In this document: piece by piece, positions 1-64,000 of the stretch
Position numbering within the stretch: position 1 is the stretch's first letter
Layout of the letters: the number at the start of each line of letters is the position of its first letter
From: Rhodosporidiobolus odoratus
Lineage: Eukaryota > Basidiomycota > Microbotryomycetes > Sporidiobolales > Sporidiobolaceae
Reading direction: 5' to 3'
Length of the DNA stretch: 64,000 bases
NCBI GenBank assembly: GCA_034387635.1
Contig: JAOANU010000006.1
Coordinates: 186,001 to 250,000 of the forward strand
The notes under the pieces: generated by a model
What the model was told of the DNA's origin: nothing
What the model saw: the letters and a program-made list of their open reading frames with translations, nothing else
Databases searched by the model: none
Translations under genes and position numbers: made by a program

Positions 1-550
1 GCTTCCGTCCTCATCGAATACCGCCGTGTCTCTTCGGCAACACGACGAGCAGCATGACTAGGTGTAGCAGCAAGGATCAGACAGTGTGTTTGAGCGCCAC
101 AAGCTCACCAGCAAGCAACCTGAGCAGATGTGATCGACTTGGAATAGAAGGATCGGAACCCCGAGTACTCGACAGCAGCGACATGTTGCGGTCAGATGTA
201 CTCAATCAGCTGACTCTACAGCTGTGCGGAACCGCTGCCGATCCCGACCTGAGTATAGCGCCGGGTCCGCATGTTGTCTGAACGGCATTTCGAATGAGCC
301 TGATCGCCTCGGCTCGCCTGTACTTCGCGTTCAGCCGATGGCGCTGCCGTAGTTCAGCTTATTGATATCTGAACCGTTAAGCGCTGCGTCCTGAACGCCA
401 TGTTGAGCGAAGACTGCCCAAGGACCGCTTCGCTCTTCTTTTCTCTCCACTCTTTTCTTCTTTTCTTCCCCACCCATCTTGCCGTTTACTCCACTTGTCT
501 GTCACTCCCCTCCACAGCACAACCTGCTACCCTCGAACACGCTCTGATAC
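1..550. other. Left-edge intergenic region, upstream of aquaporin
   Basis: No gene can be supported here. Two forward frames run in from the left edge and stop within the first 60 bases, so the tail of an upstream plus-strand gene is possible but not demonstrable. Bases about 420-500 are CT-rich, as is usual just upstream of start codons in these yeasts, and probably belong to the aquaporin promoter or leader. Confidence 0.4.
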
Positions 551-2189
551 ATGCTTCTCCAAGGCATTCACGCCGTCTCTAGCCGCCAATCCGAACTCAT
601 GTCTGTCCCTCAGCAACGCTCAAACACCAGCACCACACTACCCCAGGTGGTGCAGGTTGCGGAAGACCGAGGTGCGAGGAACTGGTTTGATATGTCACCT
701 GGTACCCACAAGAACGGCATCAAAAGCCACCTTGTTGGGATGATGGCGGAGTTTGTTGGCAGTATGTTCCTTTCTCCCTCGCTTTAGGTTCCGCAAAGCT
801 GACAAGGTCGTCTTCCGTAGCCACTCTGTGCGTCATCTTCCTATCCGCAGAGCTACAATGAGGTACTGACGCGTCTACCCGCATTCAGCTTCCTGTTCTT
901 TGCGCTCGGCGGTGCCCAAGTCGCTAGTACAGCCGCAAATAGCGTTGCTGGTGGCGCCACTAGGGCGACAGACGGCATAGAGGGTGCAGACTCGGTCGCA
1001 TCCGTCGCCAACACCTCCAACTTGTGAGCCCCGGCACCATCTTTCCTTACTTCTCTTCCATTCTGATCACGTCTTTTCCCCTCCAGGCTTTACATTGCCT
1101 TCGCCTTCGGTATCTCTCTCACCGTGTCGGTTTTCATCACCGCTCCGATCAGTGGCGGTCTCCTCAACCCTGCCGTGAGCTTAGGGCTGTGGCTGTCGGG
1201 CGCCATGAGACCTCTTCGCGCCGTCCTCCTTACCATCGCCCAAATCTGCGGTGCCATGGCGGCGAGTGGTCTAGTTTACGGCCTTCTACCGAGTGCGTCT
1301 CGATTGCTTGGCCTCCGTAGCTTGTATTTAACCGCTTCCTTCCTCACAGACGGCTTCGACATCCGCACGACCTTGTCGAGGGACACCAGCATCGTGCAGG
1401 GTCTCTTCATCGAGGTCTTGCTGACGATTTTCCTCATGTTGGCGATGTATGTTCGTTTTGTTGCAATCGCGCACGTCAGTCGGCTGACCTTTCCTTCTGC
1501 GTCGTAGCCTTATCCTCGCCGTCGAGAAGAACGAATCCGCCCCTGTTGCGGCGCTCGGCATTGGTCTGGCTCTGTTCTGCGCGGAGCTCGTAGGCGTCAA
1601 CTACACTGGTGGAAGGTAAGCAAGCTTGTACCACCGCCCCTCTTCGTCCTTTGCTGATCCACGAATCACGTTGCCCTGTCAGTCTCAACCCTGCTCGTTC
1701 TCTTGGACCGGCCATTGTCGCCCGCAACTTCAACGGCTATTTCTGGATCTACGTTGTCGGTCCCTTCCTCGGCGCCGCGATCGCCGCCGGGCTCTACCGC
1801 ACCTTCAAGGCCCTCGACTACCGCACTTGCCTCGCTGAGGCCAACGGCGACGCTGCTGCCGTCCTCAAGGCCGGCGCCATCCTGTCCGAGCTCAGTCTTA
1901 CTGTACCCGTCCAGGAGCACCGTCCCTCGGTCGTCTCGATGGAGAAGGGTCTTGCCTTCGGTCAATCCATTTCATCCGAGCGTTCGCCCTCGATCTCAAC
2001 TGACCCCCCCTCGACCCTCCCGCAGAACCTCGCGGTCCTCGCGTTGCTCTTCGCCACGCCAACTCGGCTACCACCCTCGCGCCGGGCCAGCCCGACGGTC
2101 AGCTCAACCGGATCGAGAGTATGCTTACGCAGCTTCTTTCGGGCGGTAAGGGTTTCTCCGACAGGGACTTTGCCGAGAACCAGGTTTAA
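551..2189 (+). CDS. Aquaporin (MIP family, orthodox water-channel type)
   Basis: Membrane channel for water, about 401 residues from eight exons: 551-761, 821-827, 889-1023, 1087-1292, 1350-1446, 1508-1615, 1683-1960 and 2026-2189. Both half-helix signatures are intact: LNPAVS in loop B and LNPARSLGP in loop E. Serine after NPAR, rather than the aspartate usual in glycerol facilitators, argues for a water-selective channel (family knowledge). Hydrophobic segments include FLFFALGGAQVAS, IAFAFGISLTVSVFI and FLGAAIAAGL. The C-terminal tail is cytoplasmic-looking and ends SDRDFAENQV. Exon 2 is only 7 nt; it gives VGTTLFLFFALGG, the expected helix-1 sequence. The first ATG (551) is used; an in-frame ATG at 599 is an alternative. 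The last intron (1961-2025) has a GTCAAT donor. Confidence 0.9.
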
Positions 2190-2531
2190 AGCGCTGGCGA
2201 GGTGTCGCTACTGGGGGTAGGAGGAGGCGGCGTAGGATGGAATGGTCTAGCGCGCTGTTGTTTCGATCTTCTCCCTCATCCTTTTTTTCTTTCTACTTTC
2301 TCGTTTCTCCGTCGGATGGGCTGTCTTGTCGTCACTGTAGTCATTTTGAGTCTGGAACCTTCGCCCTTTCACACATTATCTCGAATTTCGGTACACGAGA
2401 TCGTCCCGAAGCGAGCAAGACCGCATCACGCTTTCTCGCCTTTATCGCTTTGAGAGTACGGGACGCAGCATACTACGATTAAGCCGCACCAGCCAGAAAA
2501 CCGCCGTCTACATCTTCACCTTCGCTTCTCC

Positions 2532-4035
2532 CTATACGGACCGCAACTCCGCCATGGTGGCCTGCTCACCCACCCCGCCCTCCGCAATCTTGTTCAGCAA
2601 GTCCTCGTACGTATCCCAGAACCTGCTGACCGTCGCCTCGTCGACGGCGTTCTTTCGATAGCTGAGCGTGAAGGTGAGGTTGCCGCCTCGAACGGCCACG
2701 GGCTGCTTCGACACAAAGCCGCTGGGTAAGAAGGTGAACAGAAGCGGAACAAAGAAGAGACCAACGCACATTCACCTCAAGCGCCAAGACAAACGCGCTC
2801 GACGTCTGCGTCCAGTACACGTCCTCAAGCCCCTCCGACTCCCACCCCGTCGGAGGAAGCACGCCCAGGTTCGAAACTTCGAACGTTTCCGCCCACTCTT
2901 GCTTCGCAAACTGTTCTTCGATCCAACCTTCCCACCTTGTTTTGGCCGGAGTCTGGTCGGTGGCTGGAACCTCGCCGTCTGGGATGTAGGCCAACTTGCC
3001 CATACCTTGTTTCGCGAGGGCTTTTGTAGCCGGACGGAGGAGGGTGGAAGAGTAGTCTTTGCAGAAGGTCCAGAATCGGGCGGCGAGGAGCGTGGAAAGA
3101 TCGTGCGATTCGGTGTGAGAGCAGACATAGTTGCCTGTGCAAGTCGGGTGGACAGAGGGGGAACGAAGCGACATGGGGGTACTGCCGACGACTCGGGGTG
3201 AAGGAACGGAAGAATCGGTGGGCGAAGAAGCGATCAGGGCGAGAGCAGCATTGGCAGCATTGAACAGGATAGGGTGAAGGGTGTTGACGCCTTGTGCCTT
3301 GCCAGCGCGTTTTAGCCCTTCAACGACAGGAGGTGAAAGGGAGAGGAGCTTGAGCGCGGTAGGCTGCAGATGAGGCGGGACAGTGGGTGAACTGAGGAAT
3401 ACAGGTGCTGGCTCAACGGGCTGAAGGAAGGAGGGCAAGGCGGGCGCGAGGAGTTCGGAATACACGAGTTTGGCGATTTCGACAAGGGAAAGCTTGGTAT
3501 TCACCGTGTCTTCCAGACTGGCTGCGAGCCTCTCCGCTGGTACGAACTCCTCGTCCTCAGCCGGGTTGTAAAGGAGAGACAGGAGCTCGCTGAAGAGGTT
3601 GCGAGTACCGGAACCGTCGGAGAGGGTATGGTGGACGACGAGAGTGACGCGACTTTTCCCCTCCGCTGCCGCACCTAGCCAGACCTGCCACAGCGGTCCG
3701 TTATCGAGATCAAAGGCCTGGCCCGCTTCGACGGCTCGGAGGAGAACGTCGTCGGCATTCTTGGCTGGTTCCGCCGTTTGGTCCTGGAAGAAGTCGGCCG
3801 CTGTCGAACTCGCTCGAAGACTGAAGCGGGGCTTCGTAGTGGTCCGATCAGAGATTGCGCAGCGTAGCAAAGGGTACCGACCCAGTAAGGTGTCGAGGGC
3901 GTGGAGGATAACTGTTGATTCGATTCGAGAGGAGGTGGGGAGGGTACAGGTGAAGGCGACGGTCGGGGCGGCACCGGCTTGGGCGCGGGCCAAAGAGAAC
4001 CGCTCGTACAATCCTAGTTGACGTAGTTCTGGCAT
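2532..4035 (-). CDS. AATase/condensation-fold acyltransferase
   Basis: Probable acyl-CoA dependent acyltransferase of the alcohol acetyltransferase (Atf1-like) / condensation-fold superfamily. The active-site motif HHTLSDGSG (HHxxxDG) lies about 145 residues in, within VTLVVHHTLSDG. The N-terminus MPELRQLGLYERFSLAR resembles the start of this family, and a late GGNLTFTLSY strand matches its C-terminal core. The start is the ATG at 4035; the open frame upstream has only a TTG. One intron (2703-2769) keeps the frame and gives about 470 residues. The substrate cannot be read from sequence: alcohol, sterol or a secondary-metabolite hydroxyl are all possible. It is divergent from TEL2 across about 330 bp. 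Confidence 0.75.
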
Positions 4036-4368
4036 TTTGAAATTGAAGAGGGAGAACAAGAGAGCGATCTCTGGTCGACCCCCTCCCTCCTCGAGGTTAA
4101 CCTCCTCTGTCTCGCTATCACACCCTTCTCCGACATCCCCGACCCCGTATAGTCCTCCAGTTACGTCTCACCTAGCACCTCGCTGTATCTCAACGCCGGC
4201 GCGACGATCTACACTTTCGGCTCTGCAAGACAAACTGAAATTGCAAAAAGTAGGAGCACGCCACTCGAAGCACATCCGACAATACAGAGTGGACCATAGC
4301 ATTGTATTCGAGCGTACCGAGCAGACGCACCAGTCAAAAAGGAGTAATAGCTTGCGATTTCGCGCTTC
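4036..4368. promoter_or_regulatory. Divergent promoter, acyltransferase / TEL2
   Basis: About 330 bp separate the two divergent starts. The half next to the acyltransferase is CT-rich on the plus strand (CCCTCCCTCC). No recognised operator or repeat was seen. Confidence 0.4.
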
Positions 4369-7300
4369 ATGCCCGTTTGTCCTTTTTCCTGCCTGTCTGC
4401 ATGGTCTCTGCTCGGCACCCTAACCCTGTTCGTCTTGGCAGGACCTTGCACACACAGGTAGCTCCCTCTCTGCCCGCCTTGCGGAGCCGCTCTCCTCGGT
4501 GCCGCAGCTTCTCGACCTCCTCGTTCCGCCGTTACAGGCGCTTTCCCTCCTTCCCGACCTTCCTGCGCTCTCAAGCCGCTCTTCGACCGCCTCTGCCGAC
4601 ATAGATTCGAGTCGCTTCGTTAAGCGCCAGCTCGGGTTCGTGCAGAAGGTCCTGGTCGAGCGGGTCTGGCCCGACTGGGAAGGCCCTCTTGAGGCGGAGG
4701 AAGGGGCCGAAGGCATCCAGGTCCTGGAGAGATGGTTCATTCCGCCTCTCAAGGCGGGCTCGCTCAATAGATCAGATGATGCATCCAGCGCGGCATCAGC
4801 AGCAGCAGCAGCAGAAGTTGCTCTCTCCGCCTACGCCGTCCTTTCCTCCCTTCTCTCAGCAAAATCCGCCGCGGGCCTTCGACCTCGTTCGCTCGAGATC
4901 GCGTCACAGCTACTCATCCACCTATCGACCGATTTTGGCGTCGAGCAGGTCTACCTAGCCACGCTTGGCTCGCCGGCCAAGGCAGCGCGCACTTCCAGCG
5001 AGAGTGACGACGAAGACAGTGCAGACCCGGCGTTCCTGGCGCGCTGGGACGACACGCTGAAGGAGTTGCTTCGTCTTCCTACTCGTGTAGCAAATGCCTG
5101 GGGCGCCCTGCACGAGAAACAGAAGGTCCCGCTTCACCAGCCGGGCTTGGGTGTACCTCCTGAGCTGGAAGACAGGTGCGTGCCTACTCGCTCAACTTCG
5201 TGTCTATGAGGAAAGTCACCCTTATACTGATTGTCTGCCTCTTCAGACATTACTTCGCCACGTTCACCAAGTCCTACCTCTCCCTTCTCTGGCACCTCGC
5301 TTCCGACTCTTCCGTCCCAGCCTACCACTCTGCCCTGTCCTCGGCTCTTGCTCCTCTTCTTTCATCCTCCACCTTCCTCACTACTGCTCTTCCTATCCTG
5401 ATCCCTCGATTCCTACCTCCCTCGACCTTCCCAACCCCGCCTGAAGAGCTCGTCCAAAGACGGCGACACATCGACCTTTGGCGGGCTGTCACCGCCGAAC
5501 TCTCGGAGCGTGACCACTCTCGTTTCCTACGGGCGGTCCTACGCGCCCTCGAAAAGGACGTCAGCCATGTCGCTTCTGCCGATCCCACCAGCGCCGCTCG
5601 TGCAGTGGCATTCGTCCACGACGCGCTGTTCGGCCCGCTAACACCGATCAAGACCGAGCTTTGGAGGACCGCTCTAGCGGTGTTGCTTGAGCGGAACTCG
5701 AGCTGGAACTCGCCGCTTGTTCCGCTTGCAGTGGTTCTTTGGGTGGGACGGGAAGAAGAGGCCAGCATAGAGCTCATGCAGGCAGCAATGAGGGCATGGG
5801 GAGCAAGGGAAGAGCTTCAAAGTGCAAATGATGCACGGCGGCTCTGTAAGAAATCTTCGGATCCTGACCGTGAAAATGCCGCTCACACACCTTTCGCAGA
5901 TCTCACCTCTCTTCTCTTGCTCTCGATCGCGTCTCTCCCTTCTCTACACCCTGCGGTCGTTGCTCTATCTCGATCTCTTGTATTCCTCTCAGCCGTCTCA
6001 ACCCAACTCTCCCTAGTCGCGCCCTTACAACGCCTCCTAGGCATGCTCGTCGCCGAAATCGTCTCGATGCGGACTCTTCCGCCAGACGGTGAGCTCAAAC
6101 CTTTGAGCTTCGGCGATGAGGTTTGGGGTGGAGACGGACGAGAGCAGCTTGTTGCACGAAAGCTGAGGGAATTGTTTGAGGAGGTTTCGGCAGGAAAGGT
6201 GGAAAAGGTTGTTGGATGGCAGGACCTTTTGAGACAGGTCTCCGGCACTACGTCTCCTCCACAGCCGCCTCAGCCTGCATCAGCACCAAATGTTAACTCG
6301 AAGCCACTCCAACCGTCTTCAGTAGACGAACCGCCGGCAGCTCCGCCTAAACGCCCTCTAATCTCCATCATCGGCGACGATGACTCGGACGACGACCTCG
6401 AAGCCTATCCTCTTCTACCCGCGCCGTCCGACAGTACACTCGAAGCACTGAACTCTGACGACCCTGCGCTATACCATTCGGCGTTCCCTTCTCAACAAGC
6501 GGCAACGTCTGGACCTGGAGGAGGCGCCAGTCAGTCGCGTAAGAGAGGCAGGCTCAGACCGCCGGTCTATGTGCCAGAGCTGGTGGCTTACCTGAAGGGG
6601 CAGGATCCGGAAGGTGGGAAGGAAGAAGCGGATGGGCAGGCGGAAAGGGTCGAGATGGGATTGAAGGAGGGCGAGGGGTTGGTGCGAAGGAAAGCAGGTT
6701 GGGGAGGCGAGCTCAGTGCGCAGTTAATTTTCATCACGACTTGGAACGTGCAGAGATGGTACTGATGATTTCGACTCAATGCAGAGGAAAACGCCGTCGA
6801 CCTCGCCTTTGCCCTGATGGCGATGCAAGATCAGTTTGAGCTGGTCAACTTTGATCAGCTCAAACAGAATATGCTTGTCGCACTGATTTCAGCTTGTCCT
6901 ACGGAAATCGCGCCGTACGTAGTGACTGGAATGTGACCCTGCAGCCTTTGTCGGGATTGACCCAATGGCCTTCTCTGCAGATGCGTGATCGAGCAATACT
7001 TCACGCCCTCATACTCCCTCGCACAGCGGCATACTCTCCTCGCTTCTCTTGCCATCTCTGCCCGAGAACTCGCCAACCTACCCATACCGGTAACTCCCAC
7101 AACACCGGCGAAACCGCGACCATCCCTGCCTCTCTTCCCTTCCAAGCAACTACCTCCTGCGATGCACCGCAAGCTCCTTGGGTACGCGCCAGGAGAGCAA
7201 CCGGGCGCGCTCGAAACCCTCACGGCCGACTTGACCCGCATTGCCCTGTCCGATACGCGTGAAGACGCCGAAGCGACTGTCCCCGGCGCCGCGCGGGAAA

Positions 7301-7995
7301 AGCTTCTCAACGTCCGCCGAACGACGACACGGTCATCAGCATCCACAGCCGCCTCGCGGACTACCATAGCCAGTCCAAGCAAACCGGCCTTCTCTCTCCT
7401 CGCTGCCGAAATCTTTATCCTCCCCCTGATCAACCGCTTCTGGTTGTACCTCCGCGACACGGCCACTTCCTCTCTCTCGCACACGTCGAATGTCGGTCCC
7501 TATGCGGGCGGCACCTCGGTCGCGACCCTACTTCAGCCGTACCTTCTCAGCAAGTTCCTCGCGACCCTCTCGGTGATCCTCCATGCCGCGCGATTCTCCC
7601 CGGCGTTCTTGGCGGTGTTGGTACCCGAAACTCTGACCCTCGTCCTCGGGCTCAAGCCAGTCGCCCCAGCCCCTCACTCGGGACGAGGAGCCGATAGTGA
7701 GCTGGAAGACGCCGAACTAAATCAAGCCGCCGTCCTCTCTGCTTCTCTCGAGTTAGTCCTCGTCGCCCTTGATGCGACCGTTCAACTCGACGGGGGGCGG
7801 ACTATCATGTCTTCCTCTGTCAATGGCGGGTCAAGTCTGGTGGCGGAAGTCAAGGATTGGGCGGAAGAAGTGTTTGAAGCGGAAGAGCGTAACGGGTCTG
7901 AGGAAGGAGTGGGGAGGACTGGGAGAGCGGCGGCGGGGGTCTTGCTGAGGGTTGAGGAGATCATAGGGAGGTGGAGAGGGCAGGTTGGGTGGTAG
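4369..7995 (+). CDS. TEL2: TEL2/TELO2-like telomere length regulation protein
   Basis: Scaffold of the TTT (Tel2-Tti1-Tti2) complex, which with Hsp90/R2TP matures PIKK kinases such as ATM/Tel1, ATR/Mec1, TOR and DNA-PK (family knowledge). The conserved C-terminal Telomere_reg-2 block is clear: RPPVYVPELVAYLKG at about 6560-6600, then ENAVDLAFALMAMQDQFEL and YSLAQRHTLLASLAISAREL. An acidic ISIIGDDDSDDDLEAY precedes it, the position where family members carry the CK2-phosphorylated SxDSDDD segment that binds PIH1D1. Introns at 5176-5246, 5846-5899, about 6715-6785 and about 6915-6980 all restore the frame. The extreme 5' end is uncertain: an intron acceptor at 4441 suggests a tiny first exon with ATG at 4369. 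It converges on the kinase gene 200 bp away. Confidence 0.85.
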
Positions 7996-8198
7996 GAGTG
8001 TCTCGCTCGATTCCTCTGTGGGACAACATAAAACGGTTGAGATGAAGGAACTCGCGATACATAGCTGGCAACAAGCGGTACTACACACTGTCTCGAGGGA
8101 TCATATCGTCAGCCTACTTCGTACAGAGAGAGAACGAGATGAGAAAGAAAACGCACCGACAAGACGAAAGACACGCATTTCTGTCTGCAATTTTCCCT

Positions 8199-10088
8199 TC
8201 ATACAGTCTTCAGGACAAGGTACTGGTCCACCCCCCACCCATACAGAGAGACCATGTCGAGCGATCCACCGAAGTATTGAGCGTAAATGCGAGAGAGGGG
8301 CAAGCCTGCACAGCAAGCCCACGTCAACTCATGTCAGTCCGCAGGAGAGTCGCTTGCTTTGCTCAGCGAAGAGAACCTTTTGAGCTCACCGTATCCCAGA
8401 CCAGCGATTGTCCCCGCATTGGTTTGTAGCACAGACTCCCCACCTGCAGGCCCTCCGCCTGCACCACCAAGGTATCCCGCGTTGCCAGTCCCGCCGTATA
8501 AGGCGGGGGGAGAGTCGGGATCCGAGTCCGGATCGGGTAGAAGGGGTACTGAGGTGAAGGCGTAGGAGAAGACGTTGTGGACATTTTCGGGAGCTGGCGG
8601 AGGAGAAACAGGTGAGATCAAGGGAAGACAGCCGAGGAAGTAAATGAAAGGACACGCACGAATGCCACCTCCCCTGTCCCTGATGCGAATCGTCAACGCT
8701 CCCGGTACCGCCCCAATCGTAATGACCACCTCCGGAAAATCACTCTTGAGCATATGAGCATGCGGCAGATCCTCAAACCTAAACACTGAGGGATCTTCCT
8801 CTTCCTTCTTGGGAACGTTATGTTCGACCGTGGCGCGGAAGGCGTTCTTAAGCAGCTCGGTCATGATGTATTCGAGGTGGGAACCGACTAGACCGACAGT
8901 GAGGGTGGGAGAGGCTCCTTCGATTCGGTAGGCGGGTGCAACGCCGTATGTGCTTTCGCAGAGGAGGGTGACGTCTATACAAGGCCACCAAGAGTCAGTT
9001 GAAGAGGGGATTCGGTCATCTGAAGGGACTCACACTCAGCACAAGTCGAGATGAGGTCGTAAGGGTTCAAAGCCAGGTCAAGCACGCCCACTCGCCCGGT
9101 GCTGAGAGAGGAGGAAGGCGGGCGTGCAGAAGGTTCGACGCGCAGGTCCTTCGGCTCGGAGGGTACCACCGGAACAGTAGCGTTGCCCGCGGGCCGGAGG
9201 GAAGGAAGAGAGGCGGCGGACAGGGAAAGGTGCTGTTCAGCCATGAGACGGAGGGAGATGCGGTTGCGAATGGCGCGGTCGAGGAAGTCGGTAATGACCG
9301 AATCGGGGAGGTACTTTCGCGACTCTTTGAAGCCTGAAAAAAACTCAATGTCAGCGTGGGAGTCGTATGAGTGGCAGGCGAGTTGTCCAAAGGCGCTGAA
9401 GTAGACAAAATCACACCCTTTGCAAGCAAGGGAATGTTGTCCCGATGCTCTTCGACCATCTGCGATACGACCCGACACAGCTTGTCGTTGTCGGCGAGCG
9501 TCTTGATCTCTGCAATTGACGAGAGATTGAAGAAGGCGCTCGAGTACAGGTTGTGCACTTTCTGGAGGGACGGATTGGTGGCGGGCAGGAAGGGGAGGGA
9601 AAGGTGCTGGGAAACCTGCAGAGCGAGGGAGAGTGCCGGGTCAGCATAAATACTCTCTTGAGTTGAGACGCATCCGGTCAAAGAAAAGTAGAGGAAACTC
9701 GGGAGCTCCTCCTTCCTTGCCGTCTGATGGCCTGACTCTGCGTCAAGGTGGAAAATCTAGATTCGAGGCTCACCCTCCTAGCCAACCCAGCCAGCAACTC
9801 GCTCCTGGTCCTTTCAGCACTCGCCAGCAAGCTCTTCTCATCCAAAGGCGGTGGTCCGTAGATGGTCAAATCACTGAGTGCTACTGTCCGAGTAGGTATC
9901 TGTGCGTAATGTGCCAGTAGTGCTTGGGGCGAGGGTGGCGGAGGAGTTGAAGTTATCGGGGGTGGTTTCGATGATGAACTTGTCAGAGTACTGGAGAAGC
10001 GGTGACAGCGTGCGGGCAGCGTTGTGCATGCTTGTAGGCTCCTTGGGAGAAGCTGCTGCCTCGCTAGGCTACCGGCGGAACGGAGCAT
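8199..10088 (-). CDS. Mitochondrial PDK/BCKDK-family protein kinase
   Basis: GHKL-fold serine kinase of the pyruvate / branched-chain 2-oxoacid dehydrogenase kinase family, which inactivates the E1 subunit in the mitochondrial matrix. The N-terminus (MLRSAGSLARQQLLPRSL) is arginine- and leucine-rich without acids, as expected of a matrix presequence. The ATP lid boxes are present: N-box ELLKNAFRATVEH, G1 box RIRDRGGGI and G2 box GLGYGLPLSRIYAQYFGG. The regulatory helical part LVRxxxxHxxNIPxLAKG-like is seen as VEEHRDNIPLLAKG. The last exon (8199-8305) ends SLYGWGVDQYLVLKTV. Low-complexity insertions between domains make it longer than animal PDKs. Whether it acts on PDH or BCKDH is not decidable here; the two fungal Pkp proteins are both candidates. 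Confidence 0.85.
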
Positions 10089-10523
10089 GTTGATCGAGGG
10101 AAATGCGAAGACCCGACAGAGTCAACCTTCATCCACGACGGTTGCGAGGTAGCAATGGTGGACCAGCACCTTCAGTATACACCACGATCGGGGCTCTCCT
10201 GTCTAACAAGCTCTCGGTACCCTGAGCAAGTCAGATGCGCACATCCTGCGACAAGGCAACGACTTGACAGGAAAGGAAGACGGGAACGATAATTAATCCT
10301 TTTCCTATCGCTGCAAGCTCGCCATTGCCTATCGAAACCATTCATCCCTTCGGCTCTGCACTCTCACAATAGGGTACCTCCTGTGCCCACACCTCCTTGA
10401 GCTTCTGATTGCGTCGGTAGCTCGTCAAACTCCTTCTTCGCTCGTTCCACTGGGGCAGGAGAGATGAGCTCCCGTCAACTCCTTTGGTCTGTCCTTACGC
10501 GGTATGCTATACTCGCGCCTCGT
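10089..10523. other. Intergenic: kinase promoter and MYND-gene 3' flank
   Basis: About 435 bp between two same-strand genes. The half near 10300 has an AT-rich patch (GATAATTAATCC). Nothing else is recognisable. Confidence 0.35.
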
Positions 10524-11345
10524 TCAGAAGAGAGTATGAAAGACGAGAAGAGCGTCGCAGAAGTCTCTTGCTAGGGCGAGTTTGTGCATTCGCTCTTCTC
10601 CTCCTCCGCCCTCTCCCTCTCCCTTTGACGGTGGAGGGACGGTCAAGGCTTCTTCTTTGTTGGGCATGGTGGCGAGGAGGGGAAAGAGCGAGCGCGAGAG
10701 GGAGAGCCAGATACTCGGTGCATGAAGCGAGGGTTTCGAGGTTTGCGACGGCGCGCCGTTTCGAGAAAGTATCGATAGAGAAGGAGCATGTGGGTCGTCG
10801 GGAAGGGAGGCTCGGGGAGAAGGCTCTTTGGAGTGAGTCGGCTCAGAAAGATCTGAAAAAGCAGAGTCAGCATGCGATGCCCGGATGGATGAAAAGGAAG
10901 AACGTGCATGGAAAGGACCTTGACATAGGCCATTGTTGACGTCCACCGCAATCAGGGTGGGCAACTTCTCCTTGTACGGGTACTCGCCCCACGCCTTACG
11001 TTCAGGCGGCGGCCTTGGCTCTCCGTCACTGTCATGGTCATCGTCGTAGTCATCTCCTCCGGCCTCCTTGTCGAGCCAGGTCAGGGTTTTGATCTCGCGC
11101 GGATCCAAAGCGGGCAGCACGAAACGCTTCAGCGCAGGATCGCACTGCACCTTATGGGCCTTCCAGACCTGCACACAGCCACCAGTTAGCGGACTCAGAA
11201 CGGTCGGGCGGGAAAGAAACAGGAAGAAAAGGCTCACGAGCGACATGTATTTGGCCTCGCAGAAGCATACGCGCTTACAGCGGGAACATCGCTGGTCTGT
11301 GCTCTTACCGCAAACGATGCATGCGTAGTCGGACGTCGAGCTCAT
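10524..11345 (-). CDS. Small MYND-type zinc-finger protein, one ligand replaced
   Basis: Protein of about 220 residues with an N-terminal MYND finger, a protein-interaction zinc domain. The start ATG is followed by CIVCGKSTDQRCSRCKR, giving the first four cysteines, then the fifth Cys in CFCEAKY, and WKAHKVQC supplies the final His and Cys. Splicing of an intron at about 11168-11236 gives exactly the usual spacing, but the sixth ligand position holds Tyr (TAC), not Cys. A second intron (donor GTCAAG near 10945, 72 nt) joins VDVNNGL to SEPTHSKEPSP. The rest is acidic (DDYDDDHDSDGE) and then low-complexity, ending DALLVFHTLF. The partner and function are unknown. Confidence 0.7.
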   Translation of the reverse strand: MSSTSDYACIVCGKSTDQRCSRCKRVCFCEAKYMSLVSLFFLFLSRPTVLSPLTGGCVQVWKAHKVQCDPALKRFVLPALDPREIKTLTWLDKEAGGDDYDDDHDSDGEPRPPPERKAWGEYPYKEKLPTLIAVDVNNGLCQGPFHARSSFSSIRASHADSAFSDLSEPTHSKEPSPRASLPDDPHAPSLSILSRNGAPSQTSKPSLHAPSIWLSLSRSLFPLLATMPNKEEALTVPPPSKGEGEGGGGEERMHKLALARDFCDALLVFHTLF

Positions 11346-12084
11346 GGCGGTGTCCAGCGTCCAGAAGGGTCACTCAGCGCAGACCAAAGATTGGAAACGC
11401 AAACTCTTTGGTATGACAGCGAAATCAGCGAGCGGACAGAATGGCTTCAAGTGTACAAAACGAGAGCACGCACTGGCAGTCTCTCCCTGATCTGAATCCC
11501 GACGCTTCCCTGTCGCTTTGGGAAGGACTCGGCGTTCGACCGTCGCGGTGAGCGTGGAAAAACCGAAGCCAAGACCAGACTGGCCGGGGTGAGGCTGCGG
11601 TGACTACAGATGCGTTGAGTGGTGCACACAAGGTCGAGCTCTTCAAGTTGACCGAATGCGAAGTGCAGATGTCGAAGGCGAGTAATTGAGCCGCCTGTCC
11701 AAGCCTGTCGGCTCAGTCTCCCGATCCTCCCGAGCCGCTGGCGCCTTCTAAAGCAGGGTAGAGACGGTTCTACGCGTCGAACCAAAGGGAGAAAAGTATG
11801 CGAACCAGGAAAAAGCCGACGACGCGGTGGGGACGTTTCCAACGCGTTTCAAGCTGTGCAAGAAAGACAATAGTGGTAGGCGGGGAGCTGTATGCTAGTA
11901 GTGAGAAGGCTATGTATATATACAGCAAGGCAGGGTTTGCTAGATTAGGTGAGTAACGAAGAACGTGGAAGAAGGAGTGATAGAGGGACAAGGAGAAGAA
12001 TAGTAGTTTTCGAAAGTGTTGGTGGCAGGAAGAAAGGCGAAGAATGCGGATGGGTGAACTTGCTCGACGCGGAGCAGACTCAGC
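11346..12084. other. Intergenic, MYND promoter and MARVEL 3' flank
   Basis: Nearly 740 bp with several overlapping short open frames on the minus strand but no splice-consistent chain and no recognisable motif. An AT-rich stretch with TATATATAC lies near 11915. I see no supported gene. Confidence 0.4.
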
Positions 12085-13112
12085 TTAGACAGAGTCGACC
12101 AACGCTCCTCCGAACCCGTTACCACCTCGGGCAGCGCGAGCCCCACCGAAGAGGACGGCAGCGAAGAGGATGGTGACGATGATCCAGTTGATCCAGGCGA
12201 AGCCTTCGAGGGCGTAGAGGGTGTCGGCGTGGCCTTGGTGCCAGTGTTGGCCGAGGGCAGCAGTGATGGCAGCAGCGCCAGAGAGCCTGTAGAGTAGACG
12301 GACGAGGGTTAGTCACCCTGTGCGAAGATTACGACAAGCGGTGGGGCCTGTCACATGGAGCACCGGGTAGAACTACCACGAACGCGAAGGCGGCAAGAGG
12401 TTAGGATGAGAGGAAAAAGGACAACGCACCAGAACACCCAGGTCAAAAACAGGAAAACGACATGACTTGCGATCGAGAAGACGAACGATCCGGCAGCCCT
12501 TGCGAGACCTGTTACGCCAGTCATGAGCATGAGTCACCTATCCCGGAATAAGCGAGGTGGGGTGGGGAGGTTTTCTGGGAATCGGGAGAAAAGACGGACC
12601 GAAGATGTAAACTGGCGAGAGGACGAAAGTCCAGAGACCGGTGAAGAGGAGGAAGCGGGTGCTGTGGGGCGAATGGGCAAGTCAGCTTCCAACTCTAAAG
12701 ATGCAGAGGCGGACAATGCAGGATCAAGGAGGACAAGGGAAGGAGGCGTACCGGTCGCGGATCGAGTGGTTAGGGTAACCGGACCCGTTGTCTATGAAAG
12801 TCCCAGCAAGCTCGTCAGCACCACGGTCGCCCCACACCAAGAAACGAGCAAGGAAGAAGTGGCTGGAAAGCTGGAAATGGGGGAAACTTACAGTGCGAGA
12901 CGAGGTAAGCGGCGATTGCCCACTCGATCAAGCTGAAGAAGATGAGGAGGGAGAAGCAGACGAGGTGGGTGCGCTTCTGTTCTCGCCGATCCGAGTCAAG
13001 GTGGTGACAGGTCGAGGAGGGAGATGCAATTAGGTCAGGCGAGGAACTTCAAGCCAGGAAGCGGGAACCAGTGGAAGGGACGCACGAGGTGCTTGCTGAA
13101 GTCGACGGGCAT
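12085..13112 (-). CDS. MARVEL-domain four-helix membrane protein
   Basis: About 163-residue membrane protein in six exons, too fragmented to show as one long frame. After the start MPVDFSKHL come four hydrophobic segments: THLVCFSLLIFFSLIEWAI, TRFLLFTGLWTFVLSPVYIF, AAGSFVFSIASHVVFLFLTW and LEGFAWINWIIVTILFAAVL. Between the third and fourth is the SGAAAITAAL element typical of fungal MARVEL proteins. The C-terminus GGNGFGGALVDSV is short and polar. MARVEL proteins sit in membrane microdomains or vesicle membranes (family knowledge, for example Nce102-like). All exon joins restore one frame with GT-AG introns. The first donor (GTGCGTCCC after the ninth codon) is the least certain. Confidence 0.75.
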
Positions 13113-13499
13113 CGTAGAGGCTCAGGGGTTCGGGTGCTGCAAGTTAAGATGAGTTAGCAGGACGACAGAAAGATGAAGATGAGGAAGGTCGGTCGGAGCA
13201 TAATTAGCTCGGACATGTCATCGCGATCAACGGACTCACATTGTGGGCAGGGATAAGCGGTATGACAAGAGATGCGAGATGTAGCAGAAGGAAGGAGAAA
13301 GATCGAGCTAGCGGCAAGCGAGAGCGAAGCAGAATCTTGTCACCGAATTGCATTCCCGACCGCACTCTCTTCCGTCATTCGATGGTGGCCCTGCCTCTTG
13401 ACATTCAACCTTCCCAGTGCAGCAACTCCAGATTCCTCGACTGACGTGAGCTTGATGGGTCGTTGCACGACTTGGTAATTACACTCGGAAGCCCTGCTT
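13113..13499. other. Intergenic, MARVEL promoter and RPN10 3' flank
   Basis: About 390 bp with no coding chain and no motif that I recognise. Confidence 0.35.
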
Positions 13500-15318
13500 C
13501 TACTTTTCCTCCGACTTGGGCTTCGGCTCCCCCTCTTCTGCCTGCATACTCAGCGCAACTGCAAGCACAACCAAAGTCTCAGCTTCACTGCATCGCATGG
13601 CAGGACAGGGAAAAGAGGAGAGAGAGGAAAGAAAAACTCACTGGCCCTAGCCATATCCTCATCCATGTCCTCATCATCGACCGTCTCATCCGTCGCCCCC
13701 ATCTGCACATCTCCCTCCTCCCCTCCTCCACCCTGACTCAACGCCAAAGCTCGCTTCAAATCCTCATCCTCGTCGTCCTCCGCGCCCGCAGCAGCTCCAC
13801 TCATCATATCCACCTCTGGCACTCCCACTTCGGGCGGCGCCGCTGCAAAGGTCTCGTTGGAAGATGGTTCGGCAGCAGATGAGAGAGTCGAGCCGGTGGG
13901 CATGGTTGCGGGAGTGGGGTCGGTGATTTGCGTAGAGACGCCTTCGGGGACGGGCTCGAGGGCGGCGGCGGCGGAAGTGGAAGTAGTAGAGGTAGCGGCT
14001 TGACGAGCCCGCTCTTCTTCGAGCGACATGCGGAGGGCCTGTAAGGCGAAGGATCATAAGCCGCGTCCACTCAAGAACGCGCGCTACGTAGTCTCTGAAG
14101 ACCAGCAATCGCAAGCGAAAAAAGGCCGCGAGCTTACCATTGCCAACTCGGGATCCAGATTCGGGTCCACCCCGAAATCATCCCCACCCCCACCCCCGCC
14201 AGCACCACCCATCTCCTCGTCCCCAGCCCCTTCGGGCCTCAAGATCGCACTCTGCATGACCTTCTCACTGAGCAGGTACGGACCCGGCTCGATGGCAAGG
14301 AAGTGCGAGTTGTCCGAGGACGAGGTTGCGTCAATGAGGGCGGAGAGCTTGGCGGAGTTTGTTTCGGTGGTTGCTGCGGCGGGAGTAGGGGCGGCGGAGG
14401 AAGAAGAAGAAGGCAGAGACGGAATGGAGAGGTCGATGTCGGGTGTGCCGAAGGAGATGATGTCGAGGGCAACGTTGTTCTTCTTCATCTTCTTGCCGAG
14501 CTACAGGAGGACGTATACATGTGAGATAGATCGCGCGGATGACCCTACCATATAGGGACGGAGGAGCAAGGGCACCGAACTCACCTTGACCAGCGCCGCC
14601 TGCGTCTCCTTCACCGGACTGCAGCTAAACACAATAACCCTTTGCCTCTGGTTCTTGTTCTGACGATGCTTGAGAGCGAGCTGCATGTCACAAGTCAAAG
14701 ACTCAGTATCAGCATATCTACCTTTCTTCGAGGCAGACCGGCTGAATTCAGCCTGCTTTACGTGCCGACGTACCTGAGCCACCTGAATTCCTGTCAGCAG
14801 ATCCGCTTGCCCTCCTTGCTTGACATCGTGTAGCGCCGAGATGAGCTTGCCCTCATCCTGAGTGAGGGTGACGAGCACCTCTGGTCTGCGAGGGAAAGGC
14901 AAGAACGGTAAGCAAATTTACTCGCACCGGCACGGCGAGGTACGTCGCAGCGTCCCTCTCCTTGTTACACAGGGGACACACGACAAAGGACAAACGGAGG
15001 AACGCACCCTTTTCCAGCCATAACCATCAACCCAACTTCGTTTTCCGGGTTAGCCCCAACCTTTGCGCCCATGACCAAGTGCACGGTATCTGCCTGAGCC
15101 TCGAAGCGGTTCGCTACGTCACGGAGGCCATCAAGTATGTGAAAGGAAACGCAAAGACGAGGACAGCAAGGAAGTCGAGTCGGAAGGTTGAAAAGGGGGA
15201 GGAGGGGACGTCAGCGAAGATCGCGGCCAGCGGGAACAAAAGAGGGCGTACGAGGGAAGTCTCCATTCAGCGACTCGCCCGAGTTGTCCAGAACAATCAT
15301 AGTGGCTTCGAGCGACAT
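13500..15318 (-). CDS. RPN10: 26S proteasome ubiquitin receptor Rpn10 / PSMD4
   Basis: Ubiquitin receptor of the 19S proteasome lid-base interface. The N-terminal VWA domain begins MSLEATMIVLDNSGESLNGD and continues through RVIVFSCSPVKE and KKNNVALDIISFG. A UIM follows, NLDPELAMALRMSLEEERAR, matching the classical S5a UIM1. Two further UIM-like helices are seen, DLKRALALSQ and, across the last intron, DMARAIALSMQAEE. The protein ends KPKSEEK. At least six short introns interrupt the VWA part. Three ubiquitin-interacting helices resemble animal PSMD4 more than budding yeast Rpn10, which has one. Confidence 0.93.
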
Positions 15319-15940
15319 TATGGGAGGTTCTTCGGAGTGTGGTGGTGGTGCAGGAGAGGATGGGGACTAGACGGGTGCTGCTGACGGATGCTGCTGACGG
15401 GGGAGATAGTTAGTCGCTGTCAGGATGCGCCTCACAGGTCTGGGCATCCCTACGTCGTCCGCCCCAGCGCCAGATCGGCTGGAAGGGAGCGACGACGCGG
15501 CAACTGATGAGGCGCTTCGCTATGCGACGCCAGTCCAGGTGGTCCAGCAGTGCGTACGTGAAGGAAAGTAAGCTTACGAGTGTCTATAGCTGGAGCAAAG
15601 CGTTACAGCCGGAGAGTACAAAACCGCGAAGCGTGAGATGACGGAGGGAAAGCAAAGCGAAGCAAGCAAGCCGTAATCAACCTCAGTACAGCTCTAGATG
15701 CTGACCCTGAGCGTCGCTGAAGCCTTACACGTGACCGCTGTCAAAGTAAAGACACGGCAAACGAGTGAACCGGAAAGCTTCTTTCTTCGCGAGCAGAAAA
15801 AGTTAGAAAAGTCCCGAACACAACGACAATGCTTGCTCTCGCCCGCCATCCCCTGCTCTCGTCCCAAGCAGATAGAAAGTACGTACGGGGATCGTCAATC
15901 CCTGTCAGTATGCACAGTCGGGGGAAATACCCTCCCGACT
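15319..15940. other. Intergenic, RPN10 promoter and SKI2 3' flank
   Basis: About 620 bp. A 12-nt direct repeat lies at 15376-15400. No gene and no proteasome-type promoter element known to me was found. Confidence 0.35.
15376..15400. repeat. Short direct repeat, 2 x TGCTGCTGACGG
   Basis: Two identical 12-nt copies are separated by a single A, about 60 bp upstream of the RPN10 start codon. It could be a local slippage product or a duplicated factor-binding site. Confidence 0.6.
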
Positions 15941-18900
15941 CTAGAAATAAAGCGACGCCGTGAAAACAATATCCCGCTTCAACAACTCCCTCCCCTTCTC
16001 CGCCACCTGAGTCAGCTCCGAATTACCTGTCACACGTGCACAATCGGCTAACTCGCCGCACAGGCCTTCGAGACGGACGATGGAACGGACGATGGTTCCT
16101 TCGGCAACGTCGGTTAGTTGCATGATTTGGGCAAAGGACTGGGGACATTGAGCGATGGTATGAGCCGAAGCAGGGGAGTGTAGAGATAAGGGCGTGGAGA
16201 TGGCACGGCGAGAGGCGATGGGAAGTATGTGCAGAAGGAAGATTGGGAAGGTCAGCAATTCTCCCCTTCCTGCAATCAAGGAAAGGACGCACCATTCCCT
16301 TAGCCCACTCATACACCACCTCCATCAGCCCAAACTTGAGCTCGCCGTCGCCATTGAAGCCTTCGTCGGCAAAGTTGGCGCGATGTCGGTCCTGTACTCG
16401 GATGACTCGGTCCGCTGTGTTGAGGATGGTTGCTTTGCCCTGTACAGATTGAACTCGACATCAGTTCTCTAGCTCTATGGTAGAAAATGCGCAAGCAGGC
16501 AAGGGTGGGAAGGGACGGGAAGTAGCAGGAAGAACGAAAAACGCACCTCCTCCAACCTCGGCGTCAGCAGCGGTTCACTCTCCGTCTTCTCCTGGAAGAT
16601 AAACCCAGACAAGAGTGCCACAATCTCTTCCGGCTCATAAGTAGCGAAGACATTGTCGAGGATCAGTTCGGTAAGAATGAGTTCGTTGGCGGAGTTGATC
16701 TTCAGGGACCAGTCTAGAGTCAATATGCGTTGTACTGGTACGCAGAGCTAGCCACGTCGGTCCTGTCTGAGAGATCGAAAGACGTGGCAGCGCATGTCGA
16801 GCAGAAACGCACCTCGCAAGCCACCCTCCCCTTCAACAAGACCGTCTGATCCTCTCCGATAAACTGCAACTCCTTGAGCACCTCAATCCGCTGTTCGTAA
16901 TCCGGCAACAACTCAAGGTTCTGCTCGCTGAGCGCCATCCGCAAGCCAGCGATTTGGGAGGAAAGGACTCGTTCAGCATGGAGGGTTTTGTACTATTCCA
17001 CAGGCGCAAGGCAGAAGGGTCAGTCGGTACCTTCGGAGAAAGAAAGCAAACGTACGTTCTCCTCAAACTCTTCATCCTCAACCGCCAAGAACTCAAGCTG
17101 ACCGACCAACTCTTCCCTCTTCTGCAGCGCTTCCCGAAACTCCAACCCTCGAACTTTGCTCCAGTCCGCTTCCTTCTCGTGTAGCTTATGCGATTGCTCG
17201 GTTGACGACGATGCAGAGTTGTAGTCGGCTAGTGCAGCTTCCATAGCAGATCGGCGGTGACGGTCTGCGATGGCGTCGGCGTCGACCTGCACATAACGAA
17301 GATCGCATCAGCTGAAGCCGTAACGGAGACTTTGCGGTGTAGTGTAACGCACCTTGACAGTCTGAGAGATGACAAGTGCAATGCTGGTCAAGGGAACGAC
17401 AGCGAGTTCATACGTCAACTCTTCGCCAGACTGCTTGAACCGAGGCGGCCATCTTGGCGGAACAGCATCGGCGGCGACGTCTGCATGGAACCCCCGCTGG
17501 TCAATTGCACTGTCGGAGTCTAGGCGTAGCAGTAAAAAAGAAAGAAAAAAAAAGGCATCACGCACCATCTGTACCCGCTCGGATCGAGGGCGGGACGAAC
17601 GCGAGAACCCAGAATTGCCTTGTAGGGTCAATGACACCCGAAGGAAGGACAGCTGGCGGGGCGGACTTTAGTAGTACAGCGGGGTTGTCGTGGAAGTGCT
17701 GTACGATACTTTCTACATCATCAGCTATCTGTCATACATCCCTCGCCGATGTGGGGCGGCGACCAAAGATCCGTGAAGTGAAAGGAACGCACCCCATCTG
17801 ACAAAATCACGACCCGCCCGGAACTCATCATCTTTCCACTCGCCGGATGAGCGAGCACGCCCTCGAGAACTTGCGTGTTGAGCTCGACGATGCGTTGCGA
17901 GAGGTCGTAGAAGCGGTTTAGGTCATCGGTTTTCGGGCCAGGTGGGAGTTTGTTCAGGGCTTGAAGGGTAGATTCGCCCTGCATCCATGGCACAATGACA
18001 TGAGCACCTCGATACCCTGAACGGCGGATGAAAAAACGACTGAAGAAGCAAAACGCACCTCAGCCACCTTCTTCTGATGTTCGGGTAATAACCTCTGCGC
18101 CGCATTCTCCGAGAAACTCCTCTTGATCATCTCCTCTACCCTGAGCGCTTCGACGCGGAGCAAGTTGAGAATCATCGAGTAGGTGAGGCGGAACTGGGAT
18201 TGGAGCTTGGTGGGCGGGCCGAGAATCATGTGGTTCAGGGTTTGTGTCTGCGAGACGACGCATGGGTGAGTATGTAGACGATAAGAGGGTAAGGCGAGGA
18301 CGCACGTCGGGAATATCAGAGTCAGCGTTGATGATTACTACACCCGTCTTGTCGAGACCTCGACGACCGGCGCGGCCAGACATCTGGGTGCTACACAGCA
18401 AGCAAGAAGTTAGTATCGATGACTCACTCAGAGTGAAGCTACAGCGACGAACTACTCGCCCGGCAGCAAATCGCGGAAGTTGCGACCGTCGTGCTTTCGG
18501 ATATTGTTGAAGACAACGCATCGAGCGGGCATGTTGACGCCCTGCACATCGCAGCCGTGGTCAATGGAATCAACAACTTCGAAAGTAGGAGGGAAGACGT
18601 ACCATAGCGAAAGTTTCGGTGGCGAAGAGGACCTTGACAAGACCTCGTGCGAAGAGGAGTTCGACAATCTGTGGAAGAAGAAGAATTAGCAAACAGCCAG
18701 CGAGGAACGTATGGGATGACATACCTCCTTGACGATGGGTAGCAGACCGCCATGGTGTACGCCTACACCTCGAGACAGCAACCCCCGCATGGTCTTGATT
18801 TGCGGCAGATCCTTGTCAGATCCTGGTCGATGACCCTGATTAGCGACTTCTCCGAGATGTGGTGAAAATGAAGGTACGCACCCTTCAACCGTGTCAAGCT

Positions 18901-21301
18901 CCGCTCGATCACCACATGCACTTCACTCTTCTCAGCCGCCGAGCACAAGTCCGTATTAGGCATACTCGCCGCATTCTCCTCACACCTCTTCTTACTAAAC
19001 GTAAACACCACCACCGGCAGCAACTCCTTCTTCTTCAGCAACCCCACGAGGTGAATCCACAAGTTGGCGTCTTTACCCTGGAAGTTGCGGTTGAGAGAAC
19101 CGGAGCCGGCGGCACGTTGAGCGGCCATGGCTCCCCGGGCGGCGACTTGACGGGCGGCGGAACCTCCGCCACGATTCGAACCGCGAGAAGCAGCGCCACC
19201 ACGTCCAGCTTGACCACCTCGTCCGGCTGCGCCGCCTCGGGTCGGGGGGCCAAGACCGGCTGCTTCCCGTTCCTTGTCTTGTTTGCGACGGATCGATTCG
19301 GTCGCTTCCTTGTGTCTGTAGGTGTGGTGTTAGTAACAACAGTGCAATGATGCGAAAGAAGGAGCTCACCCAGCACCCAGGAACTGGCCCTTTGCGTCGA
19401 CGATTTTGTGCAGTTCCTTGCCGGAGTAGAGGAAGTGCTCGAGAGGTACAGGTCGTTTCGGTGTCGAGATGACGTAGATGTCTTTCTTCTTTGTTCGCCT
19501 GTAATCCAGGACAATCAGCAAGATAGGGAAGAGAGCAGAGGGCATCGCCACTCACCCGACCCAATCGGCGAATTCCTTTGTATTGGGCACAGTGGCTGAA
19601 AGCAGGATGATATTGACATGATCAGGTAGCATGATGATAACTTCTTCCCAGACGACGCCGCGCTATTGAAGGTGCAGCGAAGTTAGCAATCCCGGCTTGA
19701 GAAGGTTACATCGGAAGGGGCGTACCTCGAGATCGTTCACATAGTGCACCTCGTCGAAGATGACCCACTCTACGTCTCGGATGAGGTCGGCGCCCTGAAA
19801 AGACAAGACAGTCAGCCAAGATGTTCTCGGGGCAGGACGAGGAATAATAAGCGCACCTTGTACAACATACTCCTCAAGATCTCGGTTGTCATGATCAAAC
19901 AGCTCGCCTCGGGGTTGATCTGCACATCACCAGTCAAGATACCCACCTCATTCTGCCCAAACGTCTTCTGGAAATCCCTAAACTTCTGATTCGAGAGAGC
20001 CTTGATGGGCGAGGTATAGATGGCGCGAGTCATGTGCTTCTGGGCGAGAGCGATGGCGTACTCGGCGACGACGGTCTTGCCTGCTGAAGTATGGGCTGCG
20101 ACGAAGACGGACTCGCCAACTTCCATGTGATAGATCGCTTCTTTTTGGAACGTGTCGAGCTCGAAAGGGTACTGCGTGAGGCAAGGTGAGTCAGTCCCGA
20201 CGAGGCTAGCAGAGATGGAGAAACCGCACCTCGCGTGCCATGTCGGGTACCAGCTCGCGGAAGTTGACAATCTCGCGGTTGACATCGACAACGTGCGCCC
20301 AGTCGCGCTTTGCGACGATCGGTCTCCGTCGAGTCGAGGCGGCGGCAGGTGCTTTGACGAGTTTCTGTAGACGAGGCCGTCAAATACGCAAGTCAAAGGA
20401 GGGCAGAAAGCACGCACTCGTGTTGGCAGAAGCTCCTCAATAGCCGAGTCGAGTTGCGGTGCGGCCGGTGTTGGTCGCCCATTCTGCGCGAGGGCGATTG
20501 AGCGGCGTCTCCCTCCGGGGAAAGGGATCCCTTACCTCGACCGCTCTTGCCCTACCCTCGTTCTGCAGCTCCAGCATAGGGCGGTAAATTGGTTTGACCT
20601 CGACCTCTTCCTCCTCTTCTAGCAGTCCGCCCTCTTCTTGATCCGCTAGAGGTCCAAAGTCGAGCCCCCTTGTGAATCCAGGAGGGATGGTCCGGATGCC
20701 GCCTGCAAGCAAGTGGGTGAGCTACTCTGTCAAGAGCGTGAGGAGAATGTGCTTACCGTGGCCCTTCTCAAACGCCTTTTCCAGTCCCTCCTCGAGTCCG
20801 TCCAGCCCGTCGGTTTCCTCTTCGTCCAGCATGATGTCATTGAGTCCTCCCGGCCTGAAGGGGAAGTAGGAGCTCTTGCCGCGAACGAATTCACCCACAT
20901 AGCTGGTCGGTTTCCGGTCGATGCTTGTGCTGTTCAAGGCGGTTCGGGGCGCTGCTGTGCTGGTGACTTCTCGGTAGCCGGTGATTCCTCCACTCAAGCC
21001 GGACGAGACGAACTCTAGGGAGGTAGTTGGGTGGGTAGGTTCGATATGAAGGAGGGAGCGAAGATCGGTCGGGCGGTCCCAATGCCTGTAATCGCAAGTG
21101 TCAGCCTGCGCGCCCGTAGTGAGGTGAGAGGAGTGCTCACATTGCCCAGTCTGCTGCTGCCAATTCCTTTGTGCCATCCTCGCTGGGGAGTAGCCATCCC
21201 TGTTCGAGTTCGTCTCTGATCTGCTGAGGGGTGAGAGCTTGACCGACGCCGAGCTCCTGCAAGAGAGCAGCTCTCTCTTCGTCTGTAAGGTGTCCCGGCA
21301 T
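15941..21301 (-). CDS. SKI2: SKI2-type RNA helicase (exosome cofactor)
   Basis: DExH helicase of the cytoplasmic Ski complex, which feeds mRNA 3'-5' into the exosome and underlies non-stop decay and dsRNA restriction in yeast. The Ski2-type N-terminal marker [14 protein letters not shown] is present. Helicase motifs in order are [13 protein letters not shown] (Q-like), AAHTSAGKT (Walker A), DEVHYVND (motif II), LSATVPN (III), ETFAMGVNMPAR and [12 protein letters not shown] (VI). The DSHCT end reads [19 protein letters not shown] and terminates [10 protein letters not shown]. Sequence such as [17 protein letters not shown] is closer to Ski2 than Mtr4. The start ATG (21301) gives [14 protein letters not shown]; the frame upstream lacks another ATG. 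It is intron-rich and divergent from the cyclophilin gene with only 217 bp between starts. Confidence 0.93.
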
Positions 21302-21518
21302 CGACTGAAGGTGTACGACGTGAGAAGGGGAGCGTTCCTCTGGATTCCCTCCGTCATTTCGGGTTTGCAACGAACATCTCACAGACTCTCGCTTACTGAG
21401 TCGGACAAGCTATACAAAGTCTCTAAAAGCCTGTCACTACTCGCTTTGCTACTTCGATCAGCCCTCCAATCCCTCGCTACCTCCGACCAGCTACTTCCTC
21501 CAACACCTTCCATTCAAT
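21302..21518. promoter_or_regulatory. Short bidirectional promoter, SKI2 / CYP40
   Basis: The two start codons are 217 bp apart on opposite strands, so both promoters and leaders must share this segment. A CT-rich tract (CTTCCTCCAACACC) precedes the cyclophilin ATG. No classic heat-shock element could be confidently called. Confidence 0.5.
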
Positions 21519-23417
21519 ATGGCCTCAACCAACCCACGCGTCTTCTTTGACATTCAAGTCAACGGTCATAATGCCGGAAGGATCGTCATGGAGTTGTTCG
21601 CCGATATCACCCCCAAGACGGTTCGTCCCCTCCTCGTCTCGCTCGATTCTTCGAATAAGCTGACTCCGCTCGAACCGCATAGGCTGAGAACTTCCGCGCA
21701 CTCTGCACGGGCGAGAAGGGCACGGGACAGAGCGGCAAGCCCCTCCACTACAAGGGCAGCAAGTTCCACCGGTCCGTCCACTGTCCTTCTCATCCGTCCT
21801 GCACGCCTTTCCTCTAGCTGATGGGCTTGCTCGGTACAGCATCATCCCCAAGTTCATGTGCCAGGGTGGTGACTTTACCGCGGGCAACGGTACTGGCGGT
21901 GAGAGCATCTATGGCGAGAAGTTTGAAGACGAAAAGTGGGTCGCTCTATTTTTTCTTTTCTTCCATCTATGCGAGGTCAACGGCACCGTTCAGGTTGCTC
22001 ACGATTTTCTCTGCAGCTTCGACCTCAAGCACGAGAAACCCTTTATGCTGTCCATGGCCAAGTGAGCTTTACTTTCCTTACGATTGACCTTCTCGATCGT
22101 ACCTCCTTTGTGCTGCGGCTAATCACGATTTCACCATCAGCGCCGGCCCTGGAACTAATGGCTCGCAATTCTTTATCACCCTTGTTCGTGAGTTCTAGGC
22201 CGTTCATACGCCTACTTCAGAGCAGTCCTGATATAGCAGTCCTTCAATAGCCACCCCTCATCTCGACGGCAAGGTTCGCACCGCTCAATCCCTATAGCCC
22301 CTTCCTCGGCACGGATCTCGACCTATTGTCGCCCTGCGCTGACCGTCTCTACTTTCTTCGCCTCTGACCCGAGCAGCACGTAGTTTTGCACGTCTTCCTC
22401 TTCTCCGAATACCCCGCCGCCAAATACTGACTCTGTCTTTGGACAACAGCGGCAAAGTCCTCCACGGTCGCTCGATCGTCCGCCTCATGGAAGAAGCTCC
22501 CACCACTTCCGACACGCCGAACGAAGACATTGTTATCGCCGATTGCGGTCAACTCGCCGAGGGCGACGAGGGGGTCGTGGCTGACGAGTTTGCGGATGGG
22601 CACGAGGAGTACCCTTCGGATGATGAGGCGGATGTCAACGACGTGAGCGCCTCCCTTCCGCCCTGGCCTTCCTAGTCTTCCTTTGCTTCTGCCATACCTG
22701 CTCAAGTTTCGTCTGCCTTGCCTTGCTTATTCACTATCGCTCAACAGCCCAAGGTCGCGCTCGGCATCGCTGAACAGATAAAGACTCGCGGTACCGAGCT
22801 GTTCAAGAAGGGCAACTTTGACCAGGCTCAGAAGAAATACATCAAAGCCCTTCGCTGTGAGTCTTCTCCTCAGCTTCCCCTCGGACTGCAGTATTTCACT
22901 GAACCTCTCCACCTTGCTAGACCTCGACCGCCACCTCGTCCTCCCCGAGCGAGACCTCGATCTCGAAGCCCAACTCGTCACCCTCCGCCTTTCAATCCTC
23001 CTCAACTCCTCCCTGACCGCACTGAAACCCACTCCCCTCACCCCGGCTTCCGCCCAACTAGCCGTCAAACAATCCACCCGCGCACTCAGCTTGGATGGGA
23101 ACCCTGAAGAAGGGTCGAACCGCAAGAAGTTGTCGGAGGGGGAGAAGGCAAAGGCGTTGTTTAGGAGGGCCAAGGGGCAGTTGGCGTTGAAGCGAGAGAA
23201 GGAGGCCGTGGCGGACTTTGAGGCGGCGGCCAAGTTGCAGCCTGAGGACGGGGCGATTAAGCAGGAGTGCGTTCATCTGGTTTTCCCGTCCACGGTCCCT
23301 TATGATAGGTGTGCTGATCTTGTCTTGTTTGTCAATAGGCTCGCTGCAGCGAAGAAGCGCATCGAGGAGCGCAAGGCGAAGGCTCGGGCGGCGTTCGGCA
23401 AGATGTTCAGCTCTTAA
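21519..23417 (+). CDS. CYP40-type cyclophilin with TPR domain (Cpr6/Wis2 family)
   Basis: Peptidyl-prolyl cis-trans isomerase and Hsp90 co-chaperone. The cyclophilin domain starts [20 protein letters not shown] and includes [27 protein letters not shown] (catalytic Arg/Phe region), NGSQFFITL and HLDGKHVVFGKVLHG. After an acidic linker ([11 protein letters not shown]), a TPR domain follows with [20 protein letters not shown] and [20 protein letters not shown]. The end is [12 protein letters not shown]. Spliced length is about 385 residues, within the family range. The intron at 22388-22449 appears to use a GC donor; this is the only way to join HVVF to GKVLHG. The other introns are ordinary GT-AG. 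Confidence 0.93.
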
Positions 23418-23840
23418 GAGGCGGACAGTCGACACCGATTCTCAAAAGCATTCTCTACCTGACTTGGATCACACCCGCGCGCACGACCCTCTTACTAGCA
23501 TACTGTGTCGCATGCTTTCCTGCGCTCTCTCTCGCCGGTCTTTACCTAGGGATCTTCCGCTGCATGGTATGGCTTGCCTCGGGAATTGCAATTCATGCAG
23601 GTTTCTACTGTACACGCGAGCACAGCGAGTTGCCGCTCTGTGGGTGCTGTGACCTCTGGCTAGTCCATGCTGTTTTTCGGGCAACCGCCTCCTGCCTGGC
23701 AGACTTTCAGTATGCTAAGGCAGTTTCGCTCCTGTGCCCCCTTGCCCCAATCCACCCTAGCTTTCTCACCGTCTACCGCCCAGCCTTGACTGCCTTGCTG
23801 TACTACCAAGTGTCTGAGCAGATTCACGAGCCTGGGGGGC

Positions 23841-24050
23841 ATGGAGTGTCTGTGTAGTGCTGACAGAGTCAAGCAGGAGGTCGCAAAGCTGCCGGCAGGC
23901 CAAGTTGGGAGGGAACAGTGGCTGAAGCTTGCGACGTTCTACAGCGAAACGTATCAACAGTATGTACTCCCACTTAGCAGGAGAAGAATACCCACACCTG
24001 CAATTGCTTTTCCATCCGCTTGCAGTAGCGGAATTTCCTCTTTGAAGTGA
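23841..24050 (+). CDS. Orphan short ORF or terminal exons, function unknown
   Basis: A coding-like stretch, DRVKQEVAKLPAGQVGREQW then LKLATFYSETYQQ, is followed by a GTATGT...TTGCAG segment of about 66 nt (in frame) and the end SGISSLK. Charged, non-repetitive composition and codon choice fit coding sequence better than a random frame. I do not recognise the family. The in-frame ATG at 23841 would give a protein of about 50-70 residues, but an upstream exon (for example one with ATG near 23668) is equally possible. Confidence 0.3.
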   Translation: MECLCSADRVKQEVAKLPAGQVGREQWLKLATFYSETYQQYVLPLSRRRIPTPAIAFPSACSSGISSLK

Positions 24051-24217
24051 GAGAAAAAGGTTCTTTTGTGGCTTTTGCGGCGCAGATGAGCATAACTCGC
24101 TCGAGAACGTCGAGCACAACGAGTGAGCGTGCCATGGAGCCGTGCGGACCCGAGATAGATTACAAACAACAAGACACGATAACTGTCTAGTTTAAAGCTT
24201 CTACGCTGTCAGCGTAC

Positions 24218-24740
24218 TCACACCGCAGACTTGCCCTTCTGCTCAAGCTGCAGAGACAAACTACATGGTCAGCTTCGTTCAGTTTCAGAGACTCCGGAGG
24301 TGGAGAAGCTGTGCCATAGCGGAGGAGGCGGCTTACCCTCCAAGCGTCCATAGCTTTCGCCATCGCTTCTCGGTGAGCCAGGCTCGGGCTCTCCTTCTTG
24401 ATGGTCGCGAGTTTGGCGTTCATGTACTGTAGAGGAGCGGGAAAAGGCGTTAGATTGCTAGGACCAAGGTAAGGCAGCCTGTAGGGGAGAAAAGGAAAAG
24501 AGCTGACGGCGTTGTAGGTTGACGATTTGCCCTTCTTTGTGCTGCAAGTCAGGAGTACGAGACCAGTCAGGGTTGGTCTGCTTGCCGTGCTACTGGGGGG
24601 TAGGTCAGGTATGGCTTACGCCGACTTTTTGACGGGTGCTGTGGAAGAACAGCGTCAACGGGGCCAAAGTCAGGCTCGAAGGAACGCGGCGCACCTTTAG
24701 GCTTCCCCTTCTTCGGTACAGTACTCTCATTGCGCGGCAT
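24218..24740 (-). CDS. 72-residue YABBY/HMG-box-like small basic protein
   Basis: Five small exons encode a 72-residue lysine-rich protein. The N-terminal tail (MPRNESTVPKKGKPK and VKKSATKKGKSS) is basic. The core TYNAYMNAKLATIKKESPSL then AHREAMAKAMDAWR matches the helix-turn-helix part of YABBY/HMG-box-like domains, whose usual form is YNxFMxxxLxxIKxxxPxLxHREAFxxAAxxW. It ends LEQKGKSAV. DNA binding or chromatin association is inferred from the family only. All four introns are GT-AG and keep the frame. It shares a 354-bp divergent promoter region with the mS34 gene. Confidence 0.7.
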
Positions 24741-25094
24741 GGCATGCGTCTGACTGTTCTGTGGCAGTCACCGGAAGAAAGGGCGCGACAGGGGAAAAGG
24801 CGAGGCGGCACTCGACGAGTCGATTCGTCGCGAAAGTAGAGCACGGTGCAAAGTACGCTTCTCGAACGGTCGCACGGTTTGAAAAGGCAGCAACGACGGT
24901 GTGGGCGATGTGAAAGGTCGGAAGCCAAACCTTCTCCCCAGAAGCTCTGAGGCCGGTCCCGCTCTCCTCGCTGTCGTATACTCGCTGCAGACACCACAGC
25001 AGCACAGAAAACATCTCTCGCAGTCGCACATCGACCTGCACGCCCTGTCCAGAAGCCGCCTTATCGCCTTCTCCTCCTTCTCGCCTTCCTCACC
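24741..25094. promoter_or_regulatory. Divergent promoter, YABBY-like gene / mS34
   Basis: About 354 bp between divergent starts. The part next to the mS34 ATG is CT-rich (TCTCCTCCTTCTCGCC). No recognised binding site. Confidence 0.4.
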
Positions 25095-25421
25095 ATGCCA
25101 CGATCTGTCTCCCTCCCTCGCCTACTGTCTCTCCTTCCCCGTGACGGCGTGAACGCCAGCGTGTACCAGTCACGATGGGCTGGCAAAGGTCTCCCAGTTC
25201 CTACTCCCGCCTCTCTCGAAGACTCCTGCCGATGGGACGTCGCCAAGGTCCGCCTTAGCATTGATGAGCACGGCAAGGCTCACGGACGGGCATGGGGCGT
25301 AAAATACTGGAAGGGCAAGCGCATCACCCCGGCAGACAAGGAGTATGAGCCTATCCGAGGCGGCTTGAAGTACCTCTGGCAGGCGTCAACACCACCACCT
25401 CTTCTCGCCGACAAGCAGTAG
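25095..25421 (+). CDS. Mitochondrial ribosomal protein mS34
   Basis: Intronless gene for a 108-residue small-subunit mitoribosomal protein. The beginning MPRSVSLPRLLSLLPRDGVN is basic and hydrophobic, fitting mitochondrial import. The core pattern fits the MRP-S34 family: a TRW-like SRWAGKG, then RAWGVKYWKGK and an end RGGLKYLWQ (family IRGALKxxW). The tail is short. Identification rests on these spaced tryptophan/glycine motifs, so it is likely but not certain. Confidence 0.6.
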   Translation: MPRSVSLPRLLSLLPRDGVNASVYQSRWAGKGLPVPTPASLEDSCRWDVAKVRLSIDEHGKAHGRAWGVKYWKGKRITPADKEYEPIRGGLKYLWQASTPPPLLADKQ

Positions 25422-26459
25422 TCACAAGCGGGTCATACGTTCTCATTTGTTGTGTTACTAGGCATTCCGGGTACGTCTCTCCCCTTCGAAGTTTGCTGAG
25501 GTCGATGTATGCGGTCAGCGTGTACTTGAGCTCGTCGCTCATCCTCCTTCTCTTCCTCCTTTCCCACACTCGCCTTGCTCTCAGGTTCTCCGGCTGTCCC
25601 ATTCCGTCGCCTATCCTCGTGAGTTCGCGATTCCTTCCTGTACTCGCACTCGCGTCCATTTGTCCCCACGGATGATCCGCATCCGCCTTTTTTGCGTATT
25701 TTCGATCCTCGTCGTCTCGGCGAGCCAGAGTCCGAGGTAATTTACGGACGCTGCTGGCAATTCATAGTTACACTGAGGGGTTACAATCGGACGCTATTCG
25801 GTGGCAAGACAGCTTGAGTGGAGGGCACGGGGCTGACTCCATCTTGCTCCCTCTTCCGCTATTACAGGATCCGTTCCACCACTTCCCCCCCACTTCTGGC
25901 GTTCAGTGTTCTATTGCTCTATTGTACGGATGGGTAAGGTAAGATGGAGGATGAGAGGCAAGGCGTCGGCGCAGGGTACCAGGCGATCGGAGAGATATGG
26001 ATGTGATGGCAGAAGCAGCTGAGGGAGCCAGGTGGTGGACAGAAATATACACCTAGGCGTGGCGCGCAAAGCATAGTCGTTTAGCATACTTTCGCTAGTC
26101 TGGGCACCTCCCCCACTCACTGCTGTTCTGCCTTACCTGCCTATTGCTACCGGGCGAGCCTGCCTTCGCCTGCCTAAGCTCAACGAGACACTGCCGCATG
26201 GCGCCGTCTGCGGTGACCCCGGTTGAGTCTGGTTGTCAGAGGTGCCATATTCGCCGTCGCGCTCAGGACGCGTCTGGACGCTTTGGGCGCTGCCATCACT
26301 TCCTCCTCTTCATCTCAGACGTACAACGCCTGCTGGTTCTAGCGCTGTACTTGCTGTATCAACCACGCCGGTAAGGCGACCACCCTCTCTTCAGACTCCG
26401 CCAAGCCCTCGTGCACTCTCCCCACTTTCACCAACCTTCTCAACAGCAATCTCTGCAAG
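25422..26459. promoter_or_regulatory. Upstream region and probable leader of chitin synthase
   Basis: About 1 kb without a supportable coding chain. A GTAAGG...CAACAG segment (26371-26446, 76 nt) just before the chitin synthase ATG looks like a 5'-leader intron. The length suggests a regulated promoter, but no individual site was recognised. Confidence 0.4.
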
Positions 26460-29400
26460 ATGAGGCGCAGGACTTCGCAGGACTGGACAAACACTGGTCT
26501 GCCGGTCAGCCAGCCGCACGGCGCACCCTTCGCCAGCCCGACTACCGCCCATCAATTCTCTCCGAATCCAACCTCGAATCCGCATCTCTCGCCCCCGGCA
26601 CACCAACCATATCAACAAAGGCCAGCGCCTCCTCAGCAGCAACCGAGCTACCACTCACAGAACACGCATGACCCGTACGGGGATGACAGCGGACTCTACG
26701 GTGCGTCTTTCGCTTTTTCTCTACCCTTTGTCCCGTCGAGGTCAAGCTGAATCCCCATCCTTTGACAGGGTACTACGGCGGGGATGACAACGCCTCGACA
26801 CACTCGCACACCGCGCTCAACATGCCCCTCAACGAGAAGGACTACTACCACCAGACTCCCCCCGTTCCTTCCCTTCCTTCGCACTACGCCCCGGCGCCCG
26901 GCGCGCCTTCCTACCCCCCTTCTTCCCCTTACCACTCTCCCAACATGGCGCCCCCCTCCCCTTCGCTTGCCGGGTACTGGGCCGGAGGGGCCCAGCCCGG
27001 CGGTTTCTACGAGCAACAAGGTTACTACGCCCAGGCGAGGCAGGATGTCATGAAGAGGAGGGAGAAGAAGAAGGTTGAGTTGACGGATGGACATCTGGTC
27101 CTGGATTTGCCCGTGCCGAGGAGTATTCAGCAACTTAGCGTGTATAGGGGAGAGGATCTGCGGAAGGAGAGCGGGACTCTTAGGTGTACGATCGCCCTTT
27201 TTCACCTGCTTTGCCTTGCGGGAGTCTTGACGAGAACGTTGTGCAGACACTGCCGTCACTGATGAGCCCGACGACTTTACTCGCAAGCGCTACCGTCTGC
27301 GACAAAGCCTCTATGGCAGGCAGACTGAACTGTTTATTTGCTGTACAATGTACAACGAGGTACGTTCTCCTGCTTTTGTCCTTGCGCTGTCGCATACTCA
27401 AGCTCGAACCCTTTTCTAGGATGACCACCTGTTCGTCCGCACCTTCACCTCGGTCATCAAGAACATCCAGCACCTTCAGTCGAGGACGAAGAGCAAGACG
27501 TGGGGTAACGATTCGGTCAGTCGGGCGCCAGCTGCCTCGACCGCATATTGTTACTAACTGTTTGAATTCCCCCGCAGTGGAAGAAAGTCGTCGTCTGTGT
27601 CGTCTCGGACGGGCGAAGCAAGATTCACCCTCGAACCCTAAAGATCCTCGGACTGTATGGAGCGTACCAAGACGGTGTGATGAAGGACTCGGTGGAGGGA
27701 AAGGATACGCAGGCCCACGTATTTGAGTACACAAGTCAGGTCGTTGTGGACGACAAGGGGACTGTATCGGGCGGGATTGCTCCCATTCAAGGTAAGCTCC
27801 TTGTTCCTCCTCTGCCTGTTCGGAGAAGGTGGTTGATGGTAGATGCCACGGCTGGCGGACATTCCGGTCGGAGGGTCCAAAGTGACGATGTCGCTGTGCA
27901 GTCCTCTTCTGTCTGAAAGAGCAAAACAAGAAGAAGCTCAACTCGCATCGGTAAGCTCTTCCCTTCCCTGCCCTCCCTGTCCCCCCATGATTGCTATGGC
28001 CTGCAACTCCGTGTCCCTCATTAGCACCCTCTCACGCTGGCGCACCGCGAGGCCAAATTCTGACGCTGGCACTGATCCCGCTACATTCCTGACGCTTCAA
28101 CTTCTTTCTTCGAGAATAGTTGGGCTTTCAACGCTTTCGCCGAGCAACTCCGGCCCAACGTCTGCGTCCTCCTCGATATTGGTACCAAGCCCGGCGGCGA
28201 TTCGATCTACAAACTCTGGAAGGCGTTTGACCGAAACTCGCACGTCGGAGGCGCTTGCGGTGAGATCACGGTGGACCTGGGCAGAGGGTGTTCGAATCTG
28301 CTGAATCCCTTGGTTGCCGCTCAAAACTTTGAGTACAAGATATCAAGTAAATACAATGTCTTCCCGCATCCAAACTTCGTGTCATGATTGTCGCATCGAC
28401 GATGCGACCTTCGCAAGCTGACCTTTCCTTGCATCATCCGGTCCGTTCTCCACAGACATTCTTGACAAATCTCTCGAGTCAGCGTTTGGCTTCGTCTCCG
28501 TTCTACCCGGCGCCTTCTCAGCTTACCGCTACAAGGTGCGCTTGCTTCTCAACGCGTAATGAGCAGATCATGCTAACCTCGTACCCTCGGTGGGCAGGCT
28601 CTAGTTGGCAAACCGCTTGAAGCTTACTTCCATGGCGAGAAGATGCATGCGCCCGGGGCTATCGCGAGCTTGTCGGAGAGTAATATGTAAGTTCAGCACT
28701 GCTTCTTGCTCTTTTTACACGCTGACGGCCTTCTACTGCAGGTATCTGGCAGAGGACCGAATCCTCTGTTCGGAACTGATCTTCAAAAGCGATGCAAGCT
28801 GGGTGCTACGGTACATCAATACGGCTAAAGCCTCGACTGGTGCGCTTGTTTCGCCTCTTCTAAGCCATGTCAGGCAGCTAATGCCCCATGGCACCTCGCA
28901 GATGTTCCCGACAGCGTGGCCGAGTTCATCTCGCAACGTAGACGATGGATGAACGGCGCGTTCTTCGCTGCATTGTACTGTAGGTCCTGCGCTTATCTCT
29001 CCACTCCACGCGCGGGCCTAATCTGGTCTGCTTCGACAAACAGCCACGACTCGATACTATCGCATCTGGACTTCGGGTCACGGCTTCCTGCGCAAGCTGT
29101 CTCTGTCACTGCTCTTCCTCTACAACGCCATCCAAATCTTCTTCTCCTTCATTGGCCTGTCCTCCTTCTACCTCGCGTACGTAGCATCTCTATTTCACGG
29201 CGAGCGTCCGAAGACGCGTACTAACCTTTCGCATGCTGTAGCTTCTTCTTCCTTTGTTCTTCTGCAACCGACGACCCCGCCAACGATCCCTTCGGCGGCG
29301 CGGGCGAGGATGTCATCAGCATCGCCAACTCGATCTATATCGCTACACTCGGCATCACTATCGTCTGCGCGCTCGGTAATAAGCCGTCCGGCTCGCGAAT

Positions 29401-30579
29401 TTGGTATATTCTCGTCATGTTGATCTTTGCGATCCTTTTCTGCATTGCTGTACGTTGTGTTCCCTCCCTCCATCCCTCCGTTTGTTGACCCTTTACTCTG
29501 CACAGCTCTATTGCACCGCCTGGACCGTCTACCTCGCCGTGCCACACACGGCGGCCGGCTGGGAGGACGTTGACGCCCTCATCAACGACTCTGCCTTCCG
29601 CGACCTTGTCATTGCGCTGGCAAGTACATATGTGCTGTACATCGTCTCGTCGATATTGCACGGAGATCCTTGGGTCCGTCTCGCCATACATATGCCCATT
29701 GATCGCTTTGGCCGGATGTTGACATGTTTTTCCGGCTTTGCAGCACATGTTCACCTGCTTCATCCAGTATATGCTATTCATGCCGTCCTATATCTCGGTC
29801 CTTACCATCTATTCCTTTGCGAATCTGCACGACCGTGCGTTACCTCCTTCCCTCTCTCCCACACCCCTCGACTGACGTCCGGTCTTTATAAAGTGGCATG
29901 GGGAACAAAAGGCGACACAACCGTCAAGGACCTTGGGAGTGCCAAGAAGAGCAAGACTGCCGACGGCAAGGAAGTACTCGAGGTCTCGTTACCGACCAAG
30001 GAGGACGACGTCGACGAGCTTTGGATTCATATGAAGAAGGAGATGGCCACTCCACCGCCCAAGGTTGAGCAGAAGAGGTCGGCGGATCAGAAGCAGCAGG
30101 ATCAGTGAGTCCTCTTCACGATTCTCCAGAGTGGATAACCCGTACTGACCATGACTGCTCATTTTAGCTATGCCAACATTCGAACAAACACTCTTGTACG
30201 TTTACTCCTCCTGTTCGACCCAGTCGTGCCCACTCGTTTGACCTCATGGCGTCACTCGCAGATCTGCTACCTCGGCATCAACATGGGTATCGTTGTCTTC
30301 TTTACCTCGACCGTCTGGACGGTTCGTCTCTGCCCTCTTTTCCTACCGCTCTGTCATCCTGACTCTGCTCTCCCGACAGAACTTTGTCTTCTCTCGAACA
30401 AACTCAAACACCAACTACTACACCGTCGCTATTTTCTGGGCCGTGGCTGGGCTGGCGGCGTTCCGGTTCTTCGGGTGAGGAGGGGTTTTTCTCGCGTCGC
30501 CTCGATGGGTTTCGTCATTGCTGACCCTTCTTCCTCAAGTTCTACTCTGTATCTTATCCTGCGTCTCTTTGGTCATTGA
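26460..30579 (+). CDS. Chitin synthase (class I-III type)
   Basis: Plasma-membrane glycosyltransferase family 2 enzyme polymerising GlcNAc from UDP-GlcNAc into chitin. A proline/glutamine/tyrosine-rich N-terminal tail leads to the CHS core: [74 protein letters not shown], the catalytic EDR in [12 protein letters not shown] and the QRRRWMNG (QxxRW) motif. A series of membrane helices follows ([58 protein letters not shown]), with DLAWGTKGD between them. It ends [12 protein letters not shown]. No myosin motor or cytochrome b5 domain is present, excluding classes IV, V and VII. At least a dozen short introns. Confidence 0.93.
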
Positions 30580-31126
30580 GCGCTGTGTGGTCCTGGAGGT
30601 GCCGCCGGTCGGTACCCGGAATGCAAGGGTGCGTTCCGTCTCTCCATGTTCCACCCACCCATCGCGAGTACTGACGTCCCTCTGTGTGCCTTGTCCGCCT
30701 CTGCAGAATCGTATTGTCTATCACTCATGTCCTCGTTGTCAACATGCACTGCTTGGGAGTGTTGAGTGGGCCTACTGGAGAGACGCGAGGAAAAGTGCAC
30801 GAGAAAAAAACGGCTTTTTGCTCCCGATGCTGTTCTTCTCTGGACACAAGCCACTGCCACGATATCGAGTTAGCGGTCATTAACCGGGAGGAAGCTGGCG
30901 CCTGCCGCCTTGGGTTGCACTGGGCTCGCCGAGTCGTCCGCGACGGCGACTGTGGCTTGGTCCTCTTCGTCAACCGATAGCTACTTTCTCCGCAGGTCTT
31001 GCTCGCAGTGTACTGTAGTCATCAGCCTGTCAGCTCGTGCGCGTGTGCCTCGTCTCCTCCGACTGTACCTCACTCATTTCGACTCCCTCCCCACCTCGCT
31101 CATCATCTCGCAACTTGAACAACTCA
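30580..31126. other. Intergenic, chitin synthase 3' flank and LPLAT promoter
   Basis: About 550 bp with only shadow frames. Nothing recognisable except a CT-rich approach to the next ATG. Confidence 0.35.
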
Positions 31127-32584
31127 ATGACACTTTCGCTACACGCAACGCCAATACCGGAACGACCTCCACCGAGTTACCACGATCAAGTACGAAGCTT
31201 GACCTTCAACATCATCTTCGGCGCCGGCATCGTCCTCACTTTCCTCTTTCAACTCATCTTTCTCCCCTTCGCCCTTCTTCCTCAAGCTTCCGCTCAAAAG
31301 CTATTCCGAGGCGCCATCTCGTACTCCAAGGACGTCTTCGCCAGCCTCCTCATTCTCATCGTTCATGTCTTTGGACCCACTACACTTGTTTTAACGGCCG
31401 ACGACTCTGTCAACTTGGAGGAACTGGTCAGAAGAGACGCCAAGGGAGATGTGATTGGGTTCAACCTAGCGAAACAAGCGCTGTGGATATCGAATCATCA
31501 GGTGCGGCCCATCTACTCTGGTGTTTTCTTCTCCCCCACATGCTTGACTCCCATTCTTTTGCCTATGCAACAGCAATACGCCGACTGGATCTACCCCTGG
31601 ATTCTCATGTCGTTCGGATCAGTCGCTTCCGGTCTCGTCATCGTCCTGAAAGCCAGTCTGGAGTGGGCACCTATCGTTGGACCGGTTCGTCCTTGGCTTG
31701 ACCAGCTTTTCTTCTCAGCCGCTAATCCTTCCTCCCGGCTGTTTGCGCAGGCGATGCAACTCTTTCACTTCTGCTTCATCGACAAGAAAAAGACGCTCGG
31801 TCGGAGCAACCTCTACCGGACAGCTGCTGCGGCTGTCAAGCGGGATGAACCGTACCAGGCGCTGCTCTTTCCGGAAGGGACGCTATACTCGGTTCTGACA
31901 CGGCCGAAGAGCGCGAAGTATGCCGAGTCACTGGGTATTGTACGTCAATCTGCTGCTCCCTGCTGCCACTCCGGCTTGCGAATCCGCCTTTTCCCCTTTC
32001 ACTGGATCATATGTGTCTGGTGCAAGCCCTTATGCTGACATACAAGTCCACAGCCAAACGCAACGAACGTCCTTCTCCCCCGTTCCGCCGGTCTCTTCTT
32101 CTCCCTCCGCTGCCTCCTCGCCGTGATCCCTGCCTCCTCCCTAACCTTCTACGACCTAACCGTCGGCTACACTGGCGTCCCCGCACAAGGGTTCGCCCAA
32201 TCCTACTACACCCTCCAATCAGCCTTTGGGAGGGGAATCGCCCCTCCGACGGTACATATGCATTTTAGGCAACATCGCGTCGAGGACGTCCCGCTGGGGA
32301 AGTACAGCGCGACCGCTTCGCCCCGGCAGATAGAAGCGAGTTTGACCTCTGAGGATAAGCAAGTGTTTGATACGTGGTTGAGGGAGAAGTGGCAGGAGAA
32401 GGATCTGCTCATGGGTGGGTTTGGGGAGAAGGGTCAGTTCCCGACTGGACCGCAAGGGAAGGTCGAGTTCAGGATTAGGATGAGGACTGCGGATTGGGTT
32501 ATGCTGGGCAGTGTTCCTGTCGTTCTTTGGGGAGCTTATAGGGTGGTCAGGGTGGCGTGGGCGGTGCTTTCTTCCGTTATATGA
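31127..32584 (+). CDS. PlsC-type lysophospholipid acyltransferase (LCLAT/Cst26-like)
   Basis: Membrane acyltransferase transferring acyl-CoA to a lysophospholipid. The catalytic NHxxxxD block is split by an intron as WISNHQ + YADWIYPW. Block III is LLFPEGT, and TNVLLPRSAGL is the block IV region of the LCLAT1/AGPAT8/Cst26 group (TxVLxPRxxGL). An N-terminal hydrophobic pair (LTFNIIFGAGIVLTFLFQLI) and a C-terminal helix (VMLGSVPVVLWGAYRVVRVA) anchor it in the ER. The ATG at 31127 starts MTLSLHATPIPERPPPSYHD. Four introns. Lysocardiolipin, lysophosphatidylinositol or lysophosphatidic acid are possible substrates. Confidence 0.85.
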
Positions 32585-32938
32585 GCGGAGACAGAAAGTG
32601 GACGTGTCCATTTCTCCCCCCTTTCCCTTAATTCGCGATATCATCACTCTGCACTCGGTGCCGTACCCATACCCATACCCTTGTGCCAACGTCGTCTATT
32701 CCTCCAAATTTGCCCTTTTCTGTTGCCTTGATATAGCCCAGTTTTACCTCGATTCCCGCTGCAGCCGCTAGATGTGCCGTTTCTTGTACGGTCTCGCCTG
32801 TCGCACGAGAGACGAAGAAGCAGGCATCGTGCACCACTCTCACACACTTCCGCCAGCAGTGGAGCGCAGGAAGAAGTGGGAGACGCATACTGCGAGACAC
32901 CAGGAGGAAAGAAACGATTGCATCGCCGTTTCCGTACC
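32585..32938. other. Convergent 3' flanks, LPLAT / TSR2
   Basis: About 354 bp between stop codons. It contains a small hexamer repeat, TACCCA x3 around 32664. An open minus-strand frame crosses it but has no recognisable features. Confidence 0.35.
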
Positions 32939-33754
32939 TCATCGCCGTCCGCCCTTCTTCTTCGGCTGTACCATCTCGAATCCGTCTTCGTCTACCACCG
33001 GTTCTTGTCGTTGCGGGGCGGAGGCGGGGGCGGGGGCGGAGGAAGAAGAAGGCTGTCCGCTCTCATCGACGAGTTCAACCATCTCTTCGTCGTCCGTGTA
33101 GTCCTCATCGTCGTCGCTCGAGTCGTCGTGGTGATGTTGTTGCTGCTGCCCTCCTTCCCGATCCGCCTTGGCGGCCAACTCCCTAAACTTGACCGCAATC
33201 GGACCCTCCTCATTCTTGCCCGCCAAAACCTGCTGCAAACATTCCCTCCACAGCGCCAACAAATCCTTTGCGACCTGAGCTTCCGACCCATCCTCCAAAT
33301 CCACATCGTCCCCAAACTCTTGCTTCATGGCCCAAACCAACAGATCCTCGAGTTTATCCTGCCTAGGCAACGGAATCCCATTCTCATGAGTGCTCGTACT
33401 TCCCGTCGTCCCTTGCGATTGTGATCGGGCATCTCCTCCCTCCGTCGCAGCAGTGTAAACGAGATCCACAATCTGCATAGCCATATCATCCCTGACCGCA
33501 GGCCAATCCTTGGGATCAAGTTCATACGAGAGGATGATTCGAAGAGCGGGCCAGAGTTTGAGGAGGTCGAGTACGCTGCGGGCGTAGAGACCTAGGGCGA
33601 GGGTTTCGGGAGATTGGGCGGGAGCGGCGCTGGTGGAGGGGGTTGGGTCGACTTGCATCTTTTTTGGGGGGGAAGGGAGGGGTTTGGTGAGAGGGTGGAG
33701 TGGATCGGGGAGGCTGTAGGAGTTACTCTCAGCGTTAGAGTCGGTAGTTGCCAT
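32939..33754 (-). CDS. TSR2: Pre-rRNA-processing protein Tsr2
   Basis: Intronless, 271 residues. Tsr2 is the chaperone (escortin) that delivers ribosomal protein eS26 to pre-40S particles (family knowledge). The Tsr2 core shows LGLYARSVLDLLKLWPALRI, then WPAVRDDMAMQIVDLVY and KLEDLLVWAMKQEFGDDVDL; later DLLALWRECLQQV is the conserved helix of the second half. The acidic tail (DDSSDDDEDYTDDEEMVELV) and the end VVDEDGFEMVQPKKKGGRR fit the family. Histidine/glutamine-rich low complexity separates the two. The start ATG (33754) is followed by an unconserved Ser/Pro-rich leader. Confidence 0.88.
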   Translation of the reverse strand: MATTDSNAESNSYSLPDPLHPLTKPLPSPPKKMQVDPTPSTSAAPAQSPETLALGLYARSVLDLLKLWPALRIILSYELDPKDWPAVRDDMAMQIVDLVYTAATEGGDARSQSQGTTGSTSTHENGIPLPRQDKLEDLLVWAMKQEFGDDVDLEDGSEAQVAKDLLALWRECLQQVLAGKNEEGPIAVKFRELAAKADREGGQQQQHHHDDSSDDDEDYTDDEEMVELVDESGQPSSSSAPAPASAPQRQEPVVDEDGFEMVQPKKKGGRR

Positions 33755-34349
33755 GAATCTCGACTTGCCAGACAGTACTCACGGTGTATACGAGGACTGC
33801 GAGAGCGGGCAAGAGGAGGAATCGCAGGTTGCTTTCAGTTTGACATATCGTCTACCGCCCTCCTTTGGTCTAGGCCGCTCGTTCTGCCCCAGACTGTCCG
33901 AAAGCTTTCACAGCCGCGTCTGTCTTTGTCTCCAGCCGTGCGAGGTCGTGCTCGCTGTTACCTTTCTCCGCTTGGCATTCCGACTGATGAAGCTCTTTCC
34001 TCCTTTTCCGATCACGCGCGATCACGTTTGAACAACAGACGACAGCTTAGAAAGCTACCAAGAGGCGATGAACAAGAGTCTATGTTGCTGCTTTGTTCTT
34101 CAGCTGACAATGCTTCTCCCGCTCATGTCCTCCAGCTCAATGCGCTTCCAAGTTTCTCACTCGCTTTTAGTCTTCCTTGCAACGATCCCGCACGGCGAGC
34201 AGAAGCACGGACCGAATGTACATAACCTCACTTCGATTCGAGGTTTTTTCGCCTTGTCGGTTGTACTACTGCCAGCCGGAAGAAAACAAAGACAACCGCA
34301 TCTATCCGGGCTCAACCGCCCCTGCCCCCTAGAGGATACCTGCTGCTGC
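33755..34349. other. Intergenic, TSR2 promoter and CCT7 3' flank
   Basis: About 600 bp holding only overlapping shadow frames; no gene supported. Confidence 0.35.
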
Positions 34350-36792
34350 TCATCGACCGCGTCCACGTCCACGACCGCCGTATCCGCCGCGACCGGGGGG
34401 TCCTTGTTGCTGCTCGTTCGTGCGTAGTGGTAGAAAAGTTGAAGGGAAGTGGGGAGGCGTGGGAGTTATGGGTAAGCGGAAATCAAACGAATGAAGAAGG
34501 AAGGGTCAGCAAGGGAAAACCAAAGACGGAGAGAGTAGTGTCTGGTGCGGAAGGAAAGCGAAAAAAGACAGAGTGAGCTCAGCGTACCTGCGCTGAAGAC
34601 GGATGCGTAACCGTCTCATCCACACTCAGAACAACACAAGCCGCCTCCGCAGCCCCCTCTAGCGCATTGATCTTGACCAAAGCCGGTTCCCACACAAACG
34701 CCTTCATATTATCCCTAACCCCTCCCTCGCCCTCCTCCTCCTCAACACTGACTCCAGCCCAAGTCTCACCTCTCGCGTGAAGCATTCGAAGTTTGTTCAA
34801 AACGTCCGTGGCGTCTAAACCGGCGTTGTCGCAGATGGTGCGGGGGATGACTTCGAGAGCTTTGGCGAACGAGGTGATGATGAGTTGGGCTTTGCCGGGG
34901 AGGGTGCGGGCATGAGCGCGGAGATGAGCCGAGATCTCCATCTACGCGTAGTGAGACAAATCAAGCGATGAGCCAAAACCCAACCAGAAACCGGGGAGGA
35001 AAAGCAACCGCAGACGCAGACGCACCTCGGTAGCACCACCTCCCGCGACGACCGTTCCATTCTTGACCGCCCTCCTGACCACCTGAACCGCATCATTCAA
35101 ACTCCTCTCGACCTCACTGATGAACTGTTCCGCCCCACCCCTCAACACCAACGTACAAGTCTTGGCCTTGGTACACCCCTCAAACAGATTGTACCTCTCA
35201 GCCCCAATCTGTTTCTCCTCAAACACGTCACACGTCCCCAAATGTTCCTCACGAATGTCAGAGCACGTGGATTGAACCGCCCCTCCTACGGCAGAGACGA
35301 CTCGTTTGAGATCTTCTTGAGCGACCCGACCGGCGCAGAACAGGCCTCGGTCGGCAAAGTATTGGGTGGCCAAATCTCCGATGGGCAAGCGGGAGAGGAT
35401 GACGTTGGCGCCAGAGTCGGCGATGAGGGAGAGTTTGCGGTAGATGATGGACCATTCGGCGTCGACGATGGATTGGTAGTCCTGATAAATCGGGTGTGGG
35501 TTAGAGCGTCCGTCTTGTGTTCGTACCCTTACCTGGCCAGCGAGAAGAGCGCGGCGAGCAGAGACGAAGGGGGCGACGCTGGCAGGAAGAGAGGGGCAAA
35601 GGCAAAGATGACGCACGGAAACCTGCTCGACCCTAACCTCTGCATTGTCCCTCTCCGCCTTCAACTCCAACTCGACATTCAAGCACAACACCTTGGGCTT
35701 CAAGATCTTCTTGGGCTGCTGCTCAAAGCCTGCGTACGAAAACGTCTTCTTGAACGCGACCCCCTTGACGAGGAGAGATTCTTCCATCCCTCCTCCTGGT
35801 ACTTTCTTGATTCCAATCAGGGAGGGGTCGAGAGCGGTTGGGTCGAGGGTTTGAACGGCGTCGACGACCATTTCAGAGAAGAAGGGCTTGGAGGAGTGGA
35901 TTAGCTTGGAGGACATGGAGGTGGCGGCGCATTTGAGGAGGAGGGAGCGGAAGTCCCTGGCAGTGGGTTTGACAAGGCGTTAGGACGCTGCTGGCAAGGC
36001 TGGACTCGCGCGCCAGCTTGCTCTGGACTCGCGCGCGCGAGAAAGGGGCGACTGGCTTACTCTTCGTTCTTTGCTTCGACGGTAACAGCGAGCTCGTTGA
36101 TCCGGGCGATAGCCTGTACAAGAAATTGGTGAGCCGCGCTCGTACACCAGAGCGACCGCTTGACCATGGAATGGAAGGGTGCGGTGATCAAAGTGCGTGG
36201 GCGAGACTGACGAGTTGAGCAGCCTTGCGGTAAGCCTTGATGATGATGTGCGGGCTGACGCCATCCTCGATGAAGGGCTTGGCCTCCCTCATGAGCTCAG
36301 CGGCCAACAAGACAACACTGGTGGTGCCATCTCCGACCTCTGCATCCTGAGCGCGAGCAATGTCGACGAGGGTTTTCGCGGCGGGATGAACGACTTCGAG
36401 GAGTTTGAGAATGGTGGCGCCGTCGTTTGAGATGGTGGCTTGACCGTTTGCTCCGACGATGAGTTTGTCCATTCCCCTGGGACCCAAGGTGGACGAGACG
36501 GTTTGGGAGATGGCGAGGCAGGCATTGATGTTTGAGAGGAGTTGAGGAGTACCTGATCAGTTTGGGACCAGAGGGGTTAGTCGAGGCGGGTGGACGTGGA
36601 GAGTGAGACTAGAGTACCCTGTGAGGTGTCGGTCCCTTCTTTGAGGACGAGTACGGTAGGGTTCTACAGAGAGGGAGGAGCGAGCGAAAGAGGGTTAGTT
36701 GACTTGTCGGTCATCGCACGGGACAAGGTCGTGTGAGTGGAAGTGGGAGAGAGTGAGTGTGAGTGTACCATCATGGGGATTCGTCCTGCCAT
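34350..36792 (-). CDS. CCT7: T-complex protein 1 subunit eta (CCT7)
   Basis: Subunit of the cytosolic TRiC/CCT chaperonin folding actin, tubulin and WD40 proteins. The start MAGRIPMM joins [16 protein letters not shown], an eta-subunit hallmark. ATPase motifs are [23 protein letters not shown] and [17 protein letters not shown]. Apical/intermediate parts include [16 protein letters not shown] and [19 protein letters not shown], then [20 protein letters not shown]. The last exon encodes a Gly/Arg-rich end, [17 protein letters not shown], separated by a 178-nt intron (34410-34587). About eight introns. Identification as eta rests on the N-terminus and the [15 protein letters not shown] region. 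Confidence 0.93.
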
Positions 36793-37117
36793 CTTGACGA
36801 GTCTGAGTGCAGTACAGTCGAGGAAACCAAGTCGAGATGAGAGTCGCGGTCGCTCTCATCCGCAACACACAAGCCGTCAAGCTCCTAGGTCGATACTGCA
36901 CGGACAGCCAACGCTACTACGGCAATTTCTACCATACACTCGTCGACCTCAGTGAGCTGCAGCGGCTGCACTCCGATTCCCCCTCATCCTCCCACTTTAA
37001 ACCCAACACTTGAACCTCGCTCTCAACTTCTCTTGGCACACCAGGTCATATCTGACACGTTCAACAACAAGCTTACACAGCTGCTCGACCTAGTTCGCTC
37101 GAGGAACGTCTGACGAC
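36793..37117. promoter_or_regulatory. Divergent promoter, CCT7 / CTR9
   Basis: About 325 bp between divergent ATGs. No heat-shock-type triplet array was identified by eye. Confidence 0.4.
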
Positions 37118-40100
37118 ATGGCGTCCCCTCCTCCTTCTACCGCTCAAGTGGTTCTCGAAGTTCCCTCGGCCACCAACAACGAAATCGTTCCCATTCCCCT
37201 CGACGACATCTTCAACCTGTCCAACGAAGACGACTTTGAAACCCAACTGAGCGACGTCAAAAACCTGCTCACCGCTGAACGAGCCCGAGTTCGGTTCTGG
37301 GTCAGGCTCGTCGAGGAGTGCTGGAACCATGGTAGGTGGAGAAGCGCACTCGAGTGCGCCGAAGCTGGACTGTCAGGTGAGCCCAAACCCTCTCGTCTCA
37401 CCAGGGAATGATCAACCTAACTTCGCATCTCTCTCTCTTCTCCTGTGCAGCTCTCGCTGCTCCCGGCTTTCAACCCGACGGTTCCAGCGCCCAGCTTTCT
37501 CAACTCCCCCTTTTCCTCCTCAAAGCCAACTACCACCTCGCCCTCGCCCGCCGCGCCCCCAAAGGCAAACTCGACAACCCCCTCACCGGCCCCATCGGAG
37601 TCACCAAAGACAAAGAGCACCCCGAGTACCCTCGCAACGGAGGAGCGGGAGGCGCGAACGGGATGGGTCAGCCTTGGGACAAGGAAGAGTATCACTTTAG
37701 GGCGGGCAAGGATATCGAGAATGCGGAGAAACTGGAGCGGGACAATCCTGTGGTGAGGGACATCAAAGGTAGCTGTGGTTTTACCCTTCCTCTCCTGCGA
37801 TAAAATACTGACTATGCTCCTAACGCTGTCAGCTGCTTGGCTCATGGCGAGCGGCAAGTTTGAGCAGGCCTCGAGGCTGTTTGAGCAGATTCTCGACAGG
37901 GAGCCGACAAACTTGATGGCTCTGATGGGCAGGGTACGTGTTCACCTTTTTTCTACCGCGCTATGATTCACTCTATGCTGTGGCGTGAGGAAGAAGCCGA
38001 CCCGAAACAAGCGGTTGTCGCTCACCTCGTCTCCTTAACCTTCGCAGGCTCGTATCCAATTCTCGCAACGCAACTTCCGCGCCGCCATGAAGACCTACCA
38101 GCAGGTTGTCCGCCTGAAACCCGACTTCCTTCCCGACCCTCGTATCGGTATCGGACTTTGCTTCTGGATGCAAGGCGACAGGGAGAAGGCGAAGAAGGCA
38201 TGGGAAAGGAGTATGTTGGTGGTGCGTCGTCTCTCCAACACTTCTGTGCTGCAACCTTCCTGATCGTCTCGGTCAGCGGGACTGCTGCTGAAAGTTCGGA
38301 AAGACATTCGCGCTGACTTGTTCTACATGTTGCCTTGCAGAACCCCTCCTCATCCTCCCCCTCTGCCCCTCTCCTCCTCGGCCTCCTCCACCTCAACGCC
38401 TCCAAAGACCCTCTCCACGCCGGTGGCGAAGAGTCTCGGGCGGTAGCGTACGAGCAGGGGATCAAGTTGGTCCAAATGGCGTTCAAGAAGGACAATACGA
38501 GTGCGGGAGCAGCGGCAATGGCACCGTTGGCGGCGCACATGACGGCTGTTGGAGGCGGAAGTACAGGAGTACGTGCTCTCTCTTCTCTCTGCTTCCCAGT
38601 TTCGCTCTGATGTCCAAGCTAATGCTGGCTTTTCCTTCCTCGTAGGCCCTCAAACTCGCTGAACGTATGATCGCGTTTGCCGACTCTCGACTCCTCGTCG
38701 CCGAGGGTCACCTTGCCCGTGCACGCGCCATCGATTCGGATGCGGCTCTAGGAGAGTATAACGGAGGAGAGGTTCTCTCGAGTTATCAGGAAGCGGCCAA
38801 GGCTAGTCCGGATGACGCGATGGCTCAATTGGGGGCGGGTGGGTGCTTCGTCAGGACTGGTTCGTTTCTGCTCTCTACCCTCTTCTCCCCTTGTTCTGGT
38901 CGTCTTGTGAGCAGGAAGAGACTGATGTCGAACATGACCGAACCGAACAGAGCAATTCCCGCACGCCATCAACGCCTACGAAACCCTCCTTCGCAAGTCC
39001 CCGAAATGCGTCGAAGCTCTCGCTGCTCTCGCCTCGATCCACACCCACCTCGCATTCACCTTCCACTCGGTCTCGGACTCGAACACCGCTCGCAAAGCCG
39101 CCAAAGAGCAATACGGTGCTGTACTTCGCGTGTTCGCTACAGGGACCAACGCAGCCGCTGGAGGAGGAGGCGACAAGGCCATTGCCAAGAGTGAGAGGAT
39201 CAGGGTTTTGGCGGCGGATCGGGATTTGTATGTTGAAGTGGCTAGGTTGTGGAGCGATGAAGGTACGGTCGAAAGGAGTTTACAGGCTTGGGAGAAGGCG
39301 GCGCAGATCGAGGAGGATAAGGCGGCCGAGTTGGAGCCTTTAAAGAAGGAGGAGGAGCAAGAAGAGGAGGACGACGACGACGACGACGATCTGTTTGGGG
39401 ATGGAGAGGCCAAGGAGGCGTCGTCGAGCAAGCCACCGAAGAAAGACCCGGTTGATCCTAGGATTCGAAACAACCTCGGCGTGCAGCAGTTCAACCGTCG
39501 AGCTCTCAACATTCAAGGTGAACACCTCCACCTCGCCGCCGAGCAATTTGAGCGAGCTTTGGTTGGAGTTTCTCAGCGGGCTGGGGAAGAAGGAGCGACG
39601 CAGGATGAGGTTGAGACGGATGCGCAGTTGACGGTGGTTAGTTACAATTTAGCGGCCGCTTACGAGGCGATTGGGGAGTTTGAGAAGGCGAGGGCGGGGT
39701 ATGAACAGGTGTTGAAGGGTCACCCTGAGTATGTTGAAGGTCAGTCTGGGTCTCTCTTGCGTTCTCTCCGCGCTGCTGCTGCTACGAGGCCGAGATTGCT
39801 GGACTGAAACGGACCCAGTACTGAACTTGCCCACCACCCCGCAGCGAAAGCCCGGCTCGCCCTCCTCGGCATAAAGTCCCGCCAACGATCCGAATGGGAC
39901 GTAGCCCACAACCTCCTCAAAGAAGCCCTCACTTCCGCTCCCTCTTCCGCCGAACTTCGCGCCCTCTACACCTACTTCCTCGTCGAAACCGGCCAACCCA
40001 AACTCGCTCGCGACTTTGCCCGCTCCACCATCAAAGAAGTGTCTCGTCACGACCTCTACGCTCTTTGCGCGTCTGGCGCGCTCAGCTATCACGAAGCGAG

Positions 40101-41955
40101 GGAGAACAAGTCGCAGGGCAAGGATGCCGCGAGGGATCGATCCGCCAAATTCACCCGCGCTGCCGAATTCTTCGACAAAGCCTTGCAGCTGCACCCTCAA
40201 TGCGCGTTTGCAGCTCAGGGTCTCGCTATCGCGCTCGCTGAAGGCGCTCTCGGCAATGGACCCAACGAGGCCGCAGCATCGAATGGCAATGCTCCTCCCG
40301 GTCAAGCGGGCCAAACTCAACAACAACCCTTGACGGAACAACAGGCGAGGTTGAAGAACGCTCGAGATGCGTTGGCCATTTTGACAAAGGTCAAGGAGAG
40401 TGTCAATGAGGCGAGCGTTTATGTTAACATTGGGCATTGTCATTTTGCGAGGGATGAGTATGAAAGGGCGATTGAGAATGTGCGTTTTCATCTCTTTCTG
40501 CTTTCCGACGCACTCAGGTCGCCATTCTTCGTCACCAATTCGTCTGGTTCTTTCCGCGCTAGCCTGGGGTCGTATCCCGACCCTACTCAGTTTCATGTGC
40601 CAAACCAACTTGCTGACGTTCTGCACGGTTTCCCTTCCAACGGCACGCAGTACGACATGGCCTCGAGGCGCTATCTTAACGACAAGAGCTCGACCGTGTT
40701 GTGGTACCTCGCCCGTGGGTGGTACCACAAGTCGCTGAGGCAGCAGAACTATTCCGACTTGCAGCATGCGATCGAGGTGGGAGAAAAGGTGCGCACCATG
40801 CTCTCATCTTCGGCTATGTGTAGTCTTTCGGGAGTACAGACAGCTGACACAGAGTGGCGATGATGCTCAGGCCACGGCCCTCAACCGGAGAGACCTTGCC
40901 AATGTCTTCAACATGGCCATTCTCAAGCAGAAGGGCTTCGAGATCCTCTTTGGTCTGCCGGCTGAGAAGCGCACTTCCGTCGAGCTCAGGTCGTCCTTCG
41001 AACACCTCCAAGCCTCGCAGGCGTACGTTGCTCTGTTTCTTTCGTCATTCGCCGCCTGCTCATTCCTCCGTTGCTTCCATGTGCAGCCTCTTTGACCAGC
41101 TCGTCGCCGACAAGAGCCCCCAGCCTCCCTACCCTGCCGACATCGTCAAGGCCCGTGCCAGCTACGGTGGTTCCCTCCAACGTCGGTACGAAGAAACCCT
41201 CGCCCGGCAACTCGAGTACGAGCAAACCGAGCAAGGCAAACTGGACCAAGCCCGCCGAGCCCGCGAAGCCGAACAAGCCAAACGAGAAGAAGCGGAACGA
41301 GAACGGCTCGCCCAGATTCAGAAGCAGGCTGCGGCGCTTGCGGAACAGAGGAGGAAGATGCGGGAGGAGGCGGAGCAGTGGGCGGCTTTGAGTAATGCTT
41401 GGGCGGATGAGGATGATGAGGAGGGGAGGAAGAAGAGGGGTGGTGGGGGAGGTGGGGGTGCGGGCAAGAAGAGGAAGACTAAGATGAAGGAGGGGGATGA
41501 GGAGACGGATTCGGGTGGGGAGGAGAAACCGGCGAAGAAGAAGAAGGCTGCTAAGAAGGTACGCATCATCTCATCATCATACGTCCGCACTCGAGCATCT
41601 GTGTTTCTACAGGCGTGCTTTTCCGCTCTTTGTCTCTTTGTGCTGATTCCCTTTTTTTTCGTGCGCAGGAAAAGAAGGAAAAAGCCCCGAAGAAGGGCAA
41701 AGGAAAAGCGGCGGACGACGAAGGCCGCCAGATGGACGTCGACGAGAAGTACGACGAGGACGACGAGGATGCGCCCATTCGTCCCAAGCGCAAGTCGAGG
41801 CTGAGTAAGAATGTCAAGTCGGCGTGCGTGATCTCTCTTTCTTCCGCCGGTCCCGCTATTCTCCGTTGTGCTCTTTGCGTTTGCGAAGAGTTGCTGACGC
41901 TCCTTCCTTGCTCCACAGCGAGTTCATCGAGTCGAGCGACGAAGAGTCGGATTGA
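37118..41955 (+). CDS. CTR9: Paf1 complex subunit Ctr9 (TPR scaffold)
   Basis: TPR-repeat scaffold of the Paf1 transcription elongation complex, acting with RNA polymerase II in the nucleus. N-terminal VVLEVPSATNNEIVPIPLDD is the conserved Ctr9 beginning. TPR units include AAWLMASGKFEQASRLFEQI, NFRAAMKTYQQVVRLKPDFL and WLYLAR-like LWYLARGWYHKSLRQQNY; a lysine-rich coiled coil (ARQLEYEQTEQGKLDQARRA) follows. The C-terminus is charged (KKRKTKMKEGDEETDSGGEE) and ends EFIESSDEESD, as in other Ctr9 proteins. About 12 introns. An acidic insert with seven or more aspartates lies near 39380. Confidence 0.93.
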
Positions 41956-42369
41956 TGTGGAGGCGGTGATTTCGATGTCGACTGCTTACCTACTCTCCTT
42001 TGTTGCAAGCCATCATTTCGCTCTTCTCCTTTCGTCCTAGCGTCACGGCCGGATACGAGCAGCTTCAAATCGCGCTGAGGCAGCAGCGGTCAGCCTCGGG
42101 AAGGAGGGCCGCGTGCCGGCCGTCGTCCCCTTGATTTGGGTTTCCTTGTCGTTGCTTGGCTGCGGAGGGCCGTCTTCCTTGGACCCGTTATCAGGTGGTT
42201 GTGCCCGTCTTTCTATACAAACCTACCTGTAGCCGTTCTATTCTATTCCAACCTACCCCTTCCGCCTCACCCGTCGGTCGGCCCCCCACCCGCTCAAGTC
42301 CGATTTCGGGAATAAGTCGTCGATTCCCTCAGCCGCTCTCGCTCGCTAGACCACCGGTACTCGACCGGA
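41956..42369. other. Intergenic, CTR9 3' flank and arrestin-gene promoter
   Basis: About 415 bp; CT-rich towards the downstream ATG; nothing else recognised. Confidence 0.35.
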
Positions 42370-44589
42370 ATGGTGCTGAATCTACGACGGAACCGCAAGG
42401 ACGAACTCAAGATCCACTTGCTTGAAGATTGCGTCTTTGTCTCCCCTCCGACCAGTCCGCCTTCGCCGTCCCACATTCAAGAGCCGTCATCTCACGATCC
42501 TATATTACGAGGTCAGGTCGTACTCGTCTGCAACGCACCTCGACGCGCTACTAGGATCAAGGTCGACCTCACCGGTATCGCGGCCAAGCATGGTGGAGAC
42601 GCTTCCTTCAATTTCGAACAGCAGGAAACCCTCAGAAAACACTTGGAGATCGACTTGAAGGGAGAGAGACTCGACTCTGGAACGCATACGTACGTCGCCT
42701 CTCCTCGTTGCGCTCTCTCCGAGATCTGGGAGACGACGAGTTGGCCTTGTTGCGATAACCGCGGTCGGCCTTGGCTATCGATCGGTCTCGCTAATCTTCC
42801 CCGTCTTTCCTCCTCCTCACAGATGGGACTTCTCCTTCATCATTCCCTCGTCCACCGCCGTCTCTGAGCGATCCGTCTACGGTACAGTCCGGCATTCGGG
42901 TTCGTCTTGTCCCTTCACCCCTTTTTCCTCGGTCGTGTCCCTCCTCTCCCGAGGGCGGTGAACAAGCCTGACCTCATGTCTTTCGTGCTTCTTCGCAGTT
43001 CGAGCGGTGCTGCAAGGTGCTGGAAGCACGCGGGATCTGTCTAGTACGATTCGCCCGATATGGCTCGTCAGTAACCCCGCTCCACCGGGCGAGCTGCCTT
43101 CGGGTTCGTTAGCCTTTGCCTCGTGTCTCTCTGTCTTGTGAGCTGACAAGCTTGAGCGACGCAGGACTCGAGGTCGACGTCCGTCACCCTGGCAGCGAAC
43201 TCGGCCCTATCTCGCTGCATCTTTCTTCGCCGCATCTCACGGTTGCTAGTCTGCTTTTCATGGGCGTCACCTTTGAGGAGCCGCCAGAAGGGCTCAAGAT
43301 CATGAGCGTGCAGGCCTTTGTGCGGCAAGACTTCGAGATCTACTGTGCGTCCAGACTTTGCGCTTCTACCTGGGAATACTGACACTGCGCCCTTCTCCAG
43401 ACTCGGGCAATCCGGTTCAGCGTCCACCCACGCAGCGAAAACTGCTGTTCTACGCCGATTCGTGGGTTCTCGACCTATCTCTCCTGCATTTCCTTCTACT
43501 GACGGTCGCGTCTCCCGCAGTTCCACCCCACTACCGTCTTCAACTGAAGATCTTCTCGGACGACCCAATCTCTCTCGAGGGGCACCACCACCTCTTGCCT
43601 ACGAGCCTCGAGCTCTACTCCCTCAGCCTCTTGCACGCTTGAACAACAACCAAGAGTGGACCTATGCGAGGGTTACGCGCATACCCGACGACGACTCAGT
43701 GCGCCCTAGTACGCTCGAGGGGACAGATACGCCAATCCGAGTCAAACATGCACTGGTTGCTCAGCTCAAGTACCGCTTCAAGGGCAGCAAGAAAGATCAG
43801 ATCCTGGAGATCGCCACCAATGTGACCATTGCTTCAGTGCGGTTTCCCTCTCGATTTTTCACATGTTGGCTTCGTTAACCTCCCCTCGCGCAGTGTTGTT
43901 GCCTCACCTCCTCCCTTCTCCTGCCTAAATACCGCGCTCGTCACCACGTCTCCAGCTGTCCTACCGTTCCCAACGCTCCCCGTTCTGCCTCAGTCCCCCT
44001 CCGCTCCTCCAACCGCAACCGAGGCAACTCCCTCTCCGCCTCCGACGCCCTCTCCGCCGCAGCCGGTGGTGTCCCCGTCGGGATCGACTCCCCAACCGGC
44101 TCCATCACACCCTTTCATCGTCGCTGTTTGTGCAACACGCCTCTGCATGAATTGGTCCAAACTGAGGGGGAGAAATTGTGCGGGGCGGCGGATAGTAGGA
44201 GTCGAAGTAGGGCGGCTAGTTTGGGTCGGGTTCAGAGGGAGGCAAGTCGTAGTCAGGCCAGATTGGGACTAGGGGCGGGGGGGAACGGGTCGAGCGCTGA
44301 GACGAGTGAAGTAGAGGGTGAGGCGGATTTGAGAGGAAGAGATGCGACGACCCGGAGGAAGGTTGGAGAGACGTTCCCTGTTCCGCCCGAGGAGACTTAT
44401 GGGATCGAGGAGCTTCCACAGGTGGCGTCGTCGTCGTCGCTTTTGGCTGCGGGCGGGGGCGTTGTGCGAGCTGGGATTTCGTGGGCGGCCCAAGGGGAGG
44501 CGCTACGTCCAGCGCGGCGGCAAGTTGGCACGAGTATGGAAAGGGTAGCAGGAGCGCAGGAGAGAGGTCAGACTTACATTGTCGTCTGA
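42370..44589 (+). CDS. Arrestin-related trafficking adaptor (Ldb19/Art1-like)
   Basis: Arrestin-fold adaptor expected to recruit a Rsp5/Nedd4 ubiquitin ligase to plasma-membrane transporters (family knowledge). The N-terminal arrestin-like strands are visible: RGQVVLVCNAPRRATRIKVD then WDFSFIIPSSTAVSERSVYG followed by TVRHSVRAVLQG, the usual FxFxIP...GxVxYxVxA pattern. The second half holds IRVKHALVAQLKYRF and ILEIATNVTI, the C-terminal arrestin strands. Ser/Pro/Arg-rich disorder follows, ending AQERGQTYIVV. A clear PPxY motif was not found in the parts I read; LAYEP may be a degenerate one. The Ldb19 assignment is tentative; membership of the arrestin clan is likely. Confidence 0.65.
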
Positions 44590-44934
44590 GGCGGAGCCTG
44601 GTTGACATGTGACATGGCAAAGTTGAGCCGGGTGCGAATCAAGTCGGGAAAAAAGGAATTGTGAACAGCAGTGCCGTCATTCTTGCATCTAGACGTTGTA
44701 TCTGTCCCTTCTTCGTGCCATCGTGCCATCCTTGTAGACAATAATCTTTCGCAGCTAGCTAGAAAAGCATCTGAGCATGTCATACCTCGTTGCGGATAGG
44801 ATTTCTCGCACGTCCAACGCAACCGGGGCTTCTTGCTGCTCTCGTGCTTGCTTCCTTTGCTGTGGCAATGAGGACGAAGTGATCAACAACAACATGAAGT
44901 AAGCCTGACCAGAGCCCACTTTCTCCTCCACCCT
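44590..44934. other. Convergent 3' flanks, arrestin gene / MFS pseudogene
   Basis: About 345 bp. No coding chain or repeat recognised. Confidence 0.35.
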
Positions 44935-47777
44935 CTATGCCTGACTCTTCGCTGCAAAGGTGCTCTTCGCCCGGATCTTCTCACCATATATGTACAACAA
45001 GGGTGCCTGGACGAAGAGACTGCGTCAGTATCTATCTGAAAGTCGGGGGGGGGGGGGGCAGAAAGGCTGCCCGCGGCGACGGATTTAACCTTAAGAGAGA
45101 GGAAGGCGAGGAGAGAACCTTGACTCACCGCAGGACAACCAACAATGATCGCTACCATAGCAAGGACTGTACATCCCCAGCCGTATCCGATGCCGGCATA
45201 CACTGCAGGTCACGGAAGGAAGCAGGTGAGCTCGCGTTGGAGAGGACGACAAACGCGAACACAGAAGGTTCCTCCATAGACGACCTCGGTTGCCACGAGA
45301 TAGCTGTCGCTCATGCAGGGCGTGCAGACATACTGCGACCAGGGGAAGCAGGGGCAGAAAAGGTGACTTACTATAGGGTGCACATAAGGCAAAGGCAAAA
45401 CCCGCAAATGCTCCGCAGGCAGGTCGTTGCCGCGAGTGCCGAAGCGGCGTACAGCGTGAAGGCGTCGAGTAGCTGCAAAAACGAAAACTTAGCTCCTTAT
45501 TCAGTAGCAGCAAAAGGGCGGAACATACGGATGTCGTTATTGACTGGAAGATGGAAATCATGGAAAGACCGATGAGAAAGAGACCGATGTCTGTATCGAC
45601 AGTGTGAACAAGAGAACTTTACAGGCCAGTGATGCGTCGAGATAAACTGAATGCACGTCACAATGGCTCGCCAAATCTCGCCAGGAAGCCCAAAGCAGAA
45701 TGGAAAGAAGTGTGCTCAACAGGCGTGGTTCAGTGTAGCCTCTTCTTGGCGCACCAGCCATACAGGAGCAGCCCAAGCGGCAGTAGAAGACTCGCGGGTA
45801 CCACCGCGAGGTAGATAAGGATTAGCCCCAAGCCATCGGCCTTCTCAATTGAGGGAGAGTGGCTCACAAAGCAGCAACGTGAACTCCGGCCTTCCATTCC
45901 CTTCCTTCGCTTTGAGCTTGCGATAGAGAACGTCTAGCAGTCGAGCGGCGACTTGCGAAGCGAGGAAGAAGCCGAGCATGAGGGCGATAAAGTGGAGAGA
46001 GGCGATGCCGACGGATTGGCCGTAGATCCCTTGATAAATGCTGGGGGTGGATGTGATGAGTATATAGATGACCTGAGGAGCATCTTGAGTCCGTCGGCTC
46101 GAGGCCATCGCGTGGAGGTGAGGAAAGGAAGAGAATGATGCGGGAGGCGAAAAGAAGGGTAAGACAGTCGAGGAAGACACGAAAAGTACTCACGCCGTAG
46201 ATCAAAGACATGAACAGCGCAAGGATCTGCAAGATTGACTCCCGCACAAACAGTGTGAAAGGCCTGGGCATGCCGTGCTTAACCACCTCTTTCGGGGTCT
46301 TCTTGCCGCCGGCTTTCGCTTCGTAGGTGCCGTTGACGCGGGAGGAGTCGGCCGGTAGACCCATCGGATTTTTGAGAGTGTGCGCCTGTCGGCTTTTGAG
46401 TACTGGGGCGTAGGTCTCCATGAGGGAGAAGAAGCCGATAACCTGAACGACGGCCGAGAACGGCAGGTCGCGTCGCATCAGCTGGTGGCCAGGAGGTTTG
46501 AGCGCGCTCATACCGACTGGACAAGAAGCGGTAGAAGGTATGGTGTGTTCGATAGACGGCTCGTAGGCGGATGAAGGGGGTAACGCACGGCACTCGTTAC
46601 ATAGAAAATCACTTTGTACCCGTCATTTGGTAGCTTGTCGGTCACCCATCCACCCATTACAGGCCTGTATTTGCGGAGTGTACCGAGTCAAGACAGGGCG
46701 TCAGCGCGGATGTGCAGCCGACGCGTCTGCTCGCAAGGGAGAGGCAGAGGGGAAAATGCTTACCCCATGGCAGGACCAAGTAAAGGCCCAAGACTGTACA
46801 GAGCAGCTCCTTTCTCTCGCTCCTCTGGGCGCCAGAGATCGGAGAGTACGCCGGCGCCGATTGACAGAGGGGCGCCACCGCCGAAGTTGCCTTAGAAGCG
46901 GAATGCGACAAATTGCCCTTTCGTCGTGGCGAAGGCGCAGACGAGGTTGAAAACTGTGGTTTCCTAGGTGTACAGCCTGACTGAATATTCACACTGGGAG
47001 GAAGGAGATGGCGCACTAACGTAGAAGATGTTGGCAATCTGAAGCATCCGTACCCGCCCCCATAACTCGCTTGCAGGTCGAAAAACGAGCGGCGAGATGG
47101 CGAAGGCCAAGATGGAGACGGTCATACTGATCTCGACCTGTAGGATGGAAGAAGGTCAGCTAGTCGGCTGGACATGGGCAGCGCGGAAGAAAAAGGCAAA
47201 CCTCGTCGGCGATGTTTAGCTTGGCAGCCACTTGCGGAGCTGCCGGCGCAATCATGGACGAAGAGAGAGGCGCAAGGAGTGTGAATACGGCGACGCTGCA
47301 GGGGCTCGCAGCCTCAGCTGGGACTCGACAATACATGCGGCAGAAGAAGAAAGAAAGAGACAAACCAAAACGTTGCTCCCATCCTCCGTCGGAACGTCCA
47401 CTTAAGCGGACTCGCAGGGCCATCCTTGCCCTTCCAGTCAAAGACGATGGCGTCTGCAGCAGCCTTCTCCGAGCTTGTATCGCCGCCCTCAAATCCCTTT
47501 CCTCCTCCCCTTTATCAAAGTCCCCTTTCGCGCTGCTCGCGCCCGGAGCGGTGGCGGATGCAGCTGTTCGCCCTGTATCCAGCGCGTCGATGCTGCTCGC
47601 GGAGTCTTGGCCGTTCAGGTGCGGTGTACTGCGTTCCGAAAGCCCATCTTCGCCAGAAGTGGAGGCGTCCGTTTTCGCGCTCGTCTCTGTCGGCGTGTCG
47701 ACAAGCGGCGAAACAAGCGGCCCTTCGTGAGGTGCCTCTGACGTCTCCGGTGCGTACGGCACAGGCGCGGAAGCCAT
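44935..47777 (-). pseudogene. Decayed MFS drug:H+ antiporter (DHA1-type)
   Basis: The exons of a 12-helix DHA1-family exporter are clear: DWKGKDGPASPLKW (typical first motif), VAVFTLLAPLSSSMIAPAAP, ILAFAISPLVFRPASELWGR, IGAGVLSDLWRPEERE, FSLMETYAPVLKSRQA, LPLGLLLYGW, MYAGIGYGWG and the end LLYIYGEKIRAKS. Coding is broken in several places: an in-frame TAA at 46892-46894 where Leu is expected after FVAFRF; a TGA at 45730-45732 where the conserved HW tryptophan should be; and a one-base frame change at about 45405-45415 between ATTCLRS and FAGFAFALCAPY. A further frame change near 47490-47505 before DAIVFDW could be an indel or a poor intron. Splice signals around 45780-45860 also do not resolve. 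A recently inactivated gene is the best reading; sequencing error at all sites is unlikely. Confidence 0.7.
45045..45058. repeat. 14-base G homopolymer
   Basis: An uninterrupted run of G (C on the coding strand) in the last intron of the MFS pseudogene, just before the CTTTCAG that would be an acceptor. Its length may be unreliable in the assembly. Confidence 0.7.
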
Positions 47778-48013
47778 ACGAAGCAAACGATAGCTGCTAG
47801 AAGTGCCAAAGCGGAAAACCAGTCGACATTCCAGCCGCCAACAGGGGGCCGCGAGAAAAAAAGATACGGCAGAAAGCAATGCGAGTGTGTTGCAAGTGTA
47901 GGAGGACTGCGATAGCCGTACATAGACAGTCTAGACATATAATGAGGGCAAGCGAGGGTGAAGTTGGGGAGATATGTGCAATAAGAGAAAAAAGTGTCCG
48001 TCTCGTCGTTCTC
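47778..48013. other. Short intergenic, MFS start / KRE6 stop
   Basis: 236 bp between two minus-strand genes; no motif recognised. Confidence 0.3.
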
Positions 48014-51000
48014 TCACGACGAGCAGGTATCGACTAGCTGGTTCTTTGGGAAAACCCGATCCACGTCGCCGTATACGCTGCAGGAGGAAGGAAGAAATCA
48101 GCTAATGTCTCAAGACAGGGAAAAGGGAGAAAAGAGACGAGGCATATGCCTCACGTGATATTCGGGTTGTGGTAAAGCTCGCGGTTGGCGTTGATGTAGT
48201 CTGCCGTAGGGTTCTCCTCCGGGTCGCAGGTAAGCTTGATGTGGTCCTTGTCCTGCGGCGCAAGAACGCAATTAGGGAATGGTCGCAAGAGAACAAGAGC
48301 TGCAGGACTGACCTGATATACTCGAACGTAGTCCACGCGCATCTTGCTCGGGAACACGAGGTTGTCGACGTCAACCTCACTGATTGCGGAGCAGTGCGCG
48401 GCAAGGGGGAGTAGGAGAACGTCAGCTTGATTATGCAAGAGTCACCGAGGGGACTGGCATACCCGAAGTTTTCTGACATGCCCAGGTTCAGAATGATGTA
48501 GAGCTGCGCCATGAAGCGTCTGGTAAGCCTTGACCCTCAAGAGCCAAAAGCGTCGAGATCGGAGAGCGTACCGGTTCAGCTGTAACAACCCGGTTACCGA
48601 CTTGAGCTTCCGTATTGGCTGCCATCGCGCGGTCGGTGATCGTCCACATGGCTTCATCATTCTGAGTCCAGGTGATTTTCCCGTTCCCCCAGCCATCGCG
48701 TTCTGAGGTGATATATTCGAAGCCATAGCGCATCGGGTTGGTCGTCGAGTCGTCTGCAATGATCGAGCAAGCAGAAACGGATCAGCCTAAAAGAGCTCTC
48801 CGTACGCCTTCAAGGAGGAGCTGGTCCGGTGGAACATTGCGTACACGTATCCGCGTCAGTGTGTGACAAGCCCGAGGTGACCTGCTGTGTACTGCCACCG
48901 AGATACGAGTTGTGCTCTGTCGCAAAGTCTGTGTCGTAGAACTCGACAAGGTCCGTGGTCGAGTTCAGGATCTCGTATCTATATTGAATGAACGATGGGG
49001 TCAGTCCGGTTCGCTGACGACCGTGTCAAGCGTCGCATGAAGACTACGGAAAAGTAGCGGACCCAGGATTGAAGGGCGCCCACTAGAAAGTCGGAACCGG
49101 TGAGACGGGAGTGATAGTGAGCTACCGAGTAATGCCGTGATGAGAAGGCGAGAGGACGAACCTGTGCACTCTGCGACACCTCGCCAATACCCTTTGAAGC
49201 GAGGACTGTCGCTTCGAATACATCTATCTCAGAAGCTCCTCGCCCTTTCCATGTGCCGTTTGCGTATTGCGGTCCGGGGTGGTCTTTCTCCTCAGGGCAC
49301 GTGCAGCGAGAGAAGCGTTGACCCTTGAGGTGGGATAGGTCGCCGTCGGCGTACTGTACATAAGGGGAAAACGAGAATGGAGGAGTCAATCTCACAAATC
49401 TCGGAGGGGTGCCAAGCATAGGGAAGGGGCCCGAGCTTGAGCAGGGCGACGAACAGCTGCGCACCTGATCACCCCTCGACTTGGCCAACTTCGGTTGACC
49501 CGTAGTCGGATCCGTCTGGTTCGGAAGCGTGCCAACATCGCAGGTATCGTACACGTACGGCCAGGTCCCGTCAAGAGACCCACCGAATCCAGCGCGTCCA
49601 AGGTTGCTCATCGTCCAGGCTGCAAGGAGGGAAGAGTAAGACGAGTCCGAAACCAGGTTGAGAAGGCCATGCTGGGAAAATAAAGGTAGAGACTTACCCG
49701 CAGGCCAGAGACCTGTCCATGAACGATCATGCGTCAGCGAAGCCGAGACCGATGAGTGAGTACAAGGAGCATACCCGAAACGGTCGTGCTACCGGGCAGG
49801 GAAACGGACTGAGGGGAAGATATGACAGGAGGGTTAGCAGGACAGATGAACGGGAGAGAACACACGACGTACGACTTCAATGTAGCCACCGACAAAGCAG
49901 AACTCTGCGAGTCAAGTGATAGAGAGGGTGTCAGCCGCGAAGGGAACAGGCGCAGGAAGAAGAGAGCGCGCTGTTCCAGGATTGAAGCATTCCGCCGAAG
50001 TCTGCAAGAACGCCGCAATCAGCCTACTGGACATCGGACATTTGCAGAAGTGAGGGCAGTGGACGTACAGCCAAACCCGTGCGAGTCGGCCTTCGTTTCT
50101 TTCGTCAGCTCAAGCACGAGGAACCCGTCCTCGGTGTACACGTTGCCCGGGTCGTACCACTGCATCGGGCGCACAACTGGTCAGCTTGAATGGATGCCTG
50201 TGCTACAGGCTACTGTCACGCACCTCGAGATTGTTGGTCTGCAGGCGAAGACGAGACAGGGTCAGCGTGACTTGGACGGCAGATCTACTTCGAAAAGGAC
50301 AATATTCACCTGCCAGTAGTGCAGACTACGGTGGTAGCGATTTGAAAGCAGCAGGCAGGTGGAGATAGCGGACGAGGGGTAGTATTGTCGAGGACAGAGG
50401 GAGAACAGGAAAGGAATCGGGTGAGAGACGTTGGTAATACAGGTAAATCAGCGATCTACTTGGCTTAGGAAAACAGGAAACGTACTCGACAGCCTCCCAG
50501 TACGGGTCTTCGCCCGGGTAGAAGGTACGCCCATCTTCGTTGAACTGGAAAACGGCGCAGCTGATCAGTTTTGATCACGCTTCTTTGCCCCGTATCCGAA
50601 GGTAACGCGTAGTACCAGCACGGACAGCCATACAAATTTAAGGCAGACGTACCTCGTCGGAAAAGACCAGTTGCAATTCCTTGCCCATGAAGCCCATCTT
50701 CGTCAAAGCCGAATCCGGCGTGTCCTTGTCAATCAGACCCCGGTAATTCGGGATGTCGGGGACCTGCCCCGATCCGTTCACTCCTCCAAGTCCGCTCGCT
50801 CCGTAGTTCTTGGCCTCGAGCCGGCCATACCACTGCAGCACCGGCATTCCGGCAAAGATGAAGATGAGGCCCAGCATAAGGATGAGAACGGCGAGGACGT
50901 TCAGGACTCCAGTCCAGCTGAGAATACCTTGGCCACGCTTGGACTCCCTTGGCTCGACGAGTCGGTGGTCCGGCCCTACCGCTTTCAGCTTCATCACGCT

Positions 51001-51724
51001 GGTTCCGTGAAAATCGTCGTCCGGCTCGGGGTATGTGGAAGAGACGAAGAGGAAGTCGTCTGGGGTGGGGGACACGTCGAAGCGAGAGGATTGTAACACG
51101 GCGGGAGAGATTCGATTCGAGCGAGGGGACGAGTGGAGAGAGTCGGAAGAGGGAGGGCTGCTATGTACGGCACCGTAAGGCGAGCCAGCGGTAGCGGAGC
51201 CATGCAAGGTAGGCGACGAGTAGAGGTACTGCTGAGTCGGCGTCTGGGATCGCGGAAATGCCACGAGCATGAGCTCGGAAACGTCGACACGCCTCGACCC
51301 AGAAGATGACAAAGGAGCTGCAACGTACCCATTCCGCCTTGTCACCTCTCATCAGCCTGGCTTGACCACTTGCAGCTGCCGTATCTCCTCCCTGTAGCGA
51401 GACTGTGCTCCCGGACGTCTGCATCATCGCTGCCCGATGCGGTGTGGGCTGGTGCGGTAGACGAGGCATTGCGACGAGGGGTGGGCTCTTTCTGTCACTA
51501 CCGTAGGCGTGCGCGTCGTCGAAAGGGTTACTGTTGGCGTCGGCACCTGGCCTACCGGGAAAGTTCTGGTAGCGCGGCGAGCCTGTCGAGCGCTGGCGGA
51601 GGTGGGAAGAAGAGGCGGCGCGGGCGGTCGAGTTAGACGAACCTTGTCGGTTAGGCAGAGGGCGGCTACCAGAGCCAGACATACTCAGAGGGTCGTGGGC
51701 TTGCTCCTGGTGTCGATTTGACAT
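48014..51724 (-). CDS. KRE6/SKN1-type beta-glucan synthesis protein (GH16)
   Basis: Type II membrane protein of the secretory pathway needed for cell-wall beta-1,6-glucan. A long Ser/Pro-rich cytoplasmic tail leads to one signal-anchor helix (VLNVLAVLILMLGLIFIFAG) and the lumenal GH16-like domain. SKN1 motifs include LQLVFSDEFNEDGRTFYPGE + DPYWEAVDLHYW, NVYTEDGFLVLELT, the GH16 acid motif EIDVFEA (ExDxxE), and YGFEYITSERDGWGNGKITW. The end NQLVDTCSS is a conserved short tail. About ten introns. The start is unsure: ATG at 51724 (MSNRHQEQAHDPL) is the first clear one; the open frame extends upstream to about 51868 without an ATG and may be part of an additional exon. Confidence 0.9.
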
Positions 51725-52660
51725 GACCGGGACAGGCGAACGTTGAACTAGACGGAGAAGGTCGGACGGCGGACGTCGTTTTGGGTCAGGCGAGCGTTGG
51801 CGCGCTTGTACCCGTTCAGAGCGTGGAGTTGAGGAGAGAAGGTTCAAGGAGTCGGCTGCGCGCGGCACTTGCTCAACTATCGTAAAATATGACGCTTGGC
51901 AGGTGGGGGGGGGGGATCTTGGCGTCAGGAGAAGGTGCTCGAGCCGGCGGCGCTGCTGGGGAAGAGAGTCGGCAGTATGGCCTGTAAGCTATGAACAGCA
52001 GTGCACAGGAGTAAGGATCACGAAGAGAGGGACCTTAGCAGCCCTTAGCTCACCGCCCCCATCCGGTAGCTCGGTGCACGCGCCCCAAAAAACGCGTCTT
52101 CTTGTCGCTGTTCTTCTAGTAGTCCCTTCTTCTCGCCAAAAGTATCCTTCGCAAAGAGCGACAACAGAAGTGCGGTCCTCGAGACTACACAACGACGTAC
52201 GGCGGGAAGCAGCGACAATGTCGACCGTTCGATGGAAAGCATTTTAAAGCTGTCATGCGGTATTGCAGCGCTTACCAGCCTTTGTACCGTGCTCCCTACG
52301 CGTAGTGGGAGTTCTTTCGGTCGACTAAACCCCGCGCACTGCATATCGCGTGCTGTTCTCCTACAGCGGGCAATTTCCAACCTGATTTGAGAAGGTCAAA
52401 AAAAGAAAAAAGCTCTGTTCAGTCTTCCAGAAGGCGCTCAAGGTGCAGCATACTGTGTAGGTAGTCTTGACTGCGCTCACCAATCGCGTGTAGCAGGGAA
52501 AGTAGCCGGAAAGGTCGATCTCTACCCACAAAGTTCGGCAGGCATAATCAACTGTAATGCTTTACTACAACATTACAAACGTGCTCTTGACCATTACAAC
52601 TCGCTCCACTTTGCCTCATCTGCTCAAGCCCTACTCCAAGCAGCTCGAACCCCAGCCAAG
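51725..52660. promoter_or_regulatory. Divergent region, KRE6 / CSN2
   Basis: About 0.9 kb; its first 140 bp may encode more KRE6 N-terminus. It contains an 11-base G run at 51905-51915 and, close to CSN2, two similar AT-rich blocks (ACATTACAA and CCATTACAA). No gene supported. Confidence 0.4.
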
Positions 52661-55103
52661 ATGTCCGACGATGACTTTGTAAGCCAGCTTGGCTCCTCCG
52701 ATGCCTAGCAGCAGCGATACTGACGACTTCGTTCTCCTCCTCCAGATGATGGATGAGGATGAGGTATGTGGCTCTGCAGCTTTGTGCGAGCCATCAAGCC
52801 CGCTCATGGCACCTTTACTATACGCCCCGCCTCCTTGCTCACCGCCCTCGCGCTGTTCGACCTGCTCTTCCTTCCCCACCCATCCGACTACTGTTTTCGA
52901 CTTCATCAGGACTACGGCTTCGAGTACGAAGGATCAGACAATGAGGAAGGCGACGTGGTTGATGTTGAGAATGAGTACTATACGGCCAAATGTGCGTCTT
53001 TCCATCTCTCGCCTTCTCCTTCTCGGAGAGGCTGATCCTCTTGCTCACCTGTGCCTGCCGTCTCTCGACTTATCCGCACACCGCGCTCGTGTCTGTACTC
53101 ACTTATGCACGAGCAGCTCAACGTGATACGCCCGATACGGCGCTAGCCTCTTTTCAGAAAATCGTAGACGACGAGGCATCACGCAACGAGCAAGGCGAAT
53201 TCGGCTTCAAGGCTCTCAAGCAGATGACCAAACTCACCTTCAGGCTCGCACGATACGACGAAGCGCTATCCTACTACAAGACATTGCTTACCTACACCAA
53301 GAAGGCCGTCACGAGGAACGTTGCGGAAAAAGCTATCAACCGCGTGCTGGATTACGTTAGCGCCGAAGAAGGGATCGGATTGGACAAGATGCAGGAGTTC
53401 TACGAGGTCACTATGAATGCGCTGGAGGAACAGAAGAACGACGTACGCCCCTGTGCTTTCTCCCTTCGCCCTCCTTGTTGCTGACGGGCTAGATTTTCCT
53501 TCGCAGCGTCTGAGCACAAAAACAAACCTCAAACTTGCCAAGCTGTGGCTGGATAGGCACGAGTATAACCGGCTGACAAAGGTGCGTGGCTATCTTCCGC
53601 CTGGCATTTCGAAAAGCTGGCGACTTACCCGTTGATCCGATTCCGCCACAGATTATCAAGGAACTCCACGCTCAGTGCGCTCCGACAGACGACGGCGCGG
53701 ACGTTGACTCGTCCAAGGGAACCACGCAACTCGAGGTGTACGCGCTGGAGATTCAGATGTATGGGCAAATGAACAACAACAAGAAATTGAGGGTGCGTCT
53801 TCTGTCGCTCTCGTAGCCCACATCATCTTCCCGACATTCTATTAACGGACTCGTACTGACTCGACATACGATTGTGCCTGCGCAGGAAATTTACGAGAAA
53901 TCGCTGCGCGTCCGTTCAGCCATTCCTCATCCTCGGATCCAGGGTGTAATTCGCGAGTGCGGTGGCAAGATGTACATGTCAGAGAGTGCGTCACCCTCCT
54001 CGCCGCCTCTCTCTGCCGGGCTCTGCACAGCATTCACTGATGCTTACCCGACCCCTGCGCAGAGGACTGGACGAAGGCCCAGGTCGACTTCTTCGAGGCC
54101 TTCAAGGCATACGACGAGGCGGGGAGCCCTCAGCGTATCCAAGTGCTCAAGTACCTCGTTCTCGCCCACATGCTCACCGAGAGTGAAATCGACCCCTTTG
54201 ACAGTCAGGAAACGAAACCGTCCGTCCTGCTTTCTTTCGCTCCCGCCGTATCTGCCGTAGTCGGTTCTCGCCCATACCTCCTGGACCTGGATGGGAGTTG
54301 CCTCCACCCACGCCACGAAGCTGATCATCCTCCGACACACAGGTACAAGAACGACCGCGAGATTGCAGCTATGCAAAACCTCGTACACGCGTACCAGCGC
54401 CGGGACGTGCACGAGGCAGAGAAGATCTTGCGAAGTGCGTTACTGGCCTTTCCCTTCCCCTCATCTTTGCTCGTCTGAGGTTCGTTTCTTTCCTTTGTTT
54501 AGCCAATCGCGAGACAATCATGGACGACCCTTTCATCCGCTTCTACATCGACGACGTTCTCCGGTCCCTGCGCACGCAATGGATCCTCGAAATAATCAAG
54601 CCGTACACACGTGTCGAGATCTCCTACCTAGCCAGGGTGCGTTTTCGGCCCGACGTTTTTTTGTTCTATTCCTATCTAGCGATCTATTGACACCATTCTC
54701 TGTGTAGCAACTCGGCATCTCCAACGAGCAAGTCGAAGAGATTGTTGTCGCGCTCATCCTTGACGAGAAGGTTCACGGTCGGATCGATCAAGTTACCGGC
54801 AGGCTGGATCTCGATAAGCAGTTCGTCTCCTCTTCGCCACCCTCTCATTCTCCCGCTGTTATTCATGTTCTATTCCCTGCCCGTAGTACCGCCGTCGAAA
54901 CGCGTCGGTATCAGACCCTCGACCGCTGGACTCAGCAACTTACCTCTCTTCACTCTCAACTGCTCACTAAATCCGCTCAAGCAGGAGCAGAACGCGGTGG
55001 ACCAGGTGGACCAGGTGGCGGCGCGGGAGGCTCCTCGCTGGCAACCTTCGCTGGGTTTGGAGGGGGATGGGAGGGGGTGGGTGGGAGGGAGATTTGGGCT
55101 TGA
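52661..55103 (+). CDS. CSN2: COP9 signalosome subunit 2
   Basis: Helical-repeat/PCI subunit of the COP9 signalosome, which removes Nedd8 from cullins. The first two exons are 18 nt each (MSDDDF, MMDEDE), followed by [20 protein letters not shown] and NEYYTAK, the same order as in animal CSN2. Further identity: [79 protein letters not shown] and the PCI end [20 protein letters not shown] ... [17 protein letters not shown] Gly-rich tail ([14 protein letters not shown]) is an extension beyond the usual end; it stops GGREIWA. Eleven or so introns, all phase-consistent. Confidence 0.93.
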
Positions 55104-55717
55104 GAATGGAGAGGGCAGAATGGGTTGTGTCGGATGTTGTGCTTGTTTCCCCCTTTCCCCACGCGTCTCGGGTCGTACCGCTGTGATATTTTCGCTTCCT
55201 CCCTGAACCATCTTTGCCGTACATCTCTCACCTTGCATGCAGTCCTTGATACCCCTGACCAAGCAAATAGTCGTTTTCCGTTCTCCCAATCTTGACCCCC
55301 GGCTGAGTCATATACGGAAGAGAGGACCAGGTAGTGACAGAAACGGTACTGTGCTAGATCTGCTGCTTGACTGGGAGGGGCGAGGCGACAGAAAAGAACT
55401 GTATAAGCTAAGAAGGAAGCGAGCATCACCGGCGTGAGGAGCCCTGTGGCCCTTTCACCCGAACCTGGGACGGGCGAAAGAGTCAGCCGTCGAACGCCAT
55501 CTTTCTTGAAGAGTGGGAAGGCGAACGCACACAACCGTCGCCGCCGAGGAACTCTGGTAGAGATCGAGAAGCGGAGCGATGTGGATCCGCCCGGGCACCA
55601 GAGGGGTCGTTTCTACGCGTCCTCTAGCTCAGGCGTAAGCCAAAAGGAAGAGCGGGAAAGTTACGTAAGCCTGTGCTCCAGGAAAAGAAAGAACGAGACA
55701 ATGGAGGGAAACCACCC
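55104..55717. other. Convergent 3' flanks, CSN2 / RGS-LOV gene 1
   Basis: About 610 bp. A minus-strand open frame covers much of it (55434-55534 reads KKDGVRRLTLSPVPG), which could be an extra 3' exon of the RGS-LOV gene because its paralogue ends with a related [11 protein letters not shown]. Not supported well enough to include. Confidence 0.35.
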
Positions 55718-58379
55718 TCACTTGCTCCCCTCGATTCTGATCTGCACCGAGCAAGGCGCACTCATCGCCACGGCCTGTTCAATCGCATTCTTGATCTTAC
55801 TCCTCAGCTCCTTCGTAGCTGAACTTGAAGGGTTAGGTGCATCGGGAGAGACGACGAGGTCGACTATTTTGCGGTGAATGAGGGGGGAACGGTCTACGTC
55901 GTCGGTCGAGGTGCCGGGGAGACCGAGGTAGCGGAGGAAGCCGGACGTGGTGAAGAGGATCTGGCCTAAAGGGATAGGGAATCAGACTTGCAGGTAAAGG
56001 AGCAGGAGGGAGAGGTACTCACCGTCACGTTTAACTACGAGAAGCTTGTCGTAGGTGGATTGCACGTCAAGCATCCGCTTCTGGAAAGGAAGCATAGATA
56101 ACTACGCTGAGGGCCCCGATGAGACGACTTATAGGGAACTTACCTCGATAGTCATCGTCGCGCTCACTTGCTGAGTCGGCGCCAGCAAAGGTCGATTTTC
56201 CTCCACGGGCTTCAGACTTGCTGTTGCCGCGCCCTTCCCACTCATCTTATCCTTCTTCTTCTTGCTCAGACCGAGCGCAGCCGTGGCATGTCTCTTCAAC
56301 GCAGCGAGCGACTTGACCCCTCCCTCCTTCTCACCTTTCTTACTCCCGTCCGGGGTGGCGCTCAAGGTTCTCCCCTTGCCAGTGACAGCACTAGCTCCGC
56401 TCATTGCCGAAGCTTGACGAGACGCTTCAGGAAATGGTGTGGCGGGCACCTCGACGATGGAAAGGTCCGGTCCAGCTTCGCGGGCTTCGACTTGTACGGC
56501 GGGTGAGAATGAGGTCATGTCCACGGCGAGGGCTTCGTCCTCCGGGAGAATGAAGGAGAGGTCGCTGCCGGTTGTCATTGCGCGGGTGAGGTCGGTTTGG
56601 CCTGTCTCGAAGCAGCAGAAGGGGAGGAAGAGATGGAGAGTGTCAACGGGTCATTTGCCGGAGTCTGTGCGGAAATCGAGGGAGGATGAAGCGTACCACC
56701 GATGAAGTAGGTAAGCTGACCGCTGTGAGTATGCTCGAAGGTCAGCAACTGATGAAAGGGGAGCGAGGACGCAAAGGAAAGATCGACAAAGAACGAACGA
56801 AAGGTCTCGAAGCGGGATGATGTTAACCTATAACGATGAAGGCAGGTAATCAGACGCAAGACCCAAGCAACACTGCTGAATGGAGCAACGGCGCACCATG
56901 TTGATGAAAGGCTCGCCCGAAGCGCGATAGTTCAAGACGACTTGGGTGATTTCCTCAGCTTTCTCAAGTCGATCGCGAATGCTGTCGACGCTCTGCGGAG
57001 ACGTAGCTTTGCCTTGAAGGAAGCTGAGTAGATGAGACCCAGCGCGGTCAACCGATGTTAGCATAAGCGGTCAGGGAATCAGGCCAGAGTCTCGATTGAG
57101 AAGGCCAAACTCGACAGAAGAAGCGAGCTTACCGACAGTTCCTACCGATGATTTGGTTCGCAGTGTAGCCCTACGGGACCCCCCGGGACGATGGCTCAGC
57201 CTCGAGCACGAGTGGATACAGACTGGAGAAGAAGTAGAGAGGGCAAGAAAGCGCACCGTGAGCTCGCAGAACCCAGGCGAGACCAGCACAATAGGGTCGT
57301 CGGCGAGGCGCCTGCATGACAATAGATAAGAGGACCAATGCGTGCGAGCGTGGAAAGAGAGGATAACATACGGGTTGGTGACGACGTAGGCGGAGCCGAT
57401 TCCGGATCTCCCTCTGTCCTCCGCCGAGAGGTGATAGCGAGATAGCTGCGCCTTGGTGTGCTTGAGAAGGCGGTGACGGACGACTGGAAGAATGTGACGC
57501 AGACATGTGCTTGAGCGAGACGACGCAGGATCATACAAGAAGAAGAGAATGCGCGTACAGTTGTCAAAGTCGCGCGAATACAGCGACTGGAGTAGATGCT
57601 TCGATGGCGTGTCGAGACCGGGGACCGCTTGCGTGGCCGTCGTCAAGCCCTTCACCAAATCCTTGACAACGTTCCTTGGCATCTCGACCCTACTCGCGCT
57701 ATCCTCTTCAAGGTAAACATTATTCATCCCCTTAGCCGCCAACCCCGCCTGCTTAAGCAAAGTAGAAAGGACCTTTGTATCCTTCCACAGCTCGAGTTCG
57801 CAGACAGATTTGCCAGCGGGTTCGATGGAGGTGAGGTAGCTGTGGAATTGGGCGTAACCTATGGGAGTGCAGAGGAAGGCGTTGAAGCGGGGGAGGGAGA
57901 GGAGGCGGGCGAGGGTGTAGGAGATGGACGCTTGAAGGGGGCTGAGGGTAATGTTGAGGCTGGGAGCAGGCAGGCTATTAGCATGAGGGGTAATTAGAAA
58001 TAGGAGGGAAACGTACGGTCTGGACGTGGTGCCTTTGAGCACGTTCTGTTTGTCGCCGGGCATATTGGACTCGGACGCTTGCGGTAAATGGGGCATTCCG
58101 CTCGGAGGAAGCTGCTCGAAAGGTGGAGCATCGGGCGCCCAGGTATCGAGGTCGTCCGGGTGACCGTTGGGAGGAAGCGGGTGAGTGGGGCGCTCTGCAG
58201 TGAGCATTGTTCGGGCACATCGTCAATACACCGACTGGGAGAAGATCCGAAGCTTATGAAACATAGAAAAAAGGCTGACCTTGGTGAGAAAGGAGTCCCT
58301 CAAGAGGCTCGTCCGAGTGACCATCGATCCCATTCGCCTTGGTGTGGAGTTTGTCCGGCATACTGCTACTACTCGCCAT
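55718..58379 (-). CDS. RGS-LOV blue-light photoreceptor, copy 1
   Basis: Soluble signalling protein of roughly 650-700 residues. First exon MASSSSMPDKLHTKANG; then an RGS domain (SPLQASISYTLARLLSLPRF ... LLQSLYSRDFDNFVRHRLLK). A LOV domain follows: [41 protein letters not shown] with the photoactive Cys in GRNCRFLQG, flavin contacts VVLNYRASGEPFINM and NIIPLRD, and YFIGGQTDLT with the signalling Gln. The linker has a polybasic amphipathic stretch (56234-56317). The C-terminal conserved domain reads GQILFTTSGFLRYLGLPGTS. Introns interrupt the LOV exon at T|GY and R|FLQG, all phase-consistent. The stop after RIEGSK is the first in frame, but a GTGAGG donor overlaps it, so a further exon is possible. 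Confidence 0.85.
56234..56317 (-). other. Polybasic amphipathic segment in copy 1 linker
   Basis: Translates to KSLAALKRHATAALGLSKKK followed by KDKMSGKG. Hydrophobic Leu/Ala alternate with Lys/Arg/His, a composition suited to binding acidic membrane lipids. In the RGS-LOV protein BcLOV4 an amphipathic helix in the same place (after LOV, before the C-terminal domain) binds anionic phospholipid in light. The equivalence here is inferred. Confidence 0.5.
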
Positions 58380-58956
58380 CACATAGAATGTCAAAGGATA
58401 AGGTTGGGAAGAAATGAGCAAGAAAGACCTAGTGCGCCCAATCTCGTTGACGGTCTGCGAATGGTGGTCGCCGTTCATTCCGTCACTCTGCTTACCAAGC
58501 GTCATACTCCACTTGTCAAGAGTGCAATGTTGCGAGACAGGATAAGCCAAGGATAAGCGACGAGTAGGCGACGTTCGCACCGCCGCCTTCTCTCAGGTTC
58601 TCTTTCCTGAAAAAATGAGGTCGGGGTCGTCAAACCTGTGAGCTGCAACTAGGGCAGGAACGTTCGGACCTCCGACTCGCAGTAGTGTAGCCGAGGAGAG
58701 GAGCTCAGGAGAGATGCGCGTTCGGAGAAGCTAAAAGCGGACTTGGCCTTCTCAGACGGTTGTGGCAGCGGCGCTGCAGCGGCTTGTGGTCGATGGGACA
58801 AAGCAGAGTATACTCGGTGGATACATAACGATGCTGGTGATGATATGTGGCTACAATGTAGGGAGAGTGGAGGATGGGAGTTATGCGAAACTGCAAGGGA
58901 GTATCCAGGTCAGCCTGATCGGACCGGCGCCAGTACAGCAGGAAGATATAAGAAGC
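58380..58956. promoter_or_regulatory. Spacer between the two RGS-LOV genes (promoter of copy 1)
   Basis: About 577 bp between the copy 2 stop and the copy 1 start. No repeat of flanking sequence or mobile element footprint was seen. GATA-like sites occur, as expected by chance. Confidence 0.4.
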
Positions 58957-61317
58957 TTACATAGCTATATACACGACGCTCTTGCCATCGTAGTCTTGTA
59001 CAGGGGTGAGATGCAACACTCCTCGAGCAGTCGGGGTCGGAGCGATTTTTTCACTGTAGGAAACCTCGTAGAGTTAGCTGACATGCCGACATCCCGATGT
59101 GCGTACCGAGTTGGAGGAAATCACACTCACAGCAATCCCTTCTTCTGTTCCACCCTAATCCCACACTCGACGCTTAAACTCTTCCCACCCTCCACAGTCC
59201 CCTTGACGAGCTTTCTCAATTCGGCCGTTTCTTCTTTTTCTTTCCCGCCGGCAGTACCAGGTGTTCGGATCAAGTCGAGGAGATCCACACCGAGTAAGGG
59301 GGACTTATTGACTTCTTCTTCGGATGTGCCGGGAACGCCGATGTATCGAAGGAAGGACGAGGTGAGGTGCAAGATTCGGCGACCTGCGCGGAACGAAGGA
59401 CAAGACAGCGTGAGTGAGCCGTCACAGATCGCGATCAGGAGAGGGCAAACGAACCTTCAGCCCGAATGACAGCAACTCTCTCATAAGTCCCCCTAAACTC
59501 CTCGACCCTCCTCTCGACCGTCCCCTGCATCATACTAATCCTCTTGGCTTCCTTCTTCTCCCTGTCTGCCCCCGTCGAGCCCGAGTCAGAATCGATACAT
59601 CCTGTTGTTTTATGCCCGCTTCCTCCTCCTCCTCCGAACCGGAGGATATTGCCAAAAGAGGGAGAGACCATCGTACGGCCTGAACGTTTTTGACGTGGTG
59701 ACTCAATGTCTGAAGGGGCGGGGAAAGAAAGGACTGGGGTGGTAGGAACCGCAAGGGAGGGAGTGGTGGAATTGGGGATGGAACCGTTGCTGGACAGAGA
59801 GGGCGAAGCTGAGTCGCTCGTGGTCGGGTCTGGCTGCTCAGAGAAGGTCGTTGCCGCTCGTTGCACGGATGTAGAGAATTTTGGGAGGTCGGAGGACAAG
59901 GATGCGTGAGAAAAGACGTCGGAGAGGTCGTCTTCGACGTCAGGTGCGCTTGAACCGGGAGCGGCGGAGGGGAGCATGAGACCCGAAGACGCTGTGAGTG
60001 CGCCGGTAATATTTGTTTGACCGCCTACACACGACATGAGAAACGTGAGCGGACTTTACGGAAGGCAAGGTGGAAGGTACGTACCGACGAAGTAGGTCAG
60101 CTCGCCATGGGGTGAGAAGACAGGGATAATGCAGAGAAGGTTGAAGAAGGGTTGTCCGTCCTTGGTATAGTTGAGCAGCAGCTGAGTAACGCCTGCGCAT
60201 TCCACGAATCAGTTTTCAAGCCCTTGGTATCGATCATCGGAAACAGCAACGCACCCTCCCTCTTCCGAATAGCATCTTTAATCGCAATGACGTCTGCCGG
60301 GCTCGTAGCTTCCCCTTGCAAGAATCGACAGTTCCTCCCGATGATTTCGCTTCGGTCGTAGCCAGTCAAGCTGCAGAATGCAGGGGAGGCCAAGACGATC
60401 GGCTGGTCTGGCAAGCGAGGGTTGGAGAGGACGAAAGCTTCGCCGCTATGCGATAGGGGGAAGGTATGTAAGAGTTAGCATGCGACGGCGGCAGGAGCAG
60501 CTGAGAGCGAACGTACAGCCCGCCGACGCTTTCAGCCGGCAATTCACGTTTTTCAAGCTGCAGCTTGGTGTGCGCCAGCAACTTGTGCTTTACGTAACTG
60601 CACGTTACAGGTACAGCATACTTGCGTCCATCAGCTAACTCGTCAGCGAAGCGACGAGAGAGCAAGACGCACCCTTCGAACTCCCCTTCATACAAGTTTT
60701 CCAGCAACCTCCTGGCGGTCCCGTCCAACGCCGTCCTCCCATCCATGACTTTTCTCAGTCCCTCGACCGCCTCTCGCAGTTCCTTCCCACCCATTTCAAC
60801 ACTCTCTTCTGCACCAGGCAACAAGTACACATCCCTGATCCCCCTCGCAGCGGCAGCCGCATCGCCTGTCAACTGTCTCAATGCAAGAGCATCGATGTAC
60901 AGTCCTAGAGTGGGGAGGAGGGGTGAATGAAAAGCGGTGAGATAGCTTTTAAAGGCTTGTAATCCGGCGGGATGAGTGAGGAGACGAGCGAAAGAAGGGA
61001 GGGAGAGTAAACGGGAGAGGGAAAAGGTGATGCTGCTTTGTAAAGGGGAGGGGTGGGAGTTGGGATTCGAAGTGCGGTAGGAGGAACTGCGGTGAGTATG
61101 GTCTGGAGCGGAGGGGAGATGGAGGCTTGATGAAGCGGGAAGTGGTCGAGGATGAAGAGGTGCCCAATCGTTCGAATTGCGAGGTGAATCGATCCGTTGC
61201 TGCACGTCACTAGTCAGAACACTCTGGTAGGGTCTCTTCGGAAACGCTACTCACTGGAGGGCTTGACGAGCGCACTTCGTCTCGAGGTCGAAGGGGAGGC
61301 AAGTCGGATGTGGTCAT
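58957..61317 (-). CDS. RGS-LOV blue-light photoreceptor, copy 2
   Basis: Paralogue of the adjacent downstream gene in the same order. Start [23 protein letters not shown] domain with [20 protein letters not shown] ... [23 protein letters not shown] domain [77 protein letters not shown]. The photoactive Cys and the Gln are both present. A long Ser/Thr/Pro-rich acidic linker includes a basic patch (59636-59701), then a charged helix [20 protein letters not shown] and the shared C-terminal domain [20 protein letters not shown]. The last exon gives [19 protein letters not shown]. In this copy the GY...GRNCRFLQG stretch is uninterrupted by introns, unlike copy 1. Confidence 0.87.
59636..59701 (-). 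other. Basic segment in copy 2 linker
   Basis: Reads [20 protein letters not shown] then RF; basic residues followed by aromatic/aliphatic ones. It is weaker and shorter than the copy 1 segment. A membrane-binding role is inferred from position only. Confidence 0.35.
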
Positions 61318-61755
61318 CGACTTGACAACTTGAGGGAAATCAGCACAGGCCAGCTAGGAAAGACGAGCTAGAGCTGCGCCCGTACGATATGCAGTCGACG
61401 CAGAGCAAAGCGCAGGTATCACCAAATGTCGGATAAATAAGTTGCGAGATCGCCAAGTGTAATCACCGAAACAAGCCAATCGGGAAGGTTCACATTCATC
61501 CGAGACCCCGTAGCGAGCCTTGAACGTTTGAACATGACCACAGTCAACAGAGCCCAGCTCAACAGTACAGCCGCTGACAAACTGTTGCTTAAAACGGAGA
61601 GATGGCGAGCCACAACTTGAAACCTGCCGGAAAAGCAGCGTTCGTACAGACCGAGTACCAGGGTCGAGCCGTCCCTTCGCATCCCATCGGTAACGCTCGC
61701 CCTCCGATCAGAGAAAGACCGATGAAGAAACCGACCGATGCTGTTGACAGACAAC
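61318..61755. promoter_or_regulatory. Promoter of RGS-LOV copy 2 and 3' flank of complex I gene
   Basis: About 440 bp between same-strand genes; no motif called. Confidence 0.4.
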
Positions 61756-62750
61756 CTACTCCTCGCTCGCCTCTGCTGATGCCGCCGCCCTCTCACTTGG
61801 CCTCTTCGCACTCTCCCCCCACCGCGCAATCGGGTCGTCACGCTTGGCACCGGCAATATCCCACTTGAGCTGCAGCGAGTTCGGGGCCAAGTCTCGGAAT
61901 CAGTCATTGTAGAAAGGAAGACAAGGGGCATAGAGGACAAGGCAGAAGGGACACGCACGTCTTGTTGTTGCGCAATGGTAAAGACACCGACGGGAACGAG
62001 GACACCCCACAGCAATGATTGACGGGCGGTAACTCGGGTGAAACGGAAATGGCGCCAGACGTTTTCCCTCTATTCACGCAAAGAGACGGTTAGTGCACTG
62101 ATCACATCAGGATATCAAGAAGACGTGAGGCGCGAGAAAGAGTGGGAAGACTGGGGTCATGCAGGCCAGAGGGAAAGGCAGGACGCGGTCCGGGAAAACA
62201 GAGTAGGGTGGAAGGATAGACAATGGGACTGACCATGTAGTTCCACGCCTCCATTCCGGGGTCATGCTTTGAACAACAAGGGAGCGACAGAAAGGTAGGC
62301 GAGTAAGGCGAGTGTTCGAGTCGAGAAGAACATGCCGGAGGAGGAAGAAGGCGACGAAGAAGGGCCGGAACAGAGGATAAAAGGCGAGCGGAAGCGATTC
62401 GGCGGCGAGCCAAGTAGGAAGTAGCATGGCGAGAGTCGGAAGACGGCGTGAAGAAGTTGGCAGTGGAAGAAGCCAAGGGAGGTAGGTAATGGGGAAGAGG
62501 GGGAGAACAGTAAGAGAGAGGAAAGGGGAAACCGAACGTCAGTCTAGCGGTTTCTTATCCCTGACGCGCTATCACTGGCGATTGCAGCGTCGCCCCGGCA
62601 GCTTGTTCGCCTTTAGTGACGGCGGTACTGATGAGACTCGAGGGAAGCAAAAGCGAACCTTGACGGGTTCTGCGAGCGCGATTGGTCAGCTCAGGCGGGG
62701 CATAGAGAGAGTATGTGATACTCACGGTATCCTCCGTGTCCACCAGCCAT
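61756..62750 (-). CDS. Complex I accessory subunit, NDUFB4/B15-like
   Basis: A 97-residue protein in five exons that do not appear as one frame. Start MAGGHGGYQPVKHDPGMEAW, then NYMRENVWRHFRFTRVTARQ, a membrane helix (SLLWGVLVPVGVFTIA), and KWDIAGAKRDDPIARWGES. The pattern (MAGGH..., DPxxExWxxMRExxxxHFRFTxxTA, one helix, W-x-GKR) is that of the B4/B15 accessory subunit of NADH:ubiquinone oxidoreductase in the inner mitochondrial membrane. Exon 2 is only 11 nt (62659-62669) and the following intron is 392 nt, long for this region. The family call is likely; exon 2 is the least certain piece. Confidence 0.72.
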
Positions 62751-62867
62751 GTTGTGCGATAGTTGTAATGATTCAAGAGATGCGACCCTCCTCCGCATCC
62801 TTGTCTCTGCTTCTTACCACCCACTAGCTGGTCACAAACTGTCTCGCGCAATCTATTAAGCTACAGC
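62751..62867. promoter_or_regulatory. Very short bidirectional promoter, complex I gene / FRA10AC1
   Basis: Only 117 bp lie between the divergent start codons. It must contain both leaders. No TATA-like element is evident. Confidence 0.5.
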
Positions 62868-64000
62868 ATGTCCAGCTACGCCCCCTCAGTCGCCTCCTCA
62901 AGCTCATCCCGACCTCGTCCTCGTCCCCCTCAACAAAGGAAAACCCTTGAACCCGAAACCGCTCACGAACGCCATCAAAGGATGTACAAACTCAAACGAG
63001 CCTACGAGGGTGGCAGACGCATGCCGAGCAAACCTACCAAGACCGAGTTGGACGTATTGAAGGAGAAGCACCAGTTCGTCTTTTCTTCCTTCAGTTTTCA
63101 GACGCTGCTGACCTCTCTCGCCACCTCCGCCTGTCTGTCGCTCGTGTCCGCCTCTCCGACTTGTCCAGGTTCGTCCGTACCTCGCAAGCAGACCCTTCAA
63201 CCCTCTCCTGGGAAGACCAACTCTCGCTCAAATACTACAACTCGCTGTTCCGCGAATTCGCGTTGGTCAACCTCAAGCACTACAAGAGCGGCCAGGTAAA
63301 CCCATCACCCTCTCTGAAAGGTGCCTCTCCACGCAGCGTAAAACTTACTGACTGAGCATCTTTTCGATCCTTGACGGGGTTTCTTGTCCCTTTCTCTCTC
63401 GTTTCTTGTTTGATGACCGGGCAGATCGCCCTTCGCTGGCGTGGCGAATCTGAAGTCCTCTCCGGTATAGGCCACCTAACCTGTGCCTCCCTTCGCTGCG
63501 AGTACCACTCGCCTTCCCCCTCTCTGCTCTCAGATTCCGCCCTCCTCTCCCTCTCCCCCTCAAACGAAGACGAAGGTGAAGACGAAACCCCTCTCGTTCC
63601 AGTAGCGTTAGAGGAAGCAGAGATGCAATTTGGGTATGTGGAAGAGGGGGAGAGGAAGAGTTGTTTGGTCAAGGTTGTTTTATGTCGGGAATGTGGGAGG
63701 AAGTTGAGGCATGGGAGGGAGAAGGGTAGGAGGGAGAGGGAAGAGAGGGCGGAGGTAATGACTGGAAGGGAACAGCAGGGAAGGAGTGTACCTGTCGAGG
63801 AGGAAGATGAGGAAAGGGAGCGTGATAGTAGGCGCAGAAGGAGGAGCAGGAGCGAGCGTGAAGAGCCGGAAGTTGGGCTGCAGGATTTTGGACCGATGCT
63901 CCCGCCTGAAGTCCACCCTGATGACCGAAGAGACAGGAGACGGTCATCACATACAGGCTCGACGAGGTCTAGGCGGAGATCGGCCTCGCCTGACCGGCAA
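62868..64000 (+). CDS. FRA10AC1-like splicing-associated protein, 5' part
   Basis: Partial at the right edge. The FRA10AC1 core is visible: ETAHERHQRMYKLKRAY (family HxRHxxFVxxY), LSLKYYNSLFREFALVNLKH then YKSGQ (KKYYDKLFKEYxIxDLSxYK), IALRWRGESEVLSGIGHLTC (FRWRxExEVxxGKGQFxC) and MQFGYVEEGERKSCLVKVVL + CRECGRKL (FxYxExGExKxALVKxRLCxxCxxKL). Two introns, 63074-63168 and 63296-63424. The tail is Arg/Ser/Glu-rich, as in SR-like splicing proteins. Human FRA10AC1 is found with late spliceosomes (established); the role here is inferred. Confidence 0.85.

Follow-up and report, generated by a model that had tools for sequence, protein, structure and literature searches.

Within the 64-kb window, by which we mean the whole stretch of Rhodosporidiobolus odoratus DNA analysed, two minus-strand genes, A and B, lie head to tail, with A upstream of B. 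Their exon chains were rebuilt from GT-AG sites and ortholog ends. The features are as follows.

61317..58881, minus strand: gene A, 9 exons, 631 aa, a GT-AG chain with a single open frame; orthologs P0001-P0005, P0007-P0011 and P0013-P0015
61317..61255, 61199..60673, 60597..60517, 60445..60255, 60192..60085, 60024..59455, 59383..59131, 59053..58961, 58890..58881, minus strand: exons of gene A
60540..61046, minus strand: RGS domain of A, residues 73-216, from Pfam RGS and the family profile
60002..60444, minus strand: LOV domain of A, residues 225-331, with GRNCRFLQ at 60339..60316
59633..59665, minus strand: linker motif of A, probably at the position of the basic amphipathic segment of relatives (by-eye alignments; the linker alignment is unsure)
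58884..59518, minus strand: C-terminal domain of A with leading helix, residues 493-631; PAS-like predicted fold in the model of ortholog P0001
58380..58880, no strand: A-B spacer, 501 bp from the last exon of A to the ATG of B
58379..55455, minus strand: gene B, 14 exons, 642 aa, a GT-AG chain
58379..58280, 58194..58017, 57959..57559, 57483..57372, 57311..57257, 57170..57133, 57023..56897, 56827..56799, 56722..56697, 56601..56144, 56080..56023, 55965..55722, 55623..55531, 55464..55455, minus strand: exons of gene B
57428..57940, minus strand: RGS domain of B, residues 100-245, from Pfam RGS and the family profile
56582..57397, minus strand: LOV domain of B, residues 256-362, with GRNCRFLQ split by an intron (57146..57014)
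56246..56317, minus strand: basic amphipathic linker segment of B, VKSLAALKRHATAALGLSKKKKDK, residues 451-474
55458..56149, minus strand: C-terminal domain of B with leading helix, residues 507-642; PAS-like predicted fold in the model of ortholog P0088

Both genes encode an RGS domain, a LOV domain, a linker and a conserved C-terminal domain in this order. The two proteins share 35% identity over 647 columns (E 1.4e-103), indicating two homologous genes rather than chance frames. The adjacent same-strand RGS, LOV and C-terminal genes proposed in the first-pass annotation are thus borne out by predicted splice chains that are intact, by homology and by domain matches. Its 3′ ends for both genes were too short: the ends at 59127 (A) and 55718 (B) were rejected as read-through of donor sites. 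Beyond 59127, A continues with exons 59053..58961 and 58890..58881, and B ends with exons 55623..55531 and 55464..55455 (GRIHIAPLLDLYQSSSAATVVFG, matching B orthologs). Position 61317, the high end in that annotation, is the start codon of A. Of the eight introns of A, two coincide with B introns in both position and phase, and another is displaced by one codon. The R. odoratus protein P0087 is 98% identical to B.

In Pfam searches, for which the queries were earlier gene models of A and B without their final exons, PAS_9 matched the LOV domains at E 5e-19 (A) and 1.2e-19 (B), both above the cut-off, and the predicted structures of orthologs gave a fold match of LOV to phototropin LOV2. In NCRFLQ the Asn, Cys and Gln are kept in 15/15 A rows, as are two more Asn contacts and the GGQ Gln; the same flavin residues are found in the 22 B rows except for one Ser (second Asn) and one gap (last Gln). 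The adduct cysteine and flavin contacts are thus retained in both proteins, and photochemistry is predicted for both. WC-1 (white collar) proteins combine a LOV domain carrying a fungal insertion with a GATA finger. The family LOV profile aligned with oat LOV2 without gaps, which implies that A and B have no WC-1-type insertion, and none of their Pfam matches with E of 1 or less was to a GATA family; a WC-1 identity was therefore rejected. The same genome carries a third RGS-LOV gene, on contig C10 and unlinked to A and B, and two further LOV genes that are WC-1-like by eye, so the earlier proposal of two light inputs is unsupported as a full set.

Besides A and B, RGS-LOVs of Rickenella and other basidiomycetes share the conserved C-terminal domain. 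Its predicted order of strands and helices, mostly modelled at high pLDDT, fits PAS, and some of the Foldseek and VIA alignments to Brucella LOV-PAS reach across it; Pfam, PDB-sequence and hhalign comparisons gave no support for PAS (hhalign probability 1.2%). Since LOV accounted for the 50 matches listed in the fold searches, the RGS and C-terminal domains were not isolated there, and no RGS chain was among those 50.

As single sequences, the RGS domains fell under the Pfam cut-off (E 0.0031 for A, 0.0023 for B and 0.00091 for the RGS domain of B alone). A profile of nine family members matched PDB entries for RGS proteins from E 2.6e-7, RGS16, RGS9, RGS3 and RGS4 among them, and 7/9 members matched Pfam RGS, at best with 2.5e-12. 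RGS-family membership of A and B is clear from this profile and these relatives. It favours a reading of light-regulated G-protein control, in which light would send A and B, each with a working RGS domain, to the membrane to shut off G-alpha. However, at the equivalents of Asn88 and Asn128 of RGS4, which we take to be the G-alpha contact positions and which were located by alignment through RGS16, A has T and E, and B has E at both. At each position Asn occurs in 0/15 A rows and 1/22 B rows, and the residues at both vary widely across the RGS-LOV family. The predicted proteins thus lack the contact Asn of a canonical RGS GAP, and input into G-protein signalling, as the first-pass annotation had it, finds no support in the sense of an ordinary G-alpha GAP. 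C16, the best RGS protein in the genome, has Asn at both positions (DENLGFW, NELNID). Loss of the pair would be no proof of an inert RGS domain, since C9, the second RGS protein in the genome, has neither Asn and MoRgs5 of Magnaporthe oryzae, with RGS and PAS/PAC, is reported to bind G-alpha (PMC10056346; PMC3248559). Deletion of MoRgs5 is reported to raise cAMP, with no apparent growth phenotype, but the same paper likens the protein to Mdm1, for which a G-protein role is not established (PMC3248559). Taken together, we consider light-regulated G-protein control unlikely.

Among the matches listed, the locus tags of A and B are consecutive in nine other Rhodosporidiobolus and Sporobolomyces genomes, and a pair peculiar to this window was accordingly rejected; most of the genomes for which these matches include both genes still have A next to B. 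In the tree, the A clade (100/100) and the B clade (100/100) each span Rhodosporidiobolus, Rhodotorula and Sporobolomyces, and kin genes from Leucosporidium, JL221, Meredithblackwellia, Phenoliferia and Pseudohyphozyma branch outside both. On this tree, of the kind the first-pass annotation had suggested for dating the duplication, the event precedes the split of the three genera, that is, it is no younger than their common ancestor, and a recent duplication was rejected. The duplication might also predate the split from Microbotryum: a careful tree placed Microbotryum with B at 89/69, but the cost was 1.85 log units (AU p 0.175) when A and B were kept together, against 0.83 (p 0.393) when A was joined with Microbotryum. 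RGS-LOVs are widespread in Basidiomycota, occurring among the matches listed in Wallemia, Mycena, Rickenella, Hydnum, Tilletia, Exobasidium, Mrakia, Mixia and Phakopsora, and their earlier description as a sparse fungal class is not upheld.

The two genes might stay adjacent because they act as one unit, either as a heterodimer or as a fused read-through protein. The adjacency in nine annotated genomes and the window is in keeping with this, as are two deposited models: S. koalae P0006 (1031 aa) is a fusion of A and B, and R. azoricus P0003 runs from A into the N-terminal region of B. However, P0006, which was split in two for the tree, residue table and linker scoring, is missing part of the LOV domain of B and therefore looks like a gene-prediction error, and in the window A has its own stop and B its own start. 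In S. johnsonii, the tags of A and B are 18 apart, on contigs of equal listed size. Moreover, B is present and A was not found among the matches listed in Rhodotorula araucariae, kratochvilovae, graminis, paludigena, pacifica and sphaerocarpa; these searches were at protein level (7990, 7995 and 7991 candidates scored, with the best 120 of 204 in one), and A could have escaped annotation or detection in the six species. One unit thus appears quite unlikely.

The copies also differ in the linker, which is mostly predicted to be disordered in the models of orthologs P0001 and P0088. A basic amphipathic linker segment of BcLOV4 has been proposed to bind anionic lipid in light (PMC8993538; PMC13137770). 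The best 18 residues of B in the window have D 2.22 and charge +6, and segments similar to this one are present in B orthologs; the A linker has D 1.64 and charge +4, from a stretch adjoining the C-terminal domain. The median amphipathic-basic score was 2.22 for B (n=21), 2.25 for kin without the duplication (n=7) and 1.21 for A (n=15). Scored by alignment columns, with three short-linker rows dropped (one B half-model and two others), B exceeded A in 12/13 pairs, or 13/13 without the proline rule, and had the greater maximal charge in 11/13 with two ties; the 13 pairs are not independent, and one (R. toruloides) spans different strains. A charge of at least +5 in 18 residues was reached by 20/21 B rows and 6/15 A rows. 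Shuffled linkers were beaten at p<0.05 by 12/16 B rows, 4/5 kin without duplication and 1/13 A rows, the regex having found no linker in seven rows (two B, five others). Only 3/6 other basidiomycete RGS-LOVs passed this test, and the one ascomycete scored, from Cryphonectria, gave 1.37 (p 0.20); hence, the basic segment is not universal. What is new here is that the segment appears strong in B and unduplicated relatives and weaker in A: it was apparently kept in B lineages and mostly not in A lineages, with a smaller contrast in the window pair, where neither A (p 0.087) nor B (p 0.073) differed from its own shuffled linkers at 0.05. The suggestion that the copies use different lipids or partners thus gains partial support, from the presumed lipid-binding segment across pairs and not significantly from the window pair itself.

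The non-significant linker contrast in the window pair, together with the identical domain order and flavin-site residues, would suit plain redundancy, in which the same receptor is kept twice for dosage and linker differences are immaterial. However, the divergence of the copies predates that of the three genera, and they share 35% identity and differ in the linker in the same direction in 12 or 13 of the 13 pairs, which makes redundancy improbable. That one copy is a pseudogene or annotation artefact, as the sub-cut-off Pfam RGS scores of both might hint, is very improbable given intact frames over 9 and 14 exons and R. nylandii orthologs at 59% (A) and 65% (B) identity.

The best explanation, which we hold with slightly better than even confidence, is that A and B are old paralogous blue-light receptors, B being recruited to the membrane and A having diverged, with RGS domains that are not GAP-like. 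Both would descend from one duplication within the RGS-LOVs. Blue light would form a flavin-cysteinyl adduct and loosen dark-state packing; in B, this could expose the basic segment to anionic plasma membrane lipid, by analogy with BcLOV4. A would sense the same light and bind anionic membrane weakly or not at all, and may therefore be mainly cytosolic or pair with B or another partner. In both, the RGS domain would more likely serve in packing or in partner binding than act as a GAP on G-alpha. A doubtful extension is a two-receptor module, in which A, without the electrostatic anchor, acts as a soluble partner or competitor that tunes the gain or kinetics of B recruitment, the tandem arrangement keeping doses matched. 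As old paralogs with the same flavin residues and a different presumed membrane segment, A and B offer a natural experiment on that segment, and A may yield an optogenetic tool variant that stays off the membrane.

Glantz et al. reportedly treated the RGS-LOV family, with BcLOV4 of Botrytis cinerea, in 2018. The first-pass annotation knew of no described tandem RGS-LOV pair, and none was found in the open-access literature searched, a body of text that leaves two main papers on these proteins outside it. The nearest case in our data is Phenoliferia psychrophenolica, in which two RGS-LOV models (RQP46_003706 and RQP46_003707; P0241 and P0240) have consecutive tags, adjacency being judged from tags and equal-sized contigs. 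Unlike A and B, they belong to another subfamily, as kin of the unlinked third gene here, and would thus be an independent pair. MoRgs5, named as an RGS flavoprotein elsewhere (PMC10056346), resembles A and B, by its reported description (PMC3248559), in having an N-terminal RGS domain and a later PAS/PAC. BcLOV4 serves as an optogenetic tool, and the natural role of RGS-LOVs is described as little known (PMC8993538). The domains of BcLOV4 follow the order seen in A and B (RGS, LOV, linker, C-terminal domain) and, by its reported description, it shares the basic amphipathic linker segment with B, whereas the A lineage appears to have lost most of this character. In contrast to BcLOV4, the locus here holds two diverged adjacent copies in a basidiomycete yeast.

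Rebuilding the exon chains in the window bore out the first-pass annotation's proposal of two adjacent same-strand RGS-LOV genes, which lie head to tail on the minus strand:

61317..58881, minus strand: gene A, 9 exons, 631 aa
58379..55455, minus strand: gene B, 14 exons, 642 aa

All introns of both genes have GT-AG borders and measure 55–77 nt in A and 57–109 nt in B. The gene ends in that annotation required revision: both C-termini were truncated relative to the orthologs, which end in VAYVAIFA-like (A) or SAVTVVFG-like (B) residues, and the corresponding missing last exons were found in the window. JCM11641_005281 of Rhodosporidiobolus odoratus showed 98% identity to B over 95% of the query. 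Convergent with B, a plus-strand gene (54708–55103) encodes a PCI domain (E 2.8e-7) and matches COP9 signalosome subunit 2 (E 7.4e-6). Elsewhere in the assembly (24.8 Mb, 45 contigs), a third RGS-LOV gene, L022 (contig C10, 529000–536500), is unlinked to A and B and shares a clade with two Phenoliferia models whose consecutive locus tags (RQP46_003706/003707) mark a second, independent adjacent RGS-LOV pair. Two LOV genes, L024 (C12) and L023 (C22), were WC-1-like by eye and have additional residues within the LOV core; together with A, B and L022, the genome therefore holds at least five LOV genes.

Pfam PAS_9 was above cut-off in both A and B, and the family profile matched oat LOV2 with zero gaps (E 3.7e-49). 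Predicted models of the R. nylandii orthologs fitted Arabidopsis phot2 LOV2 (4eer) at 0.7 Å (B) and 0.6 Å (A) over 106 residues. The LOV cysteine was invariant in an alignment of 15 A and 22 B rows. Beside the second flavin Asn, A carries L (15/15 rows) and C (14/15), and the B residues are variable (V and N in window B). In three Microbotryomycetes relatives (P0218, P0235, P0237), CRMLAGP replaces CRFLQGP, with loss of the LOV glutamine, and P0237 additionally lacks the Asn preceding the Cys. Downstream of LOV, an FSPxVQ-like motif (A: 59890–59861, FSTSVQ; B: 56521–56492) is kept in A and B and is looser across the remaining family; its block had a pLDDT of 94 within a mostly disordered linker in the A ortholog model, and lower confidence in the B model.

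Single-sequence Pfam RGS matches were below cut-off (E 0.0031 for A, 0.0023 for B); seven of nine family members matched Pfam RGS, and the family profile matched RGS16 (E 2.6e-7), RGS9, RGS3, RGS4 and others. When aligned through RGS16, both window proteins had non-Asn residues at the two positions equivalent to the asparagines by which RGS4 contacts Gα. Two other RGS proteins were found in the genome: C16, presumably Sst2-type, keeps both asparagines, and C9, which we take to be Rax1-type, does not.

The C-terminal domain is conserved throughout the RGS-LOV family; a review gives its function in BcLOV4 as unidentified (PMC8993538). In the R. nylandii ortholog models, its predicted fold was PAS-like in appearance, and one Brucella LOV-PAS alignment per model spanned it (195 and 194 residues versus about 110 for LOV alone), at a high rmsd (26–28 Å) because two domains were superposed together. 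Another chain of that Brucella family, 6pps_C, aligned over LOV alone. Since sequence methods (Pfam, PDB-sequence, hhalign) gave no PAS support for this domain, we grade a PAS fold as no more than likely.

A and B formed separate, fully supported clades in both a 71-row tree and a careful 39-row tree. Each clade included Rhodosporidiobolus, Rhodotorula (in A, R. toruloides only) and Sporobolomyces, and the nearest kin, from Leucosporidium, JL221, Meredithblackwellia, Phenoliferia and Pseudohyphozyma, lay outside both clades in each tree. These trees therefore date the duplication no later than the ancestor shared by the three genera. For Microbotryum, the AU test decisively favoured neither order relative to the duplication (p 0.175 for A+B together, 0.393 for A+Microbotryum). 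Protein searches found both genes in at least 12 other genomes, and in R. toruloides across strains. Among the matches listed, A and B had consecutive locus tags in nine genomes (Rhodosporidiobolus nylandii, microsporus, ruineniae, lusitaniae and poonsookiae; Sporobolomyces pararoseus, twice, salmoneus and blumeae); in S. johnsonii the tags were 18 apart, on contigs whose listed lengths are equal. S. koalae has a single fused A+B model (P0006), and in R. azoricus the A model (P0003) extends into the start of B, with a partial B on a separate contig; these fusions are probably gene-prediction errors, and possibly reflect read-through. Also among the matches listed, A was not found in R. odoratus JCM11641 or six Rhodotorula having B, nor B in S. 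phaffii, which has A. The RGS-LOV class is already known; the open-access literature searched yielded no description of a conserved tandem pair, a weak negative.

The linkers joining LOV to the C-terminal domain were compared by scoring every 18-residue stretch for hydrophobic moment and charge, with the HeliQuest formula and its mark of 1.34. Median scores were 1.21 in A (n = 15; 5 at or above the mark), 2.22 in B (n = 21; 19), 2.25 in kin without the duplication (n = 7; all) and 1.81 in other basidiomycete RGS-LOVs (n = 21; 17). Across 13 non-independent A/B pairs (12 each within one genome, including two from S. pararoseus, and one that combines different strains of R. toruloides), B exceeded A in 12 (Wilcoxon p 0.0007), in all 13 without the proline rule (p 0.0002) and, by greatest charge, in 11 with two ties (p 0.001). 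Scores surpassed shuffled linkers (p < 0.05) in 12/16 B rows, 1/13 A rows, 4/5 kin, 3/6 other basidiomycetes and 0/1 ascomycete. The window pair showed a smaller contrast (A 1.64, B 2.22) than the clades, and neither score was significant against its own shuffled linkers (p 0.087 and 0.073, respectively). On these sequences, the simplest reading is that a strong basic segment was ancestral and weakened in the A lineage; Rhodosporidiobolus A proteins have SPSxxxLFKFG-like residues instead.

Beyond what can be established at the sequence level (receptor architecture, flavin-site residues, absent RGS contact residues, clade-wide linker asymmetry, age and linkage), the pair may be read alongside two studied proteins. 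For BcLOV4, two sources offer the speculation that a polybasic amphipathic helix in the segment linking LOV to the C-terminal domain becomes exposed in light and binds lipid (PMC8993538, PMC13137770). B would likewise be recruited to the membrane by light, and A would show weaker or no light-driven recruitment. The RGS domain in both would act as a non-catalytic module, which may still bind G proteins, because MoRgs5 of Magnaporthe is reported to bind Gα (PMC10056346, PMC3248559).
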